Origin: Bacillota bacterium
GTDB taxonomy: Bacteria > Sysuimicrobiota > Sysuimicrobiia > Sysuimicrobiales > Segetimicrobiaceae
Direction of reading: 5' to 3'
Length of the DNA stretch: 43,707 nucleotides
NCBI GenBank assembly: GCA_021324975.1
Contig: JAJPIA010000032.1
Span: forward strand, 1 to 43,707
The notes below the pieces were generated by a model. It was not told the origin of the DNA and ran no database searches. It saw only the letters and a list, made by a program, of their open reading frames with translations. This document shows positions 1-43,707 of the stretch, one piece after another. The stretch's first letter is position 1; every line of letters starts with the position of its first letter. Position numbers and translations under genes: made by a program.

Positions 1-2
1 CG

Positions 3-107
3 CTTAATGAGTACAACCGACTCTACGCGCATCCGTTCACCTGGTCATTCACCCGGCACGCGATGCATCAGTGGTACTGCCAACGCACTTCAGCAATGGT
101 GCACTAG
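3..107 (+). pseudogene. IS630-type transposase, C-terminal tail (cut by window start)
   Basis: The reading frame is open from the window edge to a TAG. It encodes about 34 residues beginning LNEYNRLYAHPFTWSFTRHA. The pattern YN-x-L-Y-A-x-PF-x-W-x-FTR resembles the C-terminal end of IS630-family DDE transposases, which often finish with a similar 'PF-W-FT' segment and a short helix. Only the tail is visible, so the catalytic residues cannot be checked and the copy may be intact upstream of the window. Its position beside a tRNA fragment and a broken integrase fits a mobile-element junction. The family call rests on pattern memory from one short segment. Confidence 0.4.
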
Positions 108-121
108 GTCGAACCTCGGAG

Positions 122-147
122 GGGGAGCCCCGTGTTGGCGGCTCCCC
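122..147. terminator. GC-rich hairpin after the transposase tail
   Basis: A perfect 8-bp inverted repeat (GGGGAGCC at 122-129, GGCTCCCC at 140-147) encloses a 10-nt loop, 14 bases after the transposase stop. It could terminate transcription of that gene. No T-run follows (ggtttact), so it is at best a weak intrinsic terminator. It could also be part of an element end. Confidence 0.3.
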
Positions 148-210
148 GGTTTACTTGCCAGTTATTAGCAGGCCTTCGCAACGCCTTGAATTACATGACC
201 TGGCGAGCAC

Positions 211-265
211 AGCAGGGGACTGAAAATCCCCGTGTCGGCGGTTCGACTCCGTCCCCCCGGCACCA
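211..265 (+). tRNA. tRNA-Phe(GAA) 3' fragment, probable attachment site
   Basis: The 3' two-thirds of a tRNA is recognisable. The anticodon stem GGGGA/TCCCC carries the loop CTGAAAA (anticodon GAA at 222-224). A 5-nt variable loop follows, then a T arm with stem GGCGG/CCGTC and loop TTCGACT, and an acceptor 3' strand ending GGCACCA. The 5' part is missing: the bases before position 210 give neither a matching D stem nor an acceptor strand complementary to CCCCGGC. The acceptor run also seems to hold one extra C. This is therefore not a working tRNA gene but the kind of 3' tRNA segment left as attL or attR when an element integrates into a tRNA gene. The tyrosine integrase remnant 200 bp downstream supports this. 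Confidence 0.7.
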
Positions 266-397
266 GCACCAGCGGATCGGATTCCACCCGTTGCGTTGCC
301 TGCATTGTCGCCGATCTGCACGACCCCGGCAAGCGTGCCGACGAAGTGCGCCACCAAATGCGGACCGCCGCGCTTGAGCACGATGCGCTCCACAGCG

Positions 398-729
398 CGC
401 GTCGTCCGCCAGATCTACCGCTGGTACGCTGACGGGCAGCGTCCGAGCCGGCCATTGAAGTGACGCCGCATACCTTCCGGCACACGTTTGCCGTCGAGTA
501 TCTGCGGGCCAATCCGGGCGACGTGCTGCGGCTCCAGGCGATTCTGGGGCATTCCACGCTCGAGATGGTGCGGCGGTACGTGCGCTACGTCGAGCAGGAC
601 TTGATGTTCGGGTACGAGCGCGCGAGCCCGGCGGATCGACTGCGGGAAACTACAGGGTCACAAAGGCTCACAAAGCAACGGGGCACGCAGGCGCGGCTAC
701 GCCTCGTTGCCGATCAATCCGACGACTGA
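398..729 (+). pseudogene. Tyrosine recombinase/integrase, broken C-terminal part
   Basis: From 460 an open frame encodes the C-terminal catalytic portion of a phage-type (XerC/D-like) integrase. It has TPHTFRHTFA with the HxxR box, LGHST with the second conserved His, and a Tyr-containing RRYVRYVEQDL segment as candidate nucleophile. The frame upstream of 460 closes at a TGA (430-432). The preceding integrase-like residues (RVVRQIYRWYADG, 398-436) lie in a different frame that stops at 464-466, so a frameshift near 440-460 is likely. The N-terminal and core-binding domains and the first catalytic Arg are not found. The gene looks dead. It lies just inside the tRNA-Phe fragment, the usual place for the integrase of a tRNA-targeted element. 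Confidence 0.65.
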
Positions 730-857
730 TCGTCGTGAGTTGCTCGGACGCGCGGCTCCAGACCGTCGCGCTGAAGCTGCAGTACTAACCTCGCGTTCGC
801 CAGAGGATCGCGACGTCGCGGTACTCCGTGTAACGCCGTCGAAGTTCTACGGAACAG

Positions 858-2108
858 ATGCCTGTTATTCACCCTTTGTCGACTCCATGGCAGACGGCCG
901 GTGCGATCGTCGTTTCGGCCCTCGTCGGTGCGATAATTGGCTTCGAACGGCGCAGCATCGGGAAGACTATCGGTGTCCGCACCTTTGCCAGTGTTGCGCT
1001 TGTGGCCACACTCGCCGGATGGCAGTCCCTTGCGGTCGTGTACGGTGTCATCGCAGCGTTGATACCGCTGACCGTCGGTCTCAACGTCATCAGCTTTGCC
1101 CGCGACCGATCGCTCGAGATGACGACGTCCATCGCCATGTTCGTAACCGCGCTGCTGGGCATTCTCGTGGCTCGGGGCCAGTTGATCCCCGCTGCGGGCT
1201 GTGCGGTCGTGATGACAGCCTTGCTCCGGTGGAAGGAACCACTCAGCGGATTCGCGAGCGCGGTCACGCTCCAAGAAATTCGTGGTGCCCTGATCGTCGG
1301 CGTGATTGGCTTCGTGGTCTATCCGTTGCTGCCTATCGGCGCGGTCGATCCGTGGGGGCTCATGAACGTCCGCGATGCGTGGATCGGCGTGCTGGCGATC
1401 TCCGGCGTCGGGTTTCTGAATTACATCGTCCTCCGATTGTGGGGCGCACGAGGAGTGGCGTGGACGGGCTTATTGGGAGGGTTCGTCAACAGTCGCGCGG
1501 TCGCCGTTGAGTTGGCGACACGTGCCCGGGCCGATCCTCGGTTGTGGCCGTTTGCCCTGTTCGGTATCCTTGCCGCGAATGTCGCGATGGTCATGCGCAA
1601 CATGCTAATCTTGACTGCCCTCGCGCCGGCCACGTGGCGCTGGAGCGCGACCGCGTTCGCGTGCATGCTTGCGACCAGTGCGACGTTGGCGTTGATAGCG
1701 CGACGTCGAGCACGACATGCGGTGGACCTCAAGCCCGGCACGCCAGTTGCGCTCAGGCATGTCCTCGCGTTTGGAGTCATCTTTCTCATGATCGGGACCG
1801 CTGGAGACTTGGCCCAGCGCATCTTGGGGCATACGGGATTCCTCATCGTCACGGTCGTCGGCGGCCTTGTGAGTAGCGCCTCGAGCGTGGTGGCGACCGC
1901 CGTCCTCGCTGTTCAAGGTAAGGTCCCGGCCGACATCGCCGCGTATGCTGTGATCCTCGCGTCAATGACAACCCTAGCCACCAACATTCCGGCCGTGCAG
2001 ATCGCCGGCAAGGATCATTCCGCCACGCTCAGACTTGCATATCTCTCCGCTATCACCGTGCTTGCGGGCATCATCGGCACAGTGGTCCCAGCGATGCTAC
2101 GACACTAG
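858..2108 (+). CDS. MgtC/SapB-DUF4010 family membrane protein
   Basis: A 416-residue, very hydrophobic protein. The first ~140 residues are MgtC/SapB-like: GAIIGFERRSIGKTIGVRTF near residue 24 is the family signature 'G-x-ERxxxGKxxGxRT'. The remainder matches the DUF4010 membrane domain, with GGFVNSRAVAVELATRAR around residue 210 and ASSVVATAVLAVQGKVP near 340. Several transmembrane helices are evident throughout. The fused MgtC-DUF4010 architecture is a known, largely uncharacterised family of about this length. A role in ion or envelope homeostasis is only guessed from MgtC. It is the first intact gene inside the putative tRNA-Phe junction and has no operon partner. The ATG start is preceded by a poor ribosome site, but the N-terminus fits the family. 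Confidence 0.85.
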   Translation: MPVIHPLSTPWQTAGAIVVSALVGAIIGFERRSIGKTIGVRTFASVALVATLAGWQSLAVVYGVIAALIPLTVGLNVISFARDRSLEMTTSIAMFVTALLGILVARGQLIPAAGCAVVMTALLRWKEPLSGFASAVTLQEIRGALIVGVIGFVVYPLLPIGAVDPWGLMNVRDAWIGVLAISGVGFLNYIVLRLWGARGVAWTGLLGGFVNSRAVAVELATRARADPRLWPFALFGILAANVAMVMRNMLILTALAPATWRWSATAFACMLATSATLALIARRRARHAVDLKPGTPVALRHVLAFGVIFLMIGTAGDLAQRILGHTGFLIVTVVGGLVSSASSVVATAVLAVQGKVPADIAAYAVILASMTTLATNIPAVQIAGKDHSATLRLAYLSAITVLAGIIGTVVPAMLRH

Positions 2109-2492
2109 CGTCTCGCCCAAGCTCGGCGCGCGACGCTCGCAAGGAGCTCCTTCTGAGCCGGCCGGCGTGATCATGGCGTCCCGGTAGCGCTCTCCCACAC
2201 GCGCGACGTTGCCCCAGGCGCGATGCGGCGTGCCGCAAGTCCGTATCGGGGCACCACCTTTTGATCAGCGGACCACATGCGTTTCCAACGCGCGTCGGAA
2301 TCACCACGGCTTACCTGGGCCGGCCGCTACGATGCTGCCAGCGCCGCGCTGGCGTCTCACGAGGGCGAGGGAGATCGCGGAGGGTATCCCAAGAGACTCC
2401 CCGAGGCCTTGCCCCTCCGAAACCACGCTCCGCCGACGGGCCGGCGGGGGCAACATGGGCATCCTGGCGGTGGTCCGGGAGTAGACCGCAGT
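2109..2492. other. Gene-free stretch
   Basis: No frame here shows a recognisable protein. Short open frames exist on the plus strand (for example 2209-2484) but have no clear ribosome site, no familiar motif and Arg/Pro/Ala-rich shadow-like composition. A perfect palindrome AAGGAGCTCCTT lies at 2140-2151. It separates the MgtC-type gene from the convergent DUF5681 gene, and no convincing terminator was found. Confidence 0.5.
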
Positions 2493-2861
2493 TTATTCGG
2501 TCTCGGGGCGCTGTTCCTCGGCGTGCCGCGCTGAGGCTTCGTCCATGCGCGCCTTGATGGCGTCGGTCACGATGAGGATCGTGGGGTCGCCTGTCTGCTC
2601 GATGGTCTGCTTCGGGATCCCGTACTTCCGGTTGAGCACGATGTTCGCGGCACGGAGCGCGAGATCGGGGTTCTTGCCGTGGATCGCCCTGGCGATCGCC
2701 TCCAGCGACGCCGGCATGAGCGCATCGAGCGCCGCCTTGAACTCCGCCGGCAATTTCGGTCGACCGCCAGGATTGCCCGACTGGCCTTTCTTCCAGGGGC
2801 GAAGCCGGGACCGCGCGCCCACTGTTCGTCCAGTGTTCTGACTATCCCGCGCAGCTGCCAT
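2493..2861 (-). CDS. DUF5681-domain protein (phage/terminase-associated type)
   Basis: A 122-residue basic protein whose N-terminal third carries the DUF5681 hallmark, WKKGQSGNPGGRPKLP, followed by a predicted helical region (EFKAALDALMPASLEAIARA) and an acidic tail. Proteins with this motif are usually found in prophages and plasmids, often near terminase genes, and their biochemical role is not established. The ATG at 2861 has GGGAG about five bases upstream and was preferred over the first GTG/ATG further out. There is no terminase, capsid or portal gene nearby, so this is an orphan. With the integrase and tRNA fragment it suggests residual prophage or island DNA. It lies downstream of the glycosidase gene on the same strand. 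Confidence 0.7.
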   Translation of the reverse strand: MAAARDSQNTGRTVGARSRLRPWKKGQSGNPGGRPKLPAEFKAALDALMPASLEAIARAIHGKNPDLALRAANIVLNRKYGIPKQTIEQTGDPTILIVTDAIKARMDEASARHAEEQRPETE

Positions 2862-2951
2862 CAGAGCTCCCGCTCGCACTTAAGCTGCTCGTCCGGCATG
2901 TGCGCTCCACGGCCTTCAAGACCGAGCAGCGCTTCAACTGTGGAACTTGGG

Positions 2952-5108
2952 TTAGCGTCGAATTGGAAACGGCTCCCAGGTTACGAGCGGCACAACCTGC
3001 ACTGGCCCCGTGATCTCCTGGACTTCCACATGGGAGCATCCTCCCTGGCGACGGGATCGGAGCGTGATGCGCGATGCACCGACCCGGAGGTCGTGAACCT
3101 CCACCCAATCCAGCCAGGAAGGAAGCGCGGGCGCGACGTAGAGCCGCTGATGAGGCGCGTCGGCACGAAGGCCAAGGAGCACGTGCACGAACGCCAATGT
3201 ACTCCCGGCCGCCCACGCCTGAGGGATGTTGGCACCTAGGTATTGCACCGGGAAGCCCAGACTGTTCCGGGTCTGTCCGCCGAGGAGCTCTGGAAGGCGG
3301 TACCGCTGAAACATGGCTGCCGCGTCGAGAATGCCCCGCGCGATCTGGGCGGCCGCGTGGGCGTCCCCGTACCTACGGCATCCAGCGGCGATCAACAGAT
3401 TGTCGTGCGGCCAAACGGCTCCTCGCTGATACGCGAAGGGGTTGAACGCCGGATGCGCTGCGCTCAGCGTGCGGATGCCCCAGCCGCTCCACATATCCTC
3501 GGCCAGCAAGCGCGCGATAACGCGTCGAGCACGATCCGGCGGCGCGATCCCGGACCAGAGACAGTGTCCCGCATTGCTGACGATGCTCGTAATCAGTGCC
3601 TTGCGTGAATCGAGTCCAAACGCGTAAGTCCCTTCGTCTTCGAGCCAAAATGTGCTGTTGAACCGCGTCCGGAGCGCCTCACCTTCCTCGCGCAGGCGGT
3701 CGGCATCAGCGTCTCGCCCGAGCGCGTCGTAGAGTGCGGCCATGCGCAGCTTTGCATCGTACACATAGCCTTGGAGCTCACACAACGCAACCGGCGGCTC
3801 AACGAGTGGCCCGTCAGCGTACATGGTCCCGTCGCCAGAATCCTTCCACCCTTGATGTTTGATCCCTCGCGGGGAGCGCGTACGGTACTCTTGAAACCCA
3901 TCGCCGTCTCGATCGCCGTACTGGTCGATCCAGTGCAAGCACCGTTCGGCCACTGGGAGGTACGTCTCGAGGAGTTTACGATTGCCGGTCCACATGTATG
4001 TCTCATGAAGCAGGATTGGATACAGAATCGTAGCGTCGGCGCTCCCATAGTACGGGGTATGTGGAATCTGGTCGAACCGCGCCAGTTCTCCCATCCTGAG
4101 TTCGTGTGGAATCTTCCCAGGGTCGGCGTCGCGAAAATCATCGAGGGCCGTCGCCTGATACGCTGCGAGGGCCTCGAGGGCCCCGTGCGCAAACCCCAGA
4201 TGGAGCGGCAGAGTTTGAAACCCCGAAATCAGGGCGTCCCGGCCGAATAAGGCGACGAACCATGGGACCCCGGCGGAAAGCACGCTCGGGACATCGGGAC
4301 CTCGAACATCGAGAACGAGGGAGATGAGATCGTCGACGGACTGTTCGAGCGTGCGGGTCAGCGCGTCATCGCTGGTCCGGGTTTTCGAGAACGCGTCGCG
4401 CCACCGTTGGATGAATGGCTCGCGTTCGGTGATCGATGCTTGACCGCACTCCTTGGGGGCGGGATACACCACTCCGTTAAGTTCTGGGATAAGAAGGGTG
4501 CATGCATGCCAACGCTCGCCAGAGTTGAGCACAAGATCAAACAGCAAGGCATGACCGTGGCGACGAGCCGAAGTGGCGGTGCGGCGAACTCGGTAGTGAA
4601 ATCGGGCGACGTACGCGCCCCGCGAGTACTCGCTCGTAAACCGCTGATCCCGCTCGTCCCAGAACGTGCGGATCGACCGTCGAACACGCTGGTAGTGGCT
4701 CCGCACCTCGAATAAATCCGCGAAGTCCGTCCCGATCTCAATCTCAAGGGTCAGATGCACAGGATGCCCATGATAGTTCACCAGGTCGAAGTCCTCATGG
4801 ACGCCCTCCGCAATCGTGCGTTTCACCGTGAGGCCGAGCACATGTTTGGGTATCGGTCCATCGACGCTCAAAAGAGCGGGGTTCGTGAACTCGAACCGAA
4901 CGGCTGTGTAGGCGACCGGGGACGCACTGACGACCTTCCACGTTCGCCCGTTGATCCGATAGCGATAGTGCGATAAGAATCGCACATCATGATTGAACAA
5001 ACCGTGTTCCACGGTCCGGCGGATACTGCCATCCAACCCACCAACCATGAAGCTGCGTCCGTAATTGATGGTGGTGGTGTCTGGGCCTACTTTGACTTCG
5101 CTCAGCAT
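2952..5108 (-). CDS. Glycogen-debranching-type amylo-alpha-1,6-glucosidase
   Basis: A 718-residue protein with the two-part layout of bacterial debranching-like enzymes. The N-terminal beta-rich GDE_N_bis-type domain spans roughly residues 5-215 (INYGRSFMVGGLDGSI, GLFNHDVRFLSHYRY). It is followed by an (alpha/alpha)6 six-hairpin glycosidase domain (roughly 250-700) with PWFVALFGRDALISGFQTL near 282, PHELRMGELARFDQIPHTPY near 334, and WKDSGDGTMYADG near 421. Family members hydrolyse alpha-1,6 branch glucosyl residues or related alpha-glucans in the cytosol, but the substrate is unproven here. ATG 5108 overlaps the stop of the upstream glycosyltransferase by seven bases (ATGCTGA), implying translational coupling. 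The open frame extends upstream, but residues before this Met are antisense to the glycosyltransferase and look spurious. The gene is noticeably less GC-rich than the right half of the window. Confidence 0.85.
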   Translation of the reverse strand: MLSEVKVGPDTTTINYGRSFMVGGLDGSIRRTVEHGLFNHDVRFLSHYRYRINGRTWKVVSASPVAYTAVRFEFTNPALLSVDGPIPKHVLGLTVKRTIAEGVHEDFDLVNYHGHPVHLTLEIEIGTDFADLFEVRSHYQRVRRSIRTFWDERDQRFTSEYSRGAYVARFHYRVRRTATSARRHGHALLFDLVLNSGERWHACTLLIPELNGVVYPAPKECGQASITEREPFIQRWRDAFSKTRTSDDALTRTLEQSVDDLISLVLDVRGPDVPSVLSAGVPWFVALFGRDALISGFQTLPLHLGFAHGALEALAAYQATALDDFRDADPGKIPHELRMGELARFDQIPHTPYYGSADATILYPILLHETYMWTGNRKLLETYLPVAERCLHWIDQYGDRDGDGFQEYRTRSPRGIKHQGWKDSGDGTMYADGPLVEPPVALCELQGYVYDAKLRMAALYDALGRDADADRLREEGEALRTRFNSTFWLEDEGTYAFGLDSRKALITSIVSNAGHCLWSGIAPPDRARRVIARLLAEDMWSGWGIRTLSAAHPAFNPFAYQRGAVWPHDNLLIAAGCRRYGDAHAAAQIARGILDAAAMFQRYRLPELLGGQTRNSLGFPVQYLGANIPQAWAAGSTLAFVHVLLGLRADAPHQRLYVAPALPSWLDWVEVHDLRVGASRITLRSRRQGGCSHVEVQEITGPVQVVPLVTWEPFPIRR

Positions 5109-6151
5109 GATCCGGTGAGAACGAGCGCCTCGTCGACGGCATGCTGATAGATCCGCTCGTACCCGTCGGCCATGTGGGCCGTGGAGAATCGTCTGGCGAC
5201 GTGCATGCGACACAGTCGACGATCGAGACGCGGCACGTTGGCCACCGCCTCGATCATCTCGGCCATCGTCCGGCACACGTATCCGGTCTCACCGTGGACA
5301 ACGACTTCGGGCACAGATCCACGGGCCATCGCGATGACCGGTGTGCCACACGCCATGGCTTCAACCATCGTGATCCCGAACGGTTCTGGCCAGTCGATCG
5401 GAAACAGATACGCGTAGGCGTTCCCAAGGAACTCGTCCTTTTGCTTCTCATTGATCTCGCCGATGTATTCGACCGAGGAGTCCCTAAGCAACGGCTCGAT
5501 TTCGCGCGTGAAATAGTCGCGATCGACCGGATCCACCTTCGCGGCGATTTTCAGCGGCATCCCCACCGCACGCGCAATCGCGATCGCACGATCCGGGCGC
5601 TTCTCGGGTGAAATCCGTCCCAGAAACGCAAGATAGGATCCGGGCGTCTCCCGCAGCGTAAAATGACCGAGATCGATTCCATTGTAGACTGTGCCGAGCC
5701 AGTTTAGATGGCGCAGCGGAGTGCGCTGGACGTCGCTAATCGAGACGAGCCGGACCTCGGGGAACGTCGCAAACACCTCATGGAGTTCCGGCAAGTCCAG
5801 GCGGCCGTGCAGCGTCGTGACCATCGGTGTCCGTATCAGTCGCGAGTGGGGGAAAGCGAAGTAGTCGATATGATTGTGAATCAGATCGAACTCGCTCGAC
5901 ATCTCCGCCACAACACTAAGCTCATGCGTCGTGTACGCGACGTGGTCATGCACGCCGAGCTCCAAGCGCAGCCCGTGGCTACAGCAAGGGATCAATCGTG
6001 CTGACGTATCGGAGTCGCCGCTCGCGAACAGCGTCACCGCATGGCCGCGACGGACGAGCTCCTCGGTGACCCCATCCACAACACGCTCCGTGCCTCCATA
6101 GAGTTTGGGGGGGACTGACTCGTACAACGGTGCAATCTGTGCGATCCGCAT
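5102..6151 (-). CDS. Family 4 (GT-B) glycosyltransferase
   Basis: A 349-residue retaining GT-B enzyme. The N-terminus MRIAQIAPLYESVPPKLYGG has the acceptor-site glycine-rich loop of GT4 proteins (YGGTE). LAFLGRISPEKRPDRAI near residue 175 is the usual donor-domain entry. PEPFGITMVEAMACGTPVIA near 250 contains the E-x7-E nucleotide-sugar motif. It should transfer a hexose from a nucleotide sugar in the cytosol; donor and acceptor are unknown. ATG 6151 was chosen over an upstream GTG because AGAGGGG sits about 11 bases before it. The coupled debranching-type glycosidase downstream suggests a shared alpha-glucan or compatible-solute function, which is inferred from context only. Confidence 0.85.
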   Translation of the reverse strand: MRIAQIAPLYESVPPKLYGGTERVVDGVTEELVRRGHAVTLFASGDSDTSARLIPCCSHGLRLELGVHDHVAYTTHELSVVAEMSSEFDLIHNHIDYFAFPHSRLIRTPMVTTLHGRLDLPELHEVFATFPEVRLVSISDVQRTPLRHLNWLGTVYNGIDLGHFTLRETPGSYLAFLGRISPEKRPDRAIAIARAVGMPLKIAAKVDPVDRDYFTREIEPLLRDSSVEYIGEINEKQKDEFLGNAYAYLFPIDWPEPFGITMVEAMACGTPVIAMARGSVPEVVVHGETGYVCRTMAEMIEAVANVPRLDRRLCRMHVARRFSTAHMADGYERIYQHAVDEALVLTGSC

Positions 6152-6533
6152 TGCGTGCGTATCCCCTCTCACGAAACACAGGACGGATCTCGCCCTGCCC
6201 TATCACTTTTGCATGCTGTGTTGAAAAGTCGCGTCAATCCCCAGGGAATTTGGAGAGTTCAGCGAGGCAGCTTCACCCGTCACAGTATACCTCAACGCCG
6301 CGAATGTTGTTTGCCCGAAGCTTGTCTCGGCCCTTCGCGCATCACGAATACTCGGTCTCCTTTACCGAGTTGAACCAGACGCGAACTTCGACATCGATCT
6401 TCCTGGGCTTGGGAGGACCATTCCTGGTTGGAGGCCTAGACCTCCGCGCCCAGGAGCGCTCCTGACGTGAGGCGGGCATCGCACGGCGCGCCGCCGGCGG
6501 CAGCGGCCGCGGGCCCGGCGAGAGAAGAACAAT

Positions 6534-6606
6534 TATAAGGAAGGCGGTGAGAGGAGGTAGAAGCTCCAGAGATTCAGTCCCCATCAAACCGGGGCAACCT
6601 CACCGC
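6534..6606 (+). ncRNA. Possible structured RNA (three-way junction) with upstream -10 box
   Basis: A TATAAG hexamer (6534-6539) is followed about 5 bases later by a closing stem of eight perfect pairs, GCGGTGAG (544-551 in the 6000s) with CTCACCGC (599-606). Inside it are two short hairpins: GGAG/CTCC around a 7-nt loop, and CCCC/GGGG around ATCAAACC. The fold is a compact three-way junction starting almost at the predicted transcription start. The CCGGGGCAACC part faintly resembles a SAM-I riboswitch core, but the other conserved SAM-I segments are absent, so no known class is assigned. No -35 box is evident. The fold is by eye and could arise by chance. Confidence 0.3.
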
Positions 6607-6662
6607 TCAGGCGACGATTCGTCGGTGCCGTGGAACGTGCAGGCGGCAAAGTAGTAGCTCGT

Positions 6663-6684
6663 CATGGGGTCACATGACACCATG
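6663..6684. promoter_or_regulatory. 22-bp near-perfect palindrome, operator-like
   Basis: CATGGGGTCACATGACACCATG matches its own reverse complement at nine of eleven symmetric pairs outside the two central bases, with half-sites CATGG-x-GTCA and TGAC-x-CCATG. The size and symmetry fit a binding site for a dimeric repressor (GntR, TetR or MarR type). It is followed directly by a TATAAG box (6686-6691). The regulated gene would most simply be the LLM oxidoreductase 250 bp downstream. No regulator gene lies nearby. Confidence 0.4.
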
Positions 6685-6713
6685 GTATAAGCGGCTGCCC
6701 ATATGTACCACCT

Positions 6714-6742
6714 GGCTGACGCTTCGTGCCGAGTCGTCAGCC
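6714..6742. repeat. Hairpin, 8-bp arms
   Basis: GGCTGACG (6714-6721) and CGTCAGCC (6735-6742) form a perfect stem with a 13-base loop. No T-run follows. It is the second of three consecutive inverted repeats in this non-coding region. Confidence 0.4.
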
Positions 6743-6777
6743 CCGCTCCGATGAACCCTTCTGGGATGTCGGCGAGG

Positions 6778-6808
6778 CGTCGCCATTACCGCGCGGGTAA
6801 TGGCGGCG
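6778..6808. repeat. Long hairpin, 10-13 bp stem
   Basis: CGCCATTACC (6781-6790) and GGTAATGGCG (6796-6805) pair perfectly around GCGCG. Three more base pairs (one of them G-T) extend the stem outward. This is the strongest inverted repeat in the gap. It has no T-run, so it is more likely an operator, an RNA structure or an element end than a terminator. Confidence 0.5.
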
Positions 6809-6934
6809 ATCCTCTGTCTGCCGTACACTCGACGCGGAGGTGTCTAAAATCGGCATCTGCCAAGGAGGCGCACTTGTGCTGATCAAAGCCTTCTTGAACA
6901 GTTCGTTCCAATCCCGAGAAGCAGAGGGCAGGTC

Positions 6935-7846
6935 GTGAAAATCGGGCTGATGGTTCTCCTGGGAAACGACCGCGAAACCTACAGCAAGCGTTCGTACGAC
7001 TCGATCCGCGCCGTCGCGCAACAAGCGGAACGAGATGGCTTCGATGCCATCTGGCTCGCCGACCACCTTTTGTATCGCAGCCCTGGTGAACCGACGCGGG
7101 GAATTTGGGAGTGCTGGACCATGTTGGCGGCGCTCGCGGAGGCGACCCGCCGGGTGGAGATCGGCACGCTCGTGCTGTGTAATTCCTTCCGCAACCCGGC
7201 GATCCTGGCGAAAATGGCGACGGCCGCGGACGAGGTCAGCCATGGGCGCTTGATCCTAGGTGTCGGCGCCGGATGGAACGAGCCGGAGTATCAGGCGTTC
7301 GGGCTACCGTTTGATCATCGCGTGGACCGCTTCGAAGAAGCCTTGCAAATCCTCAAGCCGCTTCTTCGCGAGGGCTACGCGGATTTCGCAGGACAGTATT
7401 ATCAAGCGCGCAACTGCGAGGATCTCCCGCGCGGGCCCCGACCGGAAGGGCCGCCGCTAATGGTAGGTACCAGAGGCCCACGCATGCTCAAGCTGACCGC
7501 CCGGTACGCCGACCTCTGGAACGTCGGCTATATGGGCAAGCCCGAGACCATGGCGGAGCCTCTTGCCCAAATTGAGCGCGCGTGCCGCGAGGTCGGACGC
7601 GACCCGGCGACCATCGGGGTCACGGCGCTCGTCGGCCTGTGGTTCCCCGATCTCCAAGCCAAGCAGCCGAGGTTCTTCCCGACGCCCCTCACGGGAACGG
7701 CGCAGGAGATCGCCGGGGCGATGCGCGGCTATGCCAAACTCGGGGTTCAGCACATCATGTTTCAATGTGAGCCCTACACCGCCGAAGCGCTGAGGCGCCT
7801 GACGGAAGCGCTCCAGTTCTATCGCGGCATGGAGCGGACAAATTAG
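6935..7846 (+). CDS. LLM-class (luciferase-like) flavin-dependent oxidoreductase
   Basis: A 303-residue TIM-barrel protein of the bacterial luciferase-like superfamily (FMN- or F420-dependent). It begins MKIGLMVLLGNDRETY. Family segments visible are GFDAIWLADHLL near residue 37, GTLVLCNSFRNPAILAK near 77, the strongly conserved HGRLILGVGAGWNEPEYQAF near 102, and PPLMVGTRGPRMLKLTARYA near 173. Such enzymes oxidise or reduce diverse small organic substrates, and the substrate cannot be predicted. The GTG start is preceded by AGAGGG about seven bases upstream. The gene stands alone, downstream of the inverted-repeat region, which may control it. GC content here returns to the high level of the rest of the window. 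Confidence 0.85.
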   Translation: MKIGLMVLLGNDRETYSKRSYDSIRAVAQQAERDGFDAIWLADHLLYRSPGEPTRGIWECWTMLAALAEATRRVEIGTLVLCNSFRNPAILAKMATAADEVSHGRLILGVGAGWNEPEYQAFGLPFDHRVDRFEEALQILKPLLREGYADFAGQYYQARNCEDLPRGPRPEGPPLMVGTRGPRMLKLTARYADLWNVGYMGKPETMAEPLAQIERACREVGRDPATIGVTALVGLWFPDLQAKQPRFFPTPLTGTAQEIAGAMRGYAKLGVQHIMFQCEPYTAEALRRLTEALQFYRGMERTN

Positions 7847-8301
7847 ATCCATCGACGGAGAACCAAGTTTGGTCCGTGCGTAACGGGTCGGCACTCCGGG
7901 GGAATCGCAGATTGTCGGCACAAAACCCTATCGGCGCGCCCTCTGTGTCATACCTATCTTGCGGCGCGTGAAGAGACGGTAGGTCTCGCCTGCCCCCGCG
8001 ATGCTCGGCCGCGTGCGGGGGGGCGCAGGTGGAACGCATACGTGCGGCCATCACCGGAGACGGTCCACGATTGTGCAAGAAACGGCACGACTTTCCCGGT
8101 CGGGGTCTTTGCTCGTGAGGCCTTAGGCGAATTCGGTTTGACATCTTTTCTGTCGTTTCGCTCAGTACCGGCGAGTAGACTATCTGGTCAACTATTCGGC
8201 GTTGCATCTCGAATGTCTCTACGAGTTTCATAGAAGCTGAGCGCGATTGGCCACGACGCCTTCGGGTACATAAGTCATGTAGGGGGGAAAGGGGTGACCA
8301 C
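7847..8301. other. Gene-free stretch with hairpin
   Basis: No recognisable coding region in 455 bp. A short dyad ACCAAGTTTGGT lies just after the oxidoreductase stop (near 7862-7873). A GC-rich hairpin (CCCCCGC at 7993-7999 with GCGGGGG at 8015-8021) follows further on, without a T-run. A minus-strand frame across 7755-8303 is open but overlaps the end of the oxidoreductase and has no recognisable content. Confidence 0.4.
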
Positions 8302-8625
8302 ATGACGAGCCTGAAGCGCTACGTCGTCGTTGGGGTCGCTGGGCTGATGCTGGCGGGCATACCCGCTGCGGTTGTCGCGGTCCCGGCCCACGCGCAAGGA
8401 TTCTACATACAAATGGGCCCCGGCGGCCCCGGCGCGGACTGGGACCGGTTCTGTCGCGAAGCGTACTACGTGGGCGACTGGCACGCGATCCGCCGGTGCC
8501 GCGCCTATTACCGAGATTACTATCGTCACGACTATTACTATGAGCAGGCCCCCTATCCGTACGACTATTATCGGGAGCCTCCGTACCCGATGGCTCCGAC
8601 GCAGTCGGAGCCCCAGCAGCATTAG
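8302..8625 (+). CDS. Small secreted Tyr-rich protein, unknown function
   Basis: A 107-residue protein. It starts with a clear signal peptide: positive MTSLKRY, hydrophobic VVVGVAGLMLAGIPAAVVAV, and an AHA-QG cleavage site near residues 30-32. The mature part is Gly/Pro-rich and then strikingly Tyr-rich with charged partners (RAYYRDYYRHDYYYEQAPY), ending in a Pro/Gln/Ser tail. Two Cys (FCREAYY and RRCRAYY) could form a disulfide. ATG 8302 follows AAAGGGG with good spacing. Similar low-complexity YRDYY-type secreted proteins exist in Proteobacteria and soil bacteria without known function. I do not assign a role; the compartment is periplasm or outside the cell. Confidence 0.7.
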   Translation: MTSLKRYVVVGVAGLMLAGIPAAVVAVPAHAQGFYIQMGPGGPGADWDRFCREAYYVGDWHAIRRCRAYYRDYYRHDYYYEQAPYPYDYYREPPYPMAPTQSEPQQH

Positions 8626-8775
8626 CGACGACGGCAGATCGGCGGCGCCCAGGAGGCTGGTCTCGCCGTTCAGGAGTCGGACCGCCTTCGTCGTTGTGAC
8701 TGTGCAGTTTAGTCTAGTAGCCGCGGGAACGGGGCATGATCGTCGCAGAAGCTGCCGTGCCTCGCCGAGGTCCTT

Positions 8776-9036
8776 GTGACAACGAACCGCAAGCCGATGG
8801 TGTTGGTGGAAAGGCGGGACAGAAGCCCCCTTGGGGTGGCCCGCCGCAAGCGATTTGATGAGTCACTGGCGCTGCTCCGGGCATTGGGCTTGTCTCCCGC
8901 GGCCATCGAGCACTATCGACGGTTGGCCCGCAAGACTCACCGGCTTCCCCATGAGCTCGTACGCGGGGTGGCCGAGCGCGCGGCCGAGGATGCCACGCTG
9001 GTTGCTATGATCTCGCTCGGCCGAGGTCCCGCATAG
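8776..9036 (+). CDS. Small hypothetical protein
   Basis: 86 residues starting at GTG, with GAGG about six bases upstream. It is basic in the first third and mostly predicted helical (RFDESLALLRALGLSPAAIE, HELVRGVAERAAEDATLVAM), with no signal peptide or membrane segment. I recognise no family. The amphipathic helical periodicity and clean ribosome site argue that it is real, but the short length leaves doubt. It stands alone between the Tyr-rich secreted protein and the hydrolase. Confidence 0.45.
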   Translation: MTTNRKPMVLVERRDRSPLGVARRKRFDESLALLRALGLSPAAIEHYRRLARKTHRLPHELVRGVAERAAEDATLVAMISLGRGPA

Positions 9037-9202
9037 GATCGACGGGTCCCCCCCGCGGTCGCCGCGATCGCATACCCCGTCGCTGCGGGTGGCCCGCGGT
9101 GGCGTGGTAGAATAAGTCCCGCTTCACGTCCGCCCAGGTTGGATGCCGGTCCGTGCGTCCGCAGCAGGCGTATCGGCAGGTGGCATCAAGGGAGGGGTGT
9201 GC

Positions 9203-10162
9203 GTGGTCGGGCTCTACCCCGAAATCGAACCGTACGATCGCGGTATGCTCGACGTCGGTGATGGCCACCGCACGTACTGGGAGACGTGCGGTAACCCGGG
9301 CGGCAAGGCCGCCGTCGTCCTGCATGGCGGCCCAGGATCGGGCTGCACAGAGTGGCATCGCCGGCTCTTCGATCCGCAAGCGTATCGCATCGTGCTGTTT
9401 GACCAGCGTGGATGCGGCCGGAGCACGCCGCACGTCGGCGGACCCGATACGACCCTCGAGCACAACACGACCTGGCATCTGGTCGCCGACATCGAGCGGT
9501 TGCGGCACCATCTGGGCATCGCCCGGTGGCTCGTGCTCGGCGGCTCTTGGGGGAGCACGCTGGCGCTCGCTTATGCGGAGCGGCATCCCGACCGGGTGAC
9601 CGAGCTGATCCTCTTCGGCGTGACGACCGGCCGGCGCAAAGAGTTCGACTGGTGGTTTCGCGGTGGCGTGGCCCCGCTGTTCCCGGCGCAGTGGGAGCGT
9701 CTCTGCGCCGCCGTGCCCCCTGATGCGCGGCACTACGATATCATCGAGACCTACAGCCGCCTGCTCAACGATGCTGACCTCGCGGTCCGCGAACGGGCTG
9801 CCGTGGAATGGTGCATGTGGGAATCGGCGACGCTGGCGTGGCCGCCGTTACCGCGTCTGGCGCCGCGCTTCACCGACCCCGCATACGCGATGGCGTTCGC
9901 CCGCTTGGTGACGCACTACGTCCGGCACGACGGGTGGATCGAGGACGACGCCCTGCTGCGCGGCGCCGGTGTCCTCGCGGCAGTGCCGGGAACCATGGTG
10001 CAGGGCCGCCTCGACGTCGGGGCACCGATCGCATGGGCGTGGGATCTGCACCGCGTCTGGCCCAGCGCTCAACTGATGGTCGTGGAGAGCGAGGGCCACG
10101 CGCCCGGGCCGGGTGCCACCGAGGCGCTGGTACGGTCGACCGATGCGTTCGTACCGCGGTGA
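9203..10162 (+). CDS. pip: Proline iminopeptidase-type alpha/beta hydrolase
   Basis: A 319-residue peptidase family S33 protein, close to the usual ~313. The N-terminus LYPEIEPYDRGMLDVGDGH and HGGPGSGC (oxyanion loop, about residue 41) are typical of proline iminopeptidases. FDQRGCGRSTPH follows, then the nucleophile elbow GGSWGSTLALAYAERHPDR with Ser near residue 114. The likely acid Asp lies in VQGRLDVG and the His in ESEGHAPG. It should release N-terminal proline from peptides in the cytosol, although other aminopeptidase substrates are possible. GTG 9203 was chosen because GGAGGGG ends five bases before it; GTG 9197 is the close alternative. It is convergent with the SnoaL-like gene. Confidence 0.85.
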   Translation: MVGLYPEIEPYDRGMLDVGDGHRTYWETCGNPGGKAAVVLHGGPGSGCTEWHRRLFDPQAYRIVLFDQRGCGRSTPHVGGPDTTLEHNTTWHLVADIERLRHHLGIARWLVLGGSWGSTLALAYAERHPDRVTELILFGVTTGRRKEFDWWFRGGVAPLFPAQWERLCAAVPPDARHYDIIETYSRLLNDADLAVRERAAVEWCMWESATLAWPPLPRLAPRFTDPAYAMAFARLVTHYVRHDGWIEDDALLRGAGVLAAVPGTMVQGRLDVGAPIAWAWDLHRVWPSAQLMVVESEGHAPGPGATEALVRSTDAFVPR

Positions 10163-10186
10163 TGGCGGGCGCGGGTCAGGTGCGCC

Positions 10187-10597
10187 TCACCAGGGGACGT
10201 CGAGATGCCGGATGCGCCACCCGGCATCGGTCCGGACCAGCCGCGCGGTGAACGCGCCCAGCGTTCGGGCGGGGCCGCGCGCCGTGCCATCCGCGGCGAG
10301 GCGATAGACGCGCGGATGCCATAGTGCCTCCGCGTGGTCGGGGCTGACGTGGATACGGTACCCGTCGGTTACGTAACGAGCGCGGGGCTTGCGCTGGAGG
10401 TAGTCACGAAACTGCCGGACTACGGCGTTTCGGCCGTGCCGGTGCTGAGTGTCGAACCAGTTGACCGCGACGTCGCCCGTAAAAATTGTGTCCAGGGATT
10501 CCCAGCGTTGATGGTTGAGCGCCTCCTGGAATCGCACGAGCAGTTCATCGATCGCAGCGGTGTCGGACTTGGGCGCGGGCATAGCAAGGGCGGCCAT
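10187..10597 (-). CDS. SnoaL/NTF2-like protein
   Basis: A 136-residue protein with the compact cone-like NTF2 fold expected from its pattern: an initial helix (AIDELLVRFQEALNHQRWES), then LDTIFTGDVAVNWFDTQHRHGR with a conserved trailing RNAVVRQF, and C-terminal strands closing with AGWRIRHLDVPW. Many SnoaL-like proteins are small isomerases, dehydratases or ligand binders. No catalytic pair can be assigned here. The ATG start is well supported by AGAGGAG seven to eight bases upstream. It is divergent from the GT39 gene, with about 90 bp between them for both promoters. Confidence 0.7.
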   Translation of the reverse strand: MAALAMPAPKSDTAAIDELLVRFQEALNHQRWESLDTIFTGDVAVNWFDTQHRHGRNAVVRQFRDYLQRKPRARYVTDGYRIHVSPDHAEALWHPRVYRLAADGTARGPARTLGAFTARLVRTDAGWRIRHLDVPW

Positions 10598-10687
10598 CGG
10601 GATCTCCTCTGATGAGTGAAGTGATATGCTTCACGGGGTTTAACGTCCACGGCGCGCGAACTGCATCCCGCCGCGGCACACGTTAGC

Positions 10688-12169
10688 GTGGCGGCGCTCG
10701 AGACCGGCGGGGCACGACTCGTTCCCCCGCCTCGCTTTCGTGTGTGGAGACTCCGTCTTGCGCTCGCGGCGGTGCTGGCGCTGGCGACGATGGTACGCCT
10801 GCACTGGATCGGCCTCGGGTCGCTCGACATCGACGAAGCGTTCGCCCTCTGGGTCGCCCGCCATCCGGTTCAGGGCATCTGGTCTGCGCTGGCGAGGCTC
10901 GACGATCATCCGCCGCTCTACTATCTCGCGCTCCATGTTTGGGTCCGGGCGTTCGGCGACGCCCCGGTGACGCTCCGGATGCTCTCGGTCGCAAGCGGTG
11001 TGCTGACCGTTGCGCTGGCCTACGCCCTGGGGCGTCTGGCCGGCGGCCGGGCCCTGGGCGTGCTCGCGGCGCTGTTGGTTGCGCTGGCACCCGACCTTGT
11101 CCGGTGGAGCCAGGAGGCCAGGATGTACGCGCTGGAAACGTCGGCCCTGACCGGCGCGACCGCGGCCGCGGCCGCGCTGCTGGCCGATGATGGACGCTCG
11201 CGCGCCGCCTGGGTTGGATATGTCGGAGCCACGTCGGCCGCCGTGTGGACCGACTACACCGCATTGCTCTTCCCCGTGGCGGTGACGGCGGTCCTCGTCT
11301 GGATCGCATGGACGCTCCCCCGCGCGGCGCGACCTCCGTTTGTGCGGAGGTGGGCGCTGGCGCACCTTGCCACGGCGGTGCTGTGCGCTCCCGCGCTCGT
11401 CTTGCTCGCGCGGCAGGTTGGGGGAGGAACGGTTGTCGCGTGGTACGCCCTCAACCCGTACGCAGTGCCTGCGGCCGCGTTGGCGGCCGCCCTTGTCCTC
11501 ATGCTCGGACGAGCAGCGTGGCCGGACAACCCCCGCTGGGTGGCCCTCACGACGGCATTGTGGGTTGTCCCGATCGGGTGCCTCATGGGGATGTCGGTTG
11601 TCGTCCCGATATTTGTAAAACGCTCGTACCTCTGGACCGACGTGCCGCTTGGGCTTGTCCTGTCGGCGGCGTTGTTGCGGGTGCGCCGCCCCGCCGCCCT
11701 GAGACTCGCCCTGGCCGCGGTCATCGCGGTTGGTACGGCCGCCGGGCTGGCGGCCCATTATCGCGACGACCTTGGGGGAGACGTCCTTCGCGGGTGGGAT
11801 CAGGCGGCCGAGTATGTGGCCACGCGAGCGCGTGCCGGGGATCTGCTGCTCTTTTACGTCCCGTATGTGCAGCCGGCGTTCGACTACTATTCGGCACGGT
11901 ACCGGTTGTCTGTCGAGGAGCGCGGCATACCGGTGGATTTCGGCGGCGGACGGACCCTGTTTCCGCCGCTCCGCAGCGCCGACACCGCCCACGTGCGCGC
12001 CCTTCTCGTGGGGCGGTCCCGGGTGTGGTTCGTGCACGGGATGTACCCCAGCGCGAGGCCGATTCTCGACGTGCTGGGGGCGCAGGGGCGCCTGATCGAT
12101 AGTCGGGCGGTGACGCCTGCGCTCAGGATCTACCTGTACGAAATCCGGTCCCCCCGTCCGTCGAAGTAG
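10688..12169 (+). CDS. GT39/ArnT-like membrane glycosyltransferase
   Basis: A 493-residue polytopic membrane protein of the GT-C fold. Hallmarks are the first periplasmic loop LDIDEAFALWVARH (residues ~47-60, with the catalytic-type Asp-Glu pair), DDHPPLYYLALH near 75, and WSQEARMYALETSAL near 140. About ten hydrophobic helices are visible, followed by a soluble C-terminal domain. Such enzymes use polyprenyl-phosphate sugars to glycosylate lipids or proteins on the outer face of the inner membrane. The acceptor is unknown. GTG 10688 is the start given by the open frame; an SD-like site is weak (ACACGTTAGC), so a later start is possible. No other envelope-glycan genes are adjacent. Confidence 0.8.
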   Translation: MAALETGGARLVPPPRFRVWRLRLALAAVLALATMVRLHWIGLGSLDIDEAFALWVARHPVQGIWSALARLDDHPPLYYLALHVWVRAFGDAPVTLRMLSVASGVLTVALAYALGRLAGGRALGVLAALLVALAPDLVRWSQEARMYALETSALTGATAAAAALLADDGRSRAAWVGYVGATSAAVWTDYTALLFPVAVTAVLVWIAWTLPRAARPPFVRRWALAHLATAVLCAPALVLLARQVGGGTVVAWYALNPYAVPAAALAAALVLMLGRAAWPDNPRWVALTTALWVVPIGCLMGMSVVVPIFVKRSYLWTDVPLGLVLSAALLRVRRPAALRLALAAVIAVGTAAGLAAHYRDDLGGDVLRGWDQAAEYVATRARAGDLLLFYVPYVQPAFDYYSARYRLSVEERGIPVDFGGGRTLFPPLRSADTAHVRALLVGRSRVWFVHGMYPSARPILDVLGAQGRLIDSRAVTPALRIYLYEIRSPRPSK

Positions 12170-12273
12170 CCGGCGGGGTCTCGCCGCACGGACCGCTTCG
12201 CATCGCGGCGGGGCAGGGTGCGCTCCTGGACCGTTGAATGGTATGGGATCATCGGCGAGGACAGGGAGGAATC

Positions 12274-13680
12274 GTGAAGCCCAGGACCATCATCGACAAG
12301 ATCTGGGACGCGCACGTCGTGCGAAGCGCACCCGAGCAGCCGGATGTATTGTTCGTGGACATGCACCTCGTGCACGAGGTGACGACGCCGCAGGCGTTTG
12401 AGGGGCTGCGCCTCGCGGGGCGACGGGTCCGGCGGCCCGACCTTACGTTCGCGACACTCGATCACAACGTACCGACCTGGCCGCGATCCCAGCCCGTGAC
12501 GGATCCCATTAGTCGGCGCCAGATCGCCGCGTTGGAAGACAACTGCCGCGCCTTCGGGATCCGGTTGGAGGGACTGGAGAGCCGCCGGCAGGGTATCGTT
12601 CACATCATCGGGCCGGAACTGGGGCTCACGCAACCCGGTATGCTGATCGCCTGCGGTGACAGCCACACCGGCACGCACGGCGCGCTCGGCGCCCTGGCCT
12701 TCGGCATCGGCACGACGGAGGTCGAGCACGTGCTCGCCACGCAGACCGTGCCGCTCCGGCGCCCGAAGACGATGGAAGTGAGGGTCGAGGGTGCGTTGCC
12801 GCCTGGAACCACGCCCAAGGATCTCATCCTCGGCATCATTCGCCAGATCGGTGTCGGAGGCGGGATCGGCCATATCATCGAGTACACGGGATCGACAATC
12901 CGCGGACTGTCTGTCGAAGGCCGGCTCACGGTCTGCAACATGACGGTGGAAGGCGGCGGGCGGGCCGGGATCATCGCGCCCGATGACCAGACCTTCACGT
13001 ACGTGGCGGGCCGGCCGTACGCGCCGCCGGGCCGCTTGTGGGACGAAGCGCTCGCGTACTGGGAGACGCTTCCGACCGATCCCGGTGCCGTCTACGACCG
13101 GCGTGTCGACGTCGATGCCGCGACGATCGCGCCGTTCGTCACGTGGGGCACCAACCCATCTCAGTCGGAGCCGGTGACGGGACGGGTGCCGGATCCCAGC
13201 GCGGTCCGAGACCCGGCGGTACGCCGTGCGATCGAGCGGGCGCTGACGTACATGGCGCTACGCCCGGGGACGCCGATTCAAGAGATCGCGATCGACCGTG
13301 TGTTCATCGGATCCTGCACGAACGCCCGCCTCGAAGACCTCCGGGCGGCGGCCCGGATGGTCGCAGGACGCAGAGTGCACGCCAACGTACGGGCGATGGT
13401 CGTCCCCGGCTCGCAGCAGGTTAAGGCCGCCGCGGAGCGGGAACGTCTCGATCGTATTTTCACGGACGCCGGGTTCGAGTGGCGGGAAGCCGGGTGCTCC
13501 ATGTGCCTGGGCATGAACCCAGACATCCTGGGCCCCGGAGAGCGCTGCGCATCCACCTCGAACCGCAACTTCGAGGGGCGCCAGGGCCCCGGCGGGCGGA
13601 CCCACCTCGTCAGCCCGCCCATGGCGGCGGCGGCGGCGATCGCGGGGCGTTTTGTCGATATCCGCGAGTGGAGGGCGTAG
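12274..13680 (+). CDS. leuC: 3-isopropylmalate dehydratase large subunit
   Basis: 468 residues, the normal length of bacterial (E. coli-type) LeuC. It isomerises 2-isopropylmalate to 3-isopropylmalate in leucine synthesis, in the cytosol, as a heterodimer with LeuD. Visible motifs are [18 protein letters not shown] near 28, [30 protein letters not shown] near 130, and the [4Fe-4S] ligands: Cys in [16 protein letters not shown] and the pair in [31 protein letters not shown] near the end is the substrate loop. GTG 12274 has GGAGG five bases upstream; the longer open frame start is not needed. leuD follows two bases after the stop. Confidence 0.96.
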
Positions 13681-13682
13681 CG

Positions 13683-14294
13683 ATGGAACCGTTCACGGAG
13701 CACACCGGCGTCGTCCTGCCGCTCGACCGGGCTGACGTCGATACGGATCTGATCATCCCGGCCCGGTTCCTCAAGCGCACCGGGCGGACCGGCTACGGCG
13801 ACATGCTGTTCTTCACGCTCCGGTTCGACGCCGGCGGCATGCCGCTCCAGGATTCGACCTTCGCCAAGCCGCAATATCGCGGGGCCACGGTGCTGGTGGC
13901 CGGACCGAACTTCGGGTGCGGGTCCTCCCGCGAGCACGCGGCGTGGGCTCTGCGGGAGTATGGGTTTCGCGCCATCATCGCGCCTTCGTTTGCGAATATC
14001 TTCGCGGTCAACGCGGCCCAAAACGGCGTGCTCACGGTCGTGTTGCCCGAGGAACGAGTCCGTCAGATGCTGGAGACGGCGGCCGCGCGCGAGGGCTACC
14101 AGCTTACCGTGAACCTGGAGCAGCAGACGGTGACGGACGGGTTCGGCCGGCGGGACCGGTTTGAGATCGATCCCTTTACCAAGCACTGCTTGCTGCACGG
14201 CTTGGACGCGATCGGGCTCACACTGCAGGCGTCCGACGACATCGCTCGCTTTGAGTCTTCCCGCCCCGCGTGGATGCCGCGAGTCACGACATAG
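13683..14294 (+). CDS. leuD: 3-isopropylmalate dehydratase small subunit
   Basis: 203 residues, the E. coli-type LeuD length. It forms the swivelling domain that completes the isopropylmalate isomerase active site with LeuC. Seen in the sequence: HTGVVLPLDRADVDTDLIIP at the N-terminus, RFLKRTGRTGYG, and the substrate-recognition loop FGCGSSREHAAWALREYGFR near residue 77. AIIAPSFANIFAVNAAQNGV and HCLLHGLDAIGLTLQ follow. ATG lies two bases after the leuC stop, so the two are certainly co-transcribed. No leuA or leuB is found in the window, so leucine genes are scattered in this genome or the pair serves another hydro-lyase role. Confidence 0.96.
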   Translation: MEPFTEHTGVVLPLDRADVDTDLIIPARFLKRTGRTGYGDMLFFTLRFDAGGMPLQDSTFAKPQYRGATVLVAGPNFGCGSSREHAAWALREYGFRAIIAPSFANIFAVNAAQNGVLTVVLPEERVRQMLETAAAREGYQLTVNLEQQTVTDGFGRRDRFEIDPFTKHCLLHGLDAIGLTLQASDDIARFESSRPAWMPRVTT

Positions 14295-14360
14295 ACTGAC
14301 CGCCTGCACCCCGCTTAGTCCACGCCGGCCGGCGGCTGTCGTCCCGCTACATCCGACGCG

Positions 14361-15134
14361 TCACGGCTTCGCGGCGCGCACGAGCGTCACGTACTCATCC
14401 ACCGCCTCGCTGCCCGTGATGATGCGCAGGATCAGCTCATCGACGGCGCCATCCCAGTCGGCGAGGGCCGCGGGGAGTCTGTCCGCGGCCGCGACGGCAA
14501 TCGCAGCTTCGGTCGGCGATGCCCTCATACGGGCAAAGTGGGCCTGGTACGCCGGGATGGTCGCATATCGCGCTGCTTCGTCGGTCAGCCTGGTCCGGGC
14601 TGCATCTCCGATCGCGGCACGCACGTAGGCCAGGACCGGCGGCGTCTGGCGGCCGGCCTCGGCGGCGCCGGCGCGCACCCATTCCGCAGAGCGGCGCGCA
14701 TGCGCAGGGGTCAGCCAGTTGAGGAGCACGCCGTCTGACAGCGCGCCCGCGAGCCGGCACATCTGCGGCCCCAACGCGGCCACAATCAGCCGCGCCGGCA
14801 GCGCGGAGCGCAGAGCGGCGACGCCGTCCCGCACCCGGGCCAGCGCACCCGGATTGGCGCTGCCGACACCGAGAAGCAAACGGTCCAGCGGCAGCCCGTT
14901 GGCCCGCACGCCGTCAGCAATACTCGCGGCCCCGCGCGTCTGCAGCGGGATCACGCCGACCCCCAACCGGATGCGCTGTGTGTGCCGAGACGCGACCGTG
15001 AGGGCGGCGAGGCCGTCGATCGAGCCGGGATAATTGACCCAACACGAGTGGTACCCGAGCGCCTCGGCTTCGCGCGCCGCGGCCTCGATGATCGCGGGCG
15101 CAACGCCCGCAAACAATGCAACGCCTCGTCGCAT
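14361..15134 (-). CDS. LLM-class flavin-dependent oxidoreductase (second)
   Basis: 257 residues of a luciferase-like, probably F420-type oxidoreductase. It begins MRRGVALFAGVAPAIIEAAA. AREAEALGYHSCWVNYPGS near residue 22, HTQRIRLGVGVIPLQTRGAA near 55, and GLPLDRLLLGVGSANPGALA near 82 follow the barrel pattern of the family. It is shorter than typical (300-350), with compressed loops. The long upstream open frame is spurious: ATG 15134 has AAAGGA about eight bases before it. It is convergent with leuD and divergent from the hydroxyacid dehydrogenase. The substrate is unknown, and FMN rather than F420 use cannot be excluded. Confidence 0.75.
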   Translation of the reverse strand: MRRGVALFAGVAPAIIEAAAREAEALGYHSCWVNYPGSIDGLAALTVASRHTQRIRLGVGVIPLQTRGAASIADGVRANGLPLDRLLLGVGSANPGALARVRDGVAALRSALPARLIVAALGPQMCRLAGALSDGVLLNWLTPAHARRSAEWVRAGAAEAGRQTPPVLAYVRAAIGDAARTRLTDEAARYATIPAYQAHFARMRASPTEAAIAVAAADRLPAALADWDGAVDELILRIITGSEAVDEYVTLVRAAKP

Positions 15135-15291
15135 CCGTGCCGTCCTTTCGCCTGCGCGTTTCCGTCGGCACAGTGTTTTGCGGCCGGCCGAACGAGGACC
15201 TCTCGCCGGTCGGTGCCGAAAAGGAAAGGGCCGCCCAAATAAGCCCGACGTCCGGCGACGCGCCGCAATCCGTCCACGTGCGAGGTGGTCG

Positions 15292-16317
15292 ATGAGCAAT
15301 CTCTGCGTCTTGATCGCATCGTACCTGGAGCCCGAATACGTCGAGCGAATTGCCGCCACACCGGGCGTCGATGTGATCTACGAGCCCGCGCTACTGCCGC
15401 GGCCGCGGTATCGCGCCGATCACCACGGCGCCCCGCTGCGGCGCGCGCCGCAGGACGAAGCGCGCTGGCGCGGCTACCTCGCGCGCGCCGAGGTGCTGTT
15501 CGACTTCGATTTCACAAACTTGGACCGGCTCCTGGAGTTGGCGCCTCGGGTCCGGTGGATTCAAGCGACGAGCGCCGGCATCGGCCAGCTCTTGGTCCGT
15601 ACCGGCCTCGTGCACAGCCAGGTAGCGTTCACGACGGCGAGCGGGATCCACGCCGCGCCGCTGGCAGAGTTCTGCCTCTGGGCCCTGTTGGGGTACGTCA
15701 AGGACGCGCCCCGGCTCGCCCGCGAGCACGCGGCCCATCACTGGGAGCGCTACTGCGGCCGGGAATTGCGGGGCATGACCGCCGGCATCGTGGGACTCGG
15801 CCGCGTGGGCCGCGAGGTGGCGCGGTTGTGTCGCGCCTGCGGGATGCGGACCATCGCCACGAAGCGAACGATCCGCGCCGACGATGCGGAGGTAGCGGAT
15901 GAGCTCGTTCCGGCGGATGCGCTGCCCAGGCTCCTTGGCGTCTCGGACGCGGTCATCCTGTGCGCGCCGCACACGCCGGAGACGGAGCGGATGCTCGGTG
16001 CCCGCGAGATGCGCGCCATGAAGCGGGGAGCGTATCTGATCAATATCGGCCGCGGCGCCCTCATTGACGAGCCCGCGCTCATCGAGGCACTGCGGGACGG
16101 GCACCTCGGCGGCGCCGCGCTCGACGTGTTCGCGGAAGAGCCGCTGCCGCCCGCGAGTCCGCTCTGGGACATGCCGAACGTCATCGTCAGCCCGCACTCG
16201 GCGAGCACGGCGGACACGGAGAACGACAAGTTGACGGCGTTGTTCTGCGAAAACCTCAGGAAGTACCTGGCGGGGGCGCCCCTCCTGAACCGGTTCGATC
16301 CGGACCGGCTCTACTGA
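15292..16317 (+). CDS. D-2-hydroxyacid dehydrogenase, NAD(P)-dependent
   Basis: 341 residues with the two-domain layout of the D-isomer-specific 2-hydroxyacid dehydrogenases. The substrate domain (1-110, ~315-341) includes WIQATSAGIGQLL near 83. The Rossmann domain opens with GIVGLGRVGREVARLC near 163 (GxGxxG). Catalytic Arg is in LINIGRGALID, Glu in FAEEPLPP and His in VSPHSAS. It interconverts a 2-oxoacid and a D-2-hydroxyacid in the cytosol; the substrate is open (glyoxylate or hydroxypyruvate reductase types are common). ATG 15292 is preceded by GAGGTGG. Its stop overlaps the stop of the convergent secreted-protein gene by seven bases. Confidence 0.88.
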   Translation: MSNLCVLIASYLEPEYVERIAATPGVDVIYEPALLPRPRYRADHHGAPLRRAPQDEARWRGYLARAEVLFDFDFTNLDRLLELAPRVRWIQATSAGIGQLLVRTGLVHSQVAFTTASGIHAAPLAEFCLWALLGYVKDAPRLAREHAAHHWERYCGRELRGMTAGIVGLGRVGREVARLCRACGMRTIATKRTIRADDAEVADELVPADALPRLLGVSDAVILCAPHTPETERMLGAREMRAMKRGAYLINIGRGALIDEPALIEALRDGHLGGAALDVFAEEPLPPASPLWDMPNVIVSPHSASTADTENDKLTALFCENLRKYLAGAPLLNRFDPDRLY

Positions 16318-16859
16318 GGCACGGCGACCTGCGCCGCCTCGGACACGGTGGTGGTGACAACGGCGCCTGCCGGGACCTGCACTTGCCCGCCGTGGACGAG
16401 GGAGCCGCCCAGGAAGCCGATCGGCCAGATGAGGACGATCCCGGCCACGCCGGAGCCGGCGGTACGGCTGGCCCCATGGATCTGCGCCACCGTGTCCGGC
16501 GTGACGTCCACCGGCGAGAGCTTCACTGGGCGGCCGTCGACGGCCGCGGTCTCCACACTCTCGATGTGCACGCGGGCGCCCTTGCCGAAGAGCCCGGGAT
16601 GCGCCACGGCGGTGACGATGCCGTGAGCGGGCGTCGCCGCCCGGACCGCGATGGCTCGATCCACCACGACGTCCGACGCAACCTCGAACTGGACCGCGGT
16701 GCCCTGTGCGGTTGTCGCGGAATCCACCGGCGTCTCGAATCGCAGCAGCACCGCGGTGCCGGCGGGCACGAGCACCCCGGCATCTGCGAGGGCCGGAGCC
16801 GGCCCGACGGCCGCCGCAGCCAACACGGCCGCGGTGACGATCGTGGCGATGCGCAGCAT
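16311..16859 (-). CDS. Secreted protein of unknown function
   Basis: 182 residues starting with a typical Sec signal peptide (MLRIATIVTAAVLAAAAVGP, cleavage near ALA-DA at about 26). The mature part is beta-rich: VPAGTAVLLRFETPVDSATT, then a repeat-like stretch of Val/Ala strands with ARVHIESVETAAVDGRPVKL. A Gly-rich hydrophobic segment (GVAGIVLIWPIGFLGGSLVH) looks like a glycine-zipper or anchor. The pattern 'VPAGT..L.V......S.....G..V.F.V' recurs in exported hypothetical proteins of many bacteria. No function is known to me. The start was set at the first Met with a signal peptide; the much longer open frame upstream is not coding. Confidence 0.65.
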   Translation of the reverse strand: MLRIATIVTAAVLAAAAVGPAPALADAGVLVPAGTAVLLRFETPVDSATTAQGTAVQFEVASDVVVDRAIAVRAATPAHGIVTAVAHPGLFGKGARVHIESVETAAVDGRPVKLSPVDVTPDTVAQIHGASRTAGSGVAGIVLIWPIGFLGGSLVHGGQVQVPAGAVVTTTVSEAAQVAVPQ

Positions 16860-17142
16860 GTTGCTGTTCCTCCTCTGCGGGCGCTCAGGGGTCGACGAAC
16901 CGAGTGCCGGGTTCTGCCGCCGCCGTGGGTTCTCCTCCAGCCGGCCGGGCGCGGCGTGTCCGTGCCGCATCGTGCCGCAGCAGACGGGGCCGGGATCGAC
17001 CGCCCGCGCCGTGCGATGGGCCGTGCCTCGCGGAGCCGGGAAAAATAAGGCAAATCGAACGCCCGGCGGAAGGAAACCCGGCCCAGTTCCCGAACACCGT
17101 AACCCCGAGATTGGTTCACCACGACAAGCGCGGGAGGGACGT

Positions 17143-17430
17143 ATGACCAAGGCCCAATTCGCGGCGCGGCTTGCCGAGAAGCTGTCGAGCAGAGAGCGGA
17201 CCGTCAGCAAGGCGGAAGCCGGACGGATCGTGGACGAGATCACGAGCCTCGTGACGACGGTCCTGAAGCGGGGCGACAAGGTCCGGTTCCCCGGCTTCGG
17301 GAGTTTCCGCGTATCCAAGCGCAAGGCGCGCACCGCGCGCAACCCGCAAACCGGCGAACCCGTGCGGGTGCCTGCGCGGACCGTGCCGCGGTTCACGGCG
17401 GCGAAAGAGCTCAAAGCCGCGATCAAGTAG
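17143..17430 (+). CDS. HU/IHF-family DNA-binding protein
   Basis: 95 residues, the length of bacterial HU. The N-terminal helices (MTKAQFAARLAEKL, SKAEAGRIVDEITSLV) are followed by the DNA-binding arm: GDKVRFPGFGSFRVSKRKAR and the ARNPQTGEPVRVPARTVPRF stretch. That stretch contains the NPxTGE and Pro positions that kink DNA. It acts as a nucleoid-associated homodimer or heterodimer. ATG is preceded by GGGAGGGA about five bases upstream. It is monocistronic and ends in a strong terminator. Confidence 0.93.
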   Translation: MTKAQFAARLAEKLSSRERTVSKAEAGRIVDEITSLVTTVLKRGDKVRFPGFGSFRVSKRKARTARNPQTGEPVRVPARTVPRFTAAKELKAAIK

Positions 17431-17443
17431 GCGCCGGCGGGGT

Positions 17444-17486
17444 CAAGGCCGCGGGGGCCGCAAGGCCCCGCGGCCTTGTTGTTTTT
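17444..17486 (+). terminator. Strong intrinsic terminator of the HU gene
   Basis: A perfect 13-bp stem (CAAGGCCGCGGGG at 17444-17456 with CCCCGCGGCCTTG at 17466-17478) closes a 9-base loop and is followed by TTGTTTTTG. This is the clearest factor-independent terminator in the window, 14 bases after the HU stop. Confidence 0.9.
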
Positions 17487-17536
17487 GACCGCGCGGGCCC
17501 GTGTGTGGCGAGGACGGCGCGAATAAACGCGGGCCG

Positions 17537-17566
17537 TGGACGATTGGGCCACCGCCATGTTACCAT
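17537..17566 (+). promoter_or_regulatory. Possible sigma-70-type promoter for korAB
   Basis: TGGACG (17537-17542) and TACCAT (17561-17566) are each 4/6 matches to TTGACA and TATAAT with an 18-base spacer. They lie between the HU terminator and korA, leaving a leader of about 90 bases. The match is moderate and not proof of a promoter. Confidence 0.35.
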
Positions 17567-17663
17567 CTAGTGTTGTGAGTTCTGGGACAAAAGCTCGAGC
17601 CGCGACGCTCGGGTCGGTCCGTCATCGCACCTGCCCCGCGGCTCCCAGGAGGCAAGGCAAGGA

Positions 17664-19538
17664 ATGACGGTTAACCAAATGAAGCTGCTGATCGGCGGCG
17701 TGCAGCTTCGTGATGGTGTGTCCACGGTCGCCGACCTCGTTGGCCGAATCCTCACGCGTGCAGGATTGCACGTGCTCAGCGTCGAGCGAAGCTTCGCATC
17801 GACGATCTACGGCGCCCACCAATTCGACCCGCTCGTTGTCTCCGCAGCGCCGCTCCTGTCCTGGGGCGATCGTGCGGTCGATGTGCTCGTCGGTCTCGAG
17901 TACGACAGCAACCCCGACGCGCCGCAGCAACCCAACCGCGACACGATTCGGCAGCACGGTGGCGATCTCGTCGAGGGCGGCGTGCTTCTCTACGACAGCT
18001 CCGGCGGCCCCGTGAACACCGAGGCGCTCCAGGCCCGCGGCGGGCAGGTCTTCGCGATCCCCGCCCGTGACATCGCGCTCCGGGAGCTCAAGAAGGAAGT
18101 CGTCAAGAACCTCATCATGACGGGCGCGCTGTTCCGTCTGCTCGAGTTCGATCAGGACGAGCGCTGGCTGCGCCAGCTCTTGGAGGAGCGCTTCGGGCGC
18201 AAGGGTGCGGCCATCGTGGATCTCAACCTCGAGGCGGCGCGCCGCGGTCGCACCCTCGTCGAGCGGATCCTCGAGGATCGGCGCCGGCCCTCGGTCGGCT
18301 ACCGGATCGAGGCGGTCCGCAGCGCGTCGCCCGCGGTGTACGTCAGCGGCAACGAGGCATTGTCGATCGGCGCGGTCGAGGCGGGGGTCCGCTTCTACGC
18401 CGGCTATCCGATCACGCCGGCGTCCGGCATCCTCGAGTACATGGAGAGGCATCTGCCCGGGTACGGCGGGCGGGTGCTGCAGGGGGCCAACGAGCGCGAG
18501 TCGATCCGCGCCGCGCTCGGCGCGAGCGTCACCGGCGTGCTGAGCATGGTGGGGACGAGCGGTCCGGGACTATCGCTCAAGGTGGAGGAGATCGGCGTCT
18601 CCGGGACCACCGAGACGCCGCTTGTGATTGTCGACGCGATGCGCGCGGGACCGTCGACGGGCATGCCGACGAAGACGGAGCAGGGGGACCTCACGCTCGT
18701 CACGGGCGGCGGGCACGGGGAGATCCCGCGCATCGTGCTGGCGCCGTCGACGATCGACGAGTGTTATACGCTGATGCGGGACGCGGTGCGGCTGTCGGAC
18801 AAGTACCAGTGCCCGGTGTTCTTTCTGACCGACCTCAACCTCAGCGAGGGGCGCATGACGGTGGCGGAGTCGGTCTTCCGGTCCGGCGGCGCATCGATCG
18901 CGCGCCACGTCGCCACGGAAGAGGATGTGCGCGGGGCGCGGTACCTGCGGTACCGTCTGACGGACAGCGGGATCTCGCCGCGCCTGATCCCGGGGCAGCG
19001 GGGCGGGGTCTCCAAGATCAGCAGCACCGAGCACGACGAGTTCGGGTTCGTGACGACGGACCCCGCGATGCGCGTTGCCCAGATGGACAAGCGGATGCGC
19101 AAGCTCCACACGTACCTGCGGGAGGACGCCAAGGCGCCCCAGGTGTACGGCCACCTGGGGCGCGGACCGACGTTGGTCGGGTGGGGCGGGACCAAATTGG
19201 CCCTGTTGGACGCGCGCGAGCGGCTGCGTCGCGAAGGGACCGAGGCGGCCGTCGTCCACTTCACGCACCTCTGGCCGTTCCCGACGCACCTGGCCAAGCC
19301 GCTGTTGGACACCGGCCGGCCGGTCGTCGTGTGCGAGCACAACTACTCGGGACAGTTTGCCGATCTCGTCCAGGCGCACTGCCTGGTGCCGACCCGGCGC
19401 GTGCTCAAATACAACGGCCGGACGTTGTATCCGTCCGAGGTCGTGCGCGCGGTCCAGGAGGTCACCCACAACGGGGCGGTGGCGGTCCGGCTCGGCGGCA
19501 AGGATCCGGTCATGGTCGAGGTGAGCATCGATGCCTGA
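17664..19538 (+). CDS. korA: 2-oxoacid:ferredoxin oxidoreductase, fused gamma-alpha subunit
   Basis: A 624-residue protein joining the gamma domain (about 1-190, LIGGVQLRDGVSTVADLVGR) to the alpha subunit (pyrimidine-binding domain from ~225). GYPITPASGILEYMERHLPG near 246, GTSGPGLSLKVEEIG near 296, and SDKYQCPVFFLTDLNLSEGR near 378 are typical. HLWPFPTHLAKPLL near 535 and VVCEHNYSGQFADLVQ belong to the C-terminal domain. With KorB it oxidatively decarboxylates a 2-oxoacid (2-oxoglutarate or a branched or pyruvate type) to an acyl-CoA, reducing ferredoxin, or runs in reverse. ATG has AAGGA-type spacing. Its end overlaps korB by eight bases (ATGCCTGA). The exact 2-oxoacid cannot be read from sequence. 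Confidence 0.92.
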   Translation: MTVNQMKLLIGGVQLRDGVSTVADLVGRILTRAGLHVLSVERSFASTIYGAHQFDPLVVSAAPLLSWGDRAVDVLVGLEYDSNPDAPQQPNRDTIRQHGGDLVEGGVLLYDSSGGPVNTEALQARGGQVFAIPARDIALRELKKEVVKNLIMTGALFRLLEFDQDERWLRQLLEERFGRKGAAIVDLNLEAARRGRTLVERILEDRRRPSVGYRIEAVRSASPAVYVSGNEALSIGAVEAGVRFYAGYPITPASGILEYMERHLPGYGGRVLQGANERESIRAALGASVTGVLSMVGTSGPGLSLKVEEIGVSGTTETPLVIVDAMRAGPSTGMPTKTEQGDLTLVTGGGHGEIPRIVLAPSTIDECYTLMRDAVRLSDKYQCPVFFLTDLNLSEGRMTVAESVFRSGGASIARHVATEEDVRGARYLRYRLTDSGISPRLIPGQRGGVSKISSTEHDEFGFVTTDPAMRVAQMDKRMRKLHTYLREDAKAPQVYGHLGRGPTLVGWGGTKLALLDARERLRREGTEAAVVHFTHLWPFPTHLAKPLLDTGRPVVVCEHNYSGQFADLVQAHCLVPTRRVLKYNGRTLYPSEVVRAVQEVTHNGAVAVRLGGKDPVMVEVSIDA

Positions 19539-20403
19539 GACGGCCCAGACGACGAGAGCGATCTGGGACCAAAATGCCGCGCCGCGGCACCGCATCCAGT
19601 GGTGCCCCGGGTGCGGCGATTACGCGGTGCTGAACGCGGTCAAGGCGGCGGTGACGTCGCTCGAGCTCACGCCGTCGGAGTTACTCCTGGTCGCGGGGAT
19701 CGGCTGCTCGGGCCAGATCCGTAACTACCTGAACGGCAACTCGTTCTACGGCACCCACGGCGGCGCGCTCGCCTACGCGCTCGGTGCGAAAATGGCCAAC
19801 CCGGAGTTGACCGTGCTGGTCATGGCCGGGGACGGCGACACGCTCGCGATCGGCATCGAAAACTTCGTGCACGCCTGTCGCCGCGATCCGGATATCACGC
19901 TGGTGCTGATGAACAACGGCGTGTACGGGCTCACCAAGGGACAGGACTCGCCGTCCGCGGGCCTCGGCCAGCCGGATTGGAAACCGTCCGAGGAGCACCC
20001 CCCGTTCATCGATCCGGTGGAGGTTGCACTGACGTGCGGCGCGACGTTTATCGGGCAGGGATTTTCGGGCGACCCCAAGCACGCCGCGCAGTTGATCGTG
20101 GAGGGCGTGCGCCATCGGGGATTCGCCGTCATCAACGACTTTTCGCCGTGCGTGACCTACAACAAGGTGAACACCTACGATTGGTTCCGCGCGCACGTGG
20201 AGCCCGTGCCGGCAAGCCATGACCCGTCGAGCAAGGCGGCGGCGTGGGAGTTGGTGCGCGACTTCCGGGACAGGGGCAAGCTGCCCACGGGCATCGTGTA
20301 CCGCGCAGCGCGCGAGAAGGGTGGCGCGGCGAAGCGCCTGCCCATGTGGCCCGACGAGCTGGCGCGGGCAGACGTCGATCCGTTGGTCAAGCGACTGCGC
20401 TGA
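19531..20403 (+). CDS. korB: 2-oxoacid:ferredoxin oxidoreductase, beta subunit
   Basis: 290 residues of the TPP- and [4Fe-4S]-binding beta subunit. The cluster ligands are seen as WCPGCGDYAVL (two Cys), GIGCSGQIRNYL and DFSPCVTYNKVN. The TPP/Mg motif is AGDGDTLAIGIENFVHAC near 108-125, ending in VLMNNGVYGLTKGQDSP. It partners KorA in electron transfer to ferredoxin. The start overlaps korA, so translation is coupled. Neighbours do not include separate ferredoxin or gamma/delta genes; the ferredoxin gene 12 kb away is a plausible acceptor, by inference. Confidence 0.93.
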   Translation: MPETAQTTRAIWDQNAAPRHRIQWCPGCGDYAVLNAVKAAVTSLELTPSELLLVAGIGCSGQIRNYLNGNSFYGTHGGALAYALGAKMANPELTVLVMAGDGDTLAIGIENFVHACRRDPDITLVLMNNGVYGLTKGQDSPSAGLGQPDWKPSEEHPPFIDPVEVALTCGATFIGQGFSGDPKHAAQLIVEGVRHRGFAVINDFSPCVTYNKVNTYDWFRAHVEPVPASHDPSSKAAAWELVRDFRDRGKLPTGIVYRAAREKGGAAKRLPMWPDELARADVDPLVKRLR

Positions 20404-20435
20404 CGCTGCGCAGCACAGTTGAGCGAGCCGGATAC

Positions 20436-20461
20436 CGATGACCGCCGCGAGGCGGTCATCG
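20436..20461. terminator. 11-bp hairpin with GCGA tetraloop between convergent genes
   Basis: CGATGACCGCC (20436-20446) and GGCGGTCATCG (20451-20461) pair perfectly around GCGA, a GNRA-type tetraloop. It lies just after korB and covers the stop codon of the opposite HD-GYP-MFS gene (20456-20458), so it probably acts as a bidirectional terminator. There is no long T-run on either side. Confidence 0.6.
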
Positions 20462-23074
20462 CGCGTTTCGCGCGGGCCGCACGTGGCGGGGTTCGGGGGG
20501 TGGCGCCGGCGCGCCGCTCCGCGCTTCGCGCGCCGGTGGCGGCACCGTCGCGGCCTGGAACGTGTCCCGCCGCAGGACCGGGAGGTCCCGTCCCGCGGCG
20601 ACCCACACGATCGCGACGCCCGCGATGGAGACCATCCCGAGCAGCACCAGCGCGGCCTGCGGGCCGGCCACGTCCGCGAGCCGGCCGAACACCAGCATGC
20701 CGAGCAGGGTCGTGCCGGCGATAAACACCTGGCGGCTCGCCATGAGCCGGCCGACAATCCATGAGGGGGCGTTGGCAAGGGAGATTGAGGCGTTCGCGAT
20801 GTTGGTGGCGATGTTGCCGACGCCGAAGAGGAACGCCCCCGCGATGAGCACCGGGTACGACGTTGTCAGGCCGAACAGACCGACGCCCACGCCGGTCAGG
20901 AGAAACACGACGATGACGAAGGGCACGCTCACCCACCGCCGGCCGGTCGCCGCGAGCGTCAGCGCGGAGACGAGCTTGCCGACGCCGATGACGCTGTTGA
21001 TCACGCCGTAGGCGACCACCGGCAGCCCGGCGGCGCGAATGATCATCGGTGCGCGGAGCGCCGGGAATGCCAGCGTGAGGTACCCGGGGACGATGAGGAG
21101 GGCCAGCACGAGGTGGAGCGGCGTGCGGCGAATGTAAGTGAGCCCTTCGCTGATCTCCGTCACCAGATGCTTCGGGGCCCCGGTGCCGAGGCCGGCCCGC
21201 CACACCAGCGGCATGAGGCCGACGCAGACGGCGCTCACCACAAAGCTCAGCGCGTCGAGATAGAACACCATGTGGTAGCCGAGCGTGAGTACGATCGCGC
21301 CGCCGAGCACGCCGCCGATGATCTCAGCGATCCGCTCGGTTGTCTGCAGCATCGCCGTGCCCGTCGGCAGGATCTCCTCAGGGACGACGACCGGGATGAG
21401 CCCATACACCGCCGACCGGAAAAACACCGTCCCGATGTTCAAGACGACGAGCACGAGGAACCCCGCCGGGAGCGAGCGCAGGAGCACAAATGGCAGCGCC
21501 GCGACCAGCGCCGCACGCCCGAGGTCGGCCGCGATCATGAGCCCTCGGCGATCCACGCGATCGGCGAGCGCACCGGCCAGGAAGCCGAGGAGCCCCTGGC
21601 CGACCGTGGCGGTGATGAGCGCGCCGGCGAGCACCGTGGCCGACTTGGTGAGCTGATACACCCAGAGCGTCAGCGCGATGAAGAAGATCTCGTCACCGAG
21701 GAAGCTGACCAGTTGGCCGCCCCACAAGAGGGCGAAGGAGGGGTGCCGGAAGAGGAGCACCCATGCCGGGAGGGCGGCGGAACCCGGGCGTCCGGCGCGG
21801 CGCTCCGGGATCCCGCCGGCCGGCTGGCGGATGACGCCGGCGCGGGTGAGCACGGTTTGCAGCGCGGCGATCACCCGCGGATCGAACTGCGTTCCGGCGT
21901 TGCGGGCAAGCTCGTCGATCGCATCCCGCGGCGATCGCGCCGCCCGGTACGGTCGGTCGGTAGTCATGGCGTTGTACGCGTCGACCACGAGATTGATGCG
22001 CGAGCTGAGTGGGATCTGATCCCCTGCCAGCCTTGATGGATACCCGGTGCCGTTGAGATTTTCGTGGCTTGCCCCCACGAGCGGCGCGATCTCGGCCAGC
22101 CCGCTGATGGACTCCACGATGCGCACGCCTGCCTCGACGTGCGACTGCATGACGCGCCACTCGTCGCCCGTCAGCTTGCCCGGTTTCAGCAGGATCTCCG
22201 ACGGGATCACGGTTTTGCCGACGTCGTGCAGCAGGCCCGTCAGATAGACGCGATGCACCTCGGGCTCGTCGAGGCCCAGGACCCTCGCGATGCGCCGCGA
22301 CAACTCCGCCACGGCGGCCGAGTGGTCGGCCGTGTACGGGTCCCGCGCGTCCACCGCGGCGGCAAGGACGGATACGGCCGCCAGCGCCCGGCGCTGCTCC
22401 TGCCCCCGCAGGATCCTCGGCAGGTAGAGTTGCAGCGTCAGCGCGGCGGCGAGCGGAGGCACCAGGAGGCGCGTCGTCAAGGCGGGGTTGTTGTCTGCCG
22501 CCCAAACCGCAACAAGCGCCGCCAAGGTAAAGATAGCCATGTGGAACGTCGTCGAGGTTGCCCGGAAGCGGACCGCGCGTGCCCAGGTAAGACCCTCCTC
22601 TAGGTGCAGGTGCGCGGAGGACACAATCAAGTGGACGACAGTGTACGCGAGCCCGGCAAGGAGCACGTCGCTGGGGCTGCCCCAGTCCGGCATGGCGTAG
22701 ACGACCAGCGCCGCGGCGCTGAGCGACAGCAGCTGATCCCCTCCGCCGACCAGTACATCCTGCCACGACCGTCGGACGAGGCCAAACATTGTGCCGGCGG
22801 CGGCGCCGAGCAGGGTAGGCGCCCAACCGAACAGCACGAGCCCCGCTACCGTGATGACCGGGCTCAGCGGCAACTCTCCGGACGGGTCGAGATAGACGGG
22901 ATACTGGTCGAGGAGCGCGGTGGTCAGCGCGATCACGAGCAGGGCGGGGATGTCGGCGATGGTGACGGCGCGCAGCCCCGTCAGGAGCAGGACAGCAGCG
23001 CACGCGGCAATCGACCACGTGAGTGTGCTCAGGGAAGCCCCTCGTGGCGACGCCGGGAGGTCGATCTTGCTCAA
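20456..23074 (-). CDS. Membrane HD-GYP domain fused to MFS transporter
   Basis: One uninterrupted 872-codon frame. Residues ~20-215 form an N-terminal multi-helix membrane sensor region. Residues ~235-410 are an HD-GYP phosphodiesterase domain, with TADHSAAVAELSRRIARVLG near 248, LLHDVGKTVIPSEILLKPG near 281 (HD dyad at 283-284), and HENLNGTGYPSRLAGDQIP near 337. Residues ~440-840 are a 12-TM-type MFS transporter (LFRHPSFALLWGGQLVSFLG; DRVDRRGLMIAADLGRAAL). HD-GYP domains usually hydrolyse c-di-GMP; the MFS part resembles EntS-like exporters. The TTG start at 23074 overlaps the upstream HD gene stop (TTGA). No ATG or GTG occurs in frame near it. An internal GTG at 21760 (residue 439) could start the transporter separately but lacks a good ribosome site. 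Confidence 0.75.
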   Translation of the reverse strand: MSKIDLPASPRGASLSTLTWSIAACAAVLLLTGLRAVTIADIPALLVIALTTALLDQYPVYLDPSGELPLSPVITVAGLVLFGWAPTLLGAAAGTMFGLVRRSWQDVLVGGGDQLLSLSAAALVVYAMPDWGSPSDVLLAGLAYTVVHLIVSSAHLHLEEGLTWARAVRFRATSTTFHMAIFTLAALVAVWAADNNPALTTRLLVPPLAAALTLQLYLPRILRGQEQRRALAAVSVLAAAVDARDPYTADHSAAVAELSRRIARVLGLDEPEVHRVYLTGLLHDVGKTVIPSEILLKPGKLTGDEWRVMQSHVEAGVRIVESISGLAEIAPLVGASHENLNGTGYPSRLAGDQIPLSSRINLVVDAYNAMTTDRPYRAARSPRDAIDELARNAGTQFDPRVIAALQTVLTRAGVIRQPAGGIPERRAGRPGSAALPAWVLLFRHPSFALLWGGQLVSFLGDEIFFIALTLWVYQLTKSATVLAGALITATVGQGLLGFLAGALADRVDRRGLMIAADLGRAALVAALPFVLLRSLPAGFLVLVVLNIGTVFFRSAVYGLIPVVVPEEILPTGTAMLQTTERIAEIIGGVLGGAIVLTLGYHMVFYLDALSFVVSAVCVGLMPLVWRAGLGTGAPKHLVTEISEGLTYIRRTPLHLVLALLIVPGYLTLAFPALRAPMIIRAAGLPVVAYGVINSVIGVGKLVSALTLAATGRRWVSVPFVIVVFLLTGVGVGLFGLTTSYPVLIAGAFLFGVGNIATNIANASISLANAPSWIVGRLMASRQVFIAGTTLLGMLVFGRLADVAGPQAALVLLGMVSIAGVAIVWVAAGRDLPVLRRDTFQAATVPPPAREARSGAPAPPPEPRHVRPARNAR

Positions 23075-24306
23075 GAGGCGCTCACCGCGCCGGCCTGCCG
23101 GTCGGCGAGCACCGCGATCAGCGCTTCGACAACCCGAGGATCGAGCGCGCTCCCTGCCATCGCGCGAAAGCGCTGTGTGGCCTTCGCGCGGGCGCGTGGG
23201 CCGGTGCCGGCCTGATGCCGCGCCTCTTCGTAGGCTTCGGCGGCGGCCAGGATACGCGCCGCAAGGGGGATCCGCCGTCCCCTCCGGCCATCGGGCGCGC
23301 CCGTGCCGTCCCAGTGCTCGTGGTGCGCCCTCACGATCCGCGCGACGAGCGGATCCGGAAATCTCGCGAGAATCTCGCTCCCCGCGCTCGCGTGATGCGC
23401 CGGGGCCTCGGGTCCCGTGGACGGGCCGGCCAGCGTGCCAACATCGTGCAGACGCGCGGCGAGGCGCATGCTGCGAATCGTGGCCTCCGGCACGCGGAGG
23501 CGCCGTCCCACCGCAGTAGCGAGATCTCCGACGCGCTCTCCGTGTTCCCGGGCGCGTGGATCCACGCCTTCGAGCACCCTCACGACGGCCTCGACGATCT
23601 CGCCAACCGCCTGCTGCGACCGATGATATGAGGCAAGCTCTTGCCGCGGGATCGGAAGCGCGATCGCCGAGACGGCCGTGAGACCCAAGGCAGCCCACGC
23701 GTTTCCGACGCGGGCGGCAATGCCCGCGAGCAAGATCGCCATTGGCGCTGCCAGCAGCTGGATGTCCCATTGATCGATGACGTTCTGACGCCACGTGGCG
23801 GAAAACGGGTGACCGAAGCGCAGGTGCTTGTAGACCGCGAAGATCCCTTCGTTCACGATACGGTTGATGCCCACGATGACGACGGCCGCAACGGCGAGCT
23901 GCAGGAGCCCGGGCTCGATCCTCGCGGCCGCCGCATGTCCCGCGACCGCGGCTGCGGCCGTGGCAAGGCCCCAGCCGGCACCATTGTTGCCGGCACGCCA
24001 GAGTTCGCTCTTGGAGAAGAGCAGCAGTCCCAAGCACGATCCGATCCCGACGCCCAACAACACGTCCTGGGGCAGCCAGATCAAGGCCGCCACGATCTTG
24101 ACGTTGTTGACGGGGAACGTGCTGCCGCCGGAGGGGTTAGGGATGGGCGGGACGAGGCCCGCGGCCATGAACACAAGCACCAGCCCGCCGACGATCACCG
24201 CGTGGCTGTGCGGCATCGCCACGACTGCCGCCGTTGCGTAAAGACCCGTGAGCGCGAGGCTGAATCCTTGAATCGGACGCGAAAGTCCGCGGAAAGATTC
24301 CCCCAT
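23071..24306 (-). CDS. Membrane protein with degenerate HD-GYP-like domain
   Basis: 411 residues. The N-terminal ~200 form a multi-helix membrane region (TGLYATAAVVAMPHSHAVIV, VKIVAALIWLPQDVLLGVGI), similar in layout to the region at the start of the next gene. A C-terminal HD domain (~245-405) has REHGERVGDLATAVGRRL, ARLHDVGTLAGPSTGPEAP, HHASAGSEILARFPDP and HHEHWDGTGAPDGRRGRRIP. Metal-binding His and Asp positions are kept, but HDxGK is HDVGT and the GYP motif reads GAP, so c-di-GMP hydrolysis may be lost or altered. It is translationally coupled (TTGA) to the HD-GYP-MFS gene. No good ribosome site precedes ATG 24306, so the start is uncertain. Confidence 0.75.
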   Translation of the reverse strand: MGESFRGLSRPIQGFSLALTGLYATAAVVAMPHSHAVIVGGLVLVFMAAGLVPPIPNPSGGSTFPVNNVKIVAALIWLPQDVLLGVGIGSCLGLLLFSKSELWRAGNNGAGWGLATAAAAVAGHAAAARIEPGLLQLAVAAVVIVGINRIVNEGIFAVYKHLRFGHPFSATWRQNVIDQWDIQLLAAPMAILLAGIAARVGNAWAALGLTAVSAIALPIPRQELASYHRSQQAVGEIVEAVVRVLEGVDPRAREHGERVGDLATAVGRRLRVPEATIRSMRLAARLHDVGTLAGPSTGPEAPAHHASAGSEILARFPDPLVARIVRAHHEHWDGTGAPDGRRGRRIPLAARILAAAEAYEEARHQAGTGPRARAKATQRFRAMAGSALDPRVVEALIAVLADRQAGAVSAS

Positions 24307-24417
24307 TGGCGAGCGAGATCAAGGTAGGCGATCCGGGCGGCCGTCATTCAGTCGATCTCGTTCAGCAGCCGCTGTCCCCAGCCATGTGCCTGCAGAGCTA
24401 GCGATGAACCGTCACCA

Positions 24418-24436
24418 CATGTGATTTCGTCACATG
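24418..24436. promoter_or_regulatory. CRP/FNR-like palindrome
   Basis: CATGTGA-TTTCG-TCACATG is a perfect 7-bp dyad. It contains TGTGA and TCACA as in CRP/FNR-family sites, but with a 5-base instead of 6-base spacer. It lies about 110 bases upstream of the membrane HD gene, a reasonable place for an operator. No CRP gene is in the window, so binding is inference. Confidence 0.45.
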
Positions 24437-24458
24437 CATGTGGCGCTCACCCGTTATC

Positions 24459-24492
24459 CGATGGCCGACGGTGCCATCGATACCCGATGGCG
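24459..24492. repeat. CGATGGC inverted/direct repeat cluster
   Basis: CGATGGC (24459-24465) is followed by its inverted copy GCCATCG (24473-24479) and by a direct copy CCGATGGC ending at 24492. Three half-sites at short spacing suggest a protein-binding region or a leftover of a mobile element end. The significance is unproven. Confidence 0.35.
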
Positions 24493-25026
24493 TCAGCAGT
24501 TACAGGCCCCCCGCGTCGACGGCTCGTCGATGCGTGCGGGAGCGCCGCGGCGTGGCATGCCGCTTATGATATGGCGCCGCCCGGATCTCACCCGATATGC
24601 AATTATCGGTGCCCCCCCGATCCTCCTGGAATGCTACGACATCGCGTCGAGAAGGATAACAATTCGTCGAACCCTACTGAACTCCTGCTGGACCGACGTC
24701 CGGCCTGCGGTCGACTCGGACTTTGCGATCGCCGGTCGTCAGAGCGTCTCCCCCTGTCGTCGTACCCAAGTCCCCCAGTGGATGGACTCGGTCCCGGTCA
24801 GAGCTCGAGATGTCCATTTATCCTCTACCATGAGACACTGCCGCCGTAAATACTGCGCCGGCCCGAGTTGCCCGGACCGGGCGCGCACACACGATGAGAC
24901 ATCGCCGCGCAACTGATCCATGGCTTCTCGATCGGAAGAGCAGGGGAGGGCGAACCGGGTCAGTTTTGTACCAGTGAATTCCTGATAAGCTACACACCCC
25001 GCCTCATTCCGAGTTCGAGGCAAGTT

Positions 25027-25599
25027 CTATGCCGGGTCCCGACGATACCGGGCCCGGCCTTCCTCATATACATCGCCGCCGTGGACGTCGTTGACCACCA
25101 CGACGGGGAACCGCTCCACGACGAGCCTGTGGATCGCTTCCGGTCCAAGATCGGGAAAGGCGACTACCGCGGCGTCGCGGACGCACGCGCCGAGCAGCGC
25201 CGCCGTGCCTTCGATGGCGCCAAAGTAGACGGCGCGCTGCCGCATCATCGCGGCGCGGACCTCGGCGGAACGCTTGCCTTTGCCGATCATGCCGCGGAGG
25301 CGGGTCGTGTCCAGGATCAGCGGGGTGTACGCGTCCATTCTGGAGGCCGTGGTCGGACCGGCCGAGCCGATCGGCCGGCCCGGCCGGGGCGGGGTCGGGC
25401 CGCAGTAGTAAACGACCTGGTCGCGGAGATCCACCGGTAGCGGGAGGCGACCGGCAATGAGGCCGGCGAGGCGCTCGTGTGCCGCATCGCGCGCCGTGTA
25501 GATCGTGCCGCTCAGCAACACGGCGTCGCCGGCGCGTAGGCTCTCGGCACGTTCGACGTCGAACGGGACCGTCACCTCGACCGTCCGGCGGGGTGTCAC
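25027..25599 (-). CDS. Class I fumarase/tartrate dehydratase-type beta subunit
   Basis: 190 residues matching the C-terminal (beta) part of class I Fe-S hydro-lyases (fumarase, L-tartrate dehydratase, mesaconase). The beta-subunit pattern includes GDAVLLSGTIYTARDAAHER near 23, YYCGPTPPRPGRPIGSAGPT near 63 with the family GPT-SxRMD continuation (TTASRMDAY), and GKGKRSAEVRAAM near 106. ALLGACVRDAAVVAFPDLGP follows near 133, and the end is PVVVVNDVHGGDVYEE. It supplies substrate-binding residues to the alpha subunit. GTG 25599 overlaps the alpha stop (GTGA). The actual substrate is not determined. Confidence 0.88.
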   Translation of the reverse strand: MTPRRTVEVTVPFDVERAESLRAGDAVLLSGTIYTARDAAHERLAGLIAGRLPLPVDLRDQVVYYCGPTPPRPGRPIGSAGPTTASRMDAYTPLILDTTRLRGMIGKGKRSAEVRAAMMRQRAVYFGAIEGTAALLGACVRDAAVVAFPDLGPEAIHRLVVERFPVVVVNDVHGGDVYEEGRARYRRDPA

Positions 25600-26444
25600 A
25601 GGATCACGCTGCCCGCCCGGTGGGAATGACAGTCGAGATTGACCGCGACCGGCAGGCTCGCGATGTGGGTCGCGCGGCTCTCCACGTGTACGGCCAGCGC
25701 CGTGACCCGACCGCCGAACCCGGCCGGGCCGATTCCCAGAGCGTTGATTTTGTCGAGAAGCTCCCGTTCGAGGGCTGCGAGCTCCGGATCCGCGTTCGCG
25801 GCCCCGACATCCCGCAGAAGCGCTCGCTTGCTCAACAGAGCCGCCTGTTCGAAGGTGCCGCCCATGCCCACGCCGACGATGAGCGGCGGGCTGGGGTTGG
25901 GCCCCGCGTCGGAAATCGCCCGGACGACGAACCGCACCGCGCCCTCCCGGCCGTCCGCCGGTGTGAGCATCGCGAGACGGCTCATGTTGTCGCAGCCGGC
26001 GCCCTTGGCGAGAAAGCCAAGCGCCACCCGGTCCCCCGGCACGACGCGCGTGTAGATGATGGCGGGCGTGTTGTCACCGGTGTTGGTCCGGCGCAGGGCC
26101 TGCTCGACCACGGACGGCCGCAGGTAGCCGTCGCGGTACCCCTGCCGGACGCCTTCCTGGATCGCCGCTTCCAGGTTGCCGCCGGCGACATGGACGTCCT
26201 GGCCCAGATCGAGAAAGACCACCGCCTGGCCGGTGTCCTGGCAGATTGGGTACCATTGCGAGCGGGCGACCTCCGCGTTCTCCAGCAGGCGTTCGAGCAC
26301 GTGGCGGCCGGTCTCGCTCTCTTCCATCGCCAGCGCCCGCCTGAGGGCTCCGAGCATGTCCTCGCCCATACGGTGGTTGACGGTGATGCATAGATCGCGC
26401 ACCGCGGCGGTAATGTCGCCGGCAGCGATCGTCCGGATCGTCAA
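25596..26444 (-). CDS. Class I fumarase/tartrate dehydratase-type alpha subunit
   Basis: 282 residues, the normal size of two-subunit class I hydro-lyase alpha chains. The three [4Fe-4S] ligands are visible in QWYPICQDTGQAVVFLDLG (near 65), AKGAGCDNMSRLAML (near 147) and VAVNLDCHSHRAGSVIL at the C-terminus. It reversibly hydrates fumarate to malate, or a related dicarboxylate such as mesaconate or tartrate. The TTG start (26444) overlaps the CoA-transferase stop as TTGA, and the family N-terminus begins directly there, with no ATG/GTG in place. It is oxygen-sensitive in known members. CaiB, alpha and beta form one coupled operon. Confidence 0.88.
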   Translation of the reverse strand: MTIRTIAAGDITAAVRDLCITVNHRMGEDMLGALRRALAMEESETGRHVLERLLENAEVARSQWYPICQDTGQAVVFLDLGQDVHVAGGNLEAAIQEGVRQGYRDGYLRPSVVEQALRRTNTGDNTPAIIYTRVVPGDRVALGFLAKGAGCDNMSRLAMLTPADGREGAVRFVVRAISDAGPNPSPPLIVGVGMGGTFEQAALLSKRALLRDVGAANADPELAALERELLDKINALGIGPAGFGGRVTALAVHVESRATHIASLPVAVNLDCHSHRAGSVIL

Positions 26445-27640
26445 ATGACGCCCTCTGCCGCGAGCCGCGCGAGGTCGTCCTTCGTGAGGCCGAGCCACCC
26501 GCCGTAGACCTCGTCGTTGTGGGCCCCGAGTGGAGGACCGGCCGTGCGAACGGCGCCCGGCGTCTCGGAGAGCTTCGGCACGATGCCCACCATGGCCAGG
26601 TCGCCCGCATCGCGGTCCGGCACCGAGATCACGTTGTCCCGCGCCGCCACGTGCGGATCCGCGACGATGCGCGAGATATCGTAGACCGGTCCGGCCACGG
26701 CGCCGCTCGCTTCGAGGCGGGCGAGGACTTCGCTCGCCGTGCGGCTCCCGATCCAGTCGGCGATGATGGCGTCGAGCTCGGCGCGGTGCGCCACCCGGGC
26801 CGCGTTGTCGCGGAACCGCGGGTCCTCGATCAACTCGGGGCGGCCGATGGCCGCCGCCAAGCGTTCGAACACGCGCTGGCTCGTCGCGGACAGCGCGATC
26901 CACGTGCCGTCGCTGGCGGCGTACAAGTTTCTCGGGGCGGCGTCCGGGAATGTGTTGCCGGTGCGCCTGGCCTCGATGGCGAGCGCCCGGTATTGTGTCA
27001 CGTGGGGGACCAGCATCCGCAGGAGCGGCTCGTACAGGCTCACGTCGACGATCTGGCCTCGGCCGGTCGCGTCGCGGTGATGGAGCGCCATGAGCACCGC
27101 CATCGCGCCCATGACGCCGGCCACCTCGTCCGCGAGCGGGATCGGCGGGACGAGTGGCGGCGAATCAGGGAATCCGGTAATGGCGACGAGCCCGCTCATG
27201 GCCTCCGCGATCGTGCCGAAGCCCGGCCGATGGCGGTAGGGGCCGGTTTGACCAAACCCGGAGATACGCAGCACGATGAGCCGCGGCGTACCCTGGAGCA
27301 GGTGGTCCGGCGCCAGGCCCCATCGCTCCAGCGTGCCGGGCCGGAAGTTTTCCACCAAGACGTCGGCGCGCCGCGCGAGACGGACCAGCAGCTCCTGGCC
27401 CCGCGGCTGGCTGAGGTCAAGTGTGATAGATTGCTTGTTCCTCGACATGACCTTCCACCACACCGAGGATCCATCGACAAACGGTCCCCAGGAACGAAGC
27501 GGGTCACCGCGCTTTGGGTGCTCGACCTTGACGACGCGGGCGCCAAAATCGGCGAGCATGGATGTCGCGGTGCCCCCGGAAACAATCGTCGAGAGGTCCA
27601 GGATGATGAGATCGCTGAGCGGACCGCCGGCGTGCATCAT
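26441..27640 (-). CDS. Class III (CaiB/BaiF) CoA-transferase
   Basis: 399 residues, the standard length. Typical features are ILDLSTIVSGGTATSMLADF near 14, GARVVKVEHPKRGDPLRSWG, MSRNKQSITLDLSQPRGQEL near 70, and PGTLERWGLAPDHLL. The catalytic Asp sits in IPLADEVAGVMGAMAVL near residue 165. It moves CoA between carboxylic acids through an aspartyl-CoA adduct. Coupling to the class I hydro-lyase suggests a C4 or C5 dicarboxylate substrate (malate, mesaconate, citramalate or itaconate types), by inference. ATG 27640 gives the family N-terminus; a GTG 36 bases upstream is possible and neither has a good ribosome site. Confidence 0.85.
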   Translation of the reverse strand: MMHAGGPLSDLIILDLSTIVSGGTATSMLADFGARVVKVEHPKRGDPLRSWGPFVDGSSVWWKVMSRNKQSITLDLSQPRGQELLVRLARRADVLVENFRPGTLERWGLAPDHLLQGTPRLIVLRISGFGQTGPYRHRPGFGTIAEAMSGLVAITGFPDSPPLVPPIPLADEVAGVMGAMAVLMALHHRDATGRGQIVDVSLYEPLLRMLVPHVTQYRALAIEARRTGNTFPDAAPRNLYAASDGTWIALSATSQRVFERLAAAIGRPELIEDPRFRDNAARVAHRAELDAIIADWIGSRTASEVLARLEASGAVAGPVYDISRIVADPHVAARDNVISVPDRDAGDLAMVGIVPKLSETPGAVRTAGPPLGAHNDEVYGGWLGLTKDDLARLAAEGVI

Positions 27641-27764
27641 CGCGGGTTGAACAACTCGGTCGCCCTCCGGGCACACAGATTCCGCCCAGGCATCGGCCTC
27701 CCTGCCACCGAGCCTTGCACGGCGCGGCCGCCCCCACGGCCCGGCACGCCGCTATGGAGGCGCG

Positions 27765-30074
27765 TCAAAGGACCGGCGGTCGCAGCAGCACGGCTCGGGC
27801 GTCGCGTGCCGGCGCCGATAGCGGGTGCCCGGGGAGATCTTCGAGCTGGGCAAGGATCTCCGCGGCCTGCCAGACGAGGCGCTGCAGGTCGCCATCGGGG
27901 ACGTGGTGGCGCGACGTCACGCTCCCCCAGGCCCGGCCGGCCGCCCACGCCATGATCGCCGAGGCGCGCCACGCCGCCTGGGCCACCTGACTGCCTCCGC
28001 CCGCGAGATCGTCCTCGAGCGGATCCCCCGGGAGTCCCTTGTCGCGGAGCGCGGCGTTCAAGCGCACGACGATGCGCCGCAGCGCAAGGAGCGCCCGGCG
28101 CGCCTCGTCCGCGGTCGGCCCATGCTCCCACCCCGCCAGGCGCGTCGTGGCATCGGATCCGCCGTGACCCGGGCGAGTGAGTGTCCGTACGCGAGGAACG
28201 ACAAGCCGTTCGGTCCCGAGCGCTCCGGCCACCCCTGCCAGCGCCACGGGCTTCGCGGGCAGAATCCTGGCGCGGATCGCCTCGGCTAGCAATAGCATTC
28301 TCGGATGGCGCATGCGCGCCGCGGCTCGGCCCGCATCCGTGGGGCGTCCGGCGGGGTCGAGGTACCCGAAACCATGGAGGATCGACCGGCGCGCGCGGAA
28401 CTCATGCACCTCACGATTCTCGAGGGCATCGAGCGTACGCACCGTCTCGCGGCGGTCCCGCTCCAGGGCCGCAAGGTCGGATAGGCTTGCGATGCAGCGG
28501 TCGACGACGGGACACCCTGTGCAGGGGATCAGCACGATCTCCTGCCCGAGTTGCGCCACGAGGTCCGCTCCATCCGGCCGGCGCCGCGCGCGCCGGAGGC
28601 GGCCGAGCAGCCCCTCAAACTTGGCCCGTGTCGCGAGGCGGTCCCCGCAGGGCCGTTTCACGAGGGGGTCCGGCGGGAGCGCGGCAAGGCGTTCGCGCGC
28701 CGCGGCAATCTCCGGCTGCCGGAGAAAGCCCGCGAACGACCGGCGCATCATATCCTCGGCGTCCGCCGACGGTCCCCGGACAAGCAGGTTGAGCACCTGG
28801 GCGTCGCTCGGCGTGAACCTCGAGACCACCGGGTCGGGCGCGGCCGCGGCCAGGGCCAGGCCCGCCTGCGCGTCATCGGCGCTCTCCGCCGAGACGACCA
28901 CGATCCCGAGCGTGTCCCGGCCTCGGCGCCCTGCCCGGCCGCTCATCTGATGGAACTCTGTCGGCGTGAGCGGCTCGACGCCTTCGGGGCCGTGCCGGTA
29001 GAGTGTCGAAAGCGCGACGGTGCGCGCCGGAACATCCAGCCCGGCCGCGAGCGTGGTCGTGGCGCAAATGAAGCGCACCAGCCCCGCTTCGAGCAACTCT
29101 TCCACACAGAGGCGCCACGCCGTCAGGTGCCCGGCGTGGTGTGACGCCACGCCCGCGCGGCGAAGCCCAGTGAGCAGCGGGTGGGCGGCAAGCTGGGGAG
29201 TGGCCGTAAGCCATCGCTGGATCCGCGCCGCGCGCTCGGCGTCTCCCGGTGCGGGCCGGGTGCCGAGGAGCCGCGCAGCGTCGTCGCATTCGCGGCGGCT
29301 CGGAAAGAAGAGAATCGCGGGCGTGAGATGATGCCGGCCGAGCGCCTCCGCGACCGTCGCGAGCCAGCGCGGCTGCTTCGAACGCAGGCGGACTCGCGGT
29401 GCGGCGTCCGGGGGCAGGAGCTGCCCGCTCCCGTCCGCCAGGAGAAACGCCAGCGGCACGGGGCGCGTGTCCAGCGTGATCACCGCCGGCGCGCGTCCGC
29501 GGAGCGTGGCGATCCACGCGGCCAGCGCGGCGGCGTTTGGGATCGTGGCGGAGAGCAGCAGCAACCGGGTTTCTCGCGGCGCCAGCAGGAGCACCTCTTC
29601 CCAGGCCGTGCCGCGTTCGGGGTCGGCAAGATAGTGGGCCTCGTCGAGCACGATCACGCCGGCGGGTGCTTCCCGGCCTCGTGGGTCGTAGAGCGTGTTG
29701 CGCAGGATTTCGGTCGTTGCCACGATCACCGGCGCTCGCGTGTTCACGCGCCGCTCGCCGGTGAGGAGCCCCACGGCGGAGTCGCCGAACAGGGCCTGGA
29801 ATCTGCGGAACTTCTGGTTCGAGAGCGCTTTGAGCGGGGTCGTGTACCAAACCCTCGAGGGTGTCGCGCCGGCCGAGGTCTCGAGGGTCCCTGCGATGTG
29901 CTGCTCTGCGATCCAGGTCTTGCCGCTGCCCGTGGGCGCGGAGACCACGACGTCGCCGTGTTCCAGCGCGGCGAGCGCATCGCGTTGAAACTGCGCGGGG
30001 GCAAACGGAGTGCGCGGCGCCTCGCCGACGTCGCGGAGGATGGCCTGCAGGGTGGTCACAGTGGTGCCGGTCAC
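27765..30074 (-). CDS. Ski2-like DEAH-box helicase
   Basis: 769 residues of a Ski2/HelY-type superfamily 2 helicase. Motifs in order: Q-like FQRDALAALEHG (~29), Walker A VSAPTGSGKTWIAEQ (~44), TTPLKALSNQKFRRF (Ia), VLDEAHYLADPERG (motif II, DEAH at ~144), LLSATIPN (III), ASHHAGHL (IV-V region), ATTTLAAGLDVPARTV (V, ~338) and HQMSGRAGRRGRD (VI, ~375). The C-terminal part has Cys residues near 476, 518, 521 and 527 (PCTGCPVVDRC), resembling the HelY-type Cys segment. It probably unwinds RNA or DNA in the cytosol. It reads divergently from the 160-residue unknown gene. GTG start; a second GTG 15 bases later is possible. Confidence 0.88.
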   Translation of the reverse strand: MTGTTVTTLQAILRDVGEAPRTPFAPAQFQRDALAALEHGDVVVSAPTGSGKTWIAEQHIAGTLETSAGATPSRVWYTTPLKALSNQKFRRFQALFGDSAVGLLTGERRVNTRAPVIVATTEILRNTLYDPRGREAPAGVIVLDEAHYLADPERGTAWEEVLLLAPRETRLLLLSATIPNAAALAAWIATLRGRAPAVITLDTRPVPLAFLLADGSGQLLPPDAAPRVRLRSKQPRWLATVAEALGRHHLTPAILFFPSRRECDDAARLLGTRPAPGDAERAARIQRWLTATPQLAAHPLLTGLRRAGVASHHAGHLTAWRLCVEELLEAGLVRFICATTTLAAGLDVPARTVALSTLYRHGPEGVEPLTPTEFHQMSGRAGRRGRDTLGIVVVSAESADDAQAGLALAAAAPDPVVSRFTPSDAQVLNLLVRGPSADAEDMMRRSFAGFLRQPEIAAARERLAALPPDPLVKRPCGDRLATRAKFEGLLGRLRRARRRPDGADLVAQLGQEIVLIPCTGCPVVDRCIASLSDLAALERDRRETVRTLDALENREVHEFRARRSILHGFGYLDPAGRPTDAGRAAARMRHPRMLLLAEAIRARILPAKPVALAGVAGALGTERLVVPRVRTLTRPGHGGSDATTRLAGWEHGPTADEARRALLALRRIVVRLNAALRDKGLPGDPLEDDLAGGGSQVAQAAWRASAIMAWAAGRAWGSVTSRHHVPDGDLQRLVWQAAEILAQLEDLPGHPLSAPARDARAVLLRPPVL

Positions 30075-30098
30075 AGGAGGCGCCTGGGGCCGCGTCGA

Positions 30099-30581
30099 AT
30101 GCCGGACGGGAACGCGAGATCGTGGTTGTTCGAGGGACCTGTGCCCAGGCAGACGAAGGGATTCACGACGTACGAGCGGCGGTTTTTGGCGAGCCTGATC
30201 CGGCAGGTCTGGCGGGCCTGCCAGGGGTTCGTCGCCGTGGTCGTAGAGCGCGGACCGGGTGAGGCCATCTACGCGCTCGAGAACCTCGCCGAATGGTCGA
30301 CCGCCCAGCGTGCCCGATTGCGCTCAACCGCGGGACGTTCGCAGGCCGTGGGAGAGCCGGCGCGCCGCGTTGCGACCGAGTTGCTCCGCGACGTGCACAC
30401 CTTTTGCGGCGGGCTCGGTGATCTACTCGGCAATACCCAGCAGTCCGCGCTCGATCCCGACGAGGTGGAGGACGAGGCGCTGACGATGGTCGATGGATTC
30501 CTGTCGTGGACGACCTTGATGGCCACGCAGCTGGGGATCTCCGGCAACCTCCGCCCGCGGACCCTCTGGCACGAGCGATAG
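30099..30581 (+). CDS. Conserved-looking hypothetical protein
   Basis: 160 residues, no signal peptide or membrane segment, mainly predicted helical: YERRFLASLIRQVWRACQGF, LRDVHTFCGGLGDLLGNTQQ, then an acidic DPDEVEDEALTMVDGFLSW. I do not recognise a family. GGAGG occurs at 30076-30080, far from this ATG. An alternative GTG start near residue 14 (after GAGGGA) is possible. It is divergent from the helicase with 24 bases between starts, and convergent with the UPF0173 gene with 12 bases between stops. Tight packing and codon use support a real gene. Confidence 0.55.
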   Translation: MPDGNARSWLFEGPVPRQTKGFTTYERRFLASLIRQVWRACQGFVAVVVERGPGEAIYALENLAEWSTAQRARLRSTAGRSQAVGEPARRVATELLRDVHTFCGGLGDLLGNTQQSALDPDEVEDEALTMVDGFLSWTTLMATQLGISGNLRPRTLWHER

Positions 30582-30593
30582 CGCCGCGCCGGG

Positions 30594-31277
30594 CTACCGG
30601 ACCTCGAACTTGTCCCCCGGGTTCAGCACCTGCACGCGGGACTCCGTTGACGACTCCACCAGCCGCTTGAACGCCTGCGGATCCTGAGCGATCACCGGCC
30701 ACGTGTTATAGTGCTGCGGCAGGACCGTGCGCGCGCCGAGGAACTTCGCCGCGAGCGCGGCGTCCTCGGGTCCCATCGTGAAATTGTCGCCGATCGGCAG
30801 CACGGCCACGTCGAGCCCGCCCTCGCCGATCAACCGCATGTCCGAGAACACGGCGGTATCTCCGGCGTCGTACACGCGCTTGCCTTCGACCTCAAGCACG
30901 ACGCCCGCCGGCATGCCCCCGTAGGTCCCGTCGGGGAACGCCGAGCCGTGGAACGCCGGCGTCAGCTTGACCCGCCCAAACGGGAACATGTGACCCCCGC
31001 CGATGTGGAGCGCATGGACGTTGGTCACTCCTTGCTTCTGCGCGTAGTTGACGATCTCGAAGTTGGCGATCACCGTTGCCCCCGTCCGCCTCGCGAGTTC
31101 GGCGGTATCGCCGTAGTGATCGCCGTGCGCGTGCGTGACGATGATGAAAGCGGGGCGAAGCTCGGCGGCGCCTTGCGGCGCCCTCGCATTGCCGGTGAGA
31201 AACGGGTCGATGAGCACGGTCGTACCCTTGGTCTCGAGCGCCCATGTCGCGTGGCCAAGATATGTCAGTGTCGCCAT
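30594..31277 (-). CDS. UPF0173 metal-dependent hydrolase
   Basis: 227 residues, the usual UPF0173 length, metallo-beta-lactamase fold. MATLTYLGHATWALETKGTT opens with the family's H-A-T, followed by IDPFLTGNARAP. The metal motif is IVTHAHGDHYGDTAELA (~50). GMPAGVVLEVEGKRVYDAGD and TAVFSDMRLIGEGGLDVAVLPIGDN supply the remaining Asp/His ligands, and VLPQHYNTWPVIAQDP carries the last His. It binds two divalent metals, and the physiological ester or phosphodiester substrate is unknown. ATG 31277 has GGAGG about seven bases upstream, stronger than the upstream in-frame GTG. Confidence 0.9.
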   Translation of the reverse strand: MATLTYLGHATWALETKGTTVLIDPFLTGNARAPQGAAELRPAFIIVTHAHGDHYGDTAELARRTGATVIANFEIVNYAQKQGVTNVHALHIGGGHMFPFGRVKLTPAFHGSAFPDGTYGGMPAGVVLEVEGKRVYDAGDTAVFSDMRLIGEGGLDVAVLPIGDNFTMGPEDAALAAKFLGARTVLPQHYNTWPVIAQDPQAFKRLVESSTESRVQVLNPGDKFEVR

Positions 31278-31386
31278 GATCCGGCCTCCTTCCGTGCCCG
31301 TTGTCCCGGCGCGCACGCCGGCATCGCTCGAGCGGCGCGGTTCCGAGGGTGGGCAAGACCGTGTCGGCAGCGCAGTGCGTTAAGCC

Positions 31387-31392
31387 TATAAT
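31387..31392 (+). promoter_or_regulatory. TATAAT -10 box upstream of the threonine-aldolase-type gene
   Basis: A perfect TATAAT lies 38 bases before the GTG start of the PLP enzyme. The -35 region 17 bases upstream (TCGGCA) is poor. Its reverse complement (ATTATA) also could serve the divergent UPF0173 gene, so direction is not certain. Confidence 0.4.
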
Positions 31393-31424
31393 ATGTTAGC
31401 AGAATGTCCGGCAGGGAGGTAGAC

Positions 31425-32486
31425 GTGACGACACTGATCGATCTCGCCAGCGATACCCTGACGAGCCCCTCGGCGGGCATGCGGGCTTTCATGGCGCAGG
31501 CGCCGGTGGGCGACGAGCAGCGCCAGGAGGACCCCTCGGTCAATGCCCTGCAGGAGCGGGTCGCCGCGCTGCTCGGCAAAGAGGCCGCGTTGTATCTCCC
31601 GTCGGCGACCATGGCCAACGCTATCGCGGTCAAGACGCACACGCGGCCGGGCGACGAGGTGGTGTTGGAGCGGACCGCGCATATTGTCACGTCCGAGGCA
31701 GGCGGCACGGCACTGCTCTCCGGGGCGATGGTGTACGTCATCGACGGCGTCCGGGGTGTTTTTACCGAGCAGCAGGTGGTCGACGCCATCCGGCGGGACG
31801 ATCCCCACTGCGCGCGCACGCGACTCGTCTGCGTGGAGCAGACGTCGAACCAGGGTGGGGGTACCGTGTGGCCCGTCGCCCGCCTGCACGCGGTCGCGGA
31901 GGCCGCCCACCGGCACAGGTTGCGCACCCACATGGACGGCGCGCGCGTCATGAACGCCGCGGCCGCCTCCGGGATCCCGGCCGAGGAGCACGCGCGCGGG
32001 TACGATTCCGTGACGTTTTGCCTGACGAAAGGTTTGGGATGCCCGGTGGGGGCGCTGCTTGCCGGCGAGCGTGAGTTTATCACCGAAGCCCGGCGCTATA
32101 AGCACATGTTCGGCGGCGCCATGCGGCAGGCGGGGATCATCGCGGCGGCCGGGTTGTACGCGCTCGACCATAACGTCGAGCGGCTAACGCAGGATCACAC
32201 GCACGCCAAGATTCTGGCGCGAGGCCTGGCCGAGATCCCGGGCGTCGCCATCGACGTCGCGCACGTCGAGACCAACCTGGTCTTCTTCGACGTGGCGGGG
32301 ACGGGGCTCACGGCCAGGGAGGCCGTCGAGCGGCTCCTGGCCCGCGGGGTCCGTATGGGAGCGACCGGCCGGACGCGCATCCGTGCGGTCACGCACCTGG
32401 ATGTCTCGCAGCGGGACGTAGAACGGGCGGTCGAGATCGCGCACGAGGTGTGGGGGCGGGCGCGCGCCGGCGCCCCGGGCGAATAG
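31425..32486 (+). CDS. Threonine aldolase / beta-eliminating lyase family PLP enzyme
   Basis: 353 residues, fold type I. It starts DLASDTLTSPSAGMRAFMAQ, then VGDEQRQEDPSVNALQERVA, the family's 'VGD...EDP.V..LE' signature. LYLPSATMANAIAVKTHTRP near 60 and THMDGARVMNAAAASG (Asp binding the PLP nitrogen) near 173 follow. The Schiff-base Lys is in SVTFCLTKGLGCPVGALLAG near 200. It cleaves L-threonine or another beta-hydroxy amino acid to glycine and an aldehyde, or acts as a related lyase. GTG 31425 was preferred because GGGAGG lies five bases upstream; ATG 31404 is the alternative. It is preceded by a TATAAT box and followed by a large hairpin. Confidence 0.88.
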   Translation: MTTLIDLASDTLTSPSAGMRAFMAQAPVGDEQRQEDPSVNALQERVAALLGKEAALYLPSATMANAIAVKTHTRPGDEVVLERTAHIVTSEAGGTALLSGAMVYVIDGVRGVFTEQQVVDAIRRDDPHCARTRLVCVEQTSNQGGGTVWPVARLHAVAEAAHRHRLRTHMDGARVMNAAAASGIPAEEHARGYDSVTFCLTKGLGCPVGALLAGEREFITEARRYKHMFGGAMRQAGIIAAAGLYALDHNVERLTQDHTHAKILARGLAEIPGVAIDVAHVETNLVFFDVAGTGLTAREAVERLLARGVRMGATGRTRIRAVTHLDVSQRDVERAVEIAHEVWGRARAGAPGE

Positions 32487-32520
32487 GCCGCGGACGAAGG
32501 CGAGACGCTCACCAACGGCA

Positions 32521-32549
32521 GGACCGGGGGCGCCCCGCGCCCCCGGTCC
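32521..32549. terminator. Perfect 12-bp bidirectional hairpin
   Basis: GGACCGGGGGCG (32521-32532) and CGCCCCCGGTCC (32538-32549) pair exactly around CCCCG. It sits between the convergent stops of the threonine-aldolase-type gene (+) and the ferredoxin gene (-), so it probably terminates both. T-runs are lacking on both sides, typical of very GC-rich genomes. Confidence 0.7.
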
Positions 32550-32573
32550 CGTCATGCCGGCAACCCGTTCGGG

Positions 32574-32864
32574 TCAGACGTGCCCGTGCTTTGCTTGGAA
32601 TTCTTCCTTGCTCAATTTGTAGTGGTCCGCGCCCTCTTCGATGTACTTCTTGTACTGGTCCGGGACGTCGCCTTCCGCAAAGATCGCCGTCACCGGGCAC
32701 ACCGATTCGCAGGCGCCGCAGTCGATACACTCATCCGGATTGATGTACAGGTGGATCTCTCCCTGATCCTCGTCCGCCTTCGGATGGATGCAGTCGACGG
32801 GGCAGACCTCGACGCACGAGCGGTCCTTCGTCCCGATGCACGGCTCGGTGATCACATAGGTCAT
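32574..32864 (-). CDS. 7Fe/8Fe-type bacterial ferredoxin
   Basis: 96 residues, FdxA-like. The first half has ITEPCIGTKDRSCVEVCPVD, with Cys at 9, 17, 21 and 25 in the C-x7-C-x3-C-P spacing of the [3Fe-4S]-carrying site. The second half has INPDECIDCGACESVCPVTA, with four Cys for a [4Fe-4S] centre. The remaining tail (DQYKKYIEEGADHYKLSKEE) is like the long-chain C-terminal helix of this family. It is a low-potential cytosolic electron carrier and the likely partner of the Kor enzyme, by inference. ATG 32864 is preceded by AAGGAGG about seven bases upstream; the longer open frame is rejected. Confidence 0.93.
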   Translation of the reverse strand: MTYVITEPCIGTKDRSCVEVCPVDCIHPKADEDQGEIHLYINPDECIDCGACESVCPVTAIFAEGDVPDQYKKYIEEGADHYKLSKEEFQAKHGHV

Positions 32865-32913
32865 GCCGGCCTCCTTGGACACTGATCTCACGCGATACGA
32901 TTCCGCTGCCGCC

Positions 32914-32942
32914 ATTATACGCTAGCGCCCCGAGGATGTCCT
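32914..32942 (-). promoter_or_regulatory. Sigma-70-type promoter of the ferredoxin gene
   Basis: On the minus strand a perfect TATAAT (32919 to 32914) is preceded by AGGACA (32942 to 32937), 4/6 to TTGACA, with exactly 17 bases between. The predicted start site is near 32907, giving a leader of about 43 bases before the ferredoxin ATG. Confidence 0.7.
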
Positions 32943-33020
32943 CGTGTGCTCGGGCTGGCCGCGCGGCGACGGGCCCTGGGCCGGGGAATCTGTCGGCCGC
33001 GCGGCGTATGCTATGACGGC

Positions 33021-33686
33021 ATGCACTCTTCGGGACGCGCGATCGAGGCCGCCACGATCCCGCCGGAGGTCAGTGCCCTGTTGAGCGACCTCGGACGGTT
33101 TGGCGCGCACGTGCGGCGCACCTTGGCCGGCCGCACGCGCCGGCGGCGGAGTACCGCGCCCGGCGCGGCTCGGGCCGCCGTGCTCGTTCCGATCGTGCCG
33201 TCGGGCGCCGGCGCTGCGGTGCTCTTGACGAAGCGGACGGACACGGTGCTGTATCACCGCGGTCAGATCTCGTTCCCCGGCGGCCGCATCGAACCGGGCG
33301 AGACCCCGACCGATGCGGCGCTGCGCGAGACATTCGAGGAGATCGGCGTCCCGCCGGCCGACGTGGAGATCCTCGGACGGCTCGGCGACGAGACGATCCA
33401 GGCGTCCGGGTTCACCGTCACGCCGGTGGTGGGCGTTCTGGCCGCGCCGGGCCGGTTGCGATTGAGCGTGCGCGAGGTGCGCGCGGTCCTCCGCGTTCCG
33501 CTCTCCGTCTTCCTCGACCACCGGAACATTCGCAGCGAGGTCCGGGAGCGAGACGGGCGACCGCGGCGCGTGCGGGTCTACCAGATTGGCTCAGACGTTG
33601 TCTGGGGTGCCACGGCGCGCATCATCGCCAGGTTCCTGCACGCCGTGCTGGGGGCACCCCCGCGCCGCGTGGGGCAGGTCAGATAG
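33021..33686 (+). CDS. Nudix hydrolase, CoA-pyrophosphatase type
   Basis: 221 residues. The Nudix box is complete: GRIEPGETPTDAALRETFEE followed by IGV. Just upstream is LLTKRTDTVLYHRGQISFPG (about residue 75), the NudL/UPF0035 signature of CoA pyrophosphatases, which cleave CoA to 3',5'-ADP and phosphopantetheine. Residues before ~45 are Arg-rich and variable. ATG 33021 was chosen as the first Met giving a family-like length; the frame is open further upstream. It is followed 15 bases later by the metallophosphoesterase gene, a probable small operon. Substrate is inferred from the signature. Confidence 0.85.
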   Translation: MHSSGRAIEAATIPPEVSALLSDLGRFGAHVRRTLAGRTRRRRSTAPGAARAAVLVPIVPSGAGAAVLLTKRTDTVLYHRGQISFPGGRIEPGETPTDAALRETFEEIGVPPADVEILGRLGDETIQASGFTVTPVVGVLAAPGRLRLSVREVRAVLRVPLSVFLDHRNIRSEVRERDGRPRRVRVYQIGSDVVWGATARIIARFLHAVLGAPPRRVGQVR

Positions 33687-33701
33687 GCGGAGGCGGATCG
33701 G

Positions 33702-34415
33702 ATGCGCGTTGCGATCCTGTCGGATGTTCATGGTAACGTCCGCGCGCTGGAGAGCGTTCTTGCCGACGTGCGATCCCGGGTCCCGTTCGACGCGATCGTC
33801 AACGCCGGCGATCTCGCCTTCGGCGGCCCGTGGCCGCGCGAGGCCCTGGAGATGCTTAGGGGCTTCGGGTGGCCTACGATTGTAGGGAATACCGATCAGT
33901 GGCTTGCCGGTGAGATCCCCGGGGTCGAGACACCGCCGGCGCTCGCCGGGGTTCGGGAGTGGGTCCGCCGCCGCGTACGGGAAGACGACCTGGATTACCT
34001 GCGCGCGCTGCCGACGGCCCACCGGATCGAGCCGGCCGGCGGGCCGGCCCTCGTGGTGGTCCACGCCACGCCGATGAGCACCACCGACACTGTCGATCCG
34101 GACGCCCCGGCAGCCACGCTGTCCACGATGCTCGAGCAGGCGCACACGCGCTATCTGGCATACGGCCACATTCACCGGCCCTACGTGCGCGACGTCGCGG
34201 GCGGAATGGTCTTTAACGTGGGGAGCGTCGGCCTGCCGTTCGACGGAATCGCGCAGCCCGCCTGGGCGGCGTGTACGCTGGCCGGAGGGCGCTGGAGCGC
34301 CGAGATCGTGCGCGTCCCGTACGACCACGAGGCGGTCGCCCGCGACTTCGCGGCGAGCGACCATCCGCTCGGCGAATTGTTCGCCCGTCGGGTTCGGACC
34401 GCACGGATGGACTGA
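33702..34415 (+). CDS. Metallophosphoesterase (YfcE/MJ0936-like)
   Basis: 237 residues, calcineurin-like fold. Metal ligands: MRVAILSDVHGNVRALE (D-x-H, residues 8-10), FDAIVNAGDLAFGGP (GD, ~36), PTIVGNTDQWLA (GNxD, Asp where many family members have GNHD), VVVHATPMSTTDT (~124) and YLAYGHIHRPYVRD (GHxH). It hydrolyses phosphomonoesters or phosphodiesters with two metals; the substrate is unknown. Its stop is seven bases before the PHP phosphatase gene, so the Nudix, this gene and PHP form one operon-like run. Confidence 0.88.
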   Translation: MRVAILSDVHGNVRALESVLADVRSRVPFDAIVNAGDLAFGGPWPREALEMLRGFGWPTIVGNTDQWLAGEIPGVETPPALAGVREWVRRRVREDDLDYLRALPTAHRIEPAGGPALVVVHATPMSTTDTVDPDAPAATLSTMLEQAHTRYLAYGHIHRPYVRDVAGGMVFNVGSVGLPFDGIAQPAWAACTLAGGRWSAEIVRVPYDHEAVARDFAASDHPLGELFARRVRTARMD

Positions 34416-34422
34416 CCGGCGC

Positions 34423-35268
34423 ATGGTACGGGCGGACTATCACATGCATCTCGAGCGCGGACCGTGGACGCTCGAGTGGCTCGGCCGGTTCGTGGCCCGG
34501 GCACGTGCCGCGGGCTTGACGGAGATCGGCTTCAGCGAGCATCCGCACCGGTTCCAGGAATGCCGAAAAATGTACCCTCCGCGCGACCTCGTGGAGGGCT
34601 GGGTCGATCAACAGTGCACGGAGAGCCTCCACAGCTACATCCGGCTCATCGAGGACGCGCGCCGTGTCGGCCTGCCCGTCAAAATCGGGTTGGAGTGGGA
34701 CTACCTCCCCGGCTACGAGGCGGAGGTCGAGCGGCTGCTCGGCACGTACCCATGGGACTTCGCCATCGGCTCGGTCCACTGGCTGCCGCCCGAGGACCGG
34801 GGCGGCGTGTGGTGGGGGTTCGACAACCTGAGCCGCGCCGATGAGTGGGAGCGGCGCGACGTACTGGCCGCATACCGCCGGTACTTCCGGCTGATCGCGC
34901 AGGCGGCGGAGACGCGGTTCTTCGATTTTATCGGCCACCCCGACGTCATCAAGGTCTGCGGGTACCGCCCGGCGGCCGACCTCGCCGAGCTCTACGATGC
35001 CGCCGCGGAGGCGATGGCACGATCCGGGGTCTGCGCCGAGATGAATACGGCGGGCTGGCGCAAGCCGGTCGGTGAGGTGTATCCCGCCCCGGGGATGCTC
35101 CGCGCGTGCCGGCGCGCCGGCGTGCCAACGCTCATCAACTCGGACGCGCACGTTCCGGAGGACGTCGGCCGCGACTTCGCGCGCGCCGCGGCGATCGCCC
35201 GCGACGCCGGCTACGATGAGGTGGCGACGTTCGCCGGCCGGGTGCGGGTGATGACGCCGCTCGCGTGA
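34423..35268 (+). CDS. PHP-family histidinol-phosphatase-type phosphatase
   Basis: 281 residues of the PHP superfamily, HisK-like. Metal-binding motifs: VRADYHMHLERGPWTL (H-x-H, residues 7-9), EIGFSEHPHRFQEC (~38), KIGLEWDYLPGYEAEVERLL (Glu, ~87), FIGHPDVIKVCGY (His, ~170) and LINSDAHVPEDVGRDFARA (D-x-H near the C-terminus). It probably dephosphorylates L-histidinol phosphate or another small phosphate ester in the cytosol. No other his genes are present. ATG is seven bases after the metallophosphoesterase stop, consistent with co-transcription. Confidence 0.85.
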   Translation: MVRADYHMHLERGPWTLEWLGRFVARARAAGLTEIGFSEHPHRFQECRKMYPPRDLVEGWVDQQCTESLHSYIRLIEDARRVGLPVKIGLEWDYLPGYEAEVERLLGTYPWDFAIGSVHWLPPEDRGGVWWGFDNLSRADEWERRDVLAAYRRYFRLIAQAAETRFFDFIGHPDVIKVCGYRPAADLAELYDAAAEAMARSGVCAEMNTAGWRKPVGEVYPAPGMLRACRRAGVPTLINSDAHVPEDVGRDFARAAAIARDAGYDEVATFAGRVRVMTPLA

Positions 35269-35304
35269 GGCGCCGGCGCGGGAAGCCGCCCCCGGCCGCG
35301 GTCG

Positions 35305-35334
35305 TTGACAGTCATTGGACCCGTTTGCGATTAT
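35305..35334 (+). promoter_or_regulatory. Probable promoter of the nuo operon
   Basis: A perfect -35 TTGACA (35305-35310) is followed after 18 bases by GATTAT (35329-35334), 4/6 to TATAAT. The predicted start site near 35341 would leave a leader of about 100 bases before nuoA. The region sits between the PHP gene and nuoA, exactly where the operon must start. Confidence 0.65.
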
Positions 35335-35438
35335 GACATTGGTGCATTGAGGGATTCGAGCACACACGTACCGGCGCGTCGCTGGCGCGAAGCCGCGGGC
35401 GCCGCGGTCATGTGTGGGCGTTGTTTGAGAGGGTGTCG

Positions 35439-35792
35439 ATGTCGGGATATGTCCCCGTGCTGGTGCACCTCATTCTCGCGGTGCTCCTGGCGTGCACCGT
35501 GCTCGGTCTGCACCTGCTCGTCGGGCCACGGCACCCCACGCTCGAGAAGTCTCTTCCGTACGAGTCCGGCGTGTGGCCCGTGGGCAGCGCGCGCGAGCGG
35601 GTTCCCGTTTACTACTACCTCATCGCCATGCTCTTCATTTTGTTCGACGTAGAGATTGTGTTCATCTATCCCTGGGCTGTGCTCGTACGCGAGCTCGGGC
35701 GCACGGGCCTCGGCGAGATGTTCGGCTTCCTGGCTGTGCTCGTCCTGGGCTACGTGTATGTTCTCCGTCGAGGGGCGCTGCAATGGGAGTGA
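35439..35792 (+). CDS. nuoA: NADH-quinone oxidoreductase subunit A
   Basis: 117 residues, three transmembrane helices: [40 protein letters not shown], and [40 protein letters not shown] and [13 protein letters not shown] are the conserved NuoA parts. It is a membrane-arm subunit near the quinone site of complex I. ATG 35439 follows GAGAGGG; the GTG 27 bases upstream adds unsupported residues. It overlaps nuoB by ten bases. Confidence 0.93.
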
Positions 35793-36280
35793 TCCGGTCC
35801 GAGCAGGACCTCGAACGCAACGTGCTGACGACGACCCTGGAGCGGCTCATCGCTTGGGGGCGCGGAAACTCCGTGTGGCCCGCGCAGTTCGGCCTGGCGT
35901 GCTGCGCGATCGAGATGATGTGCGCCGCCGGACCCCGGTTCGACATCTCTCGCTTCGGTTCTGAGCTGTTTCGGGCGTCCCCGCGGCAGTCGGACCTGAT
36001 GATCGTGGCCGGGCGCGTGAGCCAGAAGATGGCGCCGGTGTTGCGTCACATCTACGACCAGATGCTCGATCCGAAGTGGGTCATCTCGATGGGCGACTGC
36101 GCCAGCACGGGGGGCCTGTACAACAACTACGCCGTGGTGCAGGGCGTCGACAAGATCGTGCCGGTCGACGTGTACGTCGCCGGCTGTCCGCCGCGTCCCG
36201 AAGCGCTGCTGCACGGCCTGCAACTGCTCCAACGCAAGATCCAGACGCGCCAGACGGCCGCCGCCACGCGCGCGACCTAG
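35783..36280 (+). CDS. nuoB: NADH-quinone oxidoreductase subunit B
   Basis: 165 residues carrying the N2 [4Fe-4S] cluster, the last centre before quinone. Ligands: the tandem pair in [20 protein letters not shown] (~36), [16 protein letters not shown] (~105) and [15 protein letters not shown] (~135). It lies in the peripheral arm on the membrane interface with NuoD. The start ATG overlaps the nuoA end. It contains all four expected cysteines, so N2 should be intact. Confidence 0.95.
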
Positions 36281-36292
36281 CCGGGACCGTTG

Positions 36293-36847
36293 GTGGACGA
36301 GACGTCGATTCTCGACCGGCTGCGTCCGCACGTGCCGTGGGACCGCGTGAGCGCGTCCGAAGAACGGGGCGGCGCGATCGTGCGGGTGCCGCCGGACGCG
36401 CTGCTCGAGGTGCTCCGGGCCGCGCGCGACCGGCTGGGCCTCGACACGTGCGCGGACATCACCGCGTGGGACCGGCTGCCGCGCGAGCCGCGGTTCGAGA
36501 TCGTCTATATTCTGGGACGCGCCGGCACCGGCGATCGTCTGATGGTCCGCACTCTGGCCGATGGGGAGCCGCCGCGCGTTCCGAGCGCGACCGATATCTA
36601 TCGCGGCGCCGGATTCCCGGAGCGCGAGGTCTACGATATGTTCGGGGTCGTCTTCGACGGGCACCCGGACCTGCGCCGCATCCTGATGCCGGACGAGTGG
36701 GAAGGCCATCCACTGCGGCGCGATTTCTCGCTGTTCGAGGAGCCGGTGGAGTTCATCGGGCACACGCCCAAGGTGCCGAGTGAGATCATTCCGTACTTCC
36801 CGCCGGGGAGCCCATCGGGGTCCGGCGGGGAGCCCCCGCCCCGGTGA
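36293..36847 (+). CDS. nuoC: NADH-quinone oxidoreductase subunit C
   Basis: 184 residues (30-kDa subunit). Conserved parts are FEIVYILGRAGTGDRLMVRT, VPSATDIYRGAGFPEREVYD, MFGVVFDGHPDLRRILMPDE and WEGHPLRRDFSL. The last part carries the family signature of residues packing on NuoD. The C-terminus ends in a Gly/Pro-rich tail. GTG 36293 or TTG 36290 are adjacent possible starts; neither has a strong ribosome site. The stop overlaps nuoD by four bases (GTGA). It is separate from nuoD, not fused as in E. coli. Confidence 0.92.
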   Translation: MDETSILDRLRPHVPWDRVSASEERGGAIVRVPPDALLEVLRAARDRLGLDTCADITAWDRLPREPRFEIVYILGRAGTGDRLMVRTLADGEPPRVPSATDIYRGAGFPEREVYDMFGVVFDGHPDLRRILMPDEWEGHPLRRDFSLFEEPVEFIGHTPKVPSEIIPYFPPGSPSGSGGEPPPR

Positions 36848-38025
36848 CGGTGGTGGCGACGACCGAGACGCTCACGCTCAACATGGGCCCGCAGCACCCC
36901 AGCACGCACGGGGTGCTGCGCTTGGTGCTCGAGCTGGAGGGCGAGGTCGTTCGGAAATGCACGCCTGTGATGGGCTATCTCCACACGGGCATCGAGAAAG
37001 AGATGGAAACGCGCACCTACCACCAGAACGTCACATTGGTGGACCGGATCGAGTATCTCGCGAACTACAACGAGGAGATGGCCTTCTATCAATCCGTGGA
37101 GCGCCTCTTCGGGCTCGAGCCGCCGCCGCGCGCGCGGTACATCCGCGTCCTCATGTGCGAGATGAACCGCATCGCGAGCCACCTGATGTATCTCGGCGCC
37201 GGCGCCATGGATCTGAACGTCAGCAGCGTCTTTTTGTACTGCCTGCAGGACCGCGAGAAGTTCCTGGATCTCTCCGAGATGGTATCGGGGCAGCGCATGA
37301 TGCCGGGGTACTTCCGCGTCGGAGGCGTCGCCGATGACCTGCCGGAGGGATTCGTGGCCGCGTCGCGCGTGTGGCTCGACGAGATGGCGGGCAGGATCGA
37401 CGAGTACGACCGCCTGCTCACGGACAACTTGATCTGGCGGGAGCGCCTCGAGGGCGTCGCGCTGCTGTCCGCCGAGGACGCGATCGCACTCGGCGGCACC
37501 GGCCCCGTGCTTCGCGGCTCCGGGATCGCGCACGATCTTCGCAAGGTGCTGCCGTACGGCGGGTACGAGGAGTTCGACTTCGACGTACCCGTGGAGCGCG
37601 GATGCGATGCGTTCGCCCGCTACCGGGTCCGCATGGAGGAGATGCGTCAGGCCCGGCGCATTGCGCTGCAGGCCTTGGACCGCCTGCCGGACGGGCCCGT
37701 GATCGTCGCCGACCGCAAGGTCGCGCTGCCGCCGCGCGCCGAGCTGGCCCGCAGCATGGAGGCGGTGATCCATCAATTCAAGCTCGTCAGCGAAGGGATG
37801 CACCCGCCTGCCGGCGAGACCTACGTGGCCACGGAATCCCCGCGCGGTGAAAAAGGCTACTTCGTCGTGAGCGACGGGAGCAACCGCCCCGTGCGCGTGC
37901 ACGTCCGCGCGCCGAGCTTCTATAACCTGCAGACCCTGCCGGCGATGGTCGAGGGCCGGCCGCTCGCGGACGTGGTCGTCGCGGTTGCGAGCATCGACAT
38001 CGTCCTGGGAGACGTGGACCGGTGA
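36844..38025 (+). CDS. nuoD: NADH-quinone oxidoreductase subunit D
   Basis: 393 residues (49-kDa subunit, related to [NiFe]-hydrogenase large chains). The quinone cavity is formed here: MGPQHPSTHGVLRLVLELEG (His-containing loop, ~14-33), GYLHTGIEKEMETRTYHQNV, YIRVLMCEMNRIASHLMYLG and RMMPGYFRVGGVADDLPEGF. The C-terminal SFYNLQTLPAMVEGRPLADV and final GDVDR are typical. The GTG start overlaps nuoC and the stop overlaps nuoE (both GTGA). Confidence 0.95.
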   Translation: MTVVATTETLTLNMGPQHPSTHGVLRLVLELEGEVVRKCTPVMGYLHTGIEKEMETRTYHQNVTLVDRIEYLANYNEEMAFYQSVERLFGLEPPPRARYIRVLMCEMNRIASHLMYLGAGAMDLNVSSVFLYCLQDREKFLDLSEMVSGQRMMPGYFRVGGVADDLPEGFVAASRVWLDEMAGRIDEYDRLLTDNLIWRERLEGVALLSAEDAIALGGTGPVLRGSGIAHDLRKVLPYGGYEEFDFDVPVERGCDAFARYRVRMEEMRQARRIALQALDRLPDGPVIVADRKVALPPRAELARSMEAVIHQFKLVSEGMHPPAGETYVATESPRGEKGYFVVSDGSNRPVRVHVRAPSFYNLQTLPAMVEGRPLADVVVAVASIDIVLGDVDR

Positions 38026-38498
38026 GCGGGCGGGTGCTGTCGGACGCGACGCTCAGCGAGATCGCGCGCCTGCGCGACGCCTATCCGCAGGCGGAGTCGG
38101 CCCTGCTGCCGGCGCTGCACGCGGCGCAGGACCAGGTGGGGTACCTCAGCCCGGAGGCCATTGCCGACGTCGCCGAGGCGCTCGGCCTGGCCGAGACCGA
38201 GGTGACGTCTGTCGCGAGCTACTACAGCATGTTCTTCCTCACGCCGGTGGGACGGCACAAGATCCGCGTCTGCACGAACCTCTCGTGCTATCTCAACGGC
38301 GCCGAGGAGGTGCTCCACCGATTGTGCGAGCGGCTCGGCGTGTCGCCCGGGGAGACCACGGCGGATGGACGCATCCTCCTCGAGGCGGTCGAGTGCCTCG
38401 GCGCGTGCGAGGAAGCCCCCGTCGTGCTGGCGGACACGACGCGCCACGCACGCGTCACGGCCGCCGCAGCCGACGACCTGCTCGGGGGGGTCCGCTGA
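38022..38498 (+). CDS. nuoE: NADH-quinone oxidoreductase subunit E
   Basis: 158 residues (24-kDa thioredoxin-like subunit) holding the [2Fe-2S] N1a cluster. Ligands: IRVCTNLSCYLNGAEEVLHR (two Cys) and LLEAVECLGACEEAPVVLAD (two Cys). The N-terminal helix bundle region ALHAAQDQVGYLSPEAIADV matches. It docks on NuoF. GTG start by 4-base overlap with nuoD; the stop shares one base with the nuoF start (TGATG). Confidence 0.94.
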   Translation: MSGRVLSDATLSEIARLRDAYPQAESALLPALHAAQDQVGYLSPEAIADVAEALGLAETEVTSVASYYSMFFLTPVGRHKIRVCTNLSCYLNGAEEVLHRLCERLGVSPGETTADGRILLEAVECLGACEEAPVVLADTTRHARVTAAAADDLLGGVR

Positions 38499-39784
38499 TG
38501 CCCGAGCTGCTCCTCATGAAGTATGCGGGACAGCCCGGGCGCGACGCGGTGGAGGAGTACGTGCGGACGGGCGGGTACGAGGCGGCGACGCGCGCCCTCA
38601 AAGAGCTCACGCCGGACGATCTCGTGGCGATGGTCGAGGCGTCGGGCCTGCGCGGCCGAGGCGGCGCCGGCTTTCCGACCGGCCGCAAATGGCGGTTGAC
38701 GCCGAAGCGCGAGGGGGACGTGCGCTACCTGGTCGTCAACGCCGATGAGGGCGAGCCCGGGACATTCAAGGACCGCACGCTCATCGAGGGCGATCCGCAC
38801 CAGATCCTCGAGGGCGTGCTGATCGCGTCGTACGCGAACCAGGTACACCGTGCGTTTATCTACGTCCGCGGCGAGATGTTCCTGGGGTATGAACGCCTGC
38901 GCCGCGCCCTCGAGGGCGCCTACGCCCGAGGGTTCTTTGGCAGGAACATCCTCGGGACGGGCTTCGATCTCGACGTCACGCTTCATCGCGGCGCGGGCTC
39001 CTACGAGTGCGGGGAAGAGACCGCGTTGCTGGAGAGCCTCGAAGGGCGCCGTGGCGAGCCGCGCGTCAAGCCACCGTACTACCCGGCGGTGAAAGGACTG
39101 TACGGCCGGCCGACCGTGCTCAACAACGCGGAGACGTTGGCGCACATCCCGCACATCGTGCGCCTCGGGGCCGACGGCTACAAAGCGTACGGTCCGCCGA
39201 TCCTGTACTCGGTGTCGGGCCACGTCACCCGCCCGGGCGTCAAGGAGCTGCCGATCGGGACGCCCCTCCGGGAGATCATCTTCGAGCACGCGGGCGGGCT
39301 GCGGCCCGGCCGCACCTTCAAGGCGGTCTTCCCCGGCGGATCGTCCGCGGCGATCCTGACCGCGGAGCATCTGGACACGCCGGCGGACTTTGACTCGCTG
39401 GCGAAGCTCGGCTCGATGCTCGGCTCGAGCGCGATCATCGTGATGGACGATACGACCTGCATCCCGGCCGTGATGCGGCGGACGGTCGAATTCTACCGCG
39501 ACGAGTCCTGCGGCAAGTGCACCCCCTGCCGCGAGGGCACGATCTGGCTCAGCCAGATCCTCGACCGGATCCTCGAGGGCCACGGCCGCATGGAGGATCT
39601 CGAGCTGATGGACGGCATCGCGCAGCAGATGACGGGCATCTGCCTGTGCGCGCTGGGCGAGAGCGTGCCTCCCCCGCTGCGTGCCTCGCTCAAGTACTTC
39701 CGCGACGAGTTCCTGCATCACATCCGCGCCGGATCATGCGATGTCGTGCGCACCCCGGTGGCGGCCGGTGGAGCGCGGGGATGA
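38498..39784 (+). CDS. nuoF: NADH-quinone oxidoreductase subunit F
   Basis: 428 residues (51-kDa subunit), the NADH-oxidising unit with FMN and N3. FMN/NADH loop: [18 protein letters not shown] (~50), [40 protein letters not shown]3 [4Fe-4S] ligands: [14 protein letters not shown] (three Cys) and [11 protein letters not shown]. The presence of this subunit together with NuoE and NuoG means a complete NADH-accepting arm rather than the shorter ferredoxin-only type. Confidence 0.96.
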
Positions 39785-39818
39785 CCCGCGAGGAGCCGGA
39801 TCGAGAGGAGCAGGAGCG

Positions 39819-42284
39819 ATGAGCAGCGCGCCGCCGCTGACGACGGTCCGCCTGACGATTGACGGGCGCGAGATCGTCGTCCCCAAGGGCACGACGATCT
39901 ACACCGCCGCGGCGCAGGCGGGCATCGATGTCCCCACGTTCTGCTACCACGACCGCATGGAACCGCTCGGTGCCTGCCGTGTCTGCCTCGTCGAGGTCGA
40001 GAAGATGCCGAAGCTGGTGACCTCGTGCACGCAGGAGGCGGGGGACGGTATGGTCGTTCACACCGCATCCGACAAGGCGAAGGCCGGCCAACGGGCGATC
40101 CTCGAGTTCTTGTTGATCAACCATCCTCTCGACTGTCCGATCTGCGACAAGGGCGGGGAATGTCCGCTCCAGGACAACACGCTCAAGTTCGGACCCGGCC
40201 AGAGCCGGTTCGTCGAGGTCAAGCGCACCTTCCGCAAACACCTCCGGATGGGACCGACGCTCGTGCTCGACCGCGAGCGGTGCATCCTGTGCTGGCGGTG
40301 CGTGCGGTTCGGGGAGATCATCGCCGGCGACGACGCGCTGCAGGGCTTTGAGCGAGGCTACCGCGACCAGATCGCCACGCCGCAGATGGCCCCGGTGCAG
40401 AGCAAGTTTATCGGCAACACCATCGAGATCTGCCCCGTGGGTGCGCTCACGAGCGCGACCTACCGCTTTCGGTCCAGACCATGGGACAACCGCGCGGTCG
40501 CGAGCATCTGCCCACACTGCGGCTGTGGGTGTGCTACGACGCTCAACGTCCGGGGCGACGACCTCGCCCGGACGCGGGCCCGCGCCCACCCAGAGGTCAA
40601 CGATGTGTGGCTGTGCGACAAGGGATTCTTCGGGTACGAGTTTGTGCAGAGCCCCGAGCGCCTGACGACGCCGCTGGTCCGTCGCGACGGCGTGCTGGGG
40701 GAGGCGACGTGGGCCGAGGCGATCGATCGCGTGGCGGGCGCGCTGCGCGCGGCCGCTCCGCAGGCCATCGGCGTCGTGGGCGGCGCGCGGTCCACGAACG
40801 AAGACAACTATCTGCTGCTGCGGTTGTTCAGGGGCATTGTCGGCACGAACTCCGTGGACTTCCGCACCGACACTGCCCATCCGGTGCCGGCGTCCGGAGG
40901 GTGCTGGGGTCTGCCGTGCTCGATCGCGGAGGTCGAGGCGGCGGACACGATCGTGCTCCTCGGGTGTGACCTCACCGAGGAGTACCCGATCGTCTGGCTG
41001 CGCGTCAAAAAGGCGGTGGACCGCGGCGCGCGGCTCGTGATCCTGAACCCCTGGGAACTCGAGATCACCCGCTGGGCGACGCACGCGCTCACGTACCGGT
41101 CCGGCGCGGAACCGGCGCTGCTCGAGGCGCTGGCGGGCCGCGGGGACATGGCCGCCGCCGCCGCGGCGTCGGAGGTCCCCGTCGACCGGCTCCGGGAGGC
41201 CGCGGATGCGCTGGCCAGGGCCGCCCGTCCGCTCGTCCTCCTCGGCCGCACCGCGGTGGAACACTCGGACGTGCTCCCGGTGATCGCCGCCGCGGAGGCG
41301 CTGCGCTCTGCGCGTCCCGGACCGCAGGTGGGGTTGCTGCGAGGGCGCGCCAACAGCGGCGGGGCACAGCTGCTCGGCCTCATGCCGGACATGCTCCCCG
41401 GATATCGCGCGATCACCGACCCCGAGGCTCGGGCGGCCGTGTCGTCCGTGTGGGGCCGCGCCGTGCCGGAGGCTCCCGGCCACACCGTGCGGGGGATGCT
41501 GGAGGCGGCGCGAGAGGGGGCGCTCGAACTGCTCTACGTCGTGGGCGCGGATCCGGCCACGGACTACCCGGACCGGCGCGCGTGGGAGGAGGCACGCCGC
41601 CGCCTCCGCATGCTCATCGTGCACGATCTCTTCCTGACTGAGACCGCGGCGGCCGCGGATGTCGTGCTGCCCGTGCTTGCCTACGCGGAGAAGAGCGGAA
41701 CCGTCGGCAATATCGAGGGGCGCGTGCTGCGGCAAGATGCGGCGGTGCGCGGGCCGGGCAGCGCTCGGTCCGATGGCGCCATCTTCGCGGCGATCGCGGA
41801 GCGGTTGGGGAGCGAGCTCGCGTACGCCTCGTGGGAAGACGTCTCCGCGGAGATCGCGCGGCTGATCCCGGGCTGGGCGCCGGACGCCCGCCTCGCGCCC
41901 CCGGCGTTTCGCGCGGCGGCCGCGGGGGCGGCAGGCGCCGGCCCGGCGACCGCCGGCGACGGGGAGCTCGTGCTGGTCGCCGGGACCCGGCTCTACGACC
42001 GTGGCACGATGGCGCTGCGGTGCCCCGGGATCCGGGGCCAGGCCGGCGAGCCGTTTGTGGGGCTGCATCCGGACGACGCCGCCAGGCTCGGCGTCACCGC
42101 GGGGGCGATGTGCGAGCTGCGGTCGCCCCGCGCCGCGATCCGACTCGCGGCCCGGCTCCTGCCCGGGCTGCATCGCGGCCATGCCTACGTGCCGCGCGGA
42201 TACGAGGCGGCGCCGGTCTCGGCGCTGCTCGACGAGCGCGGTCCCGTGTCGGTCACCGTGCGCCCCGCCGGGAGCCCCGGGTGA
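39819..42284 (+). CDS. nuoG: NADH-quinone oxidoreductase subunit G
   Basis: 821 residues. The N-terminus binds N1b [2Fe-2S] ([20 protein letters not shown] plus the later Cys in [10 protein letters not shown]). [18 protein letters not shown] gives N5 with its His ligand, and [16 protein letters not shown] with EICPVGALT gives N4. [15 protein letters not shown] then a Cys 27 residues later (DVWLCDKG) form the extra N7 cluster, which occurs only in some bacteria. The remaining ~550 residues are a molybdopterin-oxidoreductase-like domain without an obvious Mo ligand. ATG 39819 has GAGGAG about seven bases upstream; 34 bases separate it from nuoF. Confidence 0.95.
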
Positions 42285-42327
42285 CGCATCGGGCCCAGGA
42301 CTGGGATTGGGAGGGGGGAGCGGCCGC

Positions 42328-43365
42328 GTGCTGGTGACGCTCCTGATCGACGTCGTGCGGAGCCTCGTGTTCCTGGTGGGCGTCCTGACCGGCTTCGCGT
42401 ACGTCACGCTGCTGGAGCGCCGGCTGCTCGCGCGCTTCCAGCTTCGGATCGGCCCGGACCGGGTGGGCCCGCTCGGCCTCCTGCAGCCGCTCGCGGACGG
42501 CATCAAGCTGATCTTCAAGGAAAACTTCATGCCCGCCGGCGCCGACCCGATCGTCTACCAGACGGCGCCGCTCATCTCGGCGGTGGCCGCGCTGTTCGTG
42601 TACGCGGTCATCCCCTTGGCCCCCCCGATCCACCTCTTCGGCCGGGAGATCCCCCTGTACGTGGCGGACGTCAACGTCGCGATCCTGCTCGTGCTCGGGG
42701 CGAGCAGCGTCGGGGTGTACGGGATCATTCTCGGCGGCTGGTCGTCCAACAACAAGTACGCGATTCTCGGCGGTCTGCGATCGAGCGCGCAGGTGATCTC
42801 CTATGAGCTCACGTTGGGGCTCGCCGTGCTCGGCGTCGTCCTGGTGGCGAATTCACTGCGCCTCACGGACATCGTGCGGGCGCAGTCGCACGTGTGGTTC
42901 ATCGTGCAGCAGCCCCTGGCGTTCGTCCTGTTCATGATCGCGGCGTTCGCGGAGACCAACCGGGCGCCGTTCGACCTCCCGGAGTCGGAGCAGGAGCTGA
43001 TCGCCGGCTTCCAGACCGAGTACGGCGGGTTCAAGTTCGCGATGTTCTATCTCGCGGAGTATATTGGGATCATCACGATGGGTGCCCTAGTCACGACGCT
43101 GTTTCTCGGCGGTTGGCAGGGCCCGTGGCTGCCGCCGATCGTGTGGTTCCTGATCAAGGTGTTCGCGGTCGTGTGCTTCTTCATTCTCGTGCGCGCGACG
43201 CTGCCCCGGCTGCGCTACGATCAGCTGATGCACCTCGGGTGGAAGGTGCTCATTCCGCTCGGCATCGTCAACCTGGCCGCGACGGCGGCGCTGATCGTGT
43301 GGCGCGGCGCGCCGTGTCGCCGCGGTGGGACCGGAGTGATCGGACATGGTGGAAACAGTGAGTGA
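42328..43365 (+). CDS. nuoH: NADH-quinone oxidoreductase subunit H
   Basis: 345 residues, eight or so transmembrane helices; it bridges the peripheral and membrane arms and forms the quinone tunnel. [20 protein letters not shown] (~25) is the N-terminal signature, [20 protein letters not shown] (~145) follows, then the conserved acidic loop [20 protein letters not shown] and [16 protein letters not shown]. The GTG start was chosen because GAGGGGGGAG ends seven bases before it. The stop overlaps nuoI by 20 bases. Confidence 0.95.
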
Positions 43366-43707
43366 GCGACTCCGGCAGGCTTGGAAGATGGTCTCGGGAC
43401 TGGGGGTCATCGGCCAAAAGATGTTCCGCCGACCCGTGACCACGCGCTACCCGGAGGAGAAGACTCGGGTCCAGGAGCGCTTCAAGGGGCGGCATTTCCT
43501 CACCCTCTTCGCGGACGGGATGGAACGGTGCGTCGGGTGCGAGCTGTGCGTGATCGTCTGCCCGAGCCAGTCCATCTACGTCAAGGCCGCGGAGAACGAT
43601 CCGCTGGAGCCGCACTCGAAGGGCGAGCGCTACGCCGAGGACTTCCAGATCAACATGCTGCGCTGCATCTTCTGCGGTTTCTGCGAGGAAGCGTGCCCGA
43701 CCGGGGC
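43346..43707 (+). CDS. nuoI: NADH-quinone oxidoreductase subunit I (truncated by window end)
   Basis: The first ~120 residues are present. FRRPVTTRYPEEKTRV (~27) then MERCVGCELCVIVCPSQSIY and MLRCIFCGFCEEACPTG show the two 4Cys motifs of the N6a and N6b [4Fe-4S] clusters. It passes electrons to NuoB. ATG 43346 overlaps nuoH by 20 bases; GTG 43358 would overlap by eight and is an alternative. The 3' end is outside the window. Confidence 0.94.
   Translation, partial: MVETVSERLRQAWKMVSGLGVIGQKMFRRPVTTRYPEEKTRVQERFKGRHFLTLFADGMERCVGCELCVIVCPSQSIYVKAAENDPLEPHSKGERYAEDFQINMLRCIFCGFCEEACPTG

Follow-up and report, generated by a model that had tools for sequence, protein, structure and literature searches.

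The locus described here raises two questions: whether a single protein chain really joins an HD-GYP domain to an MFS exporter and, if it does, what the signalling domain does to the transporter attached to it. On the minus strand of the window (the whole stretch of 43,707 nucleotides that was analysed), an open reading frame runs from a TTG at 23074 to a stop codon at 20456-20458 and encodes 872 amino acids with no internal stop. An earlier, sequence-only reading had described this frame as a membrane sensor, an HD-GYP domain and a full-size MFS transporter in one, and this description held up, with Pfam matches above the curated cut-offs. The features are collected in Table 1. Two putative 2-oxoacid:ferredoxin oxidoreductase subunit genes, recognized by eye (17664-20400), adjoin the fusion gene in convergent orientation, and the pair stays beside it in the other genomes of the family that were read.

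Table 1. Features of the fusion locus (positions in the window)
Feature	Position	Strand	Remarks
Fusion gene, 872 aa: sensor, HD-GYP and MFS	20456..23074	-	TTG start; orthologs in 7 other genomes
N-terminal membrane domain, residues 1-227, MASE9 / ECF S-component-like, long helix at end	22394..23074	-	
HD-GYP domain, residues 236-401	21872..22369	-	Pfam HD_5, 131 bits
Ser336 codon, PmGH H276 position (first His of HHE)	22067..22069	-	active-site alignment
Asn368 codon, PmGH D308 position	21971..21973	-	active-site alignment
HD-GYP/MFS linker, residues 411-437, variable in length and sequence	21764..21844	-	
MFS exporter domain, residues 438-830, DHA3 / MFS_3 type, 12 helices	20585..21763	-	
HD-A, 411 aa, MASE9-type HD protein, degenerate, upstream of fusion	23071..24306	-	

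A trivial explanation for such a protein would be an artefact, be it a missed stop codon, a misassembly or the production of two proteins from the one frame through internal starts. The frame is indeed open further upstream of the TTG, so that the start is a choice, and the GTG at 21760 (residue V439), which the sequence-only reading had named as a possible source of a separate transporter, could initiate. However, a search for the same domain order elsewhere recovered the full-length fusion in 7 other genomes of the family. It is thus carried by 8 of 12 genomes, spanning all four genera, with 44-87% identity to the window copy across the whole chain. The read-through in seven other assemblies refutes an assembly error or missed stop. 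No in-frame start codon of the linker is shared by all orthologs, and three have none there, indicating that separate translation of the MFS part is not a conserved feature and making a two-protein product from GTG 21760 unlikely. We therefore consider an artefact highly improbable. Stops were flagged inside two other copies of the fusion; in G010 the TAG sits at the end of the frame and not between domains, and in G002 HD-GYP and MFS share one open frame.

The proposed TTG start is supported by its 4-nucleotide overlap (TTGA) with HD-A, and TTGA, ATGA or GTGA was found at the equivalent place in all 8 orthologs. This NTGA overlap, common to the eight fusions, is consistent with translational coupling to HD-A. 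Between close pairs, dN/dS was 0.05-0.20 for the HD-GYP part and 0.10-0.14 for the MFS part, vs. 0.37-1.1 for the linker, where identity falls to 20-52%. By this measure, both domains are under purifying selection and the linker is nearly free. The four genomes of the family that lack the fusion are G007, G008, G009 and G011. Since G007 and G011 are more than 90% complete, loss of the fusion or a gap is possible in these cases, and their lack of the gene counts against the explanation that we prefer below.

We searched 43 genomes of the phylum for unfused versions, using the stand-alone MFS and HD-A proteins of G019 as queries. A cluster in the order MFS, HD-A, HD-GYP, all on one strand, was complete in 11 genomes of families f2, f3, f4 and f6 (G013, G014, G015, G019, G020, G022, G023, G024, G028, G031 and G041). 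It is rearranged in G012, with the MFS gene about 5 kb away on the opposite strand, and partial in G021 and G025, where it is cut by contig ends. A BTAD-AAA-TPR regulator some 1200 residues long lies directly behind the unfused HD-GYP gene in the majority of f2 and f4 genomes; it was checked with Pfam in G019 and G015 and called elsewhere by size, position and a similar N-terminus (loci L046 1889-5458 and L045 4033-7887, with equivalents in L126, L127, L128, L130, L134, L135 and L138).

In a quick tree of 51 MFS domains, built without bootstrap, the 8 fused and 15 cluster MFS domains came out as a single group (SH-aLRT 98); 15 further MFS of the fusion family, and 13 from outside, lay apart from it. 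The fused and cluster HD-GYP domains likewise grouped together (support 93), with two f4 paralogs inside. As fused and free MFS make up a single clade, the window's family has joined two long-standing functional partners. The order also changed, since the clusters have the MFS gene upstream whereas the fusion has the MFS part at its C-terminus. We infer that the split state came before the fusion from its distribution over four families, the counts themselves being unrooted. The occurrence of the parts as separate neighbour genes in sister families is strong independent evidence that MFS and HD-GYP belong together; the linked clusters and the tree reject the MFS gene as a chance neighbour.

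Is the HD-GYP domain an active enzyme? Family membership is clear: the domain matches PF13487 (131 bits vs. a cut-off of 27.2) and has both motifs that had been noticed earlier, the HD dyad (H283-D284) and GTGYP (342-346, with G344-Y345-P346); the first His of the HHE motif, however, is S336. Its best solved relatives are V-cGAP3 (5z7c) and PmGH (4mcw). In PmGH numbering, all 8 fused domains keep D183, H189, H221, D222, K225, H250, H277, GYP, D305 and R314, while at the position of E185 five have Tyr, as in the Y/F subgroup, and three have Leu or Arg. The position of H276 is Ser in 8/8 fusions, leaving the metal-ligand set incomplete, and that of D308 is Asn or His in 8/8. In PmGH, the H276A and D308A mutations abolish activity or nearly so (PMC4159591). 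Twelve unfused cluster HD-GYPs were tabulated: H276 is kept in 10 and D308 in 10, and none has lost both. The exceptions have Ser at 276 (G014 and G023) or Asn at 308 (G024 and G031), suggesting that either change alone may be tolerated. As two unfused members also have Ser at 276, loss of H276 was rejected as a strict mark of the fusion.

The combination of both changes in every fusion favours a receptor over an efficient hydrolase, and a cyclic-dinucleotide receptor that gates the exporter is the more likely of the two on these alignments. The sequence-only reading had assumed active c-di-GMP hydrolysis and an exporter coupled to its turnover. The first assumption is not borne out, since none of the 8 fusions has the equivalents of H276 and D308; of the second, the HD-GYP/MFS partnership stands, but not the hydrolysis, for which two residues essential in PmGH are changed. 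The retention of the other Y/F-subgroup metal ligands, together with K225 and R314, counts against a model in which the domain is only a receptor. V-cGAP3, the best solved relative, is a 3'3'-cGAMP phosphodiesterase, so that a cyclic dinucleotide other than c-di-GMP could be the ligand. Many other HD-GYPs of the window's family have His-Gln at PmGH H276-H277 and Ser or Gly at D308 (e.g. G000:C69:28591-29211 and G000:C89:38969-39589, with relatives L002, L003 and L014-L035); two of those in G000 adjoin a GGDEF match.

The N-terminal 227 residues were modelled as a helical membrane domain at pLDDT 92.8 (38 sequences; the model spans window positions 22388-23068). The top 7 PDB matches of this model were all ECF S components (target TM 0.54-0.71, though at E values of 0.09-0.4). 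The N-terminus of the window copy matched no Pfam family, MASE9 (PF20972) included, and 11 of 38 related N-termini matched MASE9 (best E 1e-11) and 5 ECF-ribofla_trS. The first module thus looks to be a membrane sensor, as had been proposed, of a MASE9 or S-component-like type by its relatives and fold. The fold likeness and the matches of the relatives suggest that it may sense a small molecule.

The transporter part (residues ~442-825) matched MFS_1 (PF07690, 67 bits) and MFS_3 (PF05977, 60 bits), both over their curated cut-offs. MFS motif A is present, with G501, D505, R506, D508, R509 and R510 invariant among the fusions, as is the Asp of the first helix. Twelve helices were seen in a low-confidence model of the full-length fusion (mean pLDDT only 61, for which reason domain packing was left uninterpreted), and Foldseek matched the MFS part to MdfA, NorA and others with E values of about 1e-8 to 1e-6. 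Every NCBIfam MFS model that might have named a substrate scored below its cut-off (TIGR00900, 170 vs. 320).

HD-A is a second membrane HD protein, laid out like the fusion but without the MFS part. The K225 and R314 positions are absent and Glu is found at D305 in every HD-A protein, and in the window copy GYP is in addition replaced by GAP. Taken with the losses in the fused HD-GYP, this suggests that each of the two HD proteins of the fusion family is impaired in its own way, as far as can be predicted from their active-site residues.

GGDEF matches were found in all 12 genomes of the family (5-27 per genome, 14 here), and PilZ gave no match in any of the 12, a profile absence that leaves room for other receptors. 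It is therefore probable that the family makes a second messenger and that it needs receptors other than PilZ. We propose, at odds of slightly less than even (about 0.47), that the fusion is a single-chain exporter under second-messenger control. Either the membrane domain or its partner HD-A would sense a small molecule or the state of the membrane; the HD-GYP domain would bind c-di-GMP or a related cyclic dinucleotide, with slow cleavage or none; and binding would alter a dimer, in which HD-A is probably the partner of the fusion, so that the attached exporter opens or closes. The retention of the fusion in eight related species and the occurrence of the three parts as separate neighbour genes in cousins make control of the exporter by the HD-GYP domain probable. 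The narrower version, in which a catalytically disabled HD-GYP receptor gates the exporter and has another degenerate HD protein as its partner, is put forward only tentatively.

An alternative is that the HD-GYP domain is an active enzyme that hydrolyses c-di-GMP or cGAMP, with the exporter governed by this turnover or by the level of nucleotide around it. At 14 of the 16 positions tabulated, the fused domain holds a residue found in other HD-GYP domains, it is under strong purifying selection, its nearest relative of solved structure carries an enzyme annotation, and Ser at 276 also occurs in two otherwise intact unfused cluster members. Against this, the two positions changed in 8/8 fusions are essential in PmGH, where alanine mutants are inactive (PMC4159591), and most unfused cluster members retain H276 and D308. 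We therefore consider this explanation unlikely, if a serious contender, and control through nucleotide binding likelier than coupling to turnover.

Control could also run in the opposite direction, the MFS part being the sensor whose substrate binding or transport controls the HD-GYP domain, by analogy with the symporter-kinase CbrA. Transporter-sensor fusions do exist (CbrA, CrbS, RpuS), and a BTAD transcription regulator, a possible signalling output, often joins the partnership in the sister families. Yet the fusion already possesses a membrane sensor, its would-be output enzyme looks impaired, and motif A and the first-helix Asp of the MFS are invariant, as in a working transporter; such a scheme thus appears rather doubtful. 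Lastly, the fusion might simply co-localise or co-express two membrane proteins with no direct control between them, as would be compatible with a linker that varies in length and sequence and has no conserved coupling segment. This we hold to be improbable, given that linkage of the parts extends to four further families and that selection acts on both domains within the fused clade.

The fusion has a narrow range. A search of 291 genomes, of which some 248 lie outside the phylum, found no further fusion at E <= 1e-52, and a scan of a contig collection with the MFS alignment yielded two fused loci and otherwise unfused MFS; fusions to an unrelated MFS would escape these searches. Both fused loci come from MAGs of the window's family that were deposited as Bacillota from Centralia. 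Outside the phylum, seven MASE9-HD relatives lacked this MFS as well as a second HD gene in the stretches examined, some of which were short. In agreement with the earlier statement that no established HD-GYP/MFS fusion is known, none was found in the open-access papers searched, although an earlier survey of HD-GYP architectures may list one. If our proposal is correct, a secondary transporter directly under c-di-GMP or a relative of it would link signalling to export without transcription; the narrower version would represent a class of second-messenger effector in a lineage where PilZ receptors were undetected. The fusion would also point to possible cyclic-dinucleotide receptors in a GGDEF-rich lineage. 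The fused and unfused versions within one phylum provide a natural experiment, the HD-GYP active site being altered in the former and mostly intact in the latter.

Each part of the fusion has known counterparts. In its HD_5 match, HD dyad, GYP motif and the K225 and R314 positions it resembles PmGH and V-cGAP3, but differs from them in the Ser replacing the first His of HHE, the Asn or His at D308, the MASE9-like N-terminus and the C-terminal MFS. The N-terminus may resemble ECF S components in fold, and several relatives match MASE9 or ECF-ribofla_trS, whereas the window copy has no Pfam match in this part. With DHA3-type exporters (MFS_3, the TIGR00900 H+ antiporter, EntS, MefA), the transporter part shares its MFS_3 match, motif A and 12 helices; unlike them, its N-terminus is joined to an HD-GYP domain, and its TIGR00900 score falls below the cut-off. 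The SLC5-STAC histidine kinases CbrA, CrbS and RpuS also combine transporter and signalling domain in one chain, but both are of different families (no Pfam match to an SLC5 or histidine kinase domain was found in the fusion protein), and the fusion's transporter is C-terminal. The closest precedent for a non-hydrolysing receptor is DvhD of Desulfovibrio vulgaris, like the fusion a membrane-bound HD-GYP protein with lost metal ligands, which alters its dimer when c-di-GMP binds but does not cleave the nucleotide (PMC13090378). DvhD has its own substitutions (HD to SQ, HH to Met and Asn) and PAS and dCache domains, and acts in the Dvh (Lap-like) adhesin system with no transporter, whereas the fusion carries its MFS exporter in the same chain.
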